Positions 1 through 64,000 of a stretch of DNA of 64,000 nucleotides are shown in pieces. The stretch spans positions 1,069,791-1,133,790 of the forward strand of contig NZ_LMKB01000005.1 of assembly GCF_001421165.1 (NCBI RefSeq). The letters run 5' to 3'. The stretch's first letter is position 1. The number at the start of each line of letters is the position of its first letter. A program made the position numbers and the translations under genes. The notes beneath the pieces are model-generated. The model ran no database searches. It was not told the DNA's origin and saw nothing but the letters and a program-made list of their open reading frames with translations. This DNA comes from Frigoribacterium sp. Leaf8. Lineage in GTDB: Bacteria > Actinomycetota > Actinomycetes > Actinomycetales > Microbacteriaceae.

Positions 1-330
1 GGTGATGGGGAAGGCGAAGGTGCCGTCGGTGAAGGTCGCGGTGCCCACGACGCCGGGGGTCAGGCCCAGGCTCGTGAGGGCCTCGACGAAGGACGCGTCC
101 ACGGCGACCTGCGTGTCGACGCCGTTCGACAGATCCGGGATGGACGCCTCGGGCAGCATGCTCTCGCCGGGGCCGGGTTCACGGGTCTGGTTGACGGGGT
201 GCGTCGGGGCCGTGTTGTTGCTCTCGGAGTCCGAGGTCGAGGCGCAGGCCGCGAGCGAGAACACGAGGGCTCCGGTGGCGACGACGCCGAGGACGCCTCG
301 ACCGAGGGAGGAACGGAAGGGGGTGCGCAT
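1..330 (-). CDS. Lipoprotein, N-terminal part (runs off window start)
   Basis: Only the first 110 residues are inside the window. They begin with a lipoprotein signal: a basic start with two arginines, a hydrophobic stretch, then lipobox SLAAC at about residues 27-31, so the protein should be lipid-anchored outside the membrane. A Ser/Asn/Pro-rich linker (about 32-60) follows, then the beginning of a folded region rich in Val, Thr and Gly. I do not recognise the domain. The start is the ATG that places the lipobox at the normal position. A 107-bp gap separates it from the membrane-protein gene upstream on the same strand. Confidence 0.8.
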   Translation of the reverse strand, partial: MRTPFRSSLGRGVLGVVATGALVFSLAACASTSDSESNNTAPTHPVNQTREPGPGESMLPEASIPDLSNGVDTQVAVDASFVEALTSLGLTPGVVGTATFTDGTFAFPIT

Positions 331-437
331 GAATGGTCCTTGTCTGTGCTGCCCGGTGGAGTTGATCGGTGTTCGACGCCCGGGCCGCGTCGGATGGGGC
401 GAGGGGGCGACCCGGCCGGGACGCCCCCTCGCGGCGC

Positions 438-1994
438 TCAGTCCTCTTCGGAGAAGAAGCGGTCGACCTTGCGGTGGTACCGCTGACCCAGCAGGCCACC
501 GAGGACGGCACCGGCGAAGCTCAGGACGACGACGAGGCCGAGGCCGATGAGACCGGCGAGGGACGACGACTGCAGGTCGTCCATCGAGGGCACGAACGGA
601 TTCGGCGACGACGAGTCTCCGGTCTGGGTGCCGACGACGCCGACGACGATCGCCAGGACGATCGTGATGACCAGACCCCAGAGCCAGGTCGCGAGCCCCT
701 GCTTGAAGCCGCTGAAGCGGGCGATGCGCGACGCCGTGTAACCACCGATGAGGTACCCGAAGAAGATGATCGCGAGCACCACGATGCCCGAGGTCAGCGC
801 GAGCACGTCGGCGTTGTCGGTCGTGAAGCTGCGCAGGTCGGCCATGGCGGTCGAACCGGATGCGACCCCGCCCCAGGCCGCGAGGACGCCGCCGAAGATC
901 GTGATCATGACGAGGCCGAAGCCCGTCGCGGCGAACCAGCCGAGCAGGCCGGCGCCGAAGCGGATGCCGCCGAACTCCTCTTTCTGCTGGGCGAGCAGCT
1001 CACGGCGCACCGACACGTGGTCGATGCCCGAGTCCTTGACGAGGGGGTAGGCGTGGGAGCCGGTGTCGCGACCCGCGGCGGCTCCTGCGGCCGCGCCTCC
1101 GGCTGCCGCCGCGGTGGGCGCGACGGCGGTGGGGGCGTCCTGACCGAACGAGGGCTGACGCTCGGCCGCGGCGCGGTCGGTGGCGTCGCGTTCGGCGTCC
1201 GAGCGGTCGTCGACCCACCCGTCGTGCGAGGACGAGGAGGCGCCCGTCGCCGCGGTCGCGGACGCCGCGGTGGCCGTGTCGTCCCCTCGGTCACCGGTGG
1301 CGGGCTCGCCGGCGCGGGCGGCCTCGGCCGCACGGAGGGCCTCGTCGTCGTGCAGCGGACGGCGCGTGCCGTCCGAGGAGGCGGACCAGGCCCGCTGGGC
1401 GGGCTCGGTCGGCGCCACCATGGGGACCGCCTCGGTGGGACGGCCGGTCGAGGCCGCGTCGCGGTCGGACTCCGAGAGGACCTCGGTGTCGCGGCGGTCG
1501 GCGTCGGTCGACGCGTCGGCGTCGGTCGACGCGTCGGCGTCGGCGTGCTGGTCGGACCCGGTGTCGCCGGGGACGTACTCGGCGGGCACCGAATCGGGCA
1601 GCGCCTCCTCGTCGGACGACGCGGGAGCCCCGTGCGCGTCCAGGCCGGACGCCTCGGGGTTCGCGGGGGCCTCGGCGACGACCGGGCGGTCCTCGGCGTC
1701 GGCGACGGGGGCCTGCTGCGTCGGGGCGTCGGACCCGAAGTCGACGGCGGGCTGCTGCTGCGTCGGGGCGTCGGACCCGAAGTCGACGGCGGGCTGCTGC
1801 TGCGTCGGGGCGTCGCCGCCGAAGTCGACGGCCGGGGGCTGCTGGGTCGGGACCTCGGAGCCGTACGGCACCTCGGTCGGCTCGACCGTCTCGCCGGTCT
1901 CGTCGGACCGCGGGGCGTCGTTCGTGTCGCCGTACTGGGGATCGCGTCCCTCGTGGTCGGGGCGGTCGCGCCGCGGATCGTTCGCGTCGGTCAT
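438..1994 (-). CDS. Membrane protein with long acidic repeat-bearing N-terminus
   Basis: 518 residues. The first ~330 are hydrophilic, acidic and rich in Asp, Ala, Gln and Pro. Near residues 45-95 there are three to four tandem copies of a 14-residue unit of the form DAPTQQQPAVDFGS. The C-terminal ~170 residues hold four clear membrane segments (around 350-380, 395-425, 440-462 and 480-505) with short loops, ending in a basic tail. The membrane part resembles small four-helix actinobacterial proteins of unknown role (YrzE-like). The N-terminus is probably a disordered cytoplasmic tail. No catalytic motif is visible. Function unknown. Confidence 0.8.
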   Translation of the reverse strand: MTDANDPRRDRPDHEGRDPQYGDTNDAPRSDETGETVEPTEVPYGSEVPTQQPPAVDFGGDAPTQQQPAVDFGSDAPTQQQPAVDFGSDAPTQQAPVADAEDRPVVAEAPANPEASGLDAHGAPASSDEEALPDSVPAEYVPGDTGSDQHADADASTDADASTDADRRDTEVLSESDRDAASTGRPTEAVPMVAPTEPAQRAWSASSDGTRRPLHDDEALRAAEAARAGEPATGDRGDDTATAASATAATGASSSSHDGWVDDRSDAERDATDRAAAERQPSFGQDAPTAVAPTAAAAGGAAAGAAAGRDTGSHAYPLVKDSGIDHVSVRRELLAQQKEEFGGIRFGAGLLGWFAATGFGLVMITIFGGVLAAWGGVASGSTAMADLRSFTTDNADVLALTSGIVVLAIIFFGYLIGGYTASRIARFSGFKQGLATWLWGLVITIVLAIVVGVVGTQTGDSSSPNPFVPSMDDLQSSSLAGLIGLGLVVVLSFAGAVLGGLLGQRYHRKVDRFFSEED

Positions 1995-2161
1995 GGCTCA
2001 CTCCTGTCGGTGGGGTCGTTCCCTGGATCTGTGATCCGCCTGAACGTTACGCCCGAACGGCACCCCGGGCCGGGAGCCCCCGCCCGCGCCCGCGGGACTC
2101 ACGGGCGCGGACGAGCCGGTAGCGTGGACCGGACCGCCGAGCGACGAAGGACGACGACGTC

Positions 2162-3085
2162 ATGACCGACACCAGCCAGACCCCCTCCGACCCGACCGCG
2201 ACGGCCTCCGGCGCGACCGACTCCGCGGCGACGGGCCGCCGGGCCGCGGCGGCCGCCCGCACGCGACCGAAGGCCGACATCGCCCGTTCGTGGCTGCTCG
2301 TGCCGGGCACCGCCCCCGACCGTTTCGACTCGGCCCAGGCGTCCCGCGCCGACCAGATCGTCCTCGACATCGAGGACGCGGTCGACCCCGCCCGCAAGCC
2401 AGCCGCACGCGACGACGTCGTCGCCTGGCTCACGGGCGGCGGCGAGGCCTGGGTGCGCATCAACGACCGCTCGACGGACTTCTGGTCCGACGACGTCGAC
2501 GCCCTGATGGGCCTGCCCGGACTGCACGGCGTCATGCTCGCCAAGACCGAGGCGCCCGAACACGTCACCGAGACCTTCGACCGGCTCGGAGGCGCGGTGC
2601 CGGTGCTCGCGCTCGTCGAGTCGGCCCTCGGCATCGAGGAGAGCCCCGCCATCGCCAAGGCCCGCGGGGCGTTCCGCCTCGCGTTCGGAAGCGGCGACTA
2701 CCGCCGCGACACCGGCACGAGCGCCGACGACCTGGCCATGGCCTACCCCCGCTCCCGCCTCGTCGTGGCGAGCCGCATCGGCGGGCTGCCCGGCCCGATC
2801 GACGGCCCGACGGTGGGCAGCAGCCACCCCGTCCTGCGCGAGCAGTCCGGGGTCGCGGTCGCCCTCGGCCTCACCGGCAAGCTCTGCCTCGACGTCGAGC
2901 AGCTGCCCGTGATCAACGAGGTCATCAGCCCCACGCCGTCCGACGTCGCCTGGGCCCAGGACTTCCTCGCCGACTTCGAGGGACGCGGCCGGGTCATCCG
3001 AGACGGCAGCGACCTGCCCCGCCTGGGCCGGGCCCAGAAGATCGAGAAGCTCGCCTCGGCGTTCGGGGTGCAAGCCGCGAACTGA
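2162..3085 (+). CDS. HpcH/HpaI aldolase / citrate lyase beta-like CoA ester lyase
   Basis: 307 residues, the normal length for CitE-like proteins. After a ~35-residue variable start comes the family opening SWLLVPGTAPDRF, then IVLDIEDAV (the metal/substrate loop), VRIND, ALVESALGI (metal-binding Glu) and the FGSGDYRRD segment. Such enzymes cleave or hydrolyse CoA esters of the citramalyl, malyl or hydroxy-acyl type with Mg2+. The exact substrate cannot be told here because no citrate lyase alpha or gamma subunit is nearby. It is a single-gene unit ending in a strong hairpin terminator. Confidence 0.85.
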   Translation: MTDTSQTPSDPTATASGATDSAATGRRAAAAARTRPKADIARSWLLVPGTAPDRFDSAQASRADQIVLDIEDAVDPARKPAARDDVVAWLTGGGEAWVRINDRSTDFWSDDVDALMGLPGLHGVMLAKTEAPEHVTETFDRLGGAVPVLALVESALGIEESPAIAKARGAFRLAFGSGDYRRDTGTSADDLAMAYPRSRLVVASRIGGLPGPIDGPTVGSSHPVLREQSGVAVALGLTGKLCLDVEQLPVINEVISPTPSDVAWAQDFLADFEGRGRVIRDGSDLPRLGRAQKIEKLASAFGVQAAN

Positions 3086-3096
3086 CGGCTCGACGG

Positions 3097-3137
3097 AAGG
3101 AGGCGCGTCCCACTCGGGACGCGCCTCCTTTCTTTCT
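3097..3137 (+). terminator. Rho-independent terminator after the CitE-like gene
   Basis: Perfect 15-bp stem AAGGAGGCGCGTCCC with a 4-nt loop (ACTC) and its complement, followed by a pyrimidine tail TCTTTCTG. It begins 12 bp after the stop codon. Confidence 0.93.
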
Positions 3138-3158
3138 GCCCGGATGTCCGCCGGACCG

Positions 3159-3187
3159 TTGACAGACGATAGTCACCGACATATCTT
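3159..3187 (+). promoter_or_regulatory. Near-consensus promoter of the PadR gene
   Basis: TTGACA (3159-3164), a 17-nt spacer, then TATCTT (3182-3187), about 65 bp before the PadR start codon. The spacer and -10 contain GATAGTC and ACATATC as an inverted pair, a plausible site for self-regulation by PadR. This is one of the best sigma-70-type promoters in the window. Confidence 0.75.
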
Positions 3188-3250
3188 TGACACATCGCGA
3201 CAGGACGTCGCGACCTCGATCTCTTCCCCCCGACCCGAGAGGAGTACCCC

Positions 3251-3925
3251 ATGGGTACCGACTTCACCACCGAGAACCACGGCGACCCCCGTCGCCGGCA
3301 CCACGACTCCCCCGACGCCCGGCACGACCCGATCGGCCGCGGCGAGGGTCACGGCCGCTTCGGCCGTCCGTTCGGCCGCGGGTTCCGCCCCGGTCCGGGC
3401 TTCGGCGGCTTCGGCCCCGGTTTCGGCCCCGGCGGCCCGGGCTTCGGTCCCGGCGGTTTCGGACCGGGCCGCGGAGGACGCGGCCGGGCACGACGCGGCG
3501 ACGTGCGCCTCGCGATCCTCTCGCTGCTGTCCGACGCCCCGTCGAACGGCTACGGCCTGATCAAGGCGATCGCCGAGCGCACCGACGGCACGTGGAAGCC
3601 CAGCCCCGGCTCGGTCTACCCCACGCTGCAGCAACTCGTCGACGAAGAGCTCATCTCGTCCGACGAGGCCGCGACCAAGAGCGTCTTCACGCTGACCGAC
3701 GCAGGCCGGGCCTACGTGGCCGAACACGCCGACGAGATCGAGAGGGCCTGGGCCGCCACGGCGGACGACGCGAGCGACACCGACCGCGAGTTCCAGACCA
3801 GCCTCATGAAGCTCATGGGCGTCGTCAAGCAGTTCCACCACGACGGCAGCGACGCCCAGCGGGCCGCCGCCACCGCCAAGCTCGACGAGGCACGCCGCGC
3901 GCTCTACACGATCCTGGCCGACTGA
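3251..3925 (+). CDS. PadR family transcriptional regulator
   Basis: 224 residues. The N-terminal ~75 residues are low-complexity, rich in His, Arg and then Gly/Phe/Pro (FGPGFGPGGPGF-type repeats). From about residue 80 comes the PadR winged helix: DVRLAILSLLSDAPSNGYGLIKAI, then GSVYPTLQQLVDEELI, then the wing. A C-terminal helical dimerisation part follows. PadR proteins repress exporters or phenolic-acid genes and often themselves. No exporter is adjacent, so the target is unknown; the promoter overlap suggests autoregulation. Confidence 0.9.
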   Translation: MGTDFTTENHGDPRRRHHDSPDARHDPIGRGEGHGRFGRPFGRGFRPGPGFGGFGPGFGPGGPGFGPGGFGPGRGGRGRARRGDVRLAILSLLSDAPSNGYGLIKAIAERTDGTWKPSPGSVYPTLQQLVDEELISSDEAATKSVFTLTDAGRAYVAEHADEIERAWAATADDASDTDREFQTSLMKLMGVVKQFHHDGSDAQRAAATAKLDEARRALYTILAD

Positions 3926-4065
3926 GCCCCGGCGGGCCGAGGCTCGGCCGACCGAGCCCCGGCCGGCCCTCCTCCGGTGGGCCGTCCTCCGGTGGCGGCC
4001 GGACCGATGTCCGGGGTCGTGGGCATGATGGGCCCACGAGCACGACGACCCCGCCGGAGGCGCGC

Positions 4066-4947
4066 ATGAGCACCGCAGACGACCGCACCACCGCGAGCAC
4101 CGCCGACCTCGGGCGCGCCGGGTACGACCCGTCATTCCTCACGGTCGACGTGCCCCTGCCGGCCGTCCACGCCACCGTCCGCGAGCTGCCCTACGTCCAC
4201 TTCACGGTGCTGCTCGACCCCGTCCGGCGGTTGGCCGCCCTGACGGCCGTCAACATCGACGGGTCGTCGCTGGTCGACCTCGGCCGGGGCGACGACTGGC
4301 ACCTCGACGAGCGCGTGCCCGACGACGAGCAGACGGGTCCCGAGGTGTACGCCTCCAACGACCTCGACCGGGGGCACCTCGTGCGTCGGCGCGACCCGGT
4401 CTGGGGCGAGCGTGCCGTCGCGGCCGCGGCGAACGTCGACACCTTCAGCTTCACCAACGCCGCACCCCAGGCCGCCGAGTTCAACCAGTCGAAAGAACTG
4501 TGGCTCGGCCTCGAGGACCAGGTGCTGCAGTACGCCTCCACGCATCGGCAGCGGCTGACGGTCTTCACGGCGCCCGTGCTGCTCGACGACGACGCGCCCT
4601 ACCGCGGCATCCGCCTGCCCCGTCGGTTCTTCAAGGTCGCGGCCTGGACGACCTCCGACGGCGGTTCGTTGCGCAGCGCGGCGTACCTGCTCGACCAGTC
4701 CCCCGAACTCGACGGCGTCGACCTCGAGGCGGCCTTCGCCCGCGCGCACGAGCAGGGCGACCCGCCGCCCCTCGGGCCGTACCGCACCTACCAGGTGCCC
4801 GTCCGCGACATCGCCGAGATGACCGGTTTCGACCTCGCCCAACTCGCCGAGGCCGACACGCTCCGGCCCGTGCCCACGATCGAGCCGCCGGACGGCATCC
4901 GCGCGGGGTGGGTGCCGCTCACGTCGGTCGACCAGCTGTCGTTCTGA
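4066..4947 (+). CDS. DNA/RNA non-specific endonuclease
   Basis: 293 residues. The family hallmark DRGH sits in NDLDRGHLVRRRDP (about residues 103-116), preceded by a conserved beta-sheet core and followed by FTNAAPQAAEFNQ, which supplies the Mg2+-binding Asn in this beta-beta-alpha-metal fold. There is no signal peptide, so it looks cytoplasmic, unusual for a nuclease of this type unless it uses another export route or a partner inhibitor. No obvious immunity gene is adjacent. It lies between the PadR gene and an unknown gene, all on the same strand. Confidence 0.88.
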   Translation: MSTADDRTTASTADLGRAGYDPSFLTVDVPLPAVHATVRELPYVHFTVLLDPVRRLAALTAVNIDGSSLVDLGRGDDWHLDERVPDDEQTGPEVYASNDLDRGHLVRRRDPVWGERAVAAAANVDTFSFTNAAPQAAEFNQSKELWLGLEDQVLQYASTHRQRLTVFTAPVLLDDDAPYRGIRLPRRFFKVAAWTTSDGGSLRSAAYLLDQSPELDGVDLEAAFARAHEQGDPPPLGPYRTYQVPVRDIAEMTGFDLAQLAEADTLRPVPTIEPPDGIRAGWVPLTSVDQLSF

Positions 4948-5014
4948 CCGCCAGGCGACGCGGCCCCGGCTCGTCCAGGCGGCTCGCATCGGGCCGTGCC
5001 AGCATTCTCGGGCC

Positions 5015-6001
5015 ATGGCACCGAACGACCGAGATCCCGTCGACCCCACAGACGCCCCGTCACCCCTGCCGCCCGAGATGCCGCGCAGCCTGACGGTGCT
5101 GCGTGACGAGGACGCGCCGCCGGTCCGGGCCACACCCTGGCGAGAGGTCCGGGTGGACTTCCTGGTGCCGACCACCTCGACCGGTGCGGCCCGCGGCGTC
5201 CGGCACCTGCTCGACGAACCCGAACTGCACTTCTCACCCGGGCTGCGCCAGGGGACGCTCGCCCTGATGCCCCGACGGTCGGCACTCCTCCGCGTCGTGC
5301 TCGCGTGGGAGTGGTCGGTCGAGGCGGCGTCCTTCGCCGTGCACTCCTTCGAGCCCGAGCCCTTCTCGTCCGACGAACGAGACGCCCTCGAGGCCTGGTT
5401 GCGGGCGACGGCGCGACGGTTGCAGCTGTTCGACGGCGCCCTCGCGCGTGCCGTCGCCCGGGTCGACCACGACGTGGTCCGAGGCGTCGACACGAGCTCT
5501 CCCGAGGCGTCGCTGGCCGGCGCCTCCGCTGCGGCCCGGGCGGCAGCCCCTGCGGCCGCGGGTTCGCCTGACCCGGGCCCGGTCAGGGGCCGTCCGGTGC
5601 CCGACGACTCCGACCCGGTCGACCTCGCGGCGGCCGGGCCCGCCGCCACGACGATGCGGACGGCCACCCTCGGGACGAGACTCGCCTCCCCCGCCGTCGG
5701 CGCCGCCCACCCCGTGGTCGACGTCACCCTGCCGGACGCGAGCGACCCCGGCTGGGAGGTCTTCGTCGACGCCCTGAGCCGCCAGACCCTCGGTTACCGT
5801 CGCACCCTCGACGACGGCGGCAGCGCCTACGCGTTCACCTACCTCGTGGCCGACGACGTCGACGACGTCACGCCCGACGACCTGGTCGACTGGCACGACC
5901 AACACATCCAGCGGCAACTGCTCGTCGAGGACGCCCGCCAGGCGTACGTGCACCTGCTCGCCGGGCTCGAGCCGCCCGTCTCGGTGCAGTACACGATCTG
6001 A
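5015..6001 (+). CDS. Conserved hypothetical protein
   Basis: 328 residues with no recognised family. It has an N-terminal folded region (about 30-165) with YxxF/W-type hydrophobic strands, an Ala/Pro-rich linker (about 175-230) and a second folded region (240-328) rich in Asp. No signal peptide, membrane helix or catalytic motif is seen. High third-position GC across the frame supports coding. It follows the endonuclease gene by 67 bp and may be cotranscribed. Confidence 0.7.
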   Translation: MAPNDRDPVDPTDAPSPLPPEMPRSLTVLRDEDAPPVRATPWREVRVDFLVPTTSTGAARGVRHLLDEPELHFSPGLRQGTLALMPRRSALLRVVLAWEWSVEAASFAVHSFEPEPFSSDERDALEAWLRATARRLQLFDGALARAVARVDHDVVRGVDTSSPEASLAGASAAARAAAPAAAGSPDPGPVRGRPVPDDSDPVDLAAAGPAATTMRTATLGTRLASPAVGAAHPVVDVTLPDASDPGWEVFVDALSRQTLGYRRTLDDGGSAYAFTYLVADDVDDVTPDDLVDWHDQHIQRQLLVEDARQAYVHLLAGLEPPVSVQYTI

Positions 6002-6037
6002 CCGACGTGGCGCGCGCCTCCCGGGCAGGCAGTCGGG

Positions 6038-6403
6038 TCAGGGGGCGACGTCGACGATGGCGACGAAGCGGGTGCCGACGCCGTCGACCTCGGCGCGCAC
6101 GACGCCCGGCTCGGGCTCGGGCAACTCGTCCGCACCGTGGTCGTCGCAGCTGAGGTAGGTGTACTCGGGCCACCACTTCTTGGGGCGAGCCGCCTCGTGG
6201 TAGCCGCAGACGACGCACTCCAGTTCGACCCACACCGGCTTGCCCGTGCGGTTCGCCCGGGACTGCACCAGCCAGGCCGGCGGCGTCCGCTCGATCGCGA
6301 CGAGTTCGTCGACCGTCATCTTCGGCGGTAGGCCGTGGCGCTTGGCCATCTCGAGCGGGATGTCCAGTCGCAGGGCGGCGTCTCGTCGCGTGATCACCCG
6401 CAC
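6038..6403 (-). CDS. Small conserved protein with CxxC motif
   Basis: 121 residues. The first half (ALRLDIPLEMAKRHGL, then VDELVAIERTPPAWL) resembles the small helical proteins annotated DUF5997 in actinobacteria; I am not certain of that match. Residues 62-70 hold ECVVCGYHE and a later CDDH, which could bind a metal with the CxxC. No signal peptide. Its role is unknown. It is transcribed towards the hypothetical gene on the other strand. Confidence 0.7.
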   Translation of the reverse strand: MRVITRRDAALRLDIPLEMAKRHGLPPKMTVDELVAIERTPPAWLVQSRANRTGKPVWVELECVVCGYHEAARPKKWWPEYTYLSCDDHGADELPEPEPGVVRAEVDGVGTRFVAIVDVAP

Positions 6404-6578
6404 ACGCTACCCGTCCGCCCCCACCCCTCGCGAGCACGGGCACTGTTGCCACGCGCAACACCCGCCGTCAAGTCGGCCAGAGTGCCGACTTGCCCCCGAA
6501 CGAGGGCCAGGCGGAAGCTCGACCCAGGCGGCACGTGTCCGATCCACCCGGTCGGTCGATCACCGGACCGCCGGCAGG

Positions 6579-6613
6579 CACCACCCGACACGCACCACCC
6601 GACACGCACAACA
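6579..6613 (+). repeat. Short tandem repeat in the protease leader
   Basis: Two and a half copies of CACCACCCGACACG directly upstream of the serine-protease ribosome site. It lies in the probable 5' leader. Confidence 0.6.
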
Positions 6614-6631
6614 CGAACCAAGGGGAACCAC

Positions 6632-7369
6632 ATGAAGACCTCCGTCGCCGCCGCCCTCACCGCCGCAGCCCTCGTCGTCGGATCGCTCGGGGTCTCGACC
6701 TCGGCCGTCGCCGCCGGGCCCGTCGACACCATCCGGTCGACGGACGTCGTCGGCGGCGAGAAGGCTCCCACGACGCCGTGGGCCGTGCAGCTGGTCTTCC
6801 GGACCGGCGGCACCGCGAGCTACGCCTGCACCGGCGAGCAGATCAACGCCAGCTGGGTGCTGACCGCCCGCCACTGCATCGACGGCGTCACCTCGATGCA
6901 GGTGTACCACTCGAACAGCACGACGAACCCGGGCACCGCGATCGCCGTCGACCGCGTCGCCGCCGCCCCCGCGGGCGACATCGCGCTCGTGCACCTCGGC
7001 CAGCCGAAGGCGCTCGGCAGCTACCCGACGCTGAACCTCGGGTTCCAGGCGACGTCGTCGGGCAGCGGCACGATCATGGGCTACGGCCTACGCGCCAACT
7101 CGGTGCAGTCCGACGGCCTGTACCAGGCGACGGTGGGCCTGACCGGCCGCAGCACCGACGCCTACGGCGGGGCCGCGCAGCACCTGACCGGCACCACCGG
7201 CGCGGCGAACCACGGCGACTCGGGTGGCCCCCTGATCGTGGGCGGCCAGATCGTGGCCGTCTGCTCCACCGGCGACGAGGCCGACCCGGGCGCGAACACC
7301 CGTGCCGGCTCGAACTACGCCGTGCTGTCGCAGAGCGCGACCTGGATCCGCTCGACCGCCGGCCTCTAG
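6632..7369 (+). CDS. Secreted trypsin-like serine protease (S1)
   Basis: 245 residues. A Sec signal peptide occupies about residues 1-28 (Ala-rich, cleavage after AVAA). The mature chain starts near VVGGEKAPTTPWAVQL, close to the IVGG-type mature N-terminus of trypsins, so a short propeptide may be removed. The triad is visible: His in LTARHC, Asp in GDIALVH, Ser in NHGDSGGPL. A Cys pair brackets the His. The ATG at 6632 follows a good ribosome site (AAGGGG) and gives a clean signal peptide; longer upstream frames do not. Confidence 0.92.
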   Translation: MKTSVAAALTAAALVVGSLGVSTSAVAAGPVDTIRSTDVVGGEKAPTTPWAVQLVFRTGGTASYACTGEQINASWVLTARHCIDGVTSMQVYHSNSTTNPGTAIAVDRVAAAPAGDIALVHLGQPKALGSYPTLNLGFQATSSGSGTIMGYGLRANSVQSDGLYQATVGLTGRSTDAYGGAAQHLTGTTGAANHGDSGGPLIVGGQIVAVCSTGDEADPGANTRAGSNYAVLSQSATWIRSTAGL

Positions 7370-7450
7370 TCCGCGACCTCGGGCGGGTCCGCCGGCGACG
7401 GGCGGCCTCGGACGCAAGGCCCGTACGGACACGCCCACCCACGGAACGCA

Positions 7451-7488
7451 GGAGGCGCGCCCCGGTCACGCGACCGGGGCGCGCCTCC
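7451..7488. terminator. Bidirectional terminator between protease and GNAT genes
   Basis: Perfect 17-bp stem GGAGGCGCGCCCCGGTC with a 4-nt loop. It serves two convergent genes that end at 7369 (+) and 7537 (-). Confidence 0.85.
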
Positions 7489-7536
7489 GTCGTCGTGTCG
7501 ACCCGCGCCTCCTCGGGGGGCGTCGGCCGCCGGACG

Positions 7537-8061
7537 TCAGGCGATCGGCTTCTCGAAGCAGATCGACTGCGGGATGGTCGTGACGTAGGGCTCGTAGGTC
7601 GGGATGCGGGTGAAGCCGATCTTCTCGTAGAGGGCGACGGCGTCGGGCTGACGGTCCCCGGTCTGCAGGATGAGTCGGCGGGCACCGCCCTCTCGGGCGA
7701 CCGCCTCGAGCTCGGCCATCAGCAGCCGGCCGATGCCGCGGCCACGCTGACCGTCCGCGACGATCACCCGCTTGACCTCCCATTCGCCGTCCCGGCTCTG
7801 CACGAGGGCGTGGCCGACGGGCGTGCCGCCGTCGGCACCGTCGTCGACGACCACCAGCACGGTGGCCAGCACGTTCGACGGGTGCACCGTGAGGGCGGCG
7901 TTCCGGGCCTCGACGACGTCGACGGGTTCGACGACGTCGCGGTGGTAGCGGACGGTCATCTCGGCGTCCATGGCGTCGCGCAGGGCGACGGCACGGGGAT
8001 CGTCGAAGGCGACGCGTTCGAGGTGCAGCGGGGGCAGGGCGGAGGGAGCGGTGTTCGTCAC
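7537..8061 (-). CDS. GNAT family N-acetyltransferase
   Basis: 174 residues. It shows the GNAT core: VGHALVQSRDGEWEVKRVIVADGQRGRGIGRLLM includes the acetyl-CoA pyrophosphate loop QRGRGIG, followed by LILQTGDRQPDAVALYEKIGF, the usual fourth motif. The acceptor substrate cannot be told. It is cytoplasmic, with no membrane or signal region. It is transcribed just downstream of, and on the same strand as, the M23 hydrolase gene (28-bp gap), so the two may share a transcript. Confidence 0.88.
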   Translation of the reverse strand: MTNTAPSALPPLHLERVAFDDPRAVALRDAMDAEMTVRYHRDVVEPVDVVEARNAALTVHPSNVLATVLVVVDDGADGGTPVGHALVQSRDGEWEVKRVIVADGQRGRGIGRLLMAELEAVAREGGARRLILQTGDRQPDAVALYEKIGFTRIPTYEPYVTTIPQSICFEKPIA

Positions 8062-8089
8062 CAGACGATTCTGCCCCCTCGTGGGGTGC

Positions 8090-9454
8090 CTAGAGTCGCA
8101 CGCCCCGCGCGGCCATGAACGGCACGGGGTTGGTCGAGGCGCCGCCGACGCGGGTCTCGAAGTGGAGGTGGCAGCCGGTGGAGTTGCCGGTCGAACCGAC
8201 GAGCGCGATCAACTGGCCCGCGACGACGCTCTGCCCGCGGGACACCTTGATGCCCCCGTTGACGATGTGGCCGTACGCGGTCGAGACGCCGCCGCCGTGG
8301 CTGACCTGGATGTAGTTGCCGTAGCCGCCGGTCAGGCCCGCGAAGGTGACCGTCCCGGAGGTCGCCGCGTAGATCGGGCTGTTGCAGCCGGGGGCCAGGT
8401 CGATGCCGTCGTGCATGCGGTACACGCCGGTCACGGGGTTCACGCGCATGCCGTAGCCGCTCGACATGTACCCGGCGCTGGGGCGCACCCAGCCCGAGCC
8501 GCTCGAGGCACCGCCACCGCCGGACGAACCGCCGCCGGCGGACGGGGCGGGCGCGGGTGCGGAGGGCGTCGAGGGTCGGGCAGCGGCGGCCGCGGCAGCC
8601 GCGGCGCGCTGCTGACGGAGCGCCTCGGCCTGGCGGGCGGCCTCGGCGGCGGCGGCGGCCTTGCGGGCCTCTTCGGCCTGACGCGCGACCTCGACGCCGG
8701 TGGCGTAGTCGGCCTCGGTCTGCAGGCTCTGGTCTTGCAGCACGGCGAGCTGGCCCTGGAGGCGCGACTCGTTCTCCTGCTGGGCGGCGACGGCGGCCGC
8801 GGCGGCGTCGGACGCGGCCTGGGCCTCGTCCATCGAGACCTGGGCGGCTCCCTGCAACTTCACGAGCGCGTCCGAGGCGACCTTGGCCTGGTCGGACAGC
8901 GACTGGGCCACGTTGCGGTCGTTCACGGCCTGCTGACGGATGCCGTCGGTCTGCTCGGTGAGCTTGCTCATCGCGCCGAGGCGGTACAGCAGGTCGTCGG
9001 CCTGCTCGGTGTCGCCCACGAGCTGCGACGACACGTCACCGCCACCGGTGCGGGCGAGCTGCGCCGAGACCTGACCGGCGCGCTGTTCGCTGGCGTCGGC
9101 CACCGCAGCCTTCTCGTCGGCCTGCGACTGCAGTTCGGCGAGCTTGGCGGCACCGGCGTCGGCGTCGGCCTGGGCCTGCTCGAACTCGGCACCGAGGCGT
9201 TCGGCCTCGGCCTGGGCGGTGGTGGCGTCGCTCGCGAGCTGGTCGAGCAGCCCCTGGATGCGGCTGACCTCGGAAGCCTTCGCCGACTCGCTCGACCGGG
9301 CCGCCTGGACGTCGTCCCACGTCGGGTACGAGGCGGCCTGTGCGGGCGAGCCCCCGAGCACCGCGCCCGACGCGACGAGCGTGAGGCTGAGCAGCACCGT
9401 CGCCACGGCGGCGGCGACGCCCTGACGGCGGGGCAGGGACACGGGCGAAGTCAC
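8090..9454 (-). CDS. Secreted M23 peptidoglycan endopeptidase with coiled coil
   Basis: 454 residues. A signal peptide (1-41, ending AQAA) is followed by a long Ala/Gln/Glu coiled coil (about 45-270), a Ser/Gly/Pro linker (about 285-325) and a C-terminal M23 (LytM) domain. The zinc ligands are visible in YRMHDGIDL and in STGCHLHFE. This layout matches the EnvC/RipA-like wall hydrolases that act in cell separation, with the coiled coil controlling activity. A promoter-like pair sits about 80 bp upstream. Confidence 0.92.
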   Translation of the reverse strand: MTSPVSLPRRQGVAAAVATVLLSLTLVASGAVLGGSPAQAASYPTWDDVQAARSSESAKASEVSRIQGLLDQLASDATTAQAEAERLGAEFEQAQADADAGAAKLAELQSQADEKAAVADASEQRAGQVSAQLARTGGGDVSSQLVGDTEQADDLLYRLGAMSKLTEQTDGIRQQAVNDRNVAQSLSDQAKVASDALVKLQGAAQVSMDEAQAASDAAAAAVAAQQENESRLQGQLAVLQDQSLQTEADYATGVEVARQAEEARKAAAAAEAARQAEALRQQRAAAAAAAAARPSTPSAPAPAPSAGGGSSGGGGASSGSGWVRPSAGYMSSGYGMRVNPVTGVYRMHDGIDLAPGCNSPIYAATSGTVTFAGLTGGYGNYIQVSHGGGVSTAYGHIVNGGIKVSRGQSVVAGQLIALVGSTGNSTGCHLHFETRVGGASTNPVPFMAARGVRL

Positions 9455-9801
9455 GGAGGAGCACCTATCTGTGGTCGGTCCTGAGCCCGCTGGACGCGCC
9501 GGATCGACGGTCGTCGGGGGTGGGGAACCCGCTCAGCCTACGGGCGGAACCGGGAAGGGTAAACCCGCACCTCAGGGTTTCTCGTCATCGGCATGTCCCC
9601 AGTCAGGGGTTCACAGGGGGATTCACGACATGACTCCAGTCACATCCGTCACACGATCTGTACCCCGATCGACGAAGAGGCGCGAGTCGGCGACACCCGT
9701 CGCCCACCACGACGGGCATCGCCGTTCCGGGCCGGGCCGGGCCGGGCCGGGGCCGGGCCGACCATCGGGCACCCGGCACCGGCGCCGAGCCGCCAGGCGG
9801 G
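9455..9801 (-). other. 347-bp gap: leader and promoter of M23 gene, GGGCC tract
   Basis: No gene is seen. It contains the probable M23 promoter (9535-9563). About 9600-9625 there is a small hairpin-like block with paired TGGGG/CCCCA segments. At 9728-9760 there is a run of five to six GGGCC units next to the end of the MarR gene. I found no convincing riboswitch core. Confidence 0.6.
9535..9563 (-). promoter_or_regulatory. Probable promoter of the M23 hydrolase gene
   Basis: Read on the minus strand: TTTACC, a 17-nt spacer, TAGGCT. It lies 81 bp before the start codon, which would give a leader of about 75 nt. Confidence 0.5.
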
Positions 9802-10242
9802 TCAGTCGACGAAGGCCGAGTTCAGACGGTGGAGCGCCGCAGCGAGCGCGTCGACCTCGGCGGGCGTCCACCCCTCGAGCCGGTCGGCCAGTGCGGACCG
9901 GTTGGCGTCGACCGATCGGGCGAGCAGGTCACGACCACGGGCGGTCAGCGTGAGCGCCTGGCCGCGGCGACCCTCGACCGCGGCCCCTGCGCCGGGCTCG
10001 ACCAGGCCCAGCTCGACGAGTCCGCCGAGCTGGCGCGAGACGGTCGAGCGGTTCAGCCCGAAGTCGGCGGCGATGTCGGTGGCGCGGCAGCCGGGGTGGG
10101 TGGCGATGAAGGTGACGAGCGAGTGCTCGACGAACGACAGCGGGGCACTCTTGTGCCGGGCACGGGCGACGGCCCGTCGGGACACGGTCTCGAGCTCCGA
10201 GTAGACCGTGTCGATTCCTCGCTGCCCCCGCTGGTCCGTCAC
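9802..10242 (-). CDS. MarR family transcriptional regulator
   Basis: 146 residues. The winged helix is visible: ATDIAADFGLNRSTVSRQLGGLVELGLVEPG (about residues 62-92), then the wing GRRGQALTLTARGRDLL. Long helices on both sides form the dimer. It is divergent from a membrane-protein gene, with a perfect 15-bp palindrome between them, so it most likely represses that gene and itself. Confidence 0.9.
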   Translation of the reverse strand: MTDQRGQRGIDTVYSELETVSRRAVARARHKSAPLSFVEHSLVTFIATHPGCRATDIAADFGLNRSTVSRQLGGLVELGLVEPGAGAAVEGRRGQALTLTARGRDLLARSVDANRSALADRLEGWTPAEVDALAAALHRLNSAFVD

Positions 10243-10291
10243 GGGGTCAGCCTAACGGCGGGTGGTCGGGAACACCGAGGGGGTCGTTTGT

Positions 10292-10306
10292 GTTGCATAA
10301 TGCAAC
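10292..10306. promoter_or_regulatory. MarR-type operator palindrome
   Basis: GTTGCATAATGCAAC is perfectly symmetric about a central A (arms GTTGCAT / ATGCAAC). It sits 50 bp from the MarR start and 44 bp from the GTG of the membrane-protein gene. TTGCA-N-TGCAA-like palindromes are typical MarR family sites. Confidence 0.82.
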
Positions 10307-10349
10307 TGTAGACCGACGGGCAACGGCGCCCCCGACCACGAGGAGCCCC

Positions 10350-11525
10350 GTGACGACCACCGACCTGACCCTGCACCGCCCGGACGACGGCGCGCGCCCC
10401 GACCACGACTCGTTCCGCGCCGACGCGCTCCGGGACCGGGACGACCGACCCGACCCGCGCCTCCACCGGGGTCACCAGCACGCCGGGCCCGCGATCGCGC
10501 GCCACCCGCGTCCCGACGCCGCGGCCTGGCGGTCCCTCGGCCTGCACGTGCTCATCCCGCTCTTCCTGGCCACCGGCATGGCCCTCGCCTACCTCGGCGC
10601 CTTCGGCCACCCGACCCCCCACCACGTGCCCGTCGCCGTCGTGGGCAGCTCGGCCCAGAGCGAGGTCTTCGCCCAACAGCTCAACGACGCCGACCCGGAC
10701 GCCCTCGACGTGCGCACCGTCGCCGACGCCGACTCGGCGCGCAGGCTCATCACCGACCGCGAGATCTCGGGTGCGTTCGAGGTGGGCGCCACCGACGCGA
10801 CGCTGTACGTCTCGTCCGCTGCGTCGGACACGACCGCGAGCGTCCTGCAGAAGGTGTTCGGTCCGGTCGCCTACCGACTCGGGCTGCCCCTGAAGGTCGA
10901 CGACGTCGTCCCGAGCGGCGAGGGCGACCCGACCGGACAGGGCCTGTTCTTCCTGCTCGTCGCCCTGAGCGTCGGCGCATACGCGAGTGCCGCAGCCATC
11001 TCGGCGGCGAGCGCCCGGCTGGGACTCGGCTCGCGCCTCCTCGCCGGGGTCGTCACGGCGGCCGTGATCGCGGCGATCGGCACCGTCGTGGTCGGCCCCG
11101 TCTACGGCATCGTCACGACCGGCCTCTGGGGCATCGCCCTCGTCAGCTGGTTGTACGTGACCGCCGTCGTCGTGATCGGCATCGGCCTGCACCCCCTGCT
11201 CCGCCACTGGACCACGCCGGCCCTGACCATGCTCTTCGTCATGCTGAACTTCACCAGCTCGGGCGGAGTCTTCTCGTCGCAGCTCGTGCCGCCCTTCTTC
11301 GGCGCGTTGGGTGCCTTCTGGAACGGCTCGGCCTGGCTGCACGCCACGCAGTCGATCGTGTACTTCCCCGGCCAGGGATGGGGCCGGGCCGGTCTGACGC
11401 TCGCACTCTGGCTGGCCGCGGGGCTCGCCCTCGCCGGACTCACCCACCTCTGGAGCGTGCGCCGCACCCGGCTCGCGAACGAGCGCGTGGCCGTCCGCGA
11501 GGACGAGGAGGGCATCGCCGCCTGA
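10350..11525 (+). CDS. ABC-2/YhgE-like membrane protein under MarR control
   Basis: 391 residues from a GTG preceded by AGGAG. An earlier in-frame ATG at 10290 lies in the operator, so I reject it. The ~75-residue hydrophilic start is followed by one membrane helix (about 55-80), a ~130-residue extracytoplasmic part and five or six helices in the C-terminal half. This is the DUF3533 / ABC-2 permease (YhgE/Pip) layout, often linked to export of toxic compounds. No ATPase is adjacent. Divergence from MarR suggests a stress- or drug-induced exporter. Confidence 0.75.
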   Translation: MTTTDLTLHRPDDGARPDHDSFRADALRDRDDRPDPRLHRGHQHAGPAIARHPRPDAAAWRSLGLHVLIPLFLATGMALAYLGAFGHPTPHHVPVAVVGSSAQSEVFAQQLNDADPDALDVRTVADADSARRLITDREISGAFEVGATDATLYVSSAASDTTASVLQKVFGPVAYRLGLPLKVDDVVPSGEGDPTGQGLFFLLVALSVGAYASAAAISAASARLGLGSRLLAGVVTAAVIAAIGTVVVGPVYGIVTTGLWGIALVSWLYVTAVVVIGIGLHPLLRHWTTPALTMLFVMLNFTSSGGVFSSQLVPPFFGALGAFWNGSAWLHATQSIVYFPGQGWGRAGLTLALWLAAGLALAGLTHLWSVRRTRLANERVAVREDEEGIAA

Positions 11526-11623
11526 GCCGCAGGGCGTCGGGGACGCCGGTGACGCCGGGCGCGGCGGTGACGCGTGCGACACCGGGCGCCGGGCCCGCCG
11601 GGGACGCGTGCGAGACTCGACCG

Positions 11624-12901
11624 GTGACGACGACGCACGAGACCCTCCGGCCACCCCGACGCGACGAGCGGAACTGGGCCGACAGCTTCAGCTACGGGGC
11701 GACCCGGGTCGTGCAGCCGACCACGATCGACGAGCTGAGCGAGCTGGTCGCCGGGGCCCCGCGCATCCGGGCCCTGGGCACGCGCCACTCCTTCAGCGAC
11801 GTGGCCGACGGACCGGGGCTGTTGGTCTCGACCACGGCGTTGCCCGCCGACCCGGTGATCTCGGACGACGGCCACGGCGTGACCGTCGGGGCCGGCACGA
11901 ACTACGCCGTCGTCGCGCAGCACCTCGACCGACACGGACTCGCCCTGCTGAACATGGGCTCGCTGCCGCACATCTCGGTGGGTGGAGCGATCGCGACCGG
12001 CACCCACGGCTCGGGACTCGGCCTCGGGAGCCTGTCGAGCGCGGTGTCGGCCCTCGAGATCGTCGGGCCCGACGGGTCGCTCCGGACCGTGCGTCGTGGA
12101 CAGCCGGGCTTCGACGGCAGCGTCGTGGCCCTGGGCGCCCTCGGCGTGGTGGTCCGGGTGACCCTCGACGTCCAACCCGGGTTCCGCATGCGACAGGACA
12201 CCTACGTCGACCTGCCCTGGTCGAGCGTCGACGACCACCTGATGGACGTCATGGGAGCCGGGTACAGCGTCAGCTTCTTCCACGAGTTCGACCACCGCAT
12301 CCGCGAGGTGCTGGTCAAGTCGCGCGTGCCCGACGGCCTCGCCGACGTGTCGATGCCCCGTGACCTGTGGGGCGCCCGCCCCGCCCCCGTCGACGAGCAC
12401 GCCGAGGTCACCGGTACGAAGTCGACGCCCATGGACGGCAGCGTGGGGTCGTGGGCCGACCGGTTGCCGCATTTCCGCATCGACGCCACCCCGTCCGTGG
12501 GTTCCGAACTGCAGAGCGAACACTTCGTCGCCCTCGAGGACGGTGCGGCCGCCCTCCGCGCCGTACGACGCCTCGGCGACGAGCTACGCCCGCACCTGCA
12601 CACCTGCGAGACCCGCACCGTCGCGGGCGACCCGCTCTGGTTGAGCCCGACACCACAGGACAGCCTGGGCATCGCCTTCACCTGGAAGAAGCACCCCGCC
12701 GAGGTCGCGGCCTTGATCCCCCGGGTCGAGGAGGCGCTGGCCCCGTTCACCCCGCGCCCCCACTGGGGCAAGCTGTCGGCCCTGCCGCACGCGGCGATCG
12801 TCGCGGCCTACCCGAGGCTGACGGATTTCGCCGACCTCGTGCGCGACATCGACCCCGAGGGCAAGTTCGGCGGCCCGGCCGTGGAGCGCCTGCTCGCCTA
12901 G
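11624..12901 (+). CDS. D-arabinono-1,4-lactone oxidase family flavoprotein (alditol oxidase-like)
   Basis: 425 residues from a GTG. The FAD-binding PCMH fold opens with NWADSFSYGATRVVQPTTIDELSELV and continues with IRALGTRHSFSDVA, where the His is the usual covalent flavin site. It then shows SLPHISVGGAIATGTHGSG, and the C-terminal substrate domain ends with PRPHWGKL. These enzymes (AldO, xylitol oxidase) oxidise alditols or sugar lactones with O2 and release H2O2. A close paralogue lies at 58464-59720 in the arabinose region. It is probably cotranscribed with the gene upstream (98-bp gap), though they need not be related in function. Confidence 0.88.
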   Translation: MTTTHETLRPPRRDERNWADSFSYGATRVVQPTTIDELSELVAGAPRIRALGTRHSFSDVADGPGLLVSTTALPADPVISDDGHGVTVGAGTNYAVVAQHLDRHGLALLNMGSLPHISVGGAIATGTHGSGLGLGSLSSAVSALEIVGPDGSLRTVRRGQPGFDGSVVALGALGVVVRVTLDVQPGFRMRQDTYVDLPWSSVDDHLMDVMGAGYSVSFFHEFDHRIREVLVKSRVPDGLADVSMPRDLWGARPAPVDEHAEVTGTKSTPMDGSVGSWADRLPHFRIDATPSVGSELQSEHFVALEDGAAALRAVRRLGDELRPHLHTCETRTVAGDPLWLSPTPQDSLGIAFTWKKHPAEVAALIPRVEEALAPFTPRPHWGKLSALPHAAIVAAYPRLTDFADLVRDIDPEGKFGGPAVERLLA

Positions 12902-12970
12902 CCGCGACGGCGTGGAGCGCGTGCGCGCCTAGGCGCGACGGCGTGGAGCGCGTGCGCGCCTAGGCGCGAC
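12870..12970 (+). repeat. 31-bp tandem repeat from a gene's 3' end
   Basis: The last codons of the oxidase gene and the following ~70 bp repeat with period 31 (unit core GGCGTGGAGCGCGTGCGCGCC), about 2.7 copies. The first copy is in the reading frame and includes the stop codon; the next are non-coding. Confidence 0.8.
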
Positions 12971-13003
12971 AGGTGGTCGACGGGTCGGGCCCCGGGTCGG
13001 GCT

Positions 13004-13681
13004 TCAGTAGGACTCGCCGGTGGGGTCCGCCGCCTCGAGGTCGAGCAGCTCGGCCCCGCCGACGGGCAGGCCCTGCCAGGTCTGCAGGCGCCAGCCGGCC
13101 TCGATGCTGCCCTCGAGGGTGACGACCCCCGTGTTCTCGAGCAGGTGCTGACGGATGAACTCGTCGTCGGCGTTGACCGCCCGCGAGCCGACCCAGGCCC
13201 GGATGGCCGCACCGTGACTGACGGCCGCGACCGTCTCGTGCCCGTCGCCCTCGGCCCCGGCGATCAGGTCGGCCAACGCGGCGTCGTACCGCGCGTAGAA
13301 CTCGTGCCCGTCCTCGGAACCGGGCACCCGGACGTCGAGGTCGCCCGACGCCCAGGAGAAGACGCAGCCGACGTAGGCCGTGACCGCCTCGATGTCGTGT
13401 CGGCCCTCGAGGTCGCCCGCCTTCACCTCGCGCAACCCGTCGAGCACCGTCGGCGCGAGGCCCCGGGCGGCGGCCAGAGGAGCCGCGGTGAGCTGCGTCC
13501 GCACGAGCGTGCTGACGAGGAGGGCACCGATCGTCTCGTCGGCGAGGGCGGCGGGCAGAGCCTCGGCCTGCCGTCGACCGAGGTCGGTGAGCCCGACGCC
13601 GGGCGCGACGGTGCCGAGGACGCCCTCGACGTTGTCGGGGGTCTGACCGTGGCGGATCAACAACAGGCGCATGATCGTCAA
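13004..13681 (-). CDS. Histidine phosphatase family protein
   Basis: 225 residues. The catalytic RHGQT is at about residues 10-14 (LLLIRHGQTPDN). Next come the conserved VSTLVRTQLTAAPLA segment, the general acid region in LREVKAGDLEG, and the second His in AAVSHGAAIRAW. This is a cytosolic phosphoglycerate-mutase-like phosphatase of unknown substrate. The frame starts at MTIM, but an internal ATG four residues later (MRLLLIRHG) is equally good. It is followed by a kinase gene upstream on the same strand after 31 bp. Confidence 0.9.
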   Translation of the reverse strand: MTIMRLLLIRHGQTPDNVEGVLGTVAPGVGLTDLGRRQAEALPAALADETIGALLVSTLVRTQLTAAPLAAARGLAPTVLDGLREVKAGDLEGRHDIEAVTAYVGCVFSWASGDLDVRVPGSEDGHEFYARYDAALADLIAGAEGDGHETVAAVSHGAAIRAWVGSRAVNADDEFIRQHLLENTGVVTLEGSIEAGWRLQTWQGLPVGGAELLDLEAADPTGESY

Positions 13682-13712
13682 CCCTACGGTGGACCCCCGA
13701 CACCGGCGGTCG

Positions 13713-14432
13713 TCAGGCGTCGGGCCAGAGGCGACCGGCGTCCACGACGACGTCGGCCCGGGCGCGGGTGGCCCGCACGAGCCGGGCGTTCGCCTCGTCG
13801 GGACCCGCGGCCCAGGCCTCGGCGGCTCCGGGCGTCATGCCGAAGCGGACGTGACGGGCGACGAGCCAGCGCCGTCGCCGCTCGGCCGGGGTGTCGACGA
13901 ACCACACCTCGTCGAACGTCGCGCGCACCGCGGGCCAGGGCGTGAGCTCGGCCAGCAGGTAGTTCCCCTCGCTGACCACGACCTCGACGGACGGATCGAC
14001 CTCGACCGCGCCGCCGATCGACTCCTCGACGCCCCGGACGTACTCGGGTGCCCACACCGTCCCCGACCGGGACCGCAGCCGCTCGAGCAGGGCGAGGTAG
14101 CCGTCGGCGTCGAAGGTGTCGATCGCGCCCTTGCGGTCGAGGCGGCCGAGCCGGGCCAGGGTGGCGCCCGCGAGGTGGAACCCGTCCATCGGCACGACCA
14201 CGGCCCTCACCCCGACCCGCGTGAGCCCCTCGACGACGGCCGCGGCGACCGTGCTCTTGCCGCCCCCGGGCTCGCCGGCGACGCCGATCAGGGTGCGGAC
14301 GGACGTCGGGACGGGACCGCCGGGGGACGCGAGGCCCGCGGAGGAGCCGCGCCGCGCCTCCTGCGTCCGGGCGTGGACCGCCAGGGCTCGGGCGACGAGG
14401 TCCTCCACCGAACCGAGCGGCGTACCGGTCAC
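13713..14432 (-). CDS. Nucleoside/nucleotide kinase family protein (uridine-kinase-like)
   Basis: 239 residues. P-loop GEPGGGKST at about 50-58 (IGVAGEPGGGKSTVAAAV), then VVVPMDGFHL (a Walker-B-like DGFH typical of PRK/uridine kinase relatives), RKGAIDTFDADGYL, and VVVSEGNYLL. These features match the actinobacterial nucleoside/nucleotide kinase family and FrcK-like fructokinases. The substrate is unknown. Its ATG overlaps the stop of the DedA gene by 4 bp (ATGA), so the two are translationally coupled. Confidence 0.87.
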   Translation of the reverse strand: MTGTPLGSVEDLVARALAVHARTQEARRGSSAGLASPGGPVPTSVRTLIGVAGEPGGGKSTVAAAVVEGLTRVGVRAVVVPMDGFHLAGATLARLGRLDRKGAIDTFDADGYLALLERLRSRSGTVWAPEYVRGVEESIGGAVEVDPSVEVVVSEGNYLLAELTPWPAVRATFDEVWFVDTPAERRRRWLVARHVRFGMTPGAAEAWAAGPDEANARLVRATRARADVVVDAGRLWPDA

Positions 14433-15187
14433 TCGGGGCGGCCGGCCGAGCCCGGACCGGTGCCCGCCTCGTCGCCGACGTCCGCGGTCCGCAGCTCGGT
14501 GAGGGCCGCCTCACGCCGCGACCGGCGCCAGGCGAGCAGGGCGTGCAGGGCGATGGGCACGACCGACAGCACGACGAGCACGACCGCCAGCACGTCGATG
14601 TGGTCGCGGATGAACGGGATGCCGCCGAGCAGCGAGCCGAGCACCGTCATGCCCACGGCCCAGAGGAAGGCGCCGGTCACGTTGAAGAGCAGGAACCTGC
14701 GGTACCGGTAGCCCGCGGTCCCCGCGGCCAGCGGGACGTAGGTGCGGACGATCGGGACGAACCGACCGAGGATCAGGCTCGTGCCGCCGTACTTCGCGAA
14801 GAAGGCCTCCGCACGCTCGAGGTAGGCCGTCTTCAGGATGCGTGCGTCGTCCTTGAACAGGCGTCGGCCGAAGCGGTTGCCGAGGAAGTAACCCACCTGG
14901 TCGCCGAGGACCGCGGCGACGAAGGCGCAGAGGGCGATCACCCAGACCTGCAGCCCCAGCGCCTCGTGCAGCACGCCGGCGGTGAAGAGCAGCGAGTCGC
15001 CGGGCAGGAACGGGAACAGCACGCCCGACTCGATGAAGACCATCAGCGAGATGCCGGCGAGGGCCCAGGGCCCCAGCGCGGGCAGCAGCTCGTCCGGGTT
15101 GAAGAGGACGAACCCCCCGCCGGTGGACGCGGGCAGGGCGGCGAGCAGGGTGTCGGCGATCACGAGGGACGACTGTAACGGGTCCAC
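14429..15187 (-). CDS. DedA family membrane protein
   Basis: 252 residues from a GTG at 15187; an ATG at 15226 or a GTG at 15163 are alternatives, and none has a strong ribosome site. It has the DedA signatures PFLPGDSLLFTAG and FGRRLFKDDARILKTAYLERAEAFFAKYGG, followed by LILGRFVPIVRTYVPLAAG, which carries the essential Arg and Pro residues. There are five to six membrane segments. DedA proteins act in lipid carrier flipping (undecaprenyl phosphate or phospholipid) and membrane homeostasis. It precedes the kinase gene in the same operon. Confidence 0.88.
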   Translation of the reverse strand: MDPLQSSLVIADTLLAALPASTGGGFVLFNPDELLPALGPWALAGISLMVFIESGVLFPFLPGDSLLFTAGVLHEALGLQVWVIALCAFVAAVLGDQVGYFLGNRFGRRLFKDDARILKTAYLERAEAFFAKYGGTSLILGRFVPIVRTYVPLAAGTAGYRYRRFLLFNVTGAFLWAVGMTVLGSLLGGIPFIRDHIDVLAVVLVVLSVVPIALHALLAWRRSRREAALTELRTADVGDEAGTGPGSAGRPE

Positions 15188-15327
15188 CCCGGGTCGCGGC
15201 GTCCACCGAGCGGACCACTCGCGCATCCACCGGTCTCGGCCGGGCGGGGGATGCCCCCGGGCGCACCGCGCCCCTAGCCTGGGGCGATGCGGACACCCCT
15301 CAGCATGCCGACGACAGGACGCACGCG

Positions 15328-16290
15328 ATGATCGAAGCCCGGAACCTCACCAAGATCTACGGAGACAAGCGCGCGCTCGACGACGCCACCTTCACGGTCC
15401 GACCCGGCCTCGTCACCGGGTTCCTCGGCCCGAACGGCGCCGGCAAGTCCACCACCATGCGCATGATCGTCGGGCTCGACCGCCCCACCAGCGGCAGCGT
15501 CACGGTCAACGGCAAGCGGTTCGCCGACCACGCGGCCCCCCTGCACGAGGTCGGCGTCCTGCTCGACGCCAAGGCCGTGCACACCGGTCGCAGCGCCCAC
15601 GACCACCTGCTCGCCATGGGCGCCACGCACGGCATCGGCAAGAAGCGCGTCGACGAGGTGATCGCCCTGACCGGCCTCGAGTCGGTCGCGAAGAAGCGCG
15701 TCGGCGGGTTCTCGCTCGGCATGGGCCAGCGCCTCGGCATCGCCGCCGCGCTGCTCGGCGACCCGGCCACCGTCATCCTCGACGAACCCGTCAACGGCCT
15801 CGACCCCGAAGGCGTCGTCTGGGTGCGCACCCTGGCCCGCTTCCTCGCGAGCGAGGGTCGCACCGTGTTCCTCTCGTCGCACCTGATGAGCGAGATGGCC
15901 CAGACCGCCGACCACCTCATCGTGCTCGGGCGCGGCAAGGTGCTCGCCGACTCCCCCATCTCGGACGTCATCTCGCAGGCGTCGGGTGACGCCGTGCGCG
16001 TCCGCAGCCCGCACGCCGACCACCTCGTCTCGCTGCTGCAAGGGCCGGACGTCGCCGTCACGGCCGTCGAGCCCGGCGTCGTCGAGCTGCGGGGCATCAC
16101 CGCCGAGCGGGTCGGCGACCTCGCCGCCTCGTCCGGCGTCGTGCTGCACGAGCTCACCCCGCTGGTCCGCTCGCTCGAGGACGCGTACATGACCCTCACG
16201 CAGGACTCCGTCGAATACCACGCAGGAGGCGCGGCGCGAGGCAGCCACGTCGCCCCCGACACGCAGACCCCCCAGGGAGCGACCCGATGA
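15328..16290 (+). CDS. ABC transporter ATP-binding protein (ABC-2/drug-export type)
   Basis: 320 residues. Walker A GPNGAGKST (about 35-43), signature FSLGMGQRLGIAAALLGDP (LGMGQ in place of LSGGQ, common in this subfamily), Walker B ATVILDEPVNGLDP, and switch His in VFLSSHLMSEM. A C-terminal ~90-residue extension is typical of the BcrA/NatA group. It forms an operon with its permease through an ATGA overlap. The substrate is unknown; antibiotic or peptide export is usual for the group. Confidence 0.92.
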   Translation: MIEARNLTKIYGDKRALDDATFTVRPGLVTGFLGPNGAGKSTTMRMIVGLDRPTSGSVTVNGKRFADHAAPLHEVGVLLDAKAVHTGRSAHDHLLAMGATHGIGKKRVDEVIALTGLESVAKKRVGGFSLGMGQRLGIAAALLGDPATVILDEPVNGLDPEGVVWVRTLARFLASEGRTVFLSSHLMSEMAQTADHLIVLGRGKVLADSPISDVISQASGDAVRVRSPHADHLVSLLQGPDVAVTAVEPGVVELRGITAERVGDLAASSGVVLHELTPLVRSLEDAYMTLTQDSVEYHAGGAARGSHVAPDTQTPQGATR

Positions 16291-17165
16291 CCGCCACGAC
16301 CCCCACCCGTCACCGCGACCGACCCGTGCGCCCGACCTCGAAGCTCACCTTCGGCGGCGTGCTGCGCAGCGAGGTCATCAAACTACGTACGCTCCGCTCG
16401 ACCTGGTGGTGCCTGGCGATCATGGTCGTCATCATCGTCGGCTTCGGTGCCCTGTTCGCCCTGAGCGCGGGCCTGTTCCAGGCCGGCGAGGCCAGCACCG
16501 AGCAACAACAGCAGATCGTCGCGCAGTCCGTCTCGGTCGGCGTGGTGTTCGGCCAGCTCGTCGCGTCGATCCTGGGCGCTCTCGTCATCACCGGTGAATT
16601 CGGCACGGGCATGATCCGGTCGACCTTCGCCACGGTGCCCAAGCGCCTGCCCGCGGTCGTCGCCAAGCTCGTCGTCGTCGCGCTGACGCTCTTCGTGGTG
16701 TCGCTGGTCGCCCTCGTCCTGACCCTGCTGATCAACAGCGCGATCCTGCCGTCGAACGACATCACGGTCGACTTCGGCGACGGTGCCCTCTGGCGCAGCG
16801 TGGTCGGAGCCGCGGCCTCGATCGCCTTCATCGGCATGATCGCCTTCTCGCTCGGGGCGATCATCCGCAACGGCGCCGGCGCCATCGCGGCCTCGGTCGG
16901 CCTGGTCTTCGTGCTGCCGATCATCGTGCAGATCTTCACGGCGTTCGTCGACGCCGCCTGGGTCTACACACTGGCCGAGATCATCCCGCCGAACGCCGCC
17001 GCCCGGCTCTACGACTACGTCGTCTCCGGCCAGTCGGCCATGGCCCTGCCGAGCCCCGACGGGGCCCTCGTCCTCGAGCCGTGGAGCGCCCTGCTGGTGC
17101 TCGTCGGCTGGGTCGTCGTGCTCTTCGGTCTGGCGCTCGCGCTCGTGAAGCGACGCGACGTCTGA
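16287..17165 (+). CDS. ABC-2 type permease
   Basis: 292 residues with six membrane segments (near 38-62, 85-110, 118-145, 168-190, 195-225 and 262-285). After a ~25-residue cytoplasmic start comes KLTFGGVLRSEVIKLRTLRSTWW, the usual amphipathic entry of ABC-2 permeases. It overlaps the ATPase stop by 4 bp. Together they form a one-ATPase, one-permease export system. Confidence 0.88.
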   Translation: MTATTPTRHRDRPVRPTSKLTFGGVLRSEVIKLRTLRSTWWCLAIMVVIIVGFGALFALSAGLFQAGEASTEQQQQIVAQSVSVGVVFGQLVASILGALVITGEFGTGMIRSTFATVPKRLPAVVAKLVVVALTLFVVSLVALVLTLLINSAILPSNDITVDFGDGALWRSVVGAAASIAFIGMIAFSLGAIIRNGAGAIAASVGLVFVLPIIVQIFTAFVDAAWVYTLAEIIPPNAAARLYDYVVSGQSAMALPSPDGALVLEPWSALLVLVGWVVVLFGLALALVKRRDV

Positions 17166-17285
17166 CCGACGGGCACCGCGCCTCCTCGGGGTGACGGCGA
17201 CGCGATCGGACGGATCGGGAAGAACCGGACCGTCTCGTACGTTCGGTCGCACAGGCACACCGCCGTCACCTCCGAGGAGCCCCAT

Positions 17286-18809
17286 TTGAGCATCGACCCC
17301 TCTCCCCCGACGACCGTCGGCGACAGCCGAGCCCCCGAGAGCCGAGCCGCCGACACCGCGACGGCGGGCGCCGACGGCGACCAGGCCGGCACCGAGGCGC
17401 GCAACAAGCTCGTCATCGGGCTGCTGCTCGTGTCGGCCTTCGTCGTGATCCTCAACGAGACGATCATGGGCGTCGCCCTGCCGAGCCTCACCCGCGACCT
17501 CGACATCACCGTCACGGCGGGCCAGTGGCTGACCACGGGCTTCATGCTCACCATGGCCGTCGTCATCCCGATCACGGGCTTCCTGCTGCAGCGCTTCAAC
17601 ACCCGCCCGGTGTTCATCACCGCGATGAGCCTCTTCAGCCTCGGGACGGCCATCTCGGCGATCGCTCCCGGCTTCGGCGTGCTGCTGCTCGGCCGCGTCG
17701 TGCAGGCCTCGGGCACGGCGATCATGATGCCGCTGCTGATGACCACCGTGCTCACCCTCGTGCCGCCGGCCACGCGCGGCCGCACGATGGGCAACATCTC
17801 GATCGTCATCTCGGTCGCACCGGCCATCGGCCCGACGATCTCGGGCGTCATCCTGAGCGTGCTCGAGTGGCGCTTCATGTTCATCCTCGTGCTGCCGATC
17901 GCCCTCGTGGCGCTCGCGCTCGGTGCCGCCCGCGTCAAGAACGTCACCACGCCGAAGAAGGTGCCCCTCGACGTCACCTCGGTGATCCTGTCGGCCTTCG
18001 CCTTCGGTGGCATCGTCTTCGGGCTCAGCTCGATCGGCGAAGGGGCCGAGGCCGCCGTCCCCGCCTGGGTGCCGCTGGCCGTCGGCGTCGTCGCGCTCGT
18101 CGCGTTCGTGCTGCGTCAGCGCTCGCTGCAGCGTCGCGACCGCGCCCTGCTCGACCTGCGCACGTTCTCGTCGCGCACCTTCACGATCTCGGCGTCGGTG
18201 CTCGGCGTCGGCATGATCGCCCTCTTCGGCACCCTGATCGTCCTGCCGATCTACCTGCAGAACGTGCACGGCCTCGACCCGCTCGCCACCGGGCTGCTGC
18301 TGCTGCCCGGCGGCCTCGTCCAGGGCCTGCTGTCGCCCGTCGTGGGACGCCTGTTCGACAAGTACGGTCCGACCGTGCTGCTCGTGCCCGGCACCACCCT
18401 GGTCAGCGCGGTGCTGTGGTTCATGTCCACGGTGTCCGAGTCCACCCCGATCCCGATGGTCCTCGCCGCCCACGTCGCCCTCAGCATCGGCCTGGCCTTC
18501 ATGTTCACGCCGCTGTTCACCTCGGGCCTCGGGTCGCTGCCGTCGAACCTGTACTCGCACGGCAGCGCGATCGTCGGCACGGTGCAGCAGCTGGCGGGCG
18601 CCGCCGGCACCGCCGTGTTCGTCACCGTGATGACCCTGGCCGCCACCGCGGCGGCCAGCCAGTCCGGTGCCGGAGCCGCCGCCACGGGAGCCGGCGTGCG
18701 CGCCGCATTCCTGGTCGGCGCGATCATCTCGGTGTTCGCCGTCGTGGGGTCGTTCTTCGTCCGGCGCCCGCCGGTCGTCGAGGGCGCCGAGCCGGTCGTC
18801 GCGCACTAA
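17286..18809 (+). CDS. MFS drug:H+ antiporter, DHA2 (EmrB/QacA) family
   Basis: 507 residues from a TTG preceded by GAGGAG. There are 14 membrane segments. The DHA2 motifs are present: LNETIMGVALPSLTRDL (motif D1), GRVVQASGTAIMMPLLMTTV, and motif C-like VAPAIGPTISGVIL, which marks antiporters. A 37-residue hydrophilic start precedes helix 1. It probably expels cationic or amphipathic compounds. No dedicated regulator is next to it. The 120-bp region between it and the ABC permease has a CGCGCCTCC word at 17178. Confidence 0.92.
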   Translation: MSIDPSPPTTVGDSRAPESRAADTATAGADGDQAGTEARNKLVIGLLLVSAFVVILNETIMGVALPSLTRDLDITVTAGQWLTTGFMLTMAVVIPITGFLLQRFNTRPVFITAMSLFSLGTAISAIAPGFGVLLLGRVVQASGTAIMMPLLMTTVLTLVPPATRGRTMGNISIVISVAPAIGPTISGVILSVLEWRFMFILVLPIALVALALGAARVKNVTTPKKVPLDVTSVILSAFAFGGIVFGLSSIGEGAEAAVPAWVPLAVGVVALVAFVLRQRSLQRRDRALLDLRTFSSRTFTISASVLGVGMIALFGTLIVLPIYLQNVHGLDPLATGLLLLPGGLVQGLLSPVVGRLFDKYGPTVLLVPGTTLVSAVLWFMSTVSESTPIPMVLAAHVALSIGLAFMFTPLFTSGLGSLPSNLYSHGSAIVGTVQQLAGAAGTAVFVTVMTLAATAAASQSGAGAAATGAGVRAAFLVGAIISVFAVVGSFFVRRPPVVEGAEPVVAH

Positions 18810-18859
18810 CCTGCGCGCGTCGCGCGTCGCGCGTGGCGCGTGGCGAGACGTGCGTCGGC

Positions 18860-18899
18860 GCTGCCGAGCTGCCGAGCTGCCGAGCTGCCGAGCTGCCGA
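18860..18899 (+). repeat. Octamer repeat (GCTGCCGA)x5
   Basis: Five perfect tandem GCTGCCGA units in the gap after the DHA2 transporter. The unit length is not a multiple of three and it lies outside genes. Confidence 0.9.
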
Positions 18900-19099
18900 T
18901 GGCCACGGCCTCCCCCTCGGGGAAGCGCCGGCCGTCGGCAGCTCGTCGTCGCATCAGCCGTCCGTGAGGTCGTGGATCGTCGTGCAACCGACGGCCCGAG
19001 CCGCGTGATCCCGTTCCCGCGACGGCCCCATGGCGCCGACGGTGCGGCCTGCACCACCCGCGCCTCCTCAGCCCCTGCGAATTCGGTGCGGGTGCGGGT

Positions 19100-19186
19100 G
19101 CGGGCAACTCCTGTCTCGGGGTGCGCCCTGCCTCCGGGTCCCTATCTTCTCGGCCCGCGCCTCCTCGGCAGTCCTGCGTTGCCGAC
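19100..19186 (+). repeat. ~86-bp inverted-repeat element, copy 1
   Basis: The left arm GCGGGCAACTCCTG and right arm CCTGCGTTGCCGAC are degenerate versions of the family arms GTCGGCAACTCCTG / CAGGAGTTGCCGAC. Length 87 bp matches the other copies. Its right end overlaps the 32-bp minisatellite. Confidence 0.7.
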
Positions 19187-19252
19187 ACGCGCCTCCTCCG
19201 CGGTCATGCGTTGCCGACACGCGCCTCCTCGGCGGTGCTGCGTTGCCCGTGC
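19157..19252 (+). repeat. 32-bp minisatellite, three units
   Basis: Three head-to-tail units, each reading CGCGCCTCCTC, a short variable part, then GCGTTGCCGAC. The GTTGCC cores start at 19178, 19210 and 19242. There are no unique spacers, so it is not a CRISPR array. Confidence 0.8.
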
Positions 19253-19276
19253 GCGCCCTCCTCTGCCCCTGCAGGT

Positions 19277-19363
19277 GCGGGCAACTCCTGTCTCGGGGTG
19301 CGCGCTGCCTCTGGGTCCCTGTCTTCTCGGCCTGCGCCTCCTCGGAAGTCCTGCGTTGCCGAC
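19277..19363 (+). repeat. ~86-bp inverted-repeat element, copy 2
   Basis: A near-duplicate of copy 1, 177 bp downstream, 87 bp long. It has the same left arm GCGGGCAACTCCTG and a GCGTTGCCGAC right arm. Confidence 0.7.
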
Positions 19364-19507
19364 GCGCGCCTCCTCGGGCACCTGCTTCCTCGACGTGCGG
19401 GCCGACGCGGACACGGGCTCCGAGCGCGAGTAACGTCCGGGCACGTGCAGATGATGCAGACTTGCAGGCTGCGCACCCGACGTCACGCATCCCCGGGAGG
19501 CCGACCC

Positions 19508-20992
19508 ATGACAAGCTCACCCACCACCTCGTCGAACGGCGGCCCGGGCGGAGGCACGCGCAGCCTCGTCCCGGCCCGGATGGACCGTCTGCCGTGGACG
19601 AGGTTCCACTGGTCGATCGTCGTGGGCCTGGGGTTCTCCTGGGTGCTCGACGGGCTCGAGATCCAGATCGTGGCTTCGGCCGGGTTCCAGGCGGACCTCG
19701 GGCTCACCGCCGCCGAGGTCGGGCTGCTGGGCACGATCTACCTCGTCGGCCAGGTCTTCGGGGCCCTCATCTTCGGGCGGATGGCCGACAGCCTCGGCCG
19801 CAAGAAGCTGTTCATCCTGACCCTGGCGATCTACCTCGTGGCGAGCGCCATCGCGGGACTGTCGCCGAACTTCGTCTTCCTGGCCGTGTTCCGGTTCTTC
19901 GCCGGTGCGGGGATCGGCGGGGAGTACGCCGCCATCAACTCGGCGATCGACGAACTCATCCCGTCGAAGTACCGCGGACGCGTCGACATCGCGATCAACG
20001 GGACGTACTGGGGCGGCGCGGCCCTGGGCGCGACGGCCAACATCTTCTTGCTCGACCCCGACCTGTTCGCCGAGAACGTCGGCTGGCGCATCGGGTTCTT
20101 CATCGGCCCCGTGCTCGGCCTCGCGATCATCTACCTGCGCCGCCACATCCCGGAGAGCCCGCGGTGGCTGATGACCCACGGACGCGAGAAGGAGGCCGAG
20201 GCGACGGTCGACGACATCGAGGCCCGCGTCGAGAAGGACAAGGGCACCGACCACCTCACCCCCGTGTCGGACGACCAGGCCATCGAGGTGGTCGCGGCGG
20301 GGCGGATCGGGTTCGGCACCATCATCCGCACCCTGGTACACGACTACCCGAAGCGAACCTTCGTCGGCGCCGCGATGATGATCACGCAGTCTTTTCTCTA
20401 CAACGCGATCTTCTTCACCTACGCACTCGTGCTGCAGAACTTCTACGGCACGAGCCCCAGCAGCACGCAGTACTTCTTCCTGATCTTCGCCGTGGGAAAC
20501 CTGCTCGGGCCGCTGGTGCTGGGGCCGCTGTTCGACAGCTGGGGTCGACGTCAGATGATCTTCCTGACGTACGCCGTGTCGGCGGCGGTGCTCGCCGTGT
20601 CGGCGATCCTGTTCCAGGCGGACGTGCTGAACGCCGCGACTCAGACCGCCTTCTGGAGCGTCTCGTTCTTCTTCGCCTCGGCAGGCGCGTCGTCGGCCTA
20701 CCTGACGGTGAGCGAGATCTTCCCGCTCGAGCTACGGAGTCAGGTCATCGGCTACTTCTTCGCCCTCGGACAGATCGTCGGCGCCGTCGCTCCGAGCCTC
20801 TACGGCGCCCTCATCGGCGACGGGAGCGACCGGGGCCCCCTCACGGGCGGGTACTTCCTGGGCGCCGGCGTCATGCTGGTCGGCGGTGTCATCGCGCTCA
20901 TCTTCGGAGTCGACGCGGCTCGCAAGTCGCTCGAGACGATCACCACTCCGCTGTCGGTCGTCCCCTCGTCGAAGCAGTCGCCGCGGAGCTGA
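19508..20992 (+). CDS. MFS metabolite:H+ symporter (sugar-porter-like)
   Basis: 494 residues. Twelve membrane segments with a central hydrophilic loop (about 225-275). Motif A appears as GRMADSLGRKKLF after helix 2 and again as GPLFDSWGRRQMIF after helix 8. PESPRWL after helix 6 is the sugar-porter/metabolite:H+ symporter signature. RFFAGAGIGGEYAAINSAIDELIP resembles the aromatic-acid or inositol group. The ATG at 19508 is chosen because the upstream frame runs through the repeat region. The substrate is unknown. Confidence 0.88.
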   Translation: MTSSPTTSSNGGPGGGTRSLVPARMDRLPWTRFHWSIVVGLGFSWVLDGLEIQIVASAGFQADLGLTAAEVGLLGTIYLVGQVFGALIFGRMADSLGRKKLFILTLAIYLVASAIAGLSPNFVFLAVFRFFAGAGIGGEYAAINSAIDELIPSKYRGRVDIAINGTYWGGAALGATANIFLLDPDLFAENVGWRIGFFIGPVLGLAIIYLRRHIPESPRWLMTHGREKEAEATVDDIEARVEKDKGTDHLTPVSDDQAIEVVAAGRIGFGTIIRTLVHDYPKRTFVGAAMMITQSFLYNAIFFTYALVLQNFYGTSPSSTQYFFLIFAVGNLLGPLVLGPLFDSWGRRQMIFLTYAVSAAVLAVSAILFQADVLNAATQTAFWSVSFFFASAGASSAYLTVSEIFPLELRSQVIGYFFALGQIVGAVAPSLYGALIGDGSDRGPLTGGYFLGAGVMLVGGVIALIFGVDAARKSLETITTPLSVVPSSKQSPRS

Positions 20993-21071
20993 GGTGGGCC
21001 GGGCCGGCGGGCGGCTTGCCCAGGCCGTGCGGCGCGATGAAGGCCAGTGGGACGGGCTACGCGCTCCACCG

Positions 21072-22043
21072 CTAGGTTCCCCCGATCGGGAACTCCTGAC
21101 CGGGGTGCCGTCGGGGAATCGCCAGCCGCCACGATCGGTGACCCCGGGGTCCGAGCACTCGCGGCAACGAGGAGTTGCCGACATCCTCGGCGCGACGGGG
21201 GCCACCCGCCGTGAAGATCAGCGCATCGATCGCCTCGGCCGTCGACCGCCACCTGTTCTTCACCATCATGGCGCTCGCCCGAAACGGCACCCGCCCCTCA
21301 CGGGCGATGTCGGCGTCCTTGACCCGGTCCTCGTCGAAACGCCGTTCATGGTGTGCTCGTCCATCCGTCTCGAAGCCGATGATGCCGTCGACCACCATGT
21401 CGATGATCTTGTTCGTCCCCGAGACGGGGATCTGACGCACGACGTGGCGTCCCGCGCGTCGGAGTCTCGTTCCGGCGGCGCTCTCGAGGATGCTCTCCGC
21501 GCCTCCTTCACTCCATGCGACGAGGCCGGCAGCGTCCATCCTCTTGCGGGACAACACCTCGGCGGCGTCGTCATCGTCCTGGACGATGCCTGCCTCCCTC
21601 GCCCAGTCGACGAGGATCACCGCGTCCTCGAAGGATCGCGCCTCCACGACCGCCCGGGCCAGGGCGTCGCGAGGATCGACCGCCCAGGTCGATCCTCGGC
21701 AACTCAGGTCGACGGGGTCCCAGACGACACGGACCCCTCGACGCCTCCGGAGGCGCGAGGCCGTCAACGGAACCGACACGGTGACGGGCGGTCGGCGCGA
21801 CGACCACGACCACGCCCCGAGCAGGTGGAGGGCGGACGCTCCCGTGAGCCGGCCACCGACCGCCACCGCGACGAACCGGGGGTCATGGGGCGACCACGTG
21901 GAGTACCACCCCCGCCGGGGCCGGACGACGCTGCGGGAACGCACGGCGACGGTGAGGTGTCGGTCGGTCGCGCCGTGGGCGACGAGGTCGCGTTTGTGGA
22001 GCAGGCCTCCGGCGGACGAGACCAGTTCGGCGATCGTGGTCAT
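21072..22043 (-). CDS. AbiEi-like antitoxin-domain protein with DUF559 nuclease-like C-terminus
   Basis: 323 residues. The N-terminal ~50 residues form an AbiEi-type winged helix (GGLLHKRDLVAHGATDRHL, then RRGWYS). Around 211-252 there is a DUF559/Vsr-like segment with a possible PD-(D/E)xK set: Asp215, Glu225 and Asp227 in IDMVVDGIIGFETDGRAHH. No AbiEii-type toxin gene is next to it, so it is a solitary member of this common actinobacterial group. Residues from about 287 onward are encoded by the inverted-repeat element at 21085-21182, which appears to have extended the C-terminus. Confidence 0.82.
   Translation of the reverse strand: MTTIAELVSSAGGLLHKRDLVAHGATDRHLTVAVRSRSVVRPRRGWYSTWSPHDPRFVAVAVGGRLTGASALHLLGAWSWSSRRPPVTVSVPLTASRLRRRRGVRVVWDPVDLSCRGSTWAVDPRDALARAVVEARSFEDAVILVDWAREAGIVQDDDDAAEVLSRKRMDAAGLVAWSEGGAESILESAAGTRLRRAGRHVVRQIPVSGTNKIIDMVVDGIIGFETDGRAHHERRFDEDRVKDADIAREGRVPFRASAMMVKNRWRSTAEAIDALIFTAGGPRRAEDVGNSSLPRVLGPRGHRSWRLAIPRRHPGQEFPIGGT
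21085..21182 (+). repeat. Inverted-repeat element, copy 3, inside a gene 3' end
   Basis: 98 bp from ATCGGGAACTCCTG to AGGAGTTGCCGAC. It overlaps the last ~35 codons of the AbiEi/DUF559 gene. It is longer than the 86-bp norm but has the same arms. Confidence 0.75.
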
Positions 22044-22530
22044 GTCACGAGCGTGTCGGAATCGCGGGAGCCGTCACCTCCGCACGACTCGCACCGGGGA
22101 CGCACGGCGGCGGCTGGCCCCTGGGGACGAGACGACGCCGAACCGGTGAGACCTTCTCCGCGGTCGGGAACGGCCTGCCGTCGCCAACTCCTGTCTCCTG
22201 CCCAGACCCAAGGTGGTGTGAGGGTTCCGGCCGGGTGGCGATGCCCTGGGGGCAGGAGTTGCCGACCGTGCTGGTGCAGTGTCGGGAACTCCTGCATCGG
22301 GCGTCGGCGTCGTGACGGAGGCGCGAGGGTTCCGCCTCGGCCAGTCGACAGCCCGGAGTTGCCGACCGGGACAGACCCTTGGCGGTGACAGCAAGCGGAA
22401 CGGGACAGGACACGACGGGACGAGACGGAAGGGGGCAGTAGACGGACGGGACAGGGGCGGCACGAGGCGAGGCGGGGGCTGGGCGAGACGAGGCGGGGCG
22501 AGGCGGGGGCGGGGCGGGGCGGGGCGGCGA
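22044..22530. other. 487-bp gene-free stretch with paired elements and G-rich tract
   Basis: No gene is supported. It holds two inverted-repeat elements 14 bp apart (22180-22366) and, at 22441-22530, a purine-rich GGGGCGGGGCGGGG-type tract directly after the nnrE stop. The promoter of the AbiEi/DUF559 gene should lie near 22044-22150; I see no clear hexamers. Confidence 0.7.
22180..22366 (+). repeat. Two ~86-bp inverted-repeat elements in tandem (copies 4 and 5)
   Basis: Copy 4 is 22180-22266 (87 bp, GTCGCCAACTCCTG to CAGGAGTTGCCGAC). Copy 5 is 22281-22366 (86 bp, GTCGGGAACTCCTG to CCGGAGTTGCCGAC). They are separated by exactly 14 bp, giving a ~100-bp repeat period. Confidence 0.9.
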
Positions 22531-23352
22531 TCAGGGAGTCGTGACCGCCGGGGGCATGCGCGCGAGGTCCGGACCGATGCCGATGTCGACGAGCACGACG
22601 CGTCCGGCTCGCTCCGCCCCCGGGCCCACGACGAGCCCGACCTTGTGCCCGCCGAACGTGACGGTGACGTCCGCGGGCAGCACGTGTGGCGGATCGGGGA
22701 GGGCCCCGTCGTCCACCCCGATGCCGCTCGGAACGTCGACCGCGATCACTCGTGGTGCGGGCTCCGTGACGTCGCCGTCCGCAGCCGAACCTCCGCCCGG
22801 GGACGTCCCTGCGCCCCTCCCCGTCACGGATGCCACAGCCGCCTCTGCACCCGCACCCCATGTCGCACCAGTGACCACCGGCAGCACCGCCTCCACCACG
22901 CGCAGCGAATCCCCCCGGAGCCCCGCACCGTTCGAGCCCGTCCCGACCAGTCCGTCGAGCAGCACGTCGTACGCGGGCAGAACCCCCGCCACGACCGCAG
23001 CATCGCACCAGGCTTCGACGTCGTCGAGCACGGCCCCTGCCGCGAGCGCCGCGGCCAGGGCGGCCTCGTGCACCCGTGACCCCACGGGCACGACCGTCAC
23101 CGCGCCGCCCTGTGGCACGAGCTCGCGGGCGAGCGACTCCCCGGCGTAGAGCGCGTCACCGCCGTTGTTGCCGCTTCCGACGAGCAGCAGGATGCGGCCC
23201 GCACGACCGTCCCGGGAGGACGAGGAGGCGCGCAACACGTCGCGCACGACGTCCGCGAGACCGTCGGCCGCCCGCCTCATCAAGGGTTCGCCCGCCTCCA
23301 GGTGTGGGCGCTCCGCCTCACGGATCTGTGCCGCCGTCCAAGCCTCGACCAT
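22531..23352 (-). CDS. nnrE: NAD(P)H-hydrate epimerase (YjeF_N domain)
   Basis: 273 residues covering a single YjeF_N domain; the usual C-terminal dehydratase domain (NnrD) is absent. Signs are AAQIREAERP at the start, LLLVGSGNNGGDALYAGESLA (the NAD(P)HX/phosphate loop), DVLLDGLVGTG with the catalytic Asp, and VIAVDVPSGIGVDDG. It epimerises R-NAD(P)HX to the S form for repair by a separate dehydratase. A ~45-residue Ala/Gly/Ser-rich insert lies before the VPSG strand. The start at 23352 has a strong GGAGGAGG ribosome site. Confidence 0.85.
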   Translation of the reverse strand: MVEAWTAAQIREAERPHLEAGEPLMRRAADGLADVVRDVLRASSSSRDGRAGRILLLVGSGNNGGDALYAGESLARELVPQGGAVTVVPVGSRVHEAALAAALAAGAVLDDVEAWCDAAVVAGVLPAYDVLLDGLVGTGSNGAGLRGDSLRVVEAVLPVVTGATWGAGAEAAVASVTGRGAGTSPGGGSAADGDVTEPAPRVIAVDVPSGIGVDDGALPDPPHVLPADVTVTFGGHKVGLVVGPGAERAGRVVLVDIGIGPDLARMPPAVTTP

Positions 23353-23473
23353 GCGTCCACCCTCCTCCCCTCGACCGCCGGAAGACCGGGCCGCCCACCC
23401 CGGTCCGCCACGGCGCCGGGCCCCGCCGTGCCGCACCGCGCCGAGGAGGACCTGCTCGTGCGGCACCGGCCGA

Positions 23474-23559
23474 GTCGGTAACTCCGGGCCTGTGACGCGC
23501 AGGCGGCCGAGGGCGCCGCCCACGGGAGGCACGGGCGGCACGAGGGAGGAGTTGCCGAC
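23474..23559 (+). repeat. ~86-bp inverted-repeat element, copy 6
   Basis: 86 bp from GTCGGTAACTCCGG to GGAGGAGTTGCCGAC, located upstream of nnrE. Confidence 0.85.
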
Positions 23560-23635
23560 ATCGCGCGCCACTCGGCACCTCGGTCGACCCGACCGCGAGC
23601 CGACCCGAGTCGACCGTCACGCGACCAGAACGGCA

Positions 23636-23800
23636 CGACGAGCGGGAGGCGCAGCGGGCACGACGAGCGGGACGTGCAGCGGGCACGACGCGCGAGACGC
23701 GCGCAGCGAGCGGGACGCGCGCAGCGAGCGGGACGCGCAGCGGGCACGACGAGCGGGACGAGCACAGCGAGCAGAACGAGCAGAACGAGCACAGCGAGCA
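23636..23800 (+). repeat. Degenerate tandem repeats, CGAGCGGGACG type
   Basis: An imperfect array of ~20-24-bp units containing GAGCGGGACG and CAGCGGGCACGA. It drifts towards AGCACAGCGAGCAGAACG at the right end. Confidence 0.75.
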
Positions 23801-23848
23801 CTACGACCACAACCATCACGAGCTGTGGGGCGCTGCCAGACTGTCGGG

Positions 23849-24646
23849 ATGCGTGCGACCACCCCGAACCCTGTCGACGGCACCGAGATCGCCTACGAGG
23901 TCGACGGGGACGGGCCGCCGCTCCTGCTCGTGCACGGCTCGGGCCTCTCGCGCGGCACCTGGCGGGGGCTCGGCTACCTCCGGGACCTGCAGCGCGACTT
24001 CACGGTGGTCGCGCTCGACATGCGCGGCCACGGCAAGAGCGGCAAGCCCCACGACCCCGAGTCGTACGCGATGGACCTGCACCGTGGTGACGTCGGCGCC
24101 GTGCTCGACGCCACGGGCCTCGAGCCCGCGCACTACGTCGGTTACTCGTTCGGCGCCCGCATCGGGCTGTCCGTCGCGGCGCACGAGCCCCGGCGCCTCC
24201 GGACGCTGACCACGATCGGTGGCAGCTGGGCCCCGATGAACGGCAACATCGGCGCGACCTTCACGCCCGACTGGCACGACGCCCTGACGACGGGTGGCAT
24301 GGCCCGCTTCGTCGACCGCTGGGGCGAGACGATCGGCCGTCCGATCGATCCCGAGACCCGTCTGGCCTTCATGCAGGACGATCCGATCGCCCTGGCCGCC
24401 TTCTTCACCGCGGCCGAGACGGGTGGCGGCCTGACGGTCCCCCAGCTCGACTCGGTCGAGGTCCCCACCCTCCTGCTGGCCGGCACGCGGGACGTCGACC
24501 GCCATCGCGAGTCCCAGGAGGCCGCCCGCCGGATGCCGGCAGCCGTCTTCTACTCGCTCGTCGGCCAGGACCACGCCTCGTCGCTGCTCCCCGTCGACCA
24601 GGTGACCGACCTGCTGCGCACCTTCCTCGAGACCGTCGACGCCTGA
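23849..24646 (+). CDS. Alpha/beta-hydrolase
   Basis: 265 residues. Oxyanion motif VHGSGLS near residue 28, GHGKSGKP, nucleophile elbow GYSFGA (Ser near 102), acid in LLLAGTRDVDRH, and His in VGQDHASSLLP. There is no signal peptide, so it is a cytosolic esterase or lactonase-like enzyme; the substrate is unknown. The ATG at 23849 starts the family N-terminus; longer frames run into the degenerate repeats upstream. It appears to be a single-gene unit. Confidence 0.88.
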   Translation: MRATTPNPVDGTEIAYEVDGDGPPLLLVHGSGLSRGTWRGLGYLRDLQRDFTVVALDMRGHGKSGKPHDPESYAMDLHRGDVGAVLDATGLEPAHYVGYSFGARIGLSVAAHEPRRLRTLTTIGGSWAPMNGNIGATFTPDWHDALTTGGMARFVDRWGETIGRPIDPETRLAFMQDDPIALAAFFTAAETGGGLTVPQLDSVEVPTLLLAGTRDVDRHRESQEAARRMPAAVFYSLVGQDHASSLLPVDQVTDLLRTFLETVDA

Positions 24647-24665
24647 GGCCCGCCCCGACGGGTCG

Positions 24666-24764
24666 TCGACCCGGAGGCGCGGCGCCGGAACGCAGAACGC
24701 GACCCGGAGGCGCGGTCCCCTAACGCAGGACGCGACCAGGAGGCGCGGTGCCGGTGCGCAGGAC
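24666..24764 (+). repeat. 33-bp tandem repeat, three units
   Basis: Three units of the form CGACCCGGAGGCGCGG plus ~17 bp ending in ACGCAGGACG. The GGAGG cores start at 24673, 24706 and 24739, period 33. It lies between the hydrolase and amine oxidase genes. Confidence 0.85.
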
Positions 24765-24821
24765 GCCACGGGACGACCCCGGCGAGCGCCGGTGCGCGCC
24801 GACTGCGAGAATGGACGCACC

Positions 24822-26333
24822 ATGGGCATCAGTCGGCGAGCGTTCTTGACGGGATCGGTCTCGGGGGCCGCGATCCTCGTGCTGTCGGCCTGCACGACGG
24901 ACTCCCCCGCGCCGACGGCCAGCCCCACCCCGTCCGCCACGCCGACCCCCACGCCGACGCCGACCTCGTCGGGCACGGTCGCCCCCGCTGCCTTCCGCCG
25001 CAGCTCGTGGGCCGACGACCCCTACTCCCTCGGGGCGACGAGCCACCTCACCCCCGGCACCTCCGACGCCGACCGCCGGTTGCTCGGCACCCCGCTCGAC
25101 GACCGCCTCTTCTTCGCCGGAGAAGCCGTCGCCTCGACGATGGGCGGCACGGTCTACGGTGCGCGTCAGTCGGGCTTCGACGTCGCGGCGCAGGTCGCCG
25201 GGGTCGCCGCGACCGACGAACGCATCGCCGTGATCGGCGCCGGCATCGCGGGGGCGACCGCGGCGCGGTCCCTCGTCGACCGGGGCTACGACGTCGTGGT
25301 CGTCGAGGCCCGCGGCCGGGTCGGCGGCCGGGTGCACAGCGTGCACGACGACGACTGGCCCTACCCGGTCGAACTCGGCGTCGGCCTGCTCGAGGGCCCC
25401 GGGTCGGTGGCCCTCCAGGCCGCACTCGCCCTCGCCCGCGTCCGCACCCGGCCGCTCGACGACACCGTCGAGGTCCGGACGTCCGACGGTGCGGTCGACT
25501 CCCTCGGCGACGCCGCCGACCGTCTCGACCGGGCCGCGTCCTGGGCCGTGGGGCGCTCCACCACGACCGACGCCGACTCCGGTACGAGCGTCACCGACGC
25601 CCTCTCCGGCTCGGGGGCCGACGAGGTCTCGGCCCTTCCCGGTCCGGACGGGGTCTCGGACGCCGACCGTCTCGCCCTCGTGCTCGACGACCTCCTCCCG
25701 GCCCGATGGGGGGCCGGGGCCGACGACCTCGCCGCCTCGGCCCTCGGCGACGACCCCGCACGCGACCTGCTGCCCACCGGCGCCTCCGTGGTGACGGGTG
25801 GCCTCTCGGGCTTCGTCGCGGGCCTGCTCGACGGCCTCGACGTGCTCCGCGACAGCAACGTCGTCCGCGTCCAGTACGGCGACCAGGGCGTGGGGCTGAG
25901 GCTCGCGACCGGCGAGTCGCTCTCGGTCGACCGCGCGGTGTCGACGATCCCCCTGGGCGTGCTGAAGACCGGCGTGCCCGAGTTCTCGCCCGATCTGCCG
26001 TCCACCCACACGGACGCGATCGAGGCCCTCGGCGTCGGCACGCGCGAGGTGCTCTGGCTGCGCTTCGACGAGGCCTTCTGGTCCACCCAGGCCACGGTCT
26101 GGGCCGTGCTCGACGACGACGCCCCCTACCGGCTCTTCGTCAACCTCATGCCGGCGACCGGCGCGCCCGTGCTGGTCGCGCTGACGGGTGGCGACGCGGC
26201 GGCCGAGGTCGCCGGCCTCGACGACGACGCGGCGATGGCCTCGGCGATGCAGAGCCTGGCGCCCTACCTCGACCTCGTGGCCGCCGGGTCCCCCGCGCCC
26301 ACCGACGAGCCGACGGCCGACCCGACGTCCTGA
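24822..26333 (+). CDS. Lipoprotein flavin amine oxidase with circularly permuted domain order
   Basis: 503 residues. A twin-arginine lipoprotein signal is seen: SRRAFLTG at 4-11 and lipobox LSAC at 21-24, then a Pro/Thr linker to about 55. Next comes what is normally the END of flavin monoamine oxidases: WADDPYSLG (63-71), DRLFFAGEA (94-102), GTVYGARQSG (109-118). Only then follows the normal START: IAVIGAGIAGATAA (135-148) and EARGRVGGRV (162-171). The chain ends where the canonical W-x-x-DP segment would begin. So the same fold is probably made from a permuted order. The substrate is unknown. The ATG at 24822 is preferred over a GTG at 24792 because it gives the Tat signal. Confidence 0.85.
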   Translation: MGISRRAFLTGSVSGAAILVLSACTTDSPAPTASPTPSATPTPTPTPTSSGTVAPAAFRRSSWADDPYSLGATSHLTPGTSDADRRLLGTPLDDRLFFAGEAVASTMGGTVYGARQSGFDVAAQVAGVAATDERIAVIGAGIAGATAARSLVDRGYDVVVVEARGRVGGRVHSVHDDDWPYPVELGVGLLEGPGSVALQAALALARVRTRPLDDTVEVRTSDGAVDSLGDAADRLDRAASWAVGRSTTTDADSGTSVTDALSGSGADEVSALPGPDGVSDADRLALVLDDLLPARWGAGADDLAASALGDDPARDLLPTGASVVTGGLSGFVAGLLDGLDVLRDSNVVRVQYGDQGVGLRLATGESLSVDRAVSTIPLGVLKTGVPEFSPDLPSTHTDAIEALGVGTREVLWLRFDEAFWSTQATVWAVLDDDAPYRLFVNLMPATGAPVLVALTGGDAAAEVAGLDDDAAMASAMQSLAPYLDLVAAGSPAPTDEPTADPTS

Positions 26334-27028
26334 CCCGCGCCTCCTCGTCCGTCGACCGCAGGAGGCGCGGTGCCCGTCGCCGACGCCGGCCCGCCACCCT
26401 GCCGTGCCCGCGCGTGCGGCCGCACGTGGCTCAGCGCGACGAGCCCCACGAGCACCCCGACGATCGTGCCCAGGGCGATGCCGTTGTACAGCAGGAACTC
26501 GCCCGGCCAGGTGACCTGCGCCGGGTCGAGGAAGAAATACGGGTACCAGCCGACGTCGGCGCCCCGGACGATCGTGAACACGCCCCACACGAGCGGGAAG
26601 ACCAGCACCACCGAGAGCACCCGCCACCGCACCCGCGGCCGGTCGGGGCCGAACACCCAGTCCACGAGCACGAACGTCGGGATCACGAAGTGCAGCAGCT
26701 GGCTCGACCAGGGCACCTCGATGCGGTAGTCGTGACTCGCCGACTCGGCGACGATGATGCCGAACACGATGCCCGACACGATCACGTAGGTGCTGACCAG
26801 GGCGTGGACTCCCGCGAACCAGCCGGGCTCCTGTCGCCCGCGCAACGACACGACGCCCGCGAAGGCGAGCACCACGACGTTCGCCATGTTGCTCTGCTGC
26901 GTGAAGTAGCTGAAGTAGTTGATCGAGCTGAAGGTGCTGAAACCGAGCACGTAGACGAAGTCGGCGACGAGGGCGACCACGCCGACGGCGGCCGCGAGCA
27001 GGCGTAGGACGCCGACGATCCGTCGCAC
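26264..27028 (-). CDS. Pr6Pr family integral membrane protein
   Basis: 254 residues with six membrane segments in the first ~205. It contains NYFSYFTQQSNMANVVVL (about 37-54), LLHFVIPTFVLVDW and YPYFFLDP, which are typical of the Pr6Pr / FAR-17a-like actinobacterial membrane proteins of unknown role. The last ~50 residues are Gly/Ala/Ser-rich and are encoded across the shared hairpin, overlapping the convergent amine oxidase gene by 70 bp. That tail may be a recent read-through extension. Confidence 0.8.
   Translation of the reverse strand: MRRIVGVLRLLAAAVGVVALVADFVYVLGFSTFSSINYFSYFTQQSNMANVVVLAFAGVVSLRGRQEPGWFAGVHALVSTYVIVSGIVFGIIVAESASHDYRIEVPWSSQLLHFVIPTFVLVDWVFGPDRPRVRWRVLSVVLVFPLVWGVFTIVRGADVGWYPYFFLDPAQVTWPGEFLLYNGIALGTIVGVLVGLVALSHVRPHARARQGGGPASATGTAPPAVDGRGGAGQDVGSAVGSSVGAGDPAATRSR
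26335..26370. terminator. Hairpin shared by two convergent genes
   Basis: The 11-bp perfect stem CCGCGCCTCCT / AGGAGGCGCGG with a 14-nt loop sits just after the amine oxidase stop and inside the 3' end of the Pr6Pr gene. It is one of the GAGGAGGCGCG-type hairpins. Confidence 0.7.
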
Positions 27029-27112
27029 CGTGTCACGCCCTCCGGATCTGGTCGGCTGTGGTCGGGGGAAACGTCGATCGTACTAGGCGCCCGCGCGACG
27101 CCTCGACGTGCG

Positions 27113-27155
27113 GAGGCCGGGCCCGCTCGTCGTGACGACGTGCGGACCCGGCCTC
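27113..27155 (-). terminator. Hairpin downstream of the aldo/keto reductase gene
   Basis: Stem GAGGCCGGGCCCGC / GCGGACCCGGCCTC (13 of 14 pairs), 48 bp past the stop. Flanking CGCGACGCC and GGCGTCGCG can extend it into a larger imperfect hairpin (27094-27174). Confidence 0.7.
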
Positions 27156-27202
27156 GGTGCCTCGGCGTCGCGACCGAGCGCGACGACGTGCCGATCAGGC
27201 GA

Positions 27203-28042
27203 TCAGCTGGGGATGTAGTTGAACTCGTCCGGGTTCGGACCGGTGCGTTCGTCCTTGTTCAGGGCGGTGATGGCGGCCACGTCGGCGTCGGTCAGCTCGA
27301 AGTCGAAGAGATCGAAGTTCTCTTCCACGCGCGAGCGCGTGACCGACTTCGGGAAGACGATGTCGCCACGCTGGATGTGCCAGCGAAGCGTCACCTGTGC
27401 GGTCGTCTTGCCGACGCGCTCGGCGATCTCGGTGATGGTCTCGTCCTTGAGGACGCCGCCCTGGGCGATGGGCGACCAGGCCTCGGTGTGGATGCCCTTC
27501 GAGACGCCGAACTCGCGCAGCGCGTCCTGGGTCAGGTAGGGGTGCACCTCGATCTGGTTGACGACCGGGACGACCGAGCCCTCGTCGAGGACGCGCTCGA
27601 GGTGGGGCTGCTGGAAGTTCGAGACGCCGATGGACTTCGCGCGGCCACTGGCGTAGATCTCTTCGAGGGCCTTCCAGGTCTCGACGTAGTCGACGTCGAT
27701 GCCGGGCAGCGGCCAGTGGATGAGGAACAGGTCGACGTAGTCCTGCTTCAGCGCGTCGAGCGTGCCGTCGAACGCCTTCAGCGCGTCGTCACGCTTGTGG
27801 AAGCCGTTGTTGAGCTTCGAGGTGACGAAGATCTCGCTGCGGTCGATGCCGCTCTCGGCGATCGCCTCGCCGACGCCCGCCTCGTTGCCGTACATCTCGG
27901 CGGTGTCGATGTGGCGGTAACCGACCTCGAACGCGGTGAGGGTGGCGTCCTTGGTCTCGGCCGGGTCGACCTGGTAGACGCCGAACCCGAGCTGAGGGAT
28001 CTGGATTCCGTTGTTCAGGGTGATGGTGGGGATCGTGGTCAT
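27203..28042 (-). CDS. Aldo/keto reductase
   Basis: 279 residues. GYRHIDTAEMYGNEAGVGEAI carries the catalytic Asp and Tyr, TSKLNNGFHK the Lys, and LIHWPLPG the His of the AKR tetrad. GVSNFQQPHLERVL and the NADPH-binding VFPKSVTRSRVEENFDLFDFEL near the C-terminus are standard. It is closest in style to the AKR5 2,5-diketo-gluconate/methylglyoxal reductases. The ATG at 28042 is preferred over a TTG four codons upstream. Confidence 0.92.
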   Translation of the reverse strand: MTTIPTITLNNGIQIPQLGFGVYQVDPAETKDATLTAFEVGYRHIDTAEMYGNEAGVGEAIAESGIDRSEIFVTSKLNNGFHKRDDALKAFDGTLDALKQDYVDLFLIHWPLPGIDVDYVETWKALEEIYASGRAKSIGVSNFQQPHLERVLDEGSVVPVVNQIEVHPYLTQDALREFGVSKGIHTEAWSPIAQGGVLKDETITEIAERVGKTTAQVTLRWHIQRGDIVFPKSVTRSRVEENFDLFDFELTDADVAAITALNKDERTGPNPDEFNYIPS

Positions 28043-28374
28043 GTGTAGAGCCAACCACTCACCCCCGTCGAACCTTCCGAGGAAACACTGGTGGACGTAC
28101 CCCGGGCGTGTTACTGTGGTGAGTCGCTTGGGCCCCTCTTCTCAGAAGTGCCCCGTGCGGTGACGACCGAGTCCACACCGGTGCACCGCCCGAACAGCCT
28201 CGCGAGACGACCTCGCCGGATGCGCACGATGACCACCGATCATCGTTGCCCTACTTCTCCGGCCGCCGTCACCGCAGGCCCGACCACCGCCGTCAGGCGG
28301 ACCACGAGCGCCCATCCGGCATCTCGTGCCACGGATTCTGTCGCAACACAGAGCACACATCGAAATCGAGCATC
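28043..28374. other. 332-bp gap between divergent genes
   Basis: No gene is supported. It should hold two divergent promoters: the aldo/keto reductase one and, for the small OB-like gene, possibly a long leader. GTGTTACTGTGGTG near 28109 is the most AT-containing part. I see no palindrome or riboswitch that I can name. Confidence 0.5.
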
Positions 28375-28653
28375 ATGAACGACATCATCAGCATCACCGG
28401 CACGGTCACGACCGCGCCCACCCTCACCACCGCCCGCCTCGTCGAGTTCGTCGTCGTCGACGACCGCGGCACCCAGTTCGCCGTCCGCGCCTGGCGCGAC
28501 GACGTCACCGCCGCCGTGCGCGTCGGTGCGTCGGTCGTCGTCGACGGAGCGGCCGGCTGGGTCATCCCCGGTCGCAGCTGGCGCCACGAGCCCAGCCGCA
28601 CCATCGTGCAGGCCTCGTCGGTCGAGACCCGCGAGCTCGCCCTGGCCGCCTAG
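28375..28653 (+). CDS. Small OB-fold-like protein
   Basis: 92 residues. The sequence alternates beta strands: IISITGTVTTAPTL, then RLVEFVVVDDRGTQFAVRAW, then RVGASVVVDGAAGWVIPGRSW. This looks like a single-domain OB fold of the SSB-like type without a C-terminal acidic tip. I cannot assign a function. The ATG at 28375 follows a weak ribosome site. It ends just before three tandem hairpins. Confidence 0.7.
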   Translation: MNDIISITGTVTTAPTLTTARLVEFVVVDDRGTQFAVRAWRDDVTAAVRVGASVVVDGAAGWVIPGRSWRHEPSRTIVQASSVETRELALAA

Positions 28654-28682
28654 GCCCCGGCGGCGCCTGCGGGCGCGACGAC

Positions 28683-28845
28683 CCGAGGAGGCGCGGTGAG
28701 GCTGACGGCCGCACCGCGCCTCCTGCGGTTCCCGGCCCCGAGAAGGCGCGGTGAGGCTGTCGGCCGCACCGCGCCTCCAGCGGTTCCGGCCCCGAGGAGG
28801 CGCGGTGAGGCTGTCGGCCGCACCGCGCCTCCTGCGGTTCCCGGC
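28683..28845 (+). repeat. Three tandem ~54-bp hairpin units
   Basis: Each unit contains GGAGGCGCGGTG, a ~13-nt loop, CACCGCGCCTCC and a CGGTTCCCGGCC-type linker. Units start near 28686, 28741 and 28795. Each can fold alone, so transcripts leaving the OB-like gene meet several hairpins in series. Confidence 0.9.
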
Positions 28846-28847
28846 AC

Positions 28848-28896
28848 CACGACGAGGGGCCCGGCCACCGAGGAGGTGGCCGGGCCCCTCGTCGTG
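28848..28896. terminator. Perfect 22-bp hairpin between convergent genes
   Basis: A 22-bp perfect stem runs from 28848 to 28869 and 28875 to 28896 around a 5-nt loop (GAGGA). It lies between the OB-like gene (+) and the endonuclease-like gene (-). Confidence 0.88.
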
Positions 28897-28912
28897 TGCG
28901 GAACCCGCGAGG

Positions 28913-29581
28913 TCAGAGCCCCCGGGCGCGGACCAGGATCGGACGGTGGTCGCTGATGCCGGCCGGCAGGGTGACGACGTCCTCGATCTTGAGGTCGTAG
29001 CTCGTCGCGAAGTCGAAGTGGCCCTTGACGTACTTGTAGCCGAGGTAGGTCGGGGTCGAACTGCGGGTCAGCACGAAGCCGTCGCGCTCGATGTGCTTGC
29101 GGAGACCGCCGTGGAACCACGGGTAGTTGAAGTCGCCCACCATGAGCATCGGCACGCCGGGCGCCAGCGCACGCATGAGGCGGTGCGCCGACTCGACCTG
29201 CTTCTTCCGCAGGGCGTTCGTGGCGGTGAGCGGGGCGGCGTGGAACGAGCCGATCAGCACGTCACGTCCGCTCTGCCGGTCGGCCAGGTGCATGGCCAGG
29301 AGACGCTCGTGCGCCGGCGACATCACCCGGTCGTGCATCGACTTCTTCAGCGCGTAGACGTTCGTCCCCAGCAACTCGAAGCGCGAACGGCGGTAGTAGG
29401 CCGCCAGCCCGAGACGGTTGTTGTGCGTCGACGCCGCGAGGGCGAACTCGCCGAACTCGTCGGGGATGTCCTTCGTGTCGGCCTCTTGCAGGCAGAGCAC
29501 GTCGGCGTCGTTGTCCTCGGCGAGCGACCGGATCTCGCCCTTGGCCGTGTGCTCGCGAAGGTTGTAGCTGACGACGCGCAT
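28913..29581 (-). CDS. Endonuclease/exonuclease/phosphatase family protein
   Basis: 222 residues. EEP fold motifs: MRVVSYNLREH at the start (Asn), VLCLQEAD with the catalytic Glu, MVGDFNYPW with the catalytic Asp and Asn, and the closing SDHRPILV with the His. There is no signal peptide. This is a small metal-dependent phosphoesterase, probably acting on nucleic acid. The ATG at 29581 gives the family start; a GTG at 29605 would add eight residues. Confidence 0.87.
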   Translation of the reverse strand: MRVVSYNLREHTAKGEIRSLAEDNDADVLCLQEADTKDIPDEFGEFALAASTHNNRLGLAAYYRRSRFELLGTNVYALKKSMHDRVMSPAHERLLAMHLADRQSGRDVLIGSFHAAPLTATNALRKKQVESAHRLMRALAPGVPMLMVGDFNYPWFHGGLRKHIERDGFVLTRSSTPTYLGYKYVKGHFDFATSYDLKIEDVVTLPAGISDHRPILVRARGL

Positions 29582-29657
29582 CGTGTGTCCGTTGTCTTCT
29601 GTCACGAGTAGCGAACCTAGTCCACGTCTGTTTCGGGGAGGTGCAGGTTGGACGAAA

Positions 29658-29706
29658 GGGGGGTGCCGGGTGAGGCGGACGTCGTGTCCGCCGCACCCGG
29701 CACCCC
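29658..29706 (-). terminator. Terminator of the surface-protein gene
   Basis: A ~20-bp stem pairing 29660-29680 with 29686-29706 (GGGGTGCCGGGTG side and CACCCGGCACCCC side) around GTCGT, followed on the minus strand by TTTC. Confidence 0.85.
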
Positions 29707-29717
29707 CTGGCGGTCGG

Positions 29718-31424
29718 CTACTCGCCGCGGTGGCTGCGGTCGGCGTCACCGGTCAGCGCCGCGCGGGCCGCACGACGACGGGTCGAGACGACGAGCGCTG
29801 CACCGAGCAGGGTCAGCAGTGCGGCCAGCGTGACCGGACCGGCCAGCTCGGCCCCGGTGAAGGCGAGACCGGTGGTCGCTGCCGCGGCGGCCGGTCGAGG
29901 CGTCGACGCGGCCGGGGCGGTCGGGCCCGCCGCGGGGGCGGCGAGCGCGGCCGGGGTCGTCGTCGGGGCGGACGTCGGCGTGGTGGTCGTGCCGGTCGCG
30001 CCGGAGACGCGGGCGAACCAGGCGTTCGAGGACGTCACGGCCTGGCCCGACTCGATGCCCCGCGCCGTCACGGTGCCGACGTCGTGGTGGTCGGCGGTGC
30101 CGGCCGTGACACCCGCGAGGGCGGCGGTGCAGTCGAACGAGGCACCGACCGCGAGGGGGCCGGCCCAGGTGACACCGGTGGACGGTCCGCCCAGGGCGCT
30201 GAAGTCGCAGCTCAGGCCCGTGACGGTGCCGTTGGCGACGACCGCGTCCGAGACCGAGACGTCGGCGAGCGCGTCGGCACCCGTGTTGGTGACCCGGTAG
30301 GCCAGCGAGGCGGTCCCGTCGGAGAGCACGACGGCGGCGTCGGCGGTGTCGGCCGCGTGGCCCGCGGCGTCGCCCTTCGTGATGGTCACGGCGGAGACGG
30401 GGACGTCACCGCTGCCCACTCCCCCGGCGGAGGCCTGGACCTTCGAGGCCGTGACCCGGCTGCCGGCGGCGACACCGGCCCGGACGGTCGACGCAGTCGC
30501 GGCGTTGGTGAAGGTCTGCGGGGCGGTCGCGGTGCCGGTGGGGGCGGCGAGGCTCACGGCGACGGCGGCACGGTACTGCGCGGTCCGCGTCTGCGCGCCC
30601 CACGAGACCGTGTACCCGGAGTCGGTGCAGTCGAACGAGGCCGGGGTCACGGCGACCGGTGCGGCCAGCGAACCGTCGGCCTTGGTGCGGATCTCGGTGA
30701 AGACGGCGGTGTCGCAGTCGAACGACCACGCCTCGCCGACGGGGACCGAGTCACCGACGGTGGCCGAGTCGAACGGCCCCATCGGCGTGTTCACGCTCCA
30801 GACGAGGAAGTCGTCGGCCACGAGTCGACCCTGGTCGGCACGGGTGTAGGTGCCGAACTTCGTCACGACGTCCGATCCGCGCAACACACCGGTCGGAGTG
30901 ACGACGGTCGTGAAGTCGCGACCGTCGTTCGTGGTCGACGTGAAGGGGGTGGGCACGCCCGACGGGGTGGTGCGTCCCTCGAAGTCGGACGTGACGAAGG
31001 CCTGGCCGCTGACGTTGAGGTGGTCCTCGGCGTAGGCGGTCATCGTGAAGGTGACCACGGACGGGCGCGTCCCGACGACGGCGGCGTCGGCCACGACCGC
31101 ACCGGTGGCGGGGTCGCGGAGCGCGAAGTCGGTGGGCAGGTTCTTCAGGTGCTCGCTGAGCGCCAGCGTGAAGGTGTCACCTGCGAGGGTGTCGTCGGGC
31201 ACCTGCCACGCGATCGTCGTCGTGAGCTGGGAACCCTGCTTCGGCGTGGTCGGGGTGACCGTCACGTTCGTGATGGCACCGTCGATCTCGGCGGCCCGGG
31301 CCGGAGCCGCGGTGCCGGTGAGGGCGGCGGTGCCGGCCAGGGCGAGGGTGGCGAGCAGCGCGGCGGACAGGCGCAGGGCCCTCCGCCCGCGACGGGGAGA
31401 CCCCGCGAGGGTGAGCGAATGCAT
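29718..31424 (-). CDS. Cell-wall-anchored surface protein (LAFTG sorting signal)
   Basis: 568 residues. A signal peptide (about 1-44, ending ARAAE) is followed by an adhesin-like Ig-fold region (about 45-330) resembling the fibrinogen/collagen-binding A-domains of Gram-positive adhesins. Then come DUF11-like beta repeats (about 330-465), a Thr/Pro/Ala-rich wall spanner (about 470-518), LAFTG (about 520-524), one membrane helix and a basic tail. The LAxTG form is typical of class E sortases in high-GC Gram-positives. No sortase gene is in the window. Likely role: adhesion. Confidence 0.85.
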   Translation of the reverse strand: MHSLTLAGSPRRGRRALRLSAALLATLALAGTAALTGTAAPARAAEIDGAITNVTVTPTTPKQGSQLTTTIAWQVPDDTLAGDTFTLALSEHLKNLPTDFALRDPATGAVVADAAVVGTRPSVVTFTMTAYAEDHLNVSGQAFVTSDFEGRTTPSGVPTPFTSTTNDGRDFTTVVTPTGVLRGSDVVTKFGTYTRADQGRLVADDFLVWSVNTPMGPFDSATVGDSVPVGEAWSFDCDTAVFTEIRTKADGSLAAPVAVTPASFDCTDSGYTVSWGAQTRTAQYRAAVAVSLAAPTGTATAPQTFTNAATASTVRAGVAAGSRVTASKVQASAGGVGSGDVPVSAVTITKGDAAGHAADTADAAVVLSDGTASLAYRVTNTGADALADVSVSDAVVANGTVTGLSCDFSALGGPSTGVTWAGPLAVGASFDCTAALAGVTAGTADHHDVGTVTARGIESGQAVTSSNAWFARVSGATGTTTTPTSAPTTTPAALAAPAAGPTAPAASTPRPAAAAATTGLAFTGAELAGPVTLAALLTLLGAALVVSTRRRAARAALTGDADRSHRGE

Positions 31425-31709
31425 GGTGGTGCCTTTTTCGGGTAGGTCAGACGCGCGCCTCGACCTGTTCCCCCGGTGCCGTGTTCGGGTACGGCGCCGG
31501 GGTCGGGTGAACGGGGATCGTCACGTCTCGGGTGACACCCAAACTAGGGCCGACGTGCCGACCGTGTCCACCATCGGGGGGACAGATCACCCGGACGAGG
31601 AACGGGCGACGAGGGTGGCGCCCGGGCGACGGACGTTCCGCGGTGCTCCGTGCGCCGTGCGCCGTGCGCCGTGCTCGGTGCGCCGTGCGCGTTGCGCCGT
31701 GCGCGGTTT

Positions 31710-31995
31710 GCCGGGAACTCCTGCCCCCTGCCCGACACCCGCCCCGATTCCCCCGCAGGCGAGCCCACACCGCAGCACACGCCAGGAGTTGCCGACACGG
31801 ACCACCCCCGGTCGGCAACTCCTGCCCCCTGCCCGACGCCGGCCCCGACTCCCCCGCTGGCGAGCGCCACCGCAGCACGAGCCAGGAGTTGCCGACACGG
31901 ACCACCCCCGGTCGGCAACTCCTGCACGCTGACCGACGCCGGCCCGACTCCCCCGCTGGCGAGCGCCACCGCAGCACGGGCCAGGAGTTGCCGAC
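31710..31995 (+). repeat. Three ~86-bp inverted-repeat elements in tandem (copies 7-9)
   Basis: 31710-31796, 31811-31896 and 31911-31995 (87, 86 and 85 bp). They are separated by the same 14-bp spacer ACGGACCACCCCCG, so the period is 100 bp. Copies 8 and 9 have perfect 14-bp arms GTCGGCAACTCCTG / CAGGAGTTGCCGAC. The interiors are similar: CTGCCCGAC near the left and CACCGCAGCAC near the right. Confidence 0.95.
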
Positions 31996-32054
31996 ACCAC
32001 GGGGCGGGGCGGGAGGGGGCGGGGCAGGCGGGGCGGGCGGGGGCGGGGACGCGA

Positions 32055-32098
32055 GGAGGCGGTGGTCGCCCTCCCGAGGGAAGGTGACCACCGCCTCC
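32055..32098 (-). terminator. Terminator-like hairpin past the S8 protease gene
   Basis: Stem GGAGGCGGTGGTCGCC with GGTGACCACCGCCTCC (15 pairs and one wobble) and a 12-nt loop. It lies beyond the octamer array downstream of the protease stop. Confidence 0.75.
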
Positions 32099-32106
32099 GG
32101 GTGGCT

Positions 32107-32170
32107 CAGGCCGTCAGGCCGTCAGGCCGTCAGGCCGTCAGGCCGTCAGGCCGTCAGGCCGTCAGGCCGC
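32107..32170. repeat. Octamer repeat (CAGGCCGT)x8 next to the protease stop codon
   Basis: Seven perfect CAGGCCGT units plus an eighth differing at its last base, 6 bp past the stop of the S8 protease gene and before its terminator. Confidence 0.95.
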
Positions 32171-32175
32171 GGGTG

Positions 32176-35100
32176 CTACCCGCGCCAGGGGAACCAGCCG
32201 TGGAAGAGGTCGCCGAGGGCGTTCCAGATCCACTGCAGGATGTCACCGAGGCTCCAGCCGCCGGGGTGTCCGGGCTGACCGGGGTGGCCGGGCTGGCCCG
32301 GGCCGGGCCCCGGGTCGGTGGGCGTCTCGGGCTCTTCTCCCGAGGCGACCGTGAGATAGGTGACCTGTCCGGTGTCGCCGTACACGACGCGGCCGAGGAA
32401 GGTCTGCTCGTAGGGCAGGCCCGTCCAGGACGCGGTCAGCGTCGCCGTCTCGCCCAGCCCTGCGGAGAGGGTGGCCGGGTCGACCGCGAAGCCCCCGACG
32501 GCCGTCGCCGGGTCGAGCAGGTACGACGTCAGCGTGTAGTCGAGCTGTCCGGCACCGCTGTAGAAGTCGACCAGCAGGACGTACTCGCCCGCCGCGGGGG
32601 CGTCGAGGTCGATCTGCTCGTCCGCCGAACCGGTGGCCGAGGACGCCGCGAGCCGGTCGGGCGCACCGTCCGCACCAGCCGTGTAGAGGAGCAGGTCGAG
32701 GTCCGCGGTGTCGTCGGCGCTGTCGAGCACGAAGCGCGCGTGGCTGGTGCCCTCGGCGACCGTGACCGGCGTCTCGGCCGCCGCGGTGCCTGCCGCGCCC
32801 GAGCCGGTCGTGACCTGCCCGGCGGCGAGGCCCTCGGTGGTGAGCGGCAGCTCGAGGGTGTCGCCCGCCGTGACGTCGAACGCCTTCTCGCCCGTGGCGC
32901 CCTCGCCGGCCACCTCGGCCGGTGCCTGCAGCTGGACGGGGCGCACCGCGAGCGGGCTGCGCACGTCGTGGGTCCCGTCGGACCAGGTGAGGTAGCCGGT
33001 GGCGAACTGGTCGAGCTCCGCCGTCGTCCGGGTGAAGGTGACCGTGTAGTCCTGCTCCTCGCCCGCGGCGCCGAAGGTCAACGTCGAGGGTTCGACCGTC
33101 GCCGTCACGCCGTCCATCTCGATCGGGGCGACCGTGTAGGTCCCCGCCCCGGTCGAGGTGACGGTGCGCGTGACCTGGGCGGTGCCGGCCAGCGAGCCGA
33201 CGCTGATCGACGGCAGGTTGAGCGACGAGTCCGTGCCCTCGACGGTGTCGATCGAGTCGACGTAGGCCTGCCAGTCGGCCGGACCGTTCTCGTAGAGCAG
33301 CCCGGGTTCGAGGAACGCGGTCGGGTCGACGTGGCCGGCGCCCTGGGCGAAGACGTCCCGGCTCGGAGCACCGTCCTCACCGACGAGGTCGTAGGCGGTC
33401 GTCATCATGGCCGACTTGACCTCGTCCGGGGTCCAGTCGGGGTGGACGTCCTTCGAGAGGTAGAGCGCGGCCAGACCGGCGATGTGGGGGGACGACATCG
33501 ACGTGCCCGAGAGGAACTCGTACGTGCCGGGCTCGCCCTGCGCGTTGGCACCGTCGGCGAGGATCGCCACGCCGGGGGCCGAGATGTCGGGCTTCAGCAG
33601 GTTGCCGCCGTCGGCCGTCACCGGGCCGCGCGACGAGAAGCCGGCGATCTGGGGGGTGGCGGGCTCGGGCAGTGCGCCCGGGTTGCCGTCGAGCAGGGTG
33701 ACGGTGGCACCTTCGGTGTCGGCGTACGCGTGGACCGCGTCGTAGTCGTCGGCGTTGAGGTGGACCGTGGGGACGGCGTGTTCGTCGAGGTCGACCGAGC
33801 TGCTCGTCGGGTTGACCAGCACCATGCCGATGCCGCCGGCGCGCTCGACCTCGGCCGACTTGGCCGTGCGGTCGTAGACGCCGCGGTCGCAGAGCACGAT
33901 CGTGCCGGCGGCCTTCGCCGGGTCGAGCGTGTCCGGTGCGCAGAGGGTCACCGCGGTGGCGTCGGCGCCGTCGGCCGCGACGGCGGTCGACGAGACGAAG
34001 TCGCCCGTCAGGCCGTCGGTGCCGGTCGGCACGGTGATCGAGCCGCCCAGGTAGTTCGTGCCGTCGGCGGTCTGCACCGTCGCGCTGTAGCTGGGGATGG
34101 TCGACGCCGCGACCGTGGTGATCCACGGTGCCGCGTTGTCGGCGGTGGTCGCGGTCGGGCCGTCGTTGCCGGCCGAGGCCGCCACGAAGACGCCGGCCGA
34201 GGCCGCGCCGAGGAACGCCTGGTCGGTGGCCGAGAAGGTGCTCGTGGCCCCGCCTCCGCCGATCGAGTAGTTGATGACGTCGACGCCGTCGGTGACCGCG
34301 GCCTCGATGGCGGCGATCAGGTCGAGCGTGGCGCAGCCGTCGTCGTCGGTGGCGACGCGGTCGGGGCCGTCCCAGCAGACCTTGTAGGCCGCGATCTTGG
34401 CGGCCGGGGCGACGCCCGAGACGGTGCCGAACGAACGGTCGCCGATGGTGGCCTCGACGTCGGCGTTGCCCGCGGCGGTCGACGCCGTGTGCGAGCCGTG
34501 GCCGTTGCCGTCGCGGGGAGAGAGGTACTCGCCCTGCTCCTCGGTGCCGATGTTGCCGACGCCGAAGCCGTCGACGAAGTACCGCGCACCGATCAGCTTC
34601 GTGTTGCAGTCCCCCGCGTCGAACTGCACGCCGGTCTGGCACACGCCGGTGAAGGTGCCGCCGTCGCCCTTGGCGAAGACGGTCCGGTCGCCGTCGAGGT
34701 GGGGCTCGGTGTCGCTGGCCGACCCCAGGGGGTCGCCGGCGAACGAGGCGTTGCCCGCCGCGATGCCCGAGTCGATGATGCCGACGACGACTCCTTCGCC
34801 CGCCTTCTCGCGTCCGCCGACGGCGTCCCAGACGCCGCCGTTCCCCTCGGCGTCGCCCAGCCCGAGGAACTCGGTCGACGGCGTCGCCTGCAGCTTGAGC
34901 AGCTCGTTCTTCGAGACGGCGGCGACCGAGGGGTCGCTCGCGAGCTCGGCGGCCTGGGCGGCCGTGAGGTCGGCCGCGAAGGCGTTGGTCGTGATGGCGT
35001 AGCTCGCCTGGACGGTGGCGCCGGCCGCCGCCGCGACGTCCTGCTGGACGCCCTTGAGGTGCTCGGCGTAGTCCTGCACGGGAGCGCTCTGCGCGTCGAG

Positions 35101-35373
35101 GTCGCTGCCCTCGGGCACCGCGGTGCGGGCGAGGCCCGGCTGCCCGCCCTCGTAGGTCGCGGCCGCCGGCTCGCGCAGCGTGACGATGTACTTGCCGTCG
35201 GAGAACTGGCTGTCGCCCACGACGGCCGGGCCGTCGGCGGCGAAGGAGGCGGTGGCCGGCACCGCGACGAGGCCCGCGGCGACGACGCCGGTGGCGAGGA
35301 GGGTGGCGAAACCGCCACGGAGTCGGGTGCGGGGCGGAGCGGTCGGCCTGCGTCGGCCGGATGGTGTGATCAC
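32176..35373 (-). CDS. Secreted subtilisin-like S8 protease with PA and C-terminal domains
   Basis: 1065 residues from a GTG with AAAGGCG upstream. A signal peptide (to about 46) is followed by an I9-type propeptide (about 60-160) and the S8 domain with Asp201 (VGIIDSGIA), His292 (NGHGSHTA) and Ser near 627 (SGTSMSSPHIAG). A PA domain sits inside the catalytic domain (about 450-540). After it come an Fn3-like region and beta-rich parts (to about 1010). A Gly/Pro repeat (PGQPGHPGQPGHPG) leads to a Trp-rich end. This is the plant-type subtilase layout common in Microbacteriaceae. It should degrade extracellular protein. Confidence 0.92.
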   Translation of the reverse strand: MITPSGRRRPTAPPRTRLRGGFATLLATGVVAAGLVAVPATASFAADGPAVVGDSQFSDGKYIVTLREPAAATYEGGQPGLARTAVPEGSDLDAQSAPVQDYAEHLKGVQQDVAAAAGATVQASYAITTNAFAADLTAAQAAELASDPSVAAVSKNELLKLQATPSTEFLGLGDAEGNGGVWDAVGGREKAGEGVVVGIIDSGIAAGNASFAGDPLGSASDTEPHLDGDRTVFAKGDGGTFTGVCQTGVQFDAGDCNTKLIGARYFVDGFGVGNIGTEEQGEYLSPRDGNGHGSHTASTAAGNADVEATIGDRSFGTVSGVAPAAKIAAYKVCWDGPDRVATDDDGCATLDLIAAIEAAVTDGVDVINYSIGGGGATSTFSATDQAFLGAASAGVFVAASAGNDGPTATTADNAAPWITTVAASTIPSYSATVQTADGTNYLGGSITVPTGTDGLTGDFVSSTAVAADGADATAVTLCAPDTLDPAKAAGTIVLCDRGVYDRTAKSAEVERAGGIGMVLVNPTSSSVDLDEHAVPTVHLNADDYDAVHAYADTEGATVTLLDGNPGALPEPATPQIAGFSSRGPVTADGGNLLKPDISAPGVAILADGANAQGEPGTYEFLSGTSMSSPHIAGLAALYLSKDVHPDWTPDEVKSAMMTTAYDLVGEDGAPSRDVFAQGAGHVDPTAFLEPGLLYENGPADWQAYVDSIDTVEGTDSSLNLPSISVGSLAGTAQVTRTVTSTGAGTYTVAPIEMDGVTATVEPSTLTFGAAGEEQDYTVTFTRTTAELDQFATGYLTWSDGTHDVRSPLAVRPVQLQAPAEVAGEGATGEKAFDVTAGDTLELPLTTEGLAAGQVTTGSGAAGTAAAETPVTVAEGTSHARFVLDSADDTADLDLLLYTAGADGAPDRLAASSATGSADEQIDLDAPAAGEYVLLVDFYSGAGQLDYTLTSYLLDPATAVGGFAVDPATLSAGLGETATLTASWTGLPYEQTFLGRVVYGDTGQVTYLTVASGEEPETPTDPGPGPGQPGHPGQPGHPGGWSLGDILQWIWNALGDLFHGWFPWRG

Positions 35374-35538
35374 GGATCGCCTTTCGATGCACGTCGTTCG
35401 GGACGTGCTGTCGGTGGTGCGCCGCAGCCCCGGGCCGCGGTCGATCCATAAGAACTACCTGTGAATGTCGGTGACCCTCTAGTAGGGGCCATGGCCGAAA
35501 CCGGCCACTGACCGGCTTCGGCCACAGAGTTCACACGA

Positions 35539-35602
35539 GGAGGCGCGGGCGGGGCACCGCCGTCGTCCCCCCTTCGGCGGACGGTCACCTCGCCGCGCCT
35601 CC
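35539..35602 (-). terminator. Hairpin directly after the esterase stop codon
   Basis: GGAGGCGCGG (35539-35548) pairs with CCGCGCCTCC (35593-35602), with further G/C pairing inside. It starts at the base next to the stop codon. Confidence 0.6.
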
Positions 35603-36928
35603 CTACCGCGTCGTCAACCCGAGCCGCGCCGCCGCCCAGGCCGTCCCCGCGCCGAGCCCGCGCGACGCCGTCGACCAGTCGTGGCCGCTGCCGGGCACGA
35701 CGTGGCGGGTGACGTCCATGCCCGCGGCCCGGGCGGCCGCCGCGACGACGGGCATCACGGGCCCGTAGCGCGAGTCGGTCCCGCCGATGGCGAAGAAACC
35801 GGCACTGTCGGCGTAGGGGGCCCGGGCGGCCAGCACGGCGAGCGGCTGGGCGGCGTCGTAGGCCGCCCGGTCGCCGGCGAAGCCGCGCTCGACCGTCACC
35901 CGTGCTCCCCCGTCCAGCAGTGGTCCCCGCTGCCCCGAGACGTCGACGAACGAGGCGAAGAGCTCCGGGTGGCCAGCCGCCAGCTGGAGCGAACAGGTGC
36001 CGCCCTCCGAGAAGCCCGACACGGCCCAGGCCCGACCGGGCGCCTGGACCGAGAGGTGGCTCGTGATCCACCGGGGCACGTCGACCGTCAGGTAGGTCTC
36101 GCTGTGACCGAGGGGTCCGTCGACGCACATCGGGTTGTTGGTCGGCCGCTCGAGCTGGTCGGGCATCACGACGATCGGCGCGAGGCCGTGATGCGTGCGG
36201 GCGAGGGTGTCGAGGGTCTCGACCATCCGTCCGGCGTCGACGAGGTTCTCCGGGGCGGCGCCGGGACCCTGTCCGGACAGGACGACGTCGACGGGCAGGG
36301 GCGGCGGATCGGCCACGAGGGCGGCGGGCGGCAGGTACACCAGGGCGTCCCGTGCGTCGAAGTGGGACGCCGTGCCCGGGATGGCGACGCTGCCGAGCCG
36401 TCCGCGGGACGGCAGGTCGGCGGGTGCCCGCCAGGTGCGTCCCAGGTCCGGGGCCGCCGGGGTCGACGTCCGTCCGGCCCGCACGGCCGCCCCCTGCGCG
36501 ACCGGGACGACGAGCGGCGAGACGTCCGACACGCCGAGCAGGGCCCCCACGGTCGGGAAGAGCCCGCTGTCGCGGTCGATCGCGAGGCCCGTGGCGAGGG
36601 CCGTCACGACGATCGTCGAGGCCGCGAGGACCCGCCGCCCCGCGCCTCCGCGCACCACGGCGACCACGGCCGCGCCGACCACCGCCAGCAGGGCCCCGAC
36701 CCAGAGACGGTCGACCCAGGTGGGCGGGACGTCGAGGACGTCCTCGACGTCTCCGAGCCACCAGGTGACCAGCGCGCCGAGGCCGGCCCCCAGCGCGGCG
36801 GCTGCGGCGACCCAGCGCCACCAGGTGCGGGCCCCGCGCGGACGGCGCACCGTCGAGACCACGAGCGCCCCGGCCACGGCGTACACGGCCGCGAGGGTGC
36901 CCGCGGACATCAGGGAGAGCCTCAGCAC
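35603..36928 (-). CDS. Membrane-anchored esterase (alpha/beta hydrolase, Ag85/esterase-D-like)
   Basis: 441 residues. Four membrane segments in the first ~125 residues (near 5-25, 40-60, 75-92 and 100-118) are followed by an extracytoplasmic esterase domain. Its parts are FDARDALVYLPPA, VVMPDQ, ETYLTVDVPRWI, the nucleophile GFSEGGTCSLQLA (Ser near 294), the acid in GGTDSRYG and His in GSGHDWSTA. This layout is like the membrane-anchored putative esterases related to mycolyltransferase folds. The substrate is unknown; cell-envelope esters are plausible. Confidence 0.85.
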   Translation of the reverse strand: MLRLSLMSAGTLAAVYAVAGALVVSTVRRPRGARTWWRWVAAAAALGAGLGALVTWWLGDVEDVLDVPPTWVDRLWVGALLAVVGAAVVAVVRGGAGRRVLAASTIVVTALATGLAIDRDSGLFPTVGALLGVSDVSPLVVPVAQGAAVRAGRTSTPAAPDLGRTWRAPADLPSRGRLGSVAIPGTASHFDARDALVYLPPAALVADPPPLPVDVVLSGQGPGAAPENLVDAGRMVETLDTLARTHHGLAPIVVMPDQLERPTNNPMCVDGPLGHSETYLTVDVPRWITSHLSVQAPGRAWAVSGFSEGGTCSLQLAAGHPELFASFVDVSGQRGPLLDGGARVTVERGFAGDRAAYDAAQPLAVLAARAPYADSAGFFAIGGTDSRYGPVMPVVAAAARAAGMDVTRHVVPGSGHDWSTASRGLGAGTAWAAARLGLTTR

Positions 36929-37018
36929 GAGGGCTCCGCACGGGGACGATCGATCACGTCCGGACGCTATCGAGGCGACTCGATGGGTGAGCCGTGAGAG
37001 GGCTGGGCGTCGGCTGAC

Positions 37019-38146
37019 TCAGACCCAGCCGCGGCGTGCGGCCTCGACTCCGGCGTGGAACCGGTTGCTCGCGCCGAGCTCGTCGAAGAGGGCGTGCAGG
37101 CGCCGCCGGAGCGTGCGAGACGAGATGCCGAGCTGACCCGCGATCACCTCGTCGGTCGCCCCCGCCGCCACGAGGGCGAGCAGGTCGCGCTCGGCGGGGG
37201 TGGGGGGTCGCATCGCGAGTCGCGCCTCCTGGTCCCGCGACGGCACGGTGGCTCCCGACGTCGCCGGCACGGTCGACGACGACGACGCCAGTCGCGCGGC
37301 CACCGCGGCCCAGTCGACCGCGGCCCCACCGGCCCCTGGGGTGCCCGGCACGGGCAACGCGCTGCGCCACCGGGCCTCGAACAGGTCGTGGAGGGCGGCG
37401 ACGAGCGGCTCGGACTCGGTCACGAGGGCCTCGGGCCGGTCGGGGTCGTGCCCGATCGAGACGAGGGCGACCCGGCGGTCGGCGACGGCGAGCTTGACCG
37501 GCAGGTCGTGCGTGATGCGGGCCTCCTCCCCGTCGGCGCCGAGGCGGTGGACGCCCTGCCAGCTGCCGTCGGCCGAGATGCTGGCGACCGTGTAGACCGC
37601 CCGCCACCGCACGCCGCGCCCGAGGGCGACCCGCTGGGTGGACTCGTTCGACGCGACCACGTAGGGCGGACGGTCGAAGGCGACGAAGTCGGTGGTCGCC
37701 CGGTGCTCCAGCCTCGAGTACCAGTCCCCCACGGCCGCGTGCCCGACGACCACCCGCGTGAGTTCGTCGGCGTCGTGCGGGCGGCGGCCCTCGTCGAACA
37801 GCGCTCCCAGCTCGGGCACGGCCGCGCGCACCTCGACGAGCGCGTCGGCACGCGCGGCGACGACGGCCGGCACGGCCACGCGCGGGTCGACCGCGCCGTA
37901 GCCCTCGCCCCCCGCCGAGCGCTGGACGAGCCCGAGCGAACGGAGGCGCTCCAGGGCGGCCAGGGCCGTCGCCTCGTCGAGGTGCACGGCCCGTGCCACG
38001 GCCTGGGGAGTCGGCCCGGCCGCCGCTCCCGCGGCGTCCGCCAGCCCGGCCCCGGCGACGACGTGACGGTAGACCGCGACGGCCACGTCGTCGATCCCGA
38101 GGGCGGCGAAGGACGGAAGGGGCACGGGACGATCTTGCCCCGTCAC
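37019..38146 (-). CDS. LuxR-type transcriptional regulator with TrmB-like N-terminus
   Basis: 375 residues. It begins with a TrmB-like winged helix (ALGIDDVAVAVYRHVVAG and HLDEATALAALERLRSLGLVQRS). A middle ligand or phospholipase-D-like domain follows (about 100-270). The C-terminal LuxR helix-turn-helix is PTPAERDLLALVAAGATDEVIAGQLGISSRTLRRRLHALFDELG (about 312-355). This build is common in actinobacterial regulators of secondary metabolism and is not a phospho-receiver. It is divergent from the glycosyltransferase-like gene by 49 bp and may control it. Confidence 0.87.
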   Translation of the reverse strand: MTGQDRPVPLPSFAALGIDDVAVAVYRHVVAGAGLADAAGAAAGPTPQAVARAVHLDEATALAALERLRSLGLVQRSAGGEGYGAVDPRVAVPAVVAARADALVEVRAAVPELGALFDEGRRPHDADELTRVVVGHAAVGDWYSRLEHRATTDFVAFDRPPYVVASNESTQRVALGRGVRWRAVYTVASISADGSWQGVHRLGADGEEARITHDLPVKLAVADRRVALVSIGHDPDRPEALVTESEPLVAALHDLFEARWRSALPVPGTPGAGGAAVDWAAVAARLASSSSTVPATSGATVPSRDQEARLAMRPPTPAERDLLALVAAGATDEVIAGQLGISSRTLRRRLHALFDELGASNRFHAGVEAARRGWV

Positions 38147-38195
38147 AGCCGACTCTTGGTAGCGTCGTCCAGATGACCGGACACGGGGCGGGGCG

Positions 38196-39677
38196 GTGAG
38201 CCGCGAGACGATCGCGTCGCCCTCGGCGGCGAGGCTGCGCCGACCCGGTTTCTCGATCGGTCTCGCCGACCGGTTCTCGGGCAGCTGGCGCAGCGTGCTG
38301 GTCGTCTACCTCGCGTCGCGGCTGTTCTCGACGAGCGTCCTCTTCGCCGTCTACGAGGTCGCGAAACTCGCCGGTGCGACCTTCATCACCCCCGGCAGCG
38401 ACCGCAGCTTCCTCGACTTCACCTCGTCGTGGGACGCCGACCGTTACCGCACCATCGCGCTGCACGGCTATCCCTCGACCCTGCCCACCGACGCGACCGG
38501 CGAGGTGCTGCCGAACGAGTGGGCGTTCCTGCCGGTCTTCCCGTACCTCTGCCACCTGCTGATGGTCGCCACGGGCATGGACTTCGTCGTCGCCGCCCCT
38601 CTGCTCGCCACCGTCTTCGGTGCGGCTGCGGCCGTCGTCCTCCACCGCCTGCTCGTGACGAAGGTCGGACGCACCGGCGCCCTCTGGGCCGTGCTGCTGT
38701 TCTGCTTCGGGCCGATGGCGTTCGTCATGTCGGTCGGCTACGCCGAGAGCCTTTTCCTCCTGCTGATGTTCGGCGGCCTGCTCGCCATGCAGCGGCGGAA
38801 CTACCCGCTCGTGGCGGCGGCGGGCATCGTCGCCTCGTTCGTCCGACCCGGGGCGCTCGCCCTCGCGTTGGCGCTCGGCATCCACCTGATCGTGCGCTGG
38901 CACACCGAACGGGAGCGTCCCGAGGCCCGCACGGCCGCTGCCTCCGCCGCCGCTGCCTCGACCACGTCCTCCGCTTCGACCTCGACCTCGATCACGGGGC
39001 ACGGCACGGCGAGTGCCGACGCGCCGTCCGCGTCGACGCCGCGGTCCCCCGGTGACGCCGGGACGCGACGGATCGCCGGGATCGGCAGCGCGCCTCCTGC
39101 CCTCGTCCTCGCCGCCCGGGCGTCGGCCCGTCGTGCCTGGGCCGGGCTGCGCGAGTTCGTCGTCGGTGGACGGATGCCGAAGCGCGAGCTGACGACGATC
39201 GTCGTGGCGGGGCTCTCGATGGCCGCGGCGGGACTCGCCTGGCCGGTGGTCGCCCACGTGGTCACGGGCCAGTCCGACGCCTACCTCGAGACCGAGATGG
39301 CCTGGTGGGTGGACTACGTCGGCCGCCCGGCGTTCGTGCCGTTGACCCCGTGGTTCCTCCTCGCCGGGCGGTGGCTGGGCATCGGGGGCATCGTGCTCGT
39401 GCTGGCCATCATCGCGTCGTTCACGTTCTGGGTGACCCGACGCTCGACGCTGCGGCTCGGTCACGAGGTCGTCGCGTTCACCGCGGGGTTCTTCGCCTAC
39501 CTCGTCGCGGTGTTCCTGCCCCAGCAGAGCCTGTTCCGCCTGCTCATGCCCCTCAGCCCCCTGCTCGGCACGCCCGCGATCTCGTCGCGACCGTGGGTGC
39601 GGCGCACGATGCTGCTCGGCGGGGCCACGCTGCAGCCCGCCGCCGTCGTGTTCGTCTTCCTGTTCACCGCGCCGTAG
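38196..39677 (+). CDS. Membrane mannosyltransferase-like protein (PIG-V/GT-C type)
   Basis: 493 residues from a GTG. It has nine or more membrane segments. SSWDADRYRTIALHGYP in the first outer loop carries the acidic WD motif of GT-C/PIG-V enzymes, followed by NEWAFLPVFPYL and GYAESLFLLL, both typical. A ~100-residue Ser/Thr/Ala-rich hydrophilic insert (about 245-330) divides the two membrane halves. It would transfer a sugar from a lipid-linked donor to an envelope acceptor; the acceptor is unknown. Confidence 0.82.
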   Translation: MSRETIASPSAARLRRPGFSIGLADRFSGSWRSVLVVYLASRLFSTSVLFAVYEVAKLAGATFITPGSDRSFLDFTSSWDADRYRTIALHGYPSTLPTDATGEVLPNEWAFLPVFPYLCHLLMVATGMDFVVAAPLLATVFGAAAAVVLHRLLVTKVGRTGALWAVLLFCFGPMAFVMSVGYAESLFLLLMFGGLLAMQRRNYPLVAAAGIVASFVRPGALALALALGIHLIVRWHTERERPEARTAAASAAAASTTSSASTSTSITGHGTASADAPSASTPRSPGDAGTRRIAGIGSAPPALVLAARASARRAWAGLREFVVGGRMPKRELTTIVVAGLSMAAAGLAWPVVAHVVTGQSDAYLETEMAWWVDYVGRPAFVPLTPWFLLAGRWLGIGGIVLVLAIIASFTFWVTRRSTLRLGHEVVAFTAGFFAYLVAVFLPQQSLFRLLMPLSPLLGTPAISSRPWVRRTMLLGGATLQPAAVVFVFLFTAP

Positions 39678-39740
39678 CCGCCGCGGCCTGGCCGCCGCGG
39701 CGTCACCACCGCCGCGTCGCCACCGGCTGCCCCGACGGAG

Positions 39741-39800
39741 ACACCGCCGAGCGGACAACACACCGTCGCATTTCTCGGTGTCTCGTCCACTCGGCGGTGT
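39741..39800. terminator. Long hairpin between convergent genes
   Basis: A 25-bp stem with four mismatches pairs 39741-39765 with 39776-39800 (ACACCGCCGAG against CTCGGCGGTGT ends) around a 10-nt loop containing ATTTC. Confidence 0.82.
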
Positions 39801-39845
39801 CCGGCGGGAGGGGCGCTGCGCGTCTCGCCCGGAGGCGCCGGCGGG

Positions 39846-40859
39846 CTACGCGGCGGCGGGGGCCAGCTGCATCGCGTCGGCGAGGAGCGCGACCGACCGG
39901 AGGCGCGCCTCCGTCGACGAGGCCGAGTGCGCGACGATCAGCTCGTCGGCCTGGGCGGTGCGGGCGAACTGCTCCATGTACTCGCGTGCGTCGCCGGGCG
40001 TGCCGACGGCGGTGTAGGTCGTCATGGTCTGGACGTGCTGCCCCACCGGGGTGCGCAGCAGGTGGTCGAGCTCGTCGTCGCCGAACTCGCGGGTGGGGTC
40101 GATCTGCCCGCTCTGGCGCAGCAGCATCATGAGGCGCTGACGCTTGACGGCGGCGAACTGCGTGTCGGCGTCGTCCGCGTCGTCGGAGACGATCGCGTTG
40201 ACGGCGGCGAGCACGTACGGCTCGCTCAGCTGGGTCGACGGCTGGAACTCGCGACGGTAGGCCGAGACGGCGTCCACCAGGTCACCGGGGGCGAAGTGCG
40301 AGGCGAAGGCGTAGGGCAGACCGAGGGCGGCGGCGAGCTTGGCACCGAACAGCGACGAACCGAGGATGTACAGCGGCACGTTCGTGCCCGCCCCGGGGAC
40401 GGCCTGGACGCCGGCGACGCGCGACTCCCCCGCGAGGAACGCCTGCAGTTCGACGACGTCCTGCGGGAAGCGCTCGGACGACGAGGGGTCGCGGCGCATG
40501 GCCCGGAACGTGGCCTGGTCGCTGCCGGGGGCTCGGCCGAGGCCGAGGTCGATGCGCCCCGGGTGCAGGGTCTCGAGGGTGCCGAACTGCTCGGCGATGG
40601 CGAGCGGCGAGTGGTTCGGGAGCATGACGCCGCCCGAGCCGAGGCGGATGGTCGAGGTCTGGCTCGCGATGTGGGCGATCAACACCGACGTCGCGCTCGA
40701 GGCGATGGAGGCCATGTTGTGGTGCTCGGCGTACCAGACCCGCCGGTACCCGCTCGCCTCGGCCTGCTGCGCCAGGGCCACGGAGGCCGCGAAGCTCTCG
40801 CGCACGGTCTGACCGGGTGCGACGGGGGCGAGGTCGAGGATCGAGAGGGGAATGCTCAT
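39846..40859 (-). CDS. LLM class flavin-dependent oxidoreductase (YhbW-like)
   Basis: 337 residues. Luciferase-like TIM barrel: [18 protein letters not shown] at the start, [54 protein letters not shown] and [20 protein letters not shown]. It belongs to the group that uses FMN and a separate reductase; the substrate is unknown. It lies 50 bp downstream of the E1-like gene of the peptide cluster on the same strand. It could be the last gene of that transcript, but this subfamily is common in unrelated contexts. Confidence 0.87.
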
Positions 40860-40909
40860 GCGGGGGTGAACAACGACGGTCGTCGCCGTATGCCCGGTCT
40901 TGGCGATCG

Positions 40910-42031
40910 TCAGGTCGAACCGGTCGTCTCGGACGATGGAACGCATCCGCATTCGAGACGTGGTGGGATCGGACGCCAGACGCTGTCGAAACTGGCGAGA
41001 TCGACCTCGCGGACACCTCCGGCGAGTGCCGGTGGTGCCCCGAGCAGTATCCGGAGCGCCTCCCATGCCGTCATGTTCCCCACCACGCCGGCCAACGGGG
41101 CGGCTGAGCCGCCGGGCGAAGAACCCTTCAGAGTTCGCGCGGCACGTCCGTGATCGTCGGCTGTCGCGGCACGGATGCACGACCAGCACGTCGTTCGGCC
41201 GGGCAGGACGGTGACACCCGGCACCCCGAGCAGGGCGCCGTACGCGCCTCCGACGATGTGCGGGACACCGACCGCGGTGCTCGCCGTCGCCACGACGTCG
41301 GCCACGACGGGCACCGAGGGCTGGTCTGCGCAACTCACGACGAGATCGGCACCCGAGAGCAGGGTCGCGAGCTGTTCCGCGGTGTCCACCCGAGTGCGCC
41401 AGACGTCGACGGTGATGTCCGCGTCGATCTCGGCGACTCGCTCTGCGGCTGCGTCGACCTTGACTCGTCCGATGTCTCCGGAATCGAAGAGCACCTGCCG
41501 GTTCAGATTGGAGAGTTCGACGACGTCGGGATCGATGAGCACGAGCCTTCCCACCCCAGCCGCGGCCAGCGATTGGACGACCCACGAACCAGCACCACCG
41601 ACGCCGACCACGACCACGCACGCACCGGTGAGCCGGCTCTGGATCGTCGAGGCGTCGTGTCCTCGAGCGACTGCGGACAGTTCATCGGCCGAGATCATCT
41701 CGTCGAACAGCTGCAGCTGACGCGAATGCCTCGTGGCACGGTCGGTGGAAGATGCCTCCGACGCCAGGAAGCGTTCGGATTCGAGGACCTCCAGCACGTC
41801 CTCGAGCGCTCCGCGATCAAGCAAGGAAAGCGTCTGGGCGAGCTGCACTGGCGTGCGAGTCCCATCGAGCAGCGGGACGAGGTCCGCCACCCAGGGCTCG
41901 ACGGAGAAGGTCGACACGACCCGCTCGTACGTTGCCCTGAATTGCAGGCGACCGTCTGCGAGCTGGACGACGATGATGCTGTCTCGCAGACGGGGGCGGG
42001 CGGCTGAGCCCGTTCTCGCGTCAGCGCTCAT
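40910..42031 (-). CDS. RRE-ThiF (E1-like) peptide-modifying enzyme
   Basis: 373 residues. Residues about 15-95 look like a RiPP recognition element: beta strands then a winged helix, with [16 protein letters not shown] and [15 protein letters not shown]. The E1 domain follows: ATP loop VGVGGAGSW (Gly143, 145, 146 and 148), Asp167, SNLNRQ with Arg178, Lys191, and SCADQP (Asp236). Zinc ligands are Cys282/Cys285 (CWSC) and Cys361/Cys363, the last pair spaced CxC rather than the usual CxxC. E1 enzymes adenylate a carboxylate, as in MccB on microcin C7. No YcaO partner is present. The ATG overlaps the permease stop (ATGA). I infer it acts on the peptide at 46224. Confidence 0.88.
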
Positions 42032-44493
42032 GACGTGCCCCTCAGAATCGTCAGGGGCTCCGTGCGGGAGGCCCGCAGGACCGGCCCCACGGCGGCGATG
42101 GCGAGAGCGATCGCCGTCACGCCGACGATTCCCGCGATCGTCACGGGATCGACCACCGGGTCGACCCCCACGCCGAGGAGCCTCGAGACGATCCGCGTCC
42201 CGAGTGCTCCCCCGAACGAGCCGAGGAGCAGTCCTGCACTCAGCGACGCCACGGCGATCACGGTGGCGTCCCAGGCGACGAGGGCACCGACGCCGCGACG
42301 TCGGCACCCCACGGTGCGGAGCACGGCGAGTTCATCACGCCGCGATTCGACGTCGAGGCTCAGCGTGCTGCTGGCCCCCAGGGCCCCGAGGGCCAGAGTC
42401 ACCGTCACCGCTGCGAAGAGTCCTGCCGTGAGGGCTGCCGTCTCGGAGGCTGCACGATCCCTCGTCGCCTCGGCGGTGATGACGTCGACACCGGGGACTC
42501 CGACCACCTGCGCGGCGACGCGGTCTGACAAGTCGGCGACATCGACCCCTCCGTCTGCCGACACGTCCCACCGAGAGACCCCCGTGACACCGAGTTCGCC
42601 CGCCGTCCTGCGGTCGATGACGACCTGTTGCCCCGTGGCCACCGAGGTGAAGAGCCCGACGACTTCGAGGGACACCTGGGTCCCCCCGGCCGACACGACG
42701 ACCTCATCACCCGGGGCCACCGTCAGGGACTCGGCGACCCCCCTCGGCAGAGCGATGCCCCCACCGGCCCTCAGCAACTCGACACCTCTCGATCCGCCAC
42801 CGGCGGACCACGCGAGCCCCGACACGTCGAACCAGGTCTCGGGGTCGATCGCCTGGAACGGCACGTCGAGTTCGGCGGACGCCGACAGGACGGTGGCTTC
42901 ACCGGACACCGACCGCGCGACGTCCCGAACGCCGTCGACGACGACGATCGGCTCGGCGTCGTCCGACAAGGGCACGACCGACGTGACTTGCACGTCGGCC
43001 CCGAACTGCCGATCGATCTGTTCCCCTGTCGCGGAGGCGACGGCACCGACGCAGGTGGCGAGCGACACCGCACCGAAGACCACCAGGGTGAGAGCCCCGG
43101 TCACCGTCGACCTGCCGCGGGTCGGTCGGCGACGCGCCAGGTCGGCGGCCCACTGGAGCCTGGCCGCGAACGCCGCCAGGGGCGCGATCGCGAGGCGGGA
43201 GAGGGCCACCGCACAGACCGCCAGGGCGACCAGGCCCAGAGCGTCGAGGACGGCGCCTGCGTCGAGGGCCCAGATCACCAGCCCCGAGACCGATGCGACC
43301 ACGGCGACCGCGACGGCTCGTCGCCGTGAGCACGATCCGGGCGAACCGTCTGCGGGTTCGACGCCCCTCACGACGAACGCCGGCGGAATTCGACGGACGT
43401 CGGCGACGGCTCGTCGGGCCCCGAGCGTGGCGGAGGTCGCTCCCGCGAGGACGCCGAGACCGACCGAGAGGGTGAGGGTCGGAAGAGACGGAGCCTCCCC
43501 GTCCATCCGACTCATCACCACCGCAGCGCCGGCGACGCCGACCGCGACGCCCACGACCGTTCCGGCCGCTGCGACGATGGCGATCTCGGCGCCGACCGAC
43601 GAGACCAACCACCGTGTGGACGCGCCCGTGGCCCGCAGCACACCGTAGGTACGGCGCCGTGCTCGGACGGCAGCCGTGCTCGCCAGTGAACCGAGCAGTG
43701 CCGACACGGCGAGGGCGACCAGAGCGAGCCCTGCCATCACCGCCGTCACGGCCGTTTCGATGGGCCCGAGGCCGTCGGCCACGGCCGACGTGTCCTGGAA
43801 GACGGCGCCGGACGGGAGCGCCGCTCGGTGTTCTGCTGCCCAGGTGGACGCAACTGCAGGATCGAGTTCGAGGTCGAGACGGGTGAGGTCACCCTCGAGC
43901 CCGAACGCCCTCTGGACGACCTCGAGGTCGGTGAAGAGGTTGTCCCGGGCGAAGACACCCAACAAGCGGGGGTCGACGAGCCCCACCACGTCGAACGAGC
44001 GGACGCCCGAGGGAGTCGTCATCGACATTCGACTCCCCAGGGAGGCGCCCATGCGGTCTGCGACATCTGTCGGCACCAGGACCTCGTCCGAGCCCGGTCG
44101 AGGAGCTCGACCGTCGGTGACCACCTGGGAGGCGAGTGAGTCCGGCCCGGCCGGGGCCCCGGTCAGGAGGAGGGCCTCGGCCTCACCCGTCGCGCCGACC
44201 ACGACCGTCTCTCGACTCAGGGTGGGGAGCGACGACACGACTCCGGCATCGGCGGCGAGTGCGTCCACGAGACCCTCGTCGACGAACTCACGATCCACCT
44301 CGGGGACGATGCCCACGTCCCCGAACGTGAGCAACGAATCGATTCCGTCGACGACCGTCTGGCGCGCCGTCAGCCCGGTGACGAGTGAGGCCGTGAGAAG
44401 GGCGACCCCCAAGGCTGCCGTGAGGGCGGTGAGTCCTGCCCGCCGCCGTCCGTCAGCGATGTTCCGCCAACCAAGCGCGAACGCGTTCTTCAT
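42028..44493 (-). CDS. FtsX-type ABC permease (MacB/LolC-like, two modules)
   Basis: 821 residues. Helix 1 (about 20-42) is followed by a large outer domain (about 45-255), then three helices near 260-290, 310-340 and 350-375 (first FtsX module). Two or three helices come around 415-470, a second outer domain at about 500-670, and three helices in the last 140 residues (second module). It pairs with the ATPase upstream. Such exporters move peptides or lipids out of the membrane, or remove peptides as resistance. The start overlaps the ATPase end by 41 bp and follows GGGGAGGG. Confidence 0.88.
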   Translation of the reverse strand: MKNAFALGWRNIADGRRRAGLTALTAALGVALLTASLVTGLTARQTVVDGIDSLLTFGDVGIVPEVDREFVDEGLVDALAADAGVVSSLPTLSRETVVVGATGEAEALLLTGAPAGPDSLASQVVTDGRAPRPGSDEVLVPTDVADRMGASLGSRMSMTTPSGVRSFDVVGLVDPRLLGVFARDNLFTDLEVVQRAFGLEGDLTRLDLELDPAVASTWAAEHRAALPSGAVFQDTSAVADGLGPIETAVTAVMAGLALVALAVSALLGSLASTAAVRARRRTYGVLRATGASTRWLVSSVGAEIAIVAAAGTVVGVAVGVAGAAVVMSRMDGEAPSLPTLTLSVGLGVLAGATSATLGARRAVADVRRIPPAFVVRGVEPADGSPGSCSRRRAVAVAVVASVSGLVIWALDAGAVLDALGLVALAVCAVALSRLAIAPLAAFAARLQWAADLARRRPTRGRSTVTGALTLVVFGAVSLATCVGAVASATGEQIDRQFGADVQVTSVVPLSDDAEPIVVVDGVRDVARSVSGEATVLSASAELDVPFQAIDPETWFDVSGLAWSAGGGSRGVELLRAGGGIALPRGVAESLTVAPGDEVVVSAGGTQVSLEVVGLFTSVATGQQVVIDRRTAGELGVTGVSRWDVSADGGVDVADLSDRVAAQVVGVPGVDVITAEATRDRAASETAALTAGLFAAVTVTLALGALGASSTLSLDVESRRDELAVLRTVGCRRRGVGALVAWDATVIAVASLSAGLLLGSFGGALGTRIVSRLLGVGVDPVVDPVTIAGIVGVTAIALAIAAVGPVLRASRTEPLTILRGTS

Positions 44494-45226
44494 GGGCCCT
44501 CCCCTCGACGCTGTCGATCGTGGCCGCCGGTGTGAAGCGTTCGTCGGCGATGACTCGGCCGTCTCGCAGGACGATGATCCTGTCGGCGATGCAGGCGGTC
44601 TCGAGGTCATGGGTGACCACCACGACCGCTGACGCCTGGTCGTCGACGACCATGCCCCGGAGCAGCCTCAGGACATCCCGTGAGGTCGCACTGTCGAGCG
44701 CGCCGGTCGGCTCGTCGGCGAGGACGAGAGACGGACGGGAGAAGAGCGCTCGAGCCAGGGCCACACGCTGGGCCTCTCCGCCCGACAAGGTGGCCGGACG
44801 GGCCGATCCGAGACCGTCGAGGCCGAGTTCGTCGAGCAGCGCGTGCGCTCGATCCGCCCATTCCGAGCGGCGTCTTCCCGCGACGAGTGACGTGAGCGCG
44901 ACATTCTCGAGCACCGACAGGGTCGGGACGAGGTGGGAGTCCTGGAAGACGAATCCGATGCGATCTCTTCGCAGGACGGTGCGCTCCGCCTCGGAGAGGG
45001 AAGAAAGTGTCATTCCGTCGAAGACGATCTGACCGTGATCGGGCGTGTCGAGAGCACCGACCATCTGCACCAGAGTCGACTTGCCCGAGCCGGAGCGACC
45101 GACGATCGCGATGATCTCGCCCTCGTGAAGGTCCAACGAGACACGGTCGACGGCGGGCGGTCTCCCACCTCGGCTCTCGAAGAGCCGTGACACTTCTCGG
45201 ATCTCGACGAGCGGAACCGTGCTCAT
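44453..45226 (-). CDS. ABC transporter ATP-binding protein (MacB/LolD type)
   Basis: 257 residues. Walker A GRSGSGKST (43-51), Q-loop FVFQDSHLVPTLS, signature LSGGEAQRVALARAL, Walker B SLVLADEPTGALDS and switch His in VVVVTHDLETA. This matches the LolD/MacB group that works with FtsX-type permeases. Its ATG overlaps the acyltransferase stop (ATGA). With the permease it probably exports, or protects against, the cluster's peptide. Confidence 0.93.
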   Translation of the reverse strand: MSTVPLVEIREVSRLFESRGGRPPAVDRVSLDLHEGEIIAIVGRSGSGKSTLVQMVGALDTPDHGQIVFDGMTLSSLSEAERTVLRRDRIGFVFQDSHLVPTLSVLENVALTSLVAGRRRSEWADRAHALLDELGLDGLGSARPATLSGGEAQRVALARALFSRPSLVLADEPTGALDSATSRDVLRLLRGMVVDDQASAVVVVTHDLETACIADRIIVLRDGRVIADERFTPAATIDSVEGRAHEERVRAWLAEHR

Positions 45227-46149
45227 GCCGCCGACTCCGTCCGCATCAGATCGAAGTCGGTCCACATCTCCCAGTCGCCGGCGCGGCCGTCGAGGATGAG
45301 CCTCTCGATGAGTCGCCACAACGCGACCGTCGACCCCTGGACCTCGACGTCATCTGTCGGGGCGGGAATCGCCGGGTGGATCGTCAGGACGAAGTGAGCT
45401 TCTCCCGTCCGGTCGAGGTGCATCGGCAGCATGGCTGCGCCCGCGGCACGACTCATGAGGGCCGGCCCCTGCGGTGCGACGACGGAAGCCCCCAGGAACG
45501 GGACGACGGTGTGGTGACGGCCTCGGCCTCTGGGATCGTATTCGGGGAACATTGCGAAGACGAGCCCGTCCTTGAGCGCTCGGAGCCCCTTTCGGAAGGT
45601 CGCGTCGTCGTCGATGGCGAAGGCGTCGACATCGAGAGAGGGAAACGCCCGATCCCGGAGCTCGTCGAAGTTCATCCTGTTGAAGACGAAGCGCGTGGGG
45701 TGTCGGTGCGCGATGATCGGCGGGACGACGTAGGACGCCCCGAAGTGCAGGGGCAAGGCCAGGGCGCCACGGCCGTGCTCCCTCGCCTCCTCGAGGTGCT
45801 CGCCGCCACGAACCTCGACGACCTCGTCCAGCCGAGCTCGGTCGTCGAGCCACAGCGTGACGAACGTCGACTCGAATTGCATCCGAGGCCCGTAGTCGCC
45901 ATATCGCCCCGCTGCAGCGTCGATGTCGACGGAGGCGAGACCTGGCAAGCCCCCCATGGCGGCACGGGCCTTGGCCGCCATGCCGGCGCTCGTGTCGGAC
46001 GGGTCGGCGATCGAGTCGTAGGCGGGCAGGTCGAACCGGGCGATGTCGTTCATGAGTCGCCACGCGGCAGCGGGCCCGGCGGCGCGGAGCGCCGACCAAA
46101 GACGTTCGTATCGGACGACCTCGAAGAGGGTGAAGATGGGAAGGGACAT
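45223..46149 (-). CDS. LpxL/LABLAT-like acyltransferase in peptide cluster
   Basis: 308 residues, a usual length for lysophospholipid/lipid A acyltransferase-like proteins. The core is recognisable: ALALPLHFGASYVVPPII (His135) and then VFAMFPEYDPRGRGRHHTVVPFLGASVVAPQGPALMSR, which aligns with the family's second conserved block. The catalytic HX4D/E motif reads HX4Y here (His135 to Tyr140), so the usual acid is missing or displaced. It has no signal peptide. It directly follows the precursor peptide and its hairpin. I infer it acylates the peptide, or has been re-purposed as a binding protein. It differs from PatA, which has HX4D. Confidence 0.78.
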   Translation of the reverse strand: MSLPIFTLFEVVRYERLWSALRAAGPAAAWRLMNDIARFDLPAYDSIADPSDTSAGMAAKARAAMGGLPGLASVDIDAAAGRYGDYGPRMQFESTFVTLWLDDRARLDEVVEVRGGEHLEEAREHGRGALALPLHFGASYVVPPIIAHRHPTRFVFNRMNFDELRDRAFPSLDVDAFAIDDDATFRKGLRALKDGLVFAMFPEYDPRGRGRHHTVVPFLGASVVAPQGPALMSRAAGAAMLPMHLDRTGEAHFVLTIHPAIPAPTDDVEVQGSTVALWRLIERLILDGRAGDWEMWTDFDLMRTESAA

Positions 46150-46189
46150 GTCGACTTTCGGGAGATGCGGTCACCGGACTGACGGGGAA

Positions 46190-46216
46190 GGCGGACCGCC
46201 CGATGGGCGGCCCGCC
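46190..46216 (-). terminator. Attenuator-like hairpin between peptide gene and operon
   Basis: A 12-bp stem GGCGGGCCGCCC / GGGCGGTCCGCC (11 pairs, one wobble) with a 3-nt loop, 7 bp after the peptide stop. There is no long T run, so it is probably partial: it would allow much more precursor than enzyme mRNA, as is common in bacteriocin operons. Confidence 0.75.
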
Positions 46217-46223
46217 CCGGATG

Positions 46224-46298
46224 TCAGGTGCAGAGGCATCCGCCGTTGCAGCGTGCTGCGCTACCCGGCTTGAGCGTCGTGCTCTCGATTTTCTTCAT
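46224..46298 (-). CDS. 24-residue Cys-rich RiPP precursor peptide candidate
   Basis: The ATG at 46298 is preceded by a strong AGGAGGGA ribosome site 4 bp away. The peptide has a basic, Thr-bearing first part (two Lys at 2-3, Lys10, Pro11, Arg16) and then CNGGCLCT: Cys17, Cys21 and Cys23, ending in Thr24. It is first in the operon and separated from the enzymes by a hairpin. A CxxxCxC end after an Ala-Arg is a plausible core, with residues 1-16 as leader. It is too short for ordinary gene calling. No homologue is known to me. Confidence 0.75.
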   Translation of the reverse strand: MKKIESTTLKPGSAARCNGGCLCT

Positions 46299-46376
46299 GC
46301 GTTCCCTCCTCCCACGTCGAGTCGACGAGACACCTCCGAGTCTCGGCATCGGCAGCTCGACTCGAAAGTCACGGCC

Positions 46377-46436
46377 GTCACGAAGTCACCACGCATCCGT
46401 CATGTCGACGTCATGAGACATACTGGTCACGAAGTC
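46377..46436. promoter_or_regulatory. Direct repeats in the peptide/regulator divergent region
   Basis: GTCACGAAGTC occurs twice (46377-46387 and 46426-46436), 49 bp apart, in the 159-bp region between the peptide gene and the LuxR-type gene. An imperfect palindrome ATGTCGACGTCAT lies between them (46402-46414). These are candidate sites for the adjacent regulator. Confidence 0.5.
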
Positions 46437-46457
46437 GATGACGAGTAGGGGGATGCC

Positions 46458-47066
46458 ATGTCGACCGACGGGCCGATCGACGTGTGCGTGGTCGCCGACG
46501 AGGTGCTGACGCGGTCGGCGATCGAGGCGTGCATCCGTGTGACGCCGGGGCTGAAAGCTGTCGCGATCCACGATTCCGCGAAGCCCTGCTCCGAACCAGG
46601 GCCACCCCCGTGGAGCGTGCTGGTCATCGACGCCGACGACCACCCCGACGTCGTGGACGCCGCCCGGCGACTGCGCGAGGGGCACGACGCCGTCGTCGTC
46701 CTGGGTCGCCGCTTACCCGCCGTGCTCGTCCGTCAGATCGTCCAGTCGGGCATCGACGCGGTCGTCTCGAAGCGGGCGAGCATCGACGAACTCCTCGCCG
46801 TCGTCCGGCGAACGGCTGCCGGAGAAGACCACGTCGACCCGAGGTTGGCGGCCACGGTCCTCCGCGCCGAGGCGTGCCCGCTCACGGCACGCGAGCGTGA
46901 CGTCCTGCGCCTCGTCGACCGGTCGCTCTCGACCAGACGGTGCGCCGCCGAGCTGCACCTCGCCGAGGGCACGGTGCGCAACCTGATCTCGTCCGCCGTC
47001 CGCAAGGTCGGGGCGCCCGACCGCGGACGGGCCGCCTCGGACGCGCGAGATCTCGGTTGGATCTAG
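46458..47066 (+). CDS. LuxR/NarL-type response regulator of the peptide cluster
   Basis: 202 residues. Residues about 5-120 form a receiver-like domain: CVVADEV at the start, Asp58 in VLVIDADD and Lys105 in VVSKRAS, with a ~12-residue Pro-rich insert near 42-52. The normal second acidic residue is partly kept (Asp14). Residues 140-200 are the LuxR helix-turn-helix: PLTARERDVLRLVDRSLSTRRCAAELHLAEGTVRNLISSAVRKVGA. No histidine kinase is nearby. It is divergent from the peptide operon and so is the probable regulator. Confidence 0.88.
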   Translation: MSTDGPIDVCVVADEVLTRSAIEACIRVTPGLKAVAIHDSAKPCSEPGPPPWSVLVIDADDHPDVVDAARRLREGHDAVVVLGRRLPAVLVRQIVQSGIDAVVSKRASIDELLAVVRRTAAGEDHVDPRLAATVLRAEACPLTARERDVLRLVDRSLSTRRCAAELHLAEGTVRNLISSAVRKVGAPDRGRAASDARDLGWI

Positions 47067-47120
47067 ACCCGCGCCTCCTCGGGGCAGACGCGGTCGAGCA
47101 GGCCCGGCCATCGCGACGAC

Positions 47121-47174
47121 GAATGGTCCCGCACCGTCGTTCGCCGTGGGGCGAAGGACGATCCGGGACCACTC
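47121..47174 (-). terminator. Terminator after araA
   Basis: A large imperfect stem: GAATGGTCCCG and CGTCGTTCGCC on one side pair with GGCGAAGGACG and CGGGACCACTC on the other around a short loop, 31 bp past the araA stop. Confidence 0.8.
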
Positions 47175-47204
47175 GATGCGCGGAGGGCGCGAGCCGGGCG
47201 CGGC

Positions 47205-48734
47205 CTACAGGCCGCGGGCGAGGCGGTGGTACGCGGCGTTCCAGGCGACCTCGTGACGGAAGTCGCGGATGCGGGTGTCCTCGTCGATCACGAGCAGCTC
47301 GGTCTCGACGATGCGGGCGAGGTCCTCGAAGGCCTCGAGCCCGACCGCGGTCGACATGACCGTGTGGTGGGCGGCGCCGGCCGTCAGCCACGCCTCGGCC
47401 GACACGGCGAACGACGGACGGGGCTTCCACACCGCGCGCCCCACCGGGAGGTTCGGCAGGTCCTCGTCGGGGTCGACCACGTCGACCACGTTGACCGTCA
47501 GGCGGAAGCGGTCGCGCACGTCGCTCATCGCGACGACGACGGCCGGGCCGGGGTCGGCGGAGAAGACCAGGCGCACCGGGTCGTCCTTGCCGCCGATGCC
47601 GAGCGCGTGCACCTCGAGGGAGGCGCGCCCCGACGTCAGCGCCGGGCTGACCTCGAGCATGTGCGCCCCGAGGATCTTCTCCTCGCCGGGCACCAGGTGG
47701 TACGTGTAGTCCTCCATCAAGGAGGCGCCACCCGGCAGCCCGGCGCCCATCACGTTGGCCGCACGCACCAGCACCGAGGTCTTCCAGTCGCCCTCGGCAC
47801 CGAAGCCGTAGCCCTCGGCCATCAGGCGCTGGACCGCGAGGCCGGGCAGCTGCTTGAGTGCACCCAGGTCTTCGAAGTTCGTCGTGAAGGCACTGAACCC
47901 GCCCTCTTCGAGGAACGAGCGCAGACCGATCTCGATCGCCGCACCGTCTCGGAGCGACTGGTGACGCTCGCCGCCCGCCCGCAGCGCGGGGACCACGTCG
48001 TACTCGGCCTCGTACACCGCGACGAGCGCGTCGATCGCCGTCTCGGACGCCGCGGCGACGGCCTCGGCCAGTTCGTTGACGCCCCAGGTGTTGACCTGGA
48101 CGCCGAAGGCCAGCTCGGCCTCGGTCTTGTCGCCCTCGGTCACGCCGACGAAGCGCATGTTGTCGCCGAAGCGTGCCAGCTTGAGCGAGCGCATGGCCGA
48201 GGCGCCCGCGGCGGCGCGCATCCAGGTGCCGACCTGCTGCTGCACGCGCGGGTCGCTGACGTGGCCGACGACGGTCTTGCGGGGCACCCCGAGACGGGTC
48301 TGCATGTAGCCGAACTCGCGGTCGCCGTGGGCGGCCTGGTTGAGGTTCATGAAGTCGAAGTCGATGTCGGCCCAGGGCAGCGCGACGTTGGCCTGCGTGT
48401 GCAGGTGCAGCAGCGGCTTGCGCAGGGCGTCGAGGCCGCCGATCCACATCTTGGCCGGGCTGAAGGTGTGCATCCAGGCCGTGACGCCGATGACCGAGTC
48501 GTCGAGGTTCGCCTCGAGCATCGTGCGACGGATCGCGTCGGCGTCGGTCAGGACGGGCTTCCAGACGAGGCGCACGGGCACGTCGGAGGCGGCGGCGAGT
48601 TCGTCGGCGATGGCACGCGACTGGTCGGCGACCTGCTGGAGCGTCTCTTCGCCGTAGAGGCCCTGGCTGCCGGTGAGGAACCAGACCTCGCGTGAGGCGA
48701 GGAAGGCGGTGGGGTCGAGGGTGTCGTTCGTCAC
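47205..48734 (-). CDS. araA: L-arabinose isomerase
   Basis: 509 residues, standard length, from a GTG that overlaps the araD stop (GTGA). Signatures: [15 protein letters not shown] at the start, [52 protein letters not shown] (metal site region), [59 protein letters not shown]. It converts L-arabinose to L-ribulose with Mn2+. It is the last gene of araBDA. Confidence 0.97.
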
Positions 48735-49444
48735 TTCAGTTCTCCTGCGGGTGCTTGTCCGTAGACGTTCTGGTACCGGTCGAAGAGGGCGTCGATGCTC
48801 TCTGCCGGGATGGGGATGGGTTCGCCGAGCTGGCGGGTTATGTGGACGGTGCGGGCCACGTCCTCGGTCATGACGGCGGCCTTGACCGCGTCGCGGGCGT
48901 CCTTGCCGATCGTGAAGACGCCGTGGTTCTGCATCAGCACGGCCCGGCTGCGGTGCCCCTCGAGCGTCGCGACGATGCCGCGGCCGATCGAGTCGTCGCC
49001 GATGATCGCGAACGGCCCCACGGGGATCTCGCCGCCGAACTCGTCGGCCATCGCCGTGATCACGCACGGGATCGCCTCGCCGCGCGCGGCCCAGGCCGTG
49101 GCGTAGGTCGAGTGCGTGTGCACGACTCCGCCGACGTGCGGCATGGTGCGGTAGACGTAGGCGTGGGCGGCGGTGTCGCTGGACGGACTGCGGTCGCTGC
49201 CCGGCGTGCCCTCGACCACGGTGCCGTCGAGGCGGCAGAGGATCTGGTTCTCGGCCGTGAGGTCGTCGTAGAGCACCCCGCTGGGCTTGATCACGAAGAG
49301 GTCGGTGCCGGGCACGCGACCCGACACGTTGCCGCCCGTCCAGACGACGAGCCCGTAGCGCACGAGCTCGGCGTGCAGGGTGGCGACGTCTTCTCGGGTG
49401 GCGTCGATGGCCGCCTGCGTCGAGCGGTCGATCCAGCCGGTCAT
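48731..49444 (-). CDS. araD: L-ribulose-5-phosphate 4-epimerase
   Basis: 237 residues. Class II aldolase fold: [58 protein letters not shown] with the zinc His pair (HTHS) and [29 protein letters not shown] with the third His. It turns L-ribulose-5-phosphate into D-xylulose-5-phosphate for the pentose phosphate pathway. Its ATG overlaps the araB stop by 4 bp. Confidence 0.96.
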
Positions 49445-51258
49445 GCGGTCACCTGCGCGTCGCTCGTGGCGGAGGCGGTGGCGTCCTGTTCGACGGCATC
49501 CGTGCCTCCACCGCCCTCGGTCGTCGCCGAGGGAGCCGAGGAGGCGCGGGTCGCCTCGCGACGCATCGCCCGCAGGCGGTGCATCACGTCGTTGCCGCCC
49601 CGACCGAACCAGTCGTGCAGCAGGAGGTACTCGGCGTACAACGCGTCGTAGGCGTCGGCGGCGGCCTCGTCGGGGACGTAGGTCGCCCGGTCGACGCTGC
49701 CCATGGCCTCGGCCGCCGAGCGGATGTCGGGGTAGGCACCCGCGGCGACGGCGGCGTGGATGGCCGACCCGAGGGCCGGGCCCTGCTCGCTCGTGATCGT
49801 CGAGATCGGCATGCGGAGCACATCGCTGTAGGTCTGCATCAGGTGCTTGTTCTTCAGCAGACCGCCGGCGGCGATGAACTCGGTGACCGGCACGCCCGAC
49901 TCCTCGAAGGCCTGGACGATGCGGCGCGTGCCGAACGCCGTGGCCTCGAGCAAGGCCCGGTAGCCCTCTTCGGGCGTCGTGCTGAGCGTCTGGCCGACGA
50001 TGACGCCGCTCAGCTCGTGGTCGACGAGCACCGAGCGGTTGCCGCTGTGCCAGTCGAGGGCCACGAGGCCGTGGGCCCCGACGGGCTGCTCGTAGGCGAG
50101 GTCGGTGAGGTGCTGGTGCACGCTCTTGCCGGCCGCCGCGGCGTCGTCGACCGACGACTGCGGCACCTGGTTCTTCACGTACCAGGCGAAGATGTCGCCG
50201 ACGCCGGACTGACCGGCCTCGTAGCCGTAGAGGCCGTCGACGATGCCACCGTCGACGACGCCGCACATGCCGGGCACCTCGGCGAGCTTGTCGCCGTTCA
50301 TGACGTGGCAGGTGCTCGTGCCCATGATGGCGACCATCTGGCCGGGCTGCGTGGCCTTGGCGGCCGGGGCCGTGACGTGCGCGTCGACGTTGCCGACGGC
50401 CACGGCGATGCCCTCGGGCAGTCCGGTCCAGCCGGCGGCCTCGGCCGTCAGCGTGCCCGCGACGTCGCCCAGGGCGCCGATCTCGTGCACGACCTTGGTC
50501 TCGGCGAAGTCGGCGAAGTCGGGGTTGAGGGCGGCGAGGAACTCGCGGCTGGGGTACTCGCCGTCCTGGTAGATGCCCTTGTACCCGGCGGTGCAGGCGT
50601 TGCGCACGTAGCGGCCGCTGAGCTGCCAGACGATCCAGTCGGCGGCCTCGACCCAGTGCTCGGTCGCGGCGTAGACCTCGGGGTCCTCTTCGAGTAGCTG
50701 CAGCCCCTTGGCGAACTCCCACTCGCTCGAGATGAGCCCGCCGTACCGGGGCAGCCACGACTCGCCCCGCGACGCGGCCAGCTCGTTGATGCGGTCGGCC
50801 TGGCCCTGCGCGGCGTGGTGACGCCACAGCTTGACGAACGCGTGCGGGCGGCCGGCGAAGCGGTCGAGCTCGTTGAGCGGGGTGCCGTCGGCGGTGGTCG
50901 GCACCATGGTGCAGGCCGTGAAGTCGGTGCCGATGCCGACGACCGCGGCGGGGTCGACGCCCGACGCGCGGAGGGCCTCGGGAACGGCGTTCTTCAGCAC
51001 GTCGACGTAGTCGGACGGCACCTGCAGGGCCCAGTCGGCGGGCAGGCGCTCGCCCGTTCCGGGCAGCGTGCGGTCGACGACCGCGTTCGGGTACTCGAAC
51101 GTGGCGCTGGCCAGTTCGGCGCCGTCACGCACGCGCACGACGACCGCGCGGCCGCTGAGCGTGCCGTAGTCGACGCCGACGACGTACGTCTCGGCCGAGG
51201 CGCCGGCGGGGTCGGGAGCCGCGGGCGACGGGTCGGAGGGGATGGCGGTCTCAGCCAT
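49441..51258 (-). CDS. araB: L-ribulokinase
   Basis: 605 residues, slightly long. An Ala/Pro-rich ~22-residue start precedes the FGGY kinase fold: [16 protein letters not shown] (phosphate 1), [33 protein letters not shown], and [27 protein letters not shown], the ATP-site block. The last ~35 residues are a variable Ser/Thr/Ala tail. It phosphorylates L-ribulose. It is the first gene of araBDA and is preceded by a LacI-type operator 26 bp before its start. Confidence 0.96.
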
Positions 51259-51283
51259 GGAACGTCCTTGTCCTGATGCGAAA

Positions 51284-51295
51284 GTGAGCGCTCAC
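51284..51295. promoter_or_regulatory. LacI-type operator before araB
   Basis: Perfect palindrome GTGAGCGCTCAC between the LacI-family gene and araB, 26 bp upstream of the araB ATG. Just upstream on the minus strand is TTGCAC, 18 nt, GAGAAT, a possible promoter that the operator would block. Confidence 0.85.
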
Positions 51296-51350
51296 ATTCT
51301 CACATGAGCGAGTGGGACCGTGCAATCTCGCACGGGCGGTTCGGGGTCGG

Positions 51351-52340
51351 TCAGCGGGCCGGGGCCGCCGTCGAGCGGCGGACGACGAGCTCGGGGTCGA
51401 GTGCCGCCACGGGCGCCTCGTCGCCGGCGAGCACGGCCTCGACGGTCGTCATGAGTCGGCGCCCGAGTGCCTCGAAGTCCTGCCGCACGGTGGTCAGCGG
51501 CGGGACGAAGTGTTCGGCCTCGGGGATGTCGTCGAAGCCGACGATGCTCACGTCGCGCGGCACGACCCGACCGGCGTCGACGTACGCGTGCACGACGCCG
51601 AGCGCCATCTGGTCGTTGCCGCAGAACACGGCCGTGACGTCGTCGCGTCCGGCCAGCTCTCGGCCGATGCGATGACCGGAGCCCGGGGTCCAGTCGCCGC
51701 GCAGCAGCACCGTCGAGTCGACGCCGAGCCGTTCGCAGGCCTCGCGCCAGCCCCGCTCGCGGTCGCGGCCGTCCATCCACCCGTCGGGCCCGGCGACGTG
51801 GGCGATGCGGCGGTGACCGAGCGAGACGAGGTGCTCGACGGCCGCCTCGGCCCCGGCGGCCTGGTCGAACGAGACCGTGTGGTGGCCGTCCTCGGCCTCG
51901 CTGTCGGCGGTGACCAGCGGCACCGACACCCCGGAACGCCGCAGCACCTCGAGGGCCTCGGCGTCGGGCGCGATGAGCACGATGGCCGCCACGTTCTGGC
52001 CCACCAGCGAGTCGAGGGCCTGCCGCATGCCCTGCCGGTCGTCGACGTCGAGGGTGGCCATCGACACCTGGTACCCGGCTCGTCGGGCGGCACCGTTGAA
52101 GCCGTGCATCGTGCTCGACGGCCCGTAGAACGGGAACCCCGTGCTGATCACGCCGAGCGACCTCGTCTTGCGGCTGGCCAGCGCCCTGGCGGTGAGGCTC
52201 GGCCGGTAGTGGAGCTCGTCGATGGCGACGTCGACCTTGGCCTTGGTGGCGGGACGGACCGTCGGGTCGCCGTTGACGACCCGCGAGACGGTCTGGTGCG
52301 AGACGCCGGCTGCGGCCGCGACGTCGAAGAGGGTTGCCAC
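51351..52340 (-). CDS. LacI family regulator, probable arabinose-regulon repressor
   Basis: 329 residues. The N-terminal helix-turn-helix (LFDVAAAAGVSHQTVSRVVNGDPTVRPATKAKVDVAIDELHYRPSLTARALASRKT) includes the hinge helix, followed by a periplasmic-binding-like sugar domain. Key ligand-region segments are VSFDQAAGAEAAVEHLVSLGHRRIAHVAGP and GFDDIPEAEHF. It lies directly upstream of araBDA on the same strand. The family and the three GTGAGCGCTCAC sites nearby suggest it controls all three sugar units, taking the role played by AraR in Bacillus. Confidence 0.9.
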   Translation of the reverse strand: MATLFDVAAAAGVSHQTVSRVVNGDPTVRPATKAKVDVAIDELHYRPSLTARALASRKTRSLGVISTGFPFYGPSSTMHGFNGAARRAGYQVSMATLDVDDRQGMRQALDSLVGQNVAAIVLIAPDAEALEVLRRSGVSVPLVTADSEAEDGHHTVSFDQAAGAEAAVEHLVSLGHRRIAHVAGPDGWMDGRDRERGWREACERLGVDSTVLLRGDWTPGSGHRIGRELAGRDDVTAVFCGNDQMALGVVHAYVDAGRVVPRDVSIVGFDDIPEAEHFVPPLTTVRQDFEALGRRLMTTVEAVLAGDEAPVAALDPELVVRRSTAAPAR

Positions 52341-52444
52341 GAGGTGATCCTAGTTCGGTTCGGTTTTCGGGACGGTGGCGTCGTGTGCGGCCGGCCCGCG
52401 CCTCCTGCGGTCTGGTCGGTGCCCGCCGGGGGCGGGGAGACGAG

Positions 52445-52478
52445 GAGGCGCGGCTCCCGTGACCGGGAACCGCGCCTC
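52445..52478 (-). terminator. Terminator after the sugar ABC permease gene
   Basis: Stem GAGGCGCGGCTCCCG / CGGGAACCGCGCCTC (one mismatch) with a TGAC loop, 21 bp past the permease stop. Confidence 0.87.
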
Positions 52479-52498
52479 TCGCGGATGGTGACCGCTCG

Positions 52499-53767
52499 TT
52501 ACTTGCCGGACGAGGCGGCGCGACGCTTGTTGAAGACGTCGAACGCGACCGCGGCGAGCAGCACGAGGCCCTTGATCAGGGACTGGTACTCGGTGCCGAC
52601 GCCGAGGATCGACATGCCGTTGTTCAGGATGCCGATGATGAGACCACCGACGATGGCGCCGGTGACCGTGCCGATGCCGCCGGTGACGGCGGCGCCACCG
52701 ATGAACACGGCCGCGATGGCGTCGAGCTCGAACCCGTTGCCGGCGCTGGGGCTGGCGAGGTTCAGCTGGCCGGTGAAGACGACGCCGGCCAGGGCGGCGA
52801 TGACGCCCATGTTGACGAAGAGCAGGAACGTGACGCGCTTCGTCTTGACGCCGGACAGCTCGGCGGCGTGCAGGTTGCCACCGATCGCGTAGACGTGACG
52901 GCCGAACACCGAGTTCTTCATGATCATCGAGTACGCGACGACGAGCACCGCGAGCACGACCAGGACGATCGGGGTGCCCGAGTAGCTGGCGAGCAGGAAC
53001 CCGACGTACATGACCAGGGCGACCGTGAAGACCATCTTGGTGATGAACCACAGGAAGGGCTCGTCCTCGAGCTGGTACTTGCGACGCGTGGCACGGCCGC
53101 GGAGGCCGGTGCCGATGAGGGCCAACGAGGCGACGGCGCCGAGGACGAGCGTCAGCGGCTCGTACCCGGTCGTGCCGAAGGCGGGCAGGAAGCCCGACCC
53201 GATGTCGCGGAACCCCTGGGGGAAGGGCGAGATCTGCTGGCTCTGGAGGGCGATCTGGGCGGCACCGCGGAACGCGAGCATGCCGGCCAGGGTGACGATG
53301 AACGCCGGGATGCCGAAGTAGGCGATCCAGAAGCCCTGCCAGGCCCCGACCAGGGCGCCGAGCACGAGGCAGAGCACGACGGCGAGCGGCCAGGGCAGGC
53401 CCCACTGGGTGATCATGACGCCGGCCATGGCGCCGGTGAAGGCGACGATGGAGCCGACCGAGAGGTCGATGTGGCCGGCGATGATGACCATCACCATGCC
53501 GATGGCCAGGATCAGGATGTAGCTGTTCTGGACCACCAGGTTCGACACGTTGATCGGTGCCAGCGTGATGCCGTTCGTGGTGACCTGGAAGAACAGCACG
53601 ATGACGATCAGCGCGATGAACAGGCCGATCTGGCGCAGCTGCCCGCCGAGGTACGAGACGGCACCCGTGATCGGGTTGCCACCCGAACCGGACTGCGGCT
53701 GACGGGAGGTGGGCGACCCGCCCGTGGGCTTCGGGTCGGTGGCCTGGGTGGGGCTAGGCGCGCTCAT
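52499..53767 (-). CDS. mmsB: Multiple-sugar ABC transporter permease (GguB/XylH-like)
   Basis: 422 residues, the length of GguB/MmsB permeases. After a ~40-residue disordered start there are about 11 membrane segments. Diagnostic parts are [20 protein letters not shown], the [21 protein letters not shown] segment, [13 protein letters not shown]-type [14 protein letters not shown], and [35 protein letters not shown]. It works with the ATPase (14-bp overlap) and the ChvE-like binding protein. The likely cargo here is L-arabinose and related sugars, from the shared operator. Confidence 0.93.
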
Positions 53768-55304
53768 TGACGGGGCTCTCTCGTTCGAGGGTCATGTACT
53801 TCAGGAGGAATTCGGGGGTCGCCTCGGCGATCGGAACGTCGGCCGTGATGCGCCCCTCCGAGAGGGTGTAGATGCGGTCGCAGATGCCGAGCAGTTCGGG
53901 CAGCTCGGACGAGATGACGATGACGCCCTTGCCCGCGTCGGCGAGCTGGTTGATGATCGTGTAGATCTCGTACTTGGCGCCGACGTCGATGCCACGGGTG
54001 GGCTCGTCGAGGATGAGCACGTCGGGGTCGGCGTACATCCACTTCGACAGCACGACCTTCTGCTGGTTGCCGCCCGAGAGCTTTCCCGTCACCGACGCCA
54101 CGGTGGGCGCCTTGATGTTCATGCTCTTGCGGAAGCGCTCGGCGACGGTGCTCTCTTCGGACCGGTTGACGAAGCCCCAGTTGGCGAGCTTGCCGAGGGC
54201 CGAACCGGACACGTTGCGCGTGATGTCGTCGATCAGGTTGAGGCCGTACTTCTTGCGGTCCTCGGTGGCGTAGGCGAGACCCGCGGCGATGGCCTTGCTG
54301 ACCGTCGACGTGTCGATCTTCTCGCCGCGCTTGTAGACGGTGCCCGAGATGCCGGTGCCGTAGCTCTTGCCGAAGACGCTCATCGCGAGTTCGGTGCGTC
54401 CGGCGCCCATCAGCCCGGCGATGCCGACGATCTCGCCGGCCTTCACGGCGAGGTTGGCCTGGTGGATGATCTCGCGCGTCGAGTCGAGGGGGTGGTGGAC
54501 GGTCCAGTCCTCGATGCGCAGCAGCTCGTCGCCGACCTTCGACTCGTGGGCCGGGTAACGGCTCTCGAGGTCGCGGCCGACCATGCCCTTGATGATGCGG
54601 TCCTCGGACACCTCGTCGGCGTGCATGTCGAGGGTCTCGATCGTCTTGCCGTCGCGGATGATCGTCACCTTGTCGGCGATCGCCTTGATCTCGTTGAGCT
54701 TGTGGCTGATGATGATCGACGTGATGCCCTGCCCCTGCAGGCTCTTGATCAGGTCGAGCAGGTGGGCCGAGTCGTCGTCGTTCAGGGCGGCGGTGGGCTC
54801 GTCGAGGATGAGGATCTTCACGCGCTTCGAGAGCGCCTTGGCGATCTCGACCAGCTGCTGCTTGCCGACTCCGATGTCGACCACCTTGGTGACCGGGTTG
54901 TCACGCAGGCCGACGCGGGCCAGCAGGCCGGCGGCGTCGAGGTTGGTCTTGTTCCAGTCGATGAAGCCGTTCTTGGACTGCTCGTTGCCGAGGAAGATGT
55001 TCTCGGCGATCGAGAGGAACGGGCTGAGCGCCAACTCCTGGTGGATGATGACGACGCCCGCGGCCTCGGAGTCGTTGATGTTCTTGAAGTCGACGGGCTG
55101 GCCGTCGAGCAGGATCTGGCCGTCGAACGAGCCGCTCGGGTAGACGCCCGAGAGCACCTTCATGAGCGTCGACTTGCCGGCGCCGTTCTCGCCGCAGATC
55201 GCGTGGACCTGGCCGCGCTCGACCTCGAGCGTGACGTCCTGCAGGGCCTTGACGCCGGGGAACGTCTTGGTGATCTCCCGCATCTCGAGGATCGTGTTCG
55301 CCAC
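53754..55304 (-). CDS. mmsA: Multiple-sugar ABC transporter ATPase (GguA-like)
   Basis: 516 residues with two fused ATPase halves. The first is intact: [34 protein letters not shown] and [11 protein letters not shown]. The second half has [15 protein letters not shown] and [16 protein letters not shown]; its Walker A region ([11 protein letters not shown]) is degenerate as usual in this family. It powers sugar import. A hairpin lies between it and the binding-protein gene. Confidence 0.95.
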
Positions 55305-55353
55305 GTGTTCCTTCTTCCGTGTGTCGGGTGGGTGCCGCTGGGGAGCAGAGAAG

Positions 55354-55388
55354 CGAGGAGGCGCTGGTCGGCGACCGGCGCCTCCTCG
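55354..55388 (-). terminator. Intercistronic hairpin between binding protein and ATPase
   Basis: A 16-bp stem CGAGGAGGCGCTGGTC with GACCGGCGCCTCCTCG (one wobble) and a 3-nt loop. Such hairpins in sugar ABC operons let the binding protein be made in excess. Confidence 0.85.
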
Positions 55389-55407
55389 GTTCTCGCAGGG
55401 GAGGGAC

Positions 55408-56562
55408 CTACTTGAGGTCGGCCTCGGTGTAGTAGCCGCTGTCGATCAGGACCTCTTTGTAGTTGTCCTTCGTGACGATGGTCGGCTGGAAGAGGTACGT
55501 CGGGACGACCTTCACGCCGTTGTCGTACGTCTTGTCGTCGTTCGTCTCGGGCGTCTTGCCGGTGAGCAGGTCGTCGGCCATCACCACGGACTGGTCGGCG
55601 AGCTGACGCGTGTCCTTGTAGATGGTCGAGTACTGCTGACCCTCGATGATCGACTTGACCGAGGCGGCCTCGGCGTCCTGGCCGGTGATGACCGGGAGGG
55701 CGTCGCTGGTGTAGCCGGCACCCTCGAGCGCCGAGATGATGCCGATCGAGATGCCGTCGTAGGGCGAGAGCACGCCGTCGAGCTTGGTGCCGCCCGAGTA
55801 GGTCGAGGCGATCAGGTTCTGCATGCGGGCCTTGGCGGTGGCCGGGTCCCATGCCGCGGTGGCGGCCTGCGTGAACTGGTCCTGACCGGAGCCGATCGTC
55901 AGCGAACCGTCTTCGATGTAGGGCTTCAGGGTGTCCATCGCGCCGTTGAAGAAGAAGGTGGCGTTGTTGTCGTCCGAGCTGCCGGCGAAGACCTCGATGG
56001 TCTTGGGCGAGGCGCCGTCGACCTTCTTGCCGTCGGCGTCGGCGAGGCCGAGACCGGTCAGGAGGCTGGTGCCCTGGTCGACGCCGACCTTGTAGTTGTC
56101 GAACGAGACGTAGTAGTCGACGTTCTCGTTGCCCGTCAGCAGGCGGTCGTACGAGATGACCTTGATGCCGGCCTTGGCGGCCGAGTCGAGCTGGTCGCTG
56201 AGCGAGCCACCGTCGATCGAGGCGACGATGAGGACCTTCGCGCCCTTGGTGATCATGTTGCTGATCTGCTGGACCTGCTGGGGGATCTTGTTGTCGGCGT
56301 ACTCGAGGTCGACCTTGTAGCCCTTGTCCTCGAGGGCGCTCTTGACGGCGTCGCCGTCCTTGATCCAGCGCTCGGACACCTTGGTGGGCATCGCGACGCC
56401 GACCAGCGCACCGGCGTTGTCGCCGCTGCTGCTGCCGCCGGCGTCACCGCCGCGTCCGCCGCCGCCGCCGGAGCAGGCGGCCAGGGAGAATGCCATGCCG
56501 ACGGCGACGATGCCGACGAGGAGCTTTTTCTTCACGGTTGTTCCATTCGTGTCAGGTGTCAT
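55408..56562 (-). CDS. chvE: Sugar-binding lipoprotein (ChvE-like)
   Basis: 384 residues. Lipobox SLAACSGG after a short basic start ([15 protein letters not shown]). A periplasmic-binding fold of the ChvE/xylose-binding type follows: [78 protein letters not shown], and [20 protein letters not shown]. The ATG at 56562 gives nine residues before a GTG at 56535 that has its own GGAACA site; the GTG gives a more typical lipoprotein signal and may be the true start. Confidence 0.93.
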
Positions 56563-56880
56563 CTCGACGGCGTCGTCGATGACGGGTGATGGTGCTGTGA
56601 GGGGATCTCTGTGGTGCGGGCGCTCGACGGCTCGGGTGGCCGGGGACGCGCCGGGCCGACGGGTGCGCGAGGCCTGCCCGTCGGGGCTGAGGGGGACGTC
56701 AGGCCGGGGCGACCGCGAGGAGGCGCGGGGCGGGCGACGTGCGGACGGCCCGGTGGGCGGCCGGGCGGCGGAGGGAGGAGCTGTTCACGGTTGACCTCTT
56801 CGTCAGGAAACGTGTGGCTGGGGTGTCGCGGAGTGGAGCGGGATGGCCCGTCGCGGGGACGGTCGAGCGCTGACCTGAGA

Positions 56881-56896
56881 ATGTGAGCGCTCACAT
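56881..56896. promoter_or_regulatory. LacI-type operator of the sugar transporter operon
   Basis: Perfect 16-bp palindrome ATGTGAGCGCTCACAT. Its 12-bp core equals the araB operator. It begins 15 bp downstream of the -10 on the minus strand, where a repressor would block elongation or open-complex formation. Confidence 0.9.
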
Positions 56897-56911
56897 CGGT
56901 GGTGCTGGGCA

Positions 56912-56940
56912 ATACTGAACGAGGTCCAGGTGCTTGTCAA
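56912..56940 (-). promoter_or_regulatory. Promoter of the sugar transporter operon
   Basis: On the minus strand: TTGACA (56940-56935), 17 nt, CAGTAT (56917-56912). A perfect -35 and a fair -10, directly upstream of the operator. Confidence 0.75.
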
Positions 56941-57031
56941 GTCGGTCGGCGCCCGGCGTGTCGCGACAGGATTTACACGTTCGCCACACGCCGTTCACGC
57001 GCGTGAGCGGTCGTCACGTCACAGTGTGCCC

Positions 57032-57334
57032 ATGATCACCGCGACCGCGACCGTCCACACGGCGCACGACGCCGCCGGCCTGTTCTGGTTGTCGCGCCGC
57101 CTGCTCGCCGAGCACCGGGCCGCGAAGGTCGAGGTGGGCCAGTACCTCGTGCAGCTCGCCGACGCCGGGACCGTGCTGCTCACCGAGCTGCCCGAGGCCC
57201 TGCGGTTCGACGTCGTCGTCCGGGACGAGCTGACGGCACGCCGCACGCGCCGGGCGCTCGAGGCCGCCCTCGAACGCTGCCTGCCCGGCACGGTGTCGGC
57301 CATGACCTGGCAGACCGAACCCGTCGCCGTCTGA
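57032..57334 (+). CDS. Small hypothetical protein
   Basis: 100 residues. An alternating helix-strand pattern: HDAAGLFWLSRRLLAEHRAAKVEVGQYLVQLADAGTVLLTELPEALRFDVVV, then a basic helix (TARRTRRALEAALERCL). I do not recognise a family and see no signal or membrane region. The start has no clear ribosome site, so the gene may be leaderless. Codon bias supports coding. Confidence 0.65.
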   Translation: MITATATVHTAHDAAGLFWLSRRLLAEHRAAKVEVGQYLVQLADAGTVLLTELPEALRFDVVVRDELTARRTRRALEAALERCLPGTVSAMTWQTEPVAV

Positions 57335-57337
57335 GGG

Positions 57338-57416
57338 CGGCCCGGCGCGACACCCCCGAACCAGCGCGACGCCCCGGGTTCGTGGGGTGTCGTGCTGGTT
57401 CGGAGGTGTCGGGCCG
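57338..57416. terminator. Long bidirectional hairpin
   Basis: A ~33-bp imperfect stem pairs 57338-57374 with 57384-57416 (CGACACCCCCGAACCAGC side against GCTGGTTCGGAGGTGTCG side) between the convergent genes ending at 57334 and 57419. Confidence 0.82.
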
Positions 57417-57418
57417 CG

Positions 57419-58471
57419 CTAGAACGCGGTGATGGTCCAGCTCGCCGTGTGGGCCTCGCCCGGGGCGAGCAGCACGAGGTCGTCACCCGAGTTGAAGGCG
57501 TCCGGCGGGCAGGTCATGGGCTCGACGGCCAACCCGACGCGGTCGTTCTCGGGTTCGGGACGGTCGGCGGTGTGCACCTGCACCCAGGGCAGCTCGGTCC
57601 CCCACGACATGGTGACGCCGTGGCCGTCGCGCGCGGTCACCGTGGCGGTGACCCGCGCCTCCTGACCGGGGCCCCCACCGGCGTCGCCGTCAGGGGTGCC
57701 GAACGCGAGGTCGGTGAAGGCGTGGTCGACGAAGAGGTCGCCGACCGGGTGCCCGTCGCGGAAGTCGAAGCCGTCACGGTCACCGACGGGCCGCGTGCCG
57801 ACGGGGACGAGGCGGTCGTCGGTCACCTCGAGGTAGCTCGCGGCGGGCAGCGTGAACGACCAGTCGTCGACGCGACCCTCGCCGGCGACGAGGTAGGGGT
57901 GCGGCGCCGTGCCGTAGGGGGCGACGCCCGTGCCCGCGTTGCGGGCCGTGACCGTCGTGGTGAGCCCGTCGTCGGTCAGCTCGTAGACGACCGACAGCGC
58001 CAGCCGCCACGGGTAGCCGTCGCTCGGCACGAGCACGAACGAGGCCGAGGCCCGCGCGGCCTGGGCCTGGTCGATGGTCCAGTCGGCCCAGTGGGCCAGG
58101 CCGTGCAGGGCGTGCCCGCGCTCGACCTCGTTGAGGGGCAGCTGGTGTTCGACCCCGTCTCGCTCGTAGCGTCCGTCGGTCACGCGGTTGGGCCACGGGG
58201 CGAGCAGGGCCCCGCGGAAGCCCGGCCGCACCTCGTCGGCGGCGAACGGCACGACCAGGTCGCGGCCCTCGAACGTGAGCGTGCGCAGCGTGGCCCCGAC
58301 CCCGGCGATCTCGGCCCGGTAGCCGTCCCGCTCGAGCACGACCTGCGCGCCGGAGACCGGCACCGGCGACGTGACGAGGCGAGCGGTCGGCGGCGCCCCC
58401 GGTGCGGGCTCGACGACGGGGGGCACGGTGCCGTGCGGCGGCACGGGGGCGACGGGGGTGGGCTCAGACAT
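57419..58471 (-). CDS. Aldose 1-epimerase family protein
   Basis: 350 residues. After a Pro-rich ~35-residue start comes the galactose-mutarotase beta-sandwich: RGALLAPWPNRVTDGRYERDG (substrate Asn/Arg), HALHGLAHWADW with the catalytic-type His, GTAPHPYLV with the second His, and the late LAVEPMTCPPDAFNSGDDL bearing the catalytic Glu. It interconverts sugar anomers. Its start overlaps the end of the sugar oxidase gene by 8 bp, so the two form an operon controlled by the GTGAGCGCTCAC site. Confidence 0.92.
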   Translation of the reverse strand: MSEPTPVAPVPPHGTVPPVVEPAPGAPPTARLVTSPVPVSGAQVVLERDGYRAEIAGVGATLRTLTFEGRDLVVPFAADEVRPGFRGALLAPWPNRVTDGRYERDGVEHQLPLNEVERGHALHGLAHWADWTIDQAQAARASASFVLVPSDGYPWRLALSVVYELTDDGLTTTVTARNAGTGVAPYGTAPHPYLVAGEGRVDDWSFTLPAASYLEVTDDRLVPVGTRPVGDRDGFDFRDGHPVGDLFVDHAFTDLAFGTPDGDAGGGPGQEARVTATVTARDGHGVTMSWGTELPWVQVHTADRPEPENDRVGLAVEPMTCPPDAFNSGDDLVLLAPGEAHTASWTITAF

Positions 58472-59720
58472 GCGCGGGCTCTCCGAGGACGGACGCGGAC
58501 AGGAACGGGTTGCGGAAGCGGCCCTCGGGGTCGACCGACGCGACGTGGGCGGCGAAGTCGCCGAGACGCGGGAACACCCGGCGCAGCTCGGCGTGCGTGG
58601 CGGTCGAGACCTTGCCCCAGTGCGGGCGGGCGTCGAAGGCACCGAGCACCCGCTCGATCTCGGGCAGCACGGCGAGCACCTCGTCCGGGCGGCGGTGCCA
58701 GGTGAAGTGGAAGGCCACGCTCTGACGTCCGCCGCTCGGGCTGATCCAGGCGTCGTCCGGGGCGATCGTGCGGATCTCGCTGACCATGAGCACGTCGGCG
58801 AAGGTGTGCGCGATGCCACGGAGCCCCTCGATCCCGGCGGCGGCGTGCTCGGCGGGGATCAGGAACTCGCTCTGGATCTCTTCGCCGGCGCTCGGCGTGA
58901 AGTCGAAGCGGAAGTGCGGCAGGCGTTCGAGCCACGGGCCGGCCACGCCGCCCTGCTGCGTGACGGCCGCGGTCTCGGCCCCGGGGATCATGTGCGTGGT
59001 CGCGTCGGCCCGCACGGCACCGAGGTCGCGGAGGTCGAGACCGACCGCGTCGCCGACCCGGTGCTTCGACCAGACCTGGTCGACCCCCGCGCCGTCGTAC
59101 CGCGTGAAGAAGCTCAGGCTGTACGCGCCGGCGAGCACGGCGTCGAGGTGCTCGAGAGCGGCCGCCCACGGCAGGTCCTCGTGGATGGTCTGCTCGACGT
59201 CGAAGGTCGGCACGGTGTCGAGTTCGAGGCTCGTGACGACGCCGACGGCGCCGAGCGAGACGACGGAGGCGCCGAACGCGTCGTCACCGCGGCGGACGGT
59301 CTCGAGGCTGCCGTCCGCGCGGACGAGCTCGACGGCGCGGACGCCGGCCGAGAGGGCGGGATTGCGCACGCCGGAACCGTGCGTGCCGGTCTGGACCGCT
59401 CCGGCGACCGAGATGTGGGGCAGCGAGGCGAGGTTGTGCAGGGCGAGGCCGCGACGCTGCAGCTCGCCCGCGAGGGCGGCGTGCGTCGTGCCCGCACCGA
59501 CGCGGACCGTGCCGGCGGCCGAGTCGACCTCGACCGGGGTCTCGAGCGCATCGAGCGAGACGAGGACGCCGTCGGTGTCGGCGACCCGGTTGAACGAGTG
59601 GCGCGAGCCCAGGGCCTTGACCCGACGGCTGCCGGTGACGACGTCACGCAGCTCGTCGATGCTCGTGGGGCGACGCAGGTCGGTCGTCGAGTACTCGACG
59701 TTGGCGGCCCAGTTCTGCAT
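58464..59720 (-). CDS. D-arabinono-1,4-lactone oxidase family sugar/alditol oxidase
   Basis: 418 residues from an ATG with AAGGAG. NWAANVEYSTTDLRRPTSIDELRDVV, VKALGSRHSFNRVA (the flavin-linked His), NLASLPHISVAGAVQTGTHGSG and ARPHWGKVS match AldO/xylitol oxidase. It is a clear paralogue of the gene at 11624-12901. With the aldose epimerase behind it and the arabinose-type operator before it, the likely substrate is a pentose, its lactone or pentitol, giving H2O2. That is inference. Confidence 0.9.
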   Translation of the reverse strand: MQNWAANVEYSTTDLRRPTSIDELRDVVTGSRRVKALGSRHSFNRVADTDGVLVSLDALETPVEVDSAAGTVRVGAGTTHAALAGELQRRGLALHNLASLPHISVAGAVQTGTHGSGVRNPALSAGVRAVELVRADGSLETVRRGDDAFGASVVSLGAVGVVTSLELDTVPTFDVEQTIHEDLPWAAALEHLDAVLAGAYSLSFFTRYDGAGVDQVWSKHRVGDAVGLDLRDLGAVRADATTHMIPGAETAAVTQQGGVAGPWLERLPHFRFDFTPSAGEEIQSEFLIPAEHAAAGIEGLRGIAHTFADVLMVSEIRTIAPDDAWISPSGGRQSVAFHFTWHRRPDEVLAVLPEIERVLGAFDARPHWGKVSTATHAELRRVFPRLGDFAAHVASVDPEGRFRNPFLSASVLGEPAHV

Positions 59721-59776
59721 GGAGACTCCTTCGGCTCGGGGTGCTGCGTCGAGTCTAGGCGAGCCCCACCGCCGGG

Positions 59777-59790
59777 AGTGAGCGCTCACT
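59777..59790. promoter_or_regulatory. LacI-type operator of the oxidase-epimerase operon
   Basis: AGTGAGCGCTCACT contains the same 12-bp core as the other two sites. It lies 57 bp before the oxidase ATG and covers the stop codon of the luciferase-like gene upstream (stop at 59786-59788). Confidence 0.85.
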
Positions 59791-60856
59791 CGCCTCGGGC
59801 GGCGGCCTGCCAGCCGAGCAGCGGGCCGAGGCGCTCGGCGGCGTCGGTCAGCACCTGCGTGTACTCGGCGAGTCCGAAGTCGAACGGCAGCTCGACGATC
59901 AGGTCGTCGACCTCGCGCATCGCGGCGTTCTCGTGCAGCTGCTCGGCGATCCACTCGGACGGGCCGACGAGGTCGCGGTCGAACATCATGCCGCGGGGTC
60001 CGTGGGCCACGGTGGTGCGGTCGCGACGGGAGGACGCGTAGGCCTCGTACGCCGCACGCTGCTCGGCGGTGGCCGTGTCGGTGGGCAGGACGACCGCGCC
60101 CTTGGCGACCCGCGCCTCCGGACCCGAGGGGTGGACCGCGCGGAAGGCCCGGATCTGCTCGAGTTGCGACGCCGCGAAGCGGGTCGGCTCGATCGGCCCG
60201 GGCGCGCCCGCGAAGCTGACGTTGCTGATCAACATGCCGAGGCCCTGGCGACCCGCCCACTCGGCCGACCGGGGGCTGCCCGCGCCGTACCAGACACGGT
60301 CGGCGAGGCCGGGGCTCTGCGGCTGCACCCGCCCGGTGAAGACCTCGATGCCCTCGGTGCCCTCGAACGCGCTGACCTGCTCGCCCCGGACGAGCGAGAG
60401 GAACTTCTCGACCCGGCCGTACGAGAAGTCCTGGTGGTCGGCGGCGTCCCCGTAGAGATGCGGCCCGACCTCGTCGTAGGCGCGGGGCTCGCCGACGCTG
60501 ACGCCGAGCTGCAGCCGGCCGCGCGAGAGCACGTCGACCGTGCCCCAGTCCTCGGCGAGACGGAACGGGTTCTCCCAGCCGAGCGGCATCACGGCCGTGC
60601 CGAGGGTCAGGCGCGAGGTGCGCTGCGCCGCGGCCGAGAGGAACGCGACGGGCGACGAGATGCCGAACTGCAGGTGCCGCGTGCGGGTCCAGCCGCCGTC
60701 GAGCCCCAGCGCCTCGGCCCGCTCGAACAACTCGAGCCCCTGCTCGAGTCCGACGGTCGGGTCGTCGCCCTCGAAGGCGCCGATGGTGAGGAAGCCGAGA
60801 CGACTCAACGGCCTCGCGGCGGCGGACGGAGCGGGCGACGAGGAGGCGGTGGTCAC
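59786..60856 (-). CDS. LLM class flavin-dependent oxidoreductase
   Basis: 356 residues. Luciferase-like barrel: RLGFLTIGAFEGDDP, ALGLDGGWTRTRHLQFGISSPVAFLSAAAQRTSRLTLGTAVMPLGWENPFRLAEDWGTVDVLSRGRLQLGVSVGEPRAY, and WYGAGSPRSAEWAGRQGLGMLIS. It resembles actinobacterial monooxygenases of unknown substrate. Its stop codon lies within the operator of the downstream oxidase operon, so read-through from this gene may also feed that operon. Confidence 0.85.
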   Translation of the reverse strand: MTTASSSPAPSAAARPLSRLGFLTIGAFEGDDPTVGLEQGLELFERAEALGLDGGWTRTRHLQFGISSPVAFLSAAAQRTSRLTLGTAVMPLGWENPFRLAEDWGTVDVLSRGRLQLGVSVGEPRAYDEVGPHLYGDAADHQDFSYGRVEKFLSLVRGEQVSAFEGTEGIEVFTGRVQPQSPGLADRVWYGAGSPRSAEWAGRQGLGMLISNVSFAGAPGPIEPTRFAASQLEQIRAFRAVHPSGPEARVAKGAVVLPTDTATAEQRAAYEAYASSRRDRTTVAHGPRGMMFDRDLVGPSEWIAEQLHENAAMREVDDLIVELPFDFGLAEYTQVLTDAAERLGPLLGWQAAARGE

Positions 60857-61107
60857 CCGTCGAGCCTAGCCAGACGACCCGGGTTCGCCGAGCCGGGCCC
60901 CGGCCCTCGTCCCCCCGTGCGACATCCCCGGACGGCGTCCCCCGGGGTGCGTCCCCCGCATTGGGGACCGGCCCACCCCCGTACTGGGTGCCTGTGCCCC
61001 GTTGTCCCCCACCCCGGAGTGCGGTTCGCTGGACGGAGCCGTTCGAGGGTCACGTCCACGACGACACGACCACGCACGCCACCACGACTCCAGGGGAACA
61101 GAACACG
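60857..61107. other. 251-bp C-rich gap with GTCCCC repeats
   Basis: No gene is supported. Several GTCCCC blocks occur between about 60909 and 61008, one forming the palindrome GTCCCC-N6-GGGGAC (60951-60968). It should contain the divergent promoters of the flanking genes; the palindrome is a possible regulator site. Confidence 0.5.
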
Positions 61108-61587
61108 ATGGACACCGCAGAGCCCGACACCGGACGCCCGGGCACGAACGACCCCTCGGACGCGGCGCTCGTCCTCGACCCCACCGCGACCGTGGGCACC
61201 GTCCGGACCACGCCGGCGCACCCGGCCCGCATCCGCCGCGAACGCGCCACCCGTCTGCGTCGCCCCGCCATTTTCGTGCTGTCCTGGCTCGACCTGCCCA
61301 ACGACGGCAGCGACCCCACCCTGCCCCTCGGCACGTGCCTCGTGCTGCGCACGGTCGGCCGGCCGGCGCGGGACGTGCTCGTCGACCTGCCCGGCGGCCC
61401 CGTCCGGGGTCGCGACAAGCTGCGCCCCGGGGCCCCCCTCGGCATCGCCACCCCCGTCGAGCTCGACGCTCTGGTCGCCCTCGGCACCGTCTTCGTCGAG
61501 TGGTCGGACGCTCGCGGTGTCAGCCGGACCACGTGGCTCCGCGTCCCGCCGGTCCCGGCTCGGTACCGCAGCCCCGCCGCCCACTGA
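61108..61587 (+). CDS. Hypothetical protein
   Basis: 159 residues from an ATG with AGGGGA upstream. The first ~50 residues are disordered and rich in Asp, Thr and Pro. Then come a basic segment (ARIRRERATRLRRPA), a hydrophobic strand (IFVLSWLDL) and a compact beta-rich domain to the end. No family is recognised, and there is no signal or membrane helix. Confidence 0.65.
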   Translation: MDTAEPDTGRPGTNDPSDAALVLDPTATVGTVRTTPAHPARIRRERATRLRRPAIFVLSWLDLPNDGSDPTLPLGTCLVLRTVGRPARDVLVDLPGGPVRGRDKLRPGAPLGIATPVELDALVALGTVFVEWSDARGVSRTTWLRVPPVPARYRSPAAH

Positions 61588-61670
61588 CCACGTCGACGCG
61601 TCCGCCCCGGACCGGGACGTCCCCGGGAGGGACGTGAGCGACGCGCCGACGCGCGCCGCCCCTCCCGGGC

Positions 61671-63116
61671 TCAGCGCCGGTAGGCCGCCGCCGGGTGCGT
61701 CGCGGGGAGCCGGGGTCCGCCACCGGTCAACCGCTCGCGCAGCGTCTCACCGGGCACGTACGCCTCGCGCAGTCGACCACGACGACGCAGCTCGGGCACG
61801 ACCAGCTCGACGAAGTCGGTCAGCGTGTCGAACGAGTGGTATTGGCGCAGGTTGATGCCGTCGATGCCCTCGTCGTCGAGCCAGCGCTCGACGGCGTCCG
61901 CGACGACGGTCGGGGTGCCGGCGACGAAGAACGTGCCGCCCCAGGCCTCGTCGACCGAGTCGATCAGCTGCCCCACCGTGATGTCGAGCGGCAGCGCGGC
62001 GGCTCCCGGGTGGTCGAGCCGCCCCTCGGCCTCGAGCGCCTCGCGCACGGTCCGGTCGCGGGGGTGCGCCGGGGCGTCGAAGGGGATGCTGCGGTGGATC
62101 AGCTTGCCCTGCTCGCTGGCGAACGAGCGGTAGAGCGCCAGCTTCTCGGCCACGACCTCGTCGGTCTCGCCCGTGATGACGCCGGCCTGCACGATGAACG
62201 ACACGTCGTCGGCGGAACGTCCGGCCGCGACCGCCGCCTCGCGCGTGGCCGCGCCGACCGCCCGGACGGCGGGGCCGCCGGTGAAGACGACCTCGGCGTT
62301 GCGGGCCGCCTGCTCGACGCCCTTCGGCGACGCCGTCGCGAGGAAGAGCACGGGCGTGCGCTGCGGCGACGGCTCGCTGAGGTGCGGGCCGGCGACGCGG
62401 AAGTGCTCGCCGACGTGGTCGATCGCGTGCACCTTGGCGGGGTCGGTGTAGACGCCGGAGCCGGGCTCGAGCCCGTCGGCGGTGGGGTCGGCGACGACGG
62501 CGTCGTCCTCCCACGAGCCCTCCCACAGCTTGTACAGCACGTCGAGGTACTCGGCGGCGCGGGCGTAGCGCTCGGCCTTCGGCATCTCGGTGTCGAGGCC
62601 GAAGTTGCGGGCGGCGTTCGGCAGGTACGACGTCACGACGTTCCAGCCGACGCGCCCCTTCGTGAGGTGGTCGAGGGTCGACATCCGCCGCGCGAACGCG
62701 AAGGGCGGCTCGTAGCTCGTCGAGAAGGTGATGCCGAAGCCGAGGTGCTCGGTCACCGCGGCCATGGCCGGCACGACCATCATCGGGTCGTTGTTGGGCG
62801 CCTGGATGCCCTCGAGCAGGGCCGGTGCCGGGCTGTCACCGAACACGTCGTAGGCACCGAGCACGTCGGCGATGAAGATCGCGTCGAAGCCGCCACGCTC
62901 GGCCAGGCGGGCCAGCTCGAGCCAGTACGCCAGGTCTTTGTACTCGCTGCGGTGGTTGTGCGGCAGTCGCCAGAGACCGTGCGTGATGTGCCCGACGCAG
63001 TTCATCTCGAAGAGGTTGAGGATCAGCTTCTTCTTCGGGGCGGGGGTCCCGGCGTCGACGGCGGCGGCGGGGACGGTGGCGGACGGCTCGGGCGCGGGGG
63101 TGTCTGCGGTGCTCAC
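61671..63116 (-). CDS. FMN-dependent monooxygenase, NtaA/SnaA/DszA family
   Basis: 481 residues from a GTG with AGGA upstream; an ATG at 63152 lies in a GAGGAGGCGCG word and is less likely. LNLFEMNCVGHITHGLWRLP, FDAIFIADVLGAYDVFG, NNDPMMVVPAMAAVTEHLGFGITFSTSYEPPFAFARRMSTLDHLTKGRVGWNVVTSYLPNAARNFG, and QRTPVLFLATASPKG are family signatures. These two-component enzymes use FMNH2 from a separate reductase to oxidise sulfur or nitrogen compounds (sulfones, aminopolycarboxylates). No reductase is adjacent. Confidence 0.92.
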   Translation of the reverse strand: MSTADTPAPEPSATVPAAAVDAGTPAPKKKLILNLFEMNCVGHITHGLWRLPHNHRSEYKDLAYWLELARLAERGGFDAIFIADVLGAYDVFGDSPAPALLEGIQAPNNDPMMVVPAMAAVTEHLGFGITFSTSYEPPFAFARRMSTLDHLTKGRVGWNVVTSYLPNAARNFGLDTEMPKAERYARAAEYLDVLYKLWEGSWEDDAVVADPTADGLEPGSGVYTDPAKVHAIDHVGEHFRVAGPHLSEPSPQRTPVLFLATASPKGVEQAARNAEVVFTGGPAVRAVGAATREAAVAAGRSADDVSFIVQAGVITGETDEVVAEKLALYRSFASEQGKLIHRSIPFDAPAHPRDRTVREALEAEGRLDHPGAAALPLDITVGQLIDSVDEAWGGTFFVAGTPTVVADAVERWLDDEGIDGINLRQYHSFDTLTDFVELVVPELRRRGRLREAYVPGETLRERLTGGGPRLPATHPAAAYRR

Positions 63117-63210
63117 GCGTCCTACTGTGCCGCACCGCGCCTCCTCGTCCACCGGGCGGTGACGCCGTGTCGCCCGAGGGGAGAACCGGGCGGCACCGCG
63201 GCGCGGGGGG

Positions 63211-63846
63211 TCAGCGCTCGCGGATCGTGGTCGTCACGTCGACGAGGCTGGGATCGGCGGGCGCCGAGCCGAAGCCGAACCGCACGGGCGGGTCGAGCGG
63301 GGCCAACGCCCCGAGGGCGCGACCGTCGAGACGGGCGTCGACCGCGACGATGCGCCGGGCCAGCGTCACGCCGTAGTACTCGCGACGACCTCCACCGGCC
63401 GTGCCCGCCGTGCGGGCACCCCGGACGATCAGTCGGGCCACCGGGTCGATCAGCGTGAGCCAGCCGGGGCGGGTCGCGAACGCCCGGGGCACGAGCCTCA
63501 GCAGCCAGCCGAGCGCGGACACGGGCCCGATCTCGAGCGACAGGTCGAGGACGTCGCCGCCCGCGTCGTCGGGGCCGGCCGAGACCCGGAGCGTCCGGTC
63601 GACGCCGCGCCACGACACGGGCTGCACGCGCACCTCGTCGAACGTGTAGGTCGACGAGACGTAGTCGGCCACGGCCTGCGACGGCGCCAGCAACGTGCGG
63701 TGGCCGTCCGCACCCTCGACCATCACGTCGACGAAGCGGCCGAGCGGCGAACGGTCCCACAACCCGACGACGACGCGCGTGCCGGACTCCGTGCCGAAGC
63801 CGGCGATGCGTCCGTGGAACCGCTGGTCGGGGGTCGCTCTGCTCAT
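63211..63846 (-). CDS. Conserved hypothetical protein
   Basis: 211 residues from the ATG at 63846. A DUF-like beta-rich protein: RFHGRIAGFGTESGTRVVVGLWDRSPLGRFVDVMVEGADGHRTLLAPSQAVADYVSSTYTFDEV, then YYGVTLARRIVAVDARLDG. It resembles small actinobacterial proteins of unknown role; I assign no function. It is 94 bp upstream of the monooxygenase gene on the same strand. Confidence 0.7.
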   Translation of the reverse strand: MSRATPDQRFHGRIAGFGTESGTRVVVGLWDRSPLGRFVDVMVEGADGHRTLLAPSQAVADYVSSTYTFDEVRVQPVSWRGVDRTLRVSAGPDDAGGDVLDLSLEIGPVSALGWLLRLVPRAFATRPGWLTLIDPVARLIVRGARTAGTAGGGRREYYGVTLARRIVAVDARLDGRALGALAPLDPPVRFGFGSAPADPSLVDVTTTIRER

Positions 63847-63960
63847 CGCTCGACCGTACGCCGACGGTGCTGCACGCACCGCGCCCCCGGGGTCCGTCGC
63901 TCCCCCGCTCGTCGCGGGCCGAGGCGGCCCCGGAGGCGCGGGTCGTCGGTTCGGGAGGCG

Positions 63961-64000
63961 CTACTCGGCCACGCGGTCCGAGACGGTCTCGAGGGCGGCG
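63961..64000 (-). CDS. C-terminal end of a gene cut by the window edge
   Basis: The minus-strand frame from the window end reads 12 residues (AALETVSDRVAE) and a TAG at 63963-63961. It is too short to name. Confidence 0.5.
   Translation of the reverse strand, partial: AALETVSDRVAE

Follow-up and report, generated by a model that had tools for sequence, protein, structure and literature searches.

Enzymes that fuse an RRE domain to a ThiF domain and activate a peptide carboxylate define a published group of RiPP systems (PMC12250964, PMC12150305), for which 27,400 candidate fusions are given in PMC12150305. According to the same two sources, ThiF-like enzymes generate phosphoramidate, bicyclic, thiolactone, imide or amide, and indolylamide products after a single kind of activation. 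The RRE-ThiF group is large and mostly uncharted, and the branches studied so far have yielded differing bonds. Here, we describe a compact gene set from a few actinobacteria; its very probable role is the synthesis and export of a tiny, modified, three-cysteine peptide by means of an E1-like activating enzyme and possibly a fatty-acid transferase, a combination without precedent in our searches.

The stretch of DNA analyzed, hereafter the window, comprises 64,000 nt of Frigoribacterium sp. Leaf8 (contig NZ_LMKB01000005.1, assembly GCF_001421165.1), with the cluster at window positions 40910-47066. On the minus strand, the gene of a 24-residue precursor peptide (46224-46298) is followed by those of an LpxL/PatA-like acyltransferase of PF03279 (308 aa; 45223-46149), a MacB/LolD-type ABC ATPase (PF00005; 257 aa; 44453-45226), an FtsX-type permease (PF02687; 821 aa; 42028-44493), and an MccB/PaaA-like adenylating enzyme of the RRE-ThiF kind, E1 (PF00899; 373 aa; 40910-42031). 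The four large genes overlap by 4, 41, and 4 bases. A LuxR/NarL-type regulator (PF00196; 202 aa; 46458-47066) is encoded divergently on the plus strand. All five large proteins scored above the Pfam cut-offs. Thus, the 24-codon gene with a CNGGCLCT end, the hairpin after it, the four overlapping genes, and the divergent LuxR-type gene described in an earlier, sequence-only reading of the window were all recovered, the peptide gene lying behind the ribosome site GGGAGGAGGGAACGC. The absence of protease genes noted in that reading holds for the operon and not for its surroundings: a large ORF that appeared subtilase-like by eye lies 5.5 kb from E1, beyond the inserted segment. Among the block's five large proteins, there was no radical-SAM enzyme or GNAT acyltransferase, and the block contained no lanthionine enzyme.

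E1 matched PF00899 with 153.9 bits (cut-off 28.1). When its structure model was searched using Foldseek, ranks 1 to 14 were all PaaA or MccB (352-369 columns), the top match being PaaA (5ff5; E 5.6e-22). In VIA-align, MccB rows had Z scores of 28.1-28.8, and their alignments, 304-327 residues long, began at model residue 10-11; the PaaA row spanned the catalytic part only (model residues 94-356), and catalytic-only rows covered about 212-251 residues. The model thus predicts an N-terminal RRE fused to the ThiF domain. Residues R178, K191, and D236 are spaced like R167, K180, and D225 in EnfB, as given in PMC12250964, and were conserved in all 21 aligned E1-like proteins; as MoeB-type rows are among these, the residues indicate adenylation rather than work on a peptide. 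The protein also carries C282, C285, and C361.

Taken alone, the ThiF domain had its highest scores with models and structures of ThiF and MoeB, as would be expected if E1 were a sulfur-carrier or cofactor enzyme present in the operon by chance. We consider this extremely improbable: among the matches listed, the NCBIfam scores of E1 were far below the curated cut-offs, the enzyme has an additional, MccB-like N-terminal domain, and a further E1 match occurs elsewhere in the same genome. Moreover, the operon encodes no GG-ending carrier, its sole small gene ending in CLCT in the window and CMCS in Leifsonia. Based on the best model matches, PaaA and MccB, and on the conserved peptide, we assign E1 to an RRE-ThiF (MccB/PaaA-type) RiPP system.

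The precursor peptide, MKKIESTTLKPGSAARCNGGCLCT, comprises a leader, M1-R16, that includes K3, I4, L9, K10, and G12, and a core, C17-N-G-G-C-L-C-T24; the border after R16 is putative. In Leifsonia sp. TF02-11, the four large genes occur in the same order behind a 24-residue peptide gene at the same position (locus L003, 3667-3741), with identities of 45% for the acyltransferase, 49% for the ATPase, 37% for the permease, and 49% for E1. The LuxR-type regulator had no match in this locus at E 1e-4. The Leifsonia peptide has the same C-x3-C-x-C-x-stop ending and the same K3, I4, L9, K10, and G12, and 9 of its 24 residues are identical to those in the window, a score equaled by none of 200,000 shuffles; leader and core conservation refers to these two distinct peptides, as that of the window recurs identically in G1039 and the congener G1042. 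The G1042 gene differs by three silent changes and no others. The two cores, CNGGCLCT and CGSQCMCS, share only the thiols and the terminal Thr (window, G1042) or Ser (Leifsonia). A six-frame scan of the window and 55 loci (808,887 bases) returned six matches to C-x3-C-x-C-x-stop, one of which crosses a stop codon, leaving five; only those of the window and Leifsonia follow a start with a ribosome site within 60 codons. Recurrence of a short C-x3-C-x-C ORF upstream in relatives, which the sequence-only reading had named as support for a RiPP, is thus found in the one homologous operon. Together with the MccB/PaaA family of E1, it supports the RiPP interpretation.

Downstream of the peptide stop, a GC-rich stretch (46150-46240) folds at -46.4 kcal/mol (z -3.6), with an inner stem-loop predicted by folding at 46183-46219 on the minus strand. 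The hairpin has no T-run and was absent from the list of the terminator scan; it probably divides expression rather than acting as a T-tailed terminator. The Leifsonia peptide likewise precedes a strong stem, the stretch as a whole being non-significant (z -1.2). A short ORF directly followed by a hairpin, ahead of the first large gene, is also what would be seen if the ORF were a regulatory leader acting by attenuation while E1 acted on something else. This is very unlikely. Leader and C-terminal residues are conserved in operons that are only 37-49% identical, the drift in G1042 is exclusively silent, and E1 aligns with MccB past the catalytic domain. Furthermore, in the congener G1038, the peptide, acyltransferase, and E1 genes are deleted from the locus, yet the transporter is intact, as is the regulator. 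The block is an insertion and has been partly lost in this congener.

Beyond Leifsonia, the E1s of Nonomuraea (43% identity) and G793 (41%) each follow a reading frame ending in S-N-S-x-G-N. The Nonomuraea frame is a short ORF with a matching leader; that of G793 ends in S-N-S-A-G-N and, as assembled, has no good start. Thus, the suggestion that E1 might reside mostly in sulfur-carrier or cofactor operons does not apply to the nearest relatives, that of Leifsonia lying in the homologous operon and that of Nonomuraea behind a short peptide ORF. Among short upstream ORFs at 25 E1 loci of other genomes, about six were convincing by eye (L064, L100, L101, L102, L103, and L114) and the others were not, L093, the G793 frame, being counted apart. 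At seven further E1 loci, a short ORF occurred at L061 and L006 and a longer Cys-rich ORF at L005, with no short upstream ORF at L004, L143, or L062; L141 is a poor control because the scan had a floor of 10 aa. A phylum-wide search matched E1 in 146 of 396 genomes at 1e-30, mostly in the catalytic domain only, and yielded one RRE-type locus used here, L064. Distant ThiF-domain matches were mostly MoeB/ThiF-like, as expected for the superfamily, and P0001 had no match in plasmids. A second E1 of the window's family (G175, L129), without a clear short peptide or acyltransferase, was set aside. The E1 tree, built on 21 rows, leaves 9 of 18 inner branches open and brings long branches together; we therefore relied on two groupings only: the window with Leifsonia (support 100/99) and the Nonomuraea/G793 pair (100/100).

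We consider it likely that the cluster is an RRE-ThiF system operating as follows. The RRE of E1 would bind the leader through K-I-x4-L-K-x-G, and the ThiF domain would use ATP to adenylate a core carboxylate. As the putative core contains no Asp or Glu, the candidate site is the C-terminal carboxylate. Most likely, one of the core's own cysteine thiols would capture it to form a macrothiolactone with C17 or C21 as partner, and the remaining thiols may be free, paired, or acylated. No leader protease is encoded in the operon, and Pfam assigns no peptidase domain to the ABC ATPase; the leader would be removed by an enzyme encoded elsewhere. The ATPase/FtsX pair may export the product or protect the producer, and the LuxR-type protein may control expression.

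Alternatively, the activated C terminus could become a peptidyl nucleotide, amide, or imide, as with MccB or EnfB, the cysteines serving as disulfides or metal ligands. The variety of known ThiF products agrees with this, as do the Asn-ending frames, like MccA, of two of the nearest E1 relatives; however, the terminal residue here is Thr or Ser, and thiol capture is the simplest use of three cysteines at fixed places. We regard this outcome as possible rather than probable. That core conservation is confined to thiols, apart from the Thr/Ser end, could also reflect a metal-binding peptide whose complex is moved by the ABC pair. This is unlikely, as it leaves E1 and the acyltransferase unexplained, and neither the block nor the 12 flanking ORFs scanned contain a metal-related gene.

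By its sequence, the acyltransferase clearly belongs to PF03279 (59.8 bits; cut-off 22.3). It is present in 3 of 16 genomes of the genus and in Leifsonia; G287 has a weak match (E 6.4e-6) with four stops. At the HX4(D/E) motif, the window, Leifsonia, and G1042 proteins read H135-x4-Y140, so that H135 is kept but the usual D/E is lacking; E203 is also kept and aligns with a PatA Glu. A structure model from a two-row alignment was unusable (pLDDT 35). Because Tyr occupies the D/E position, acylation is unproven, and fatty acylation of the peptide is a possibility. The PF03279 protein would probably acylate the peptide or link it to lipid. Tentatively, once E1 has activated the C terminus of the three-cysteine peptide, the LpxL-fold protein, whose active site is altered, may place a fatty acyl group on a cysteine or join the activated peptide to a membrane lipid. 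The product would then be a cysteine macrocycle carrying a lipid, and as a RiPP it would owe its lipidation to an acyltransferase of the lipid A type. The small number of genes, and a natural congener that has lost only the producing ones, would allow direct tests of enzyme order, product, and self-protection in laboratory hosts.

In the open-access literature, we found no paper combining ThiF, RiPP, acyltransferase, and FtsX, or linking a lipid A biosynthesis acyltransferase with an acylated RiPP. A search for Microbacteriaceae, RiPP, and ThiF likewise returned none among open-access papers, whose supplements (Figure S1, PMC12150305) may hold the class.

In microcin C7, MccB is likewise an RRE-ThiF enzyme acting with a very short precursor, and its fold aligns with that of E1. 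Unlike the 24-residue peptide described here, MccA usually has 7 residues (PMC6495379) and ends in Asn (PMC12150305) rather than C-x-C-T/S; microcin C membership was rejected on this terminal residue. At L141, a locus that we take from its gene content to be microcin C-like, the gene after the MccB-like one is of the MFS type, whereas the window has the ABC/FtsX pair. PaaA of pantocin A, the best structural match, works through Glu side chains, whereas the window core has no acidic residue. PaaA closes its peptide into a bicyclic core through intramolecular cyclization (PMC12150305). GrcB of the GRC RiPPs is a ThiF-like enzyme that forms a thiolactone with cysteine (PMC12250964), but its crosslink runs from a Glu within the peptide to the C-terminal Cys, and tailoring of the product falls to a radical-SAM-type enzyme (PMC12150305). 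GRC membership was rejected, as the putative core lacks acidic residues and the block a radical-SAM gene. Azole RiPP membership was also rejected, YcaO being absent from the block's five proteins and from 12 flanking window ORFs. Enterofaecin EnfB and IndF are RRE-ThiF enzymes that modify a short peptide at its C-terminal carboxylate, as proposed here; their cores are of the Trp/Ile type and occur in enterococci and streptococci, in contrast to an all-cysteine core in actinobacteria, and the ind system has an M16 protease. If acylation is real, the product would resemble lipolanthines, goadvionins, lipoavitides, and selidamides in carrying an acyl group on a ribosomal peptide, although these are described with GNAT-type acyltransferases (PMC13060382) rather than with PF03279 in a block devoid of lanthionine enzymes. 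The sequence-only reading held that the cluster fits no RiPP class known to its author; however, E1 fits the published RRE-ThiF group (PMC12250964, PMC12150305), having a ThiF domain with ATP/Mg residues, an RRE predicted from the model, and an adjacent short precursor conserved in two distinct sequences. The enzyme group is thus already in print, and what is new in this branch is its combination with an all-cysteine core, a lipid-A-type (PF03279) acyltransferase, and FtsX export.

The reading frames and Pfam matches confirmed the gene layout described in the sequence-only reading. A strong ribosome site precedes a 24-codon precursor peptide gene (46224-46298, minus strand). Downstream on the same strand come a GC-rich hairpin and then four genes that overlap one another, for a PF03279 acyltransferase (45223-46149), an ABC ATPase (44453-45226), an FtsX permease (42028-44493) and, last, a ThiF/E1 protein (E1; 40910-42031). 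A LuxR-type gene is divergently oriented (46458-47066, plus strand). All five proteins scored above the Pfam cut-offs. None reached a curated NCBIfam cut-off among the best 25 families per protein, and the 24-residue peptide had no NCBIfam match.

Scanning genome contigs with E1 yielded 55 loci; at E 1e-4, an acyltransferase match was also present only in that of Leifsonia sp. TF02-11. This locus carries the same four genes in the same order (identities: acyltransferase 45%, ATPase 49%, permease 37%, E1 49%). A short ORF ending in a C-x3-C-x-C motif, which the earlier reading had proposed to seek upstream of related E1 operons, was found here in the same place: directly upstream of the four genes (locus positions 3667-3741), preceded by AAAGGAGGTGA, is a 24-residue peptide, VEKIKDIDLKAGATLACGSQCMCS, with a GTG start (first residue read as Met). 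The two peptides share M1, K3, I4, L9, K10, G12, C17, C21 and C23. Equally good scores were obtained with 0 of 200,000 shuffles over the whole length and 132 of 200,000 for the leader alone. In a congener with 94.7% DNA identity to the window (G1042), the 25-codon peptide gene has three silent changes and no others; amino-acid changes affect 11 to 26 codons in each of the other five block genes. The more distant E1 of Nonomuraea gerenzanensis (43% identity) also sits behind a short ORF, which ends in SNSHGN and lacks cysteine. Its leader fits the same register, with shuffles as good in 53 (versus the window) and 3 (versus Leifsonia) of 200,000, values that are optimistic because the register was chosen by hand.

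The E1 structure was modelled from a six-row alignment (pLDDT 76.6). Foldseek ranks 1-14 were all PaaA or MccB, the pantocin A and microcin C7 enzymes (352-369 columns). In VIA-align, MccB rows matched 304-327 residues from model residue 10-11 (Z 28.1-28.8); their high rmsd (7.3-8.5) is taken as the modelled two domains being set at a different angle. The PaaA row covered residues 94-356 only (Z 25.6), and ThiF and MoeB matched the catalytic part alone (Z 27.5-30.4). Residues R178, K191 and D236 have the spacing reported for the enterofaecin enzyme EnfB in PMC12250964, and are kept in 21/21 aligned rows. Because these rows include MoeB types, the residues show an adenylating enzyme and not, by themselves, a RiPP role; support for that role comes from the peptide and from the N-terminal domain of E1. 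In the E1 tree, the window and Leifsonia proteins pair with support of 100/99; support is weak (87/94) where the Nonomuraea pair and a group made up mostly of Firmicutes join them.

The acyltransferase occurs in 3 of the 16 genomes of the complete genus set: the window's own, G1042 and G1039, the last with 13 kb identical to the window. In sampled sets, it was found in its own genome only among 296 class genomes (1e-15) and, among 299 family genomes, in its own plus one weak match with stops. At 1e-38, the E1 profile matched 2 of 398 family genomes (the window's own and G175); in the class it matched 18 of 394. Not every match includes the N-terminal domain. The block is flanked by a luciferase-like monooxygenase stretch and an araA stretch. 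Flank spacing was measured in the 13 genus genomes lacking the acyltransferase: the matches lie 163-233 bases apart in seven, about 690 bases apart in two, and on separate contigs in three. Because the flanks lie close together in such genomes, the block is an insertion into a conserved neighbourhood. Outside it, about 5.5 kb from E1, lies a large secreted ORF (32176-35373, minus strand), subtilase-like judging from its sequence only.

The remaining genome, G1038, has a partial locus (L130, on contig C66; locus positions 3137-7183) lacking window positions 40907-41965 (nearly all of E1) and 45247-46337 (the peptide gene and almost the entire acyltransferase gene). No acyltransferase was found elsewhere in this genome; the absence of E1 refers to the locus. 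Full-length open frames remain for the ATPase, the permease (98%) and the regulator (97%); compared with the window, their silent/other codon changes number 1/2, 26/18 and 7/6, respectively. This fits a possible immune non-producer that keeps protection; decay caught midway would look alike.

In the published RRE-ThiF enzymes described in PMC12150305 and PMC12250964, a carboxylate is adenylated and then captured by a nucleophile. The putative core lacks Asp and Glu; therefore, the C-terminal carboxylate is the candidate for adenylation by E1, and C17 or C21 would be the natural nucleophile capturing the activated C terminus. The resulting thiolactone is a tentative proposal, to which we assign somewhat less than an even chance. 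In the PF03279 protein, His135 is retained, as is a Glu that aligns with one in PatA. Because Tyr140 replaces the D/E of HX4(D/E), as also in Leifsonia and G1042, the protein may be a modified transferase or one of another kind; in printed alignments, LpxM entry 5knk has A at exactly this place, where 5kn7 has E. That it acylates the peptide is close to an even bet.

Other RRE-ThiF loci were observed. Two Nonomuraea-type pairs (L060, 11831-13098; L117, in genome G793) combine an RRE-ThiF gene with a short frame ending S-N-S-x-G-N, thus in Asn like the microcin precursor MccA; the G793 frame lacks a good start as assembled. In L061 (6765-9327), L064, L100, L102 and L103, short ORFs with an R-K/R-L-D/E-K-x-E-T-T motif precede RRE-ThiF genes. 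L061 continues with an M50 (site-2 protease) gene and L064, by eye, with a similar one. The group seems to be a further peptide family about which little is known. A Sporolactobacillus locus (L005, 6132-11391), its products named by eye, has a Cys-rich 80-residue ORF, a UvrA-like ABC protein and two different RRE-ThiF-like genes in tandem. In L004 (6724-9045), an RRE-ThiF-like gene adjoins an arginase-family protein (PF00491) with an extra N-terminal region.

The initial view that the cluster fits no RiPP class known to the reader is not supported: RRE-ThiF RiPPs are a known kind, described in PMC12150305 and PMC12250964, and we file the window system as a variant of them. Searches of an open-access library found no precedent for the combination of peptide, PF03279 acyltransferase and FtsX. 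Those lipidated RiPPs that PMC13060382 covers use GNATs, whereas a PF03279 protein is present here. In the GRC thiolactone RiPPs, the thiolactone links Glu and Cys, whereas the ring proposed here would go to the C terminus.
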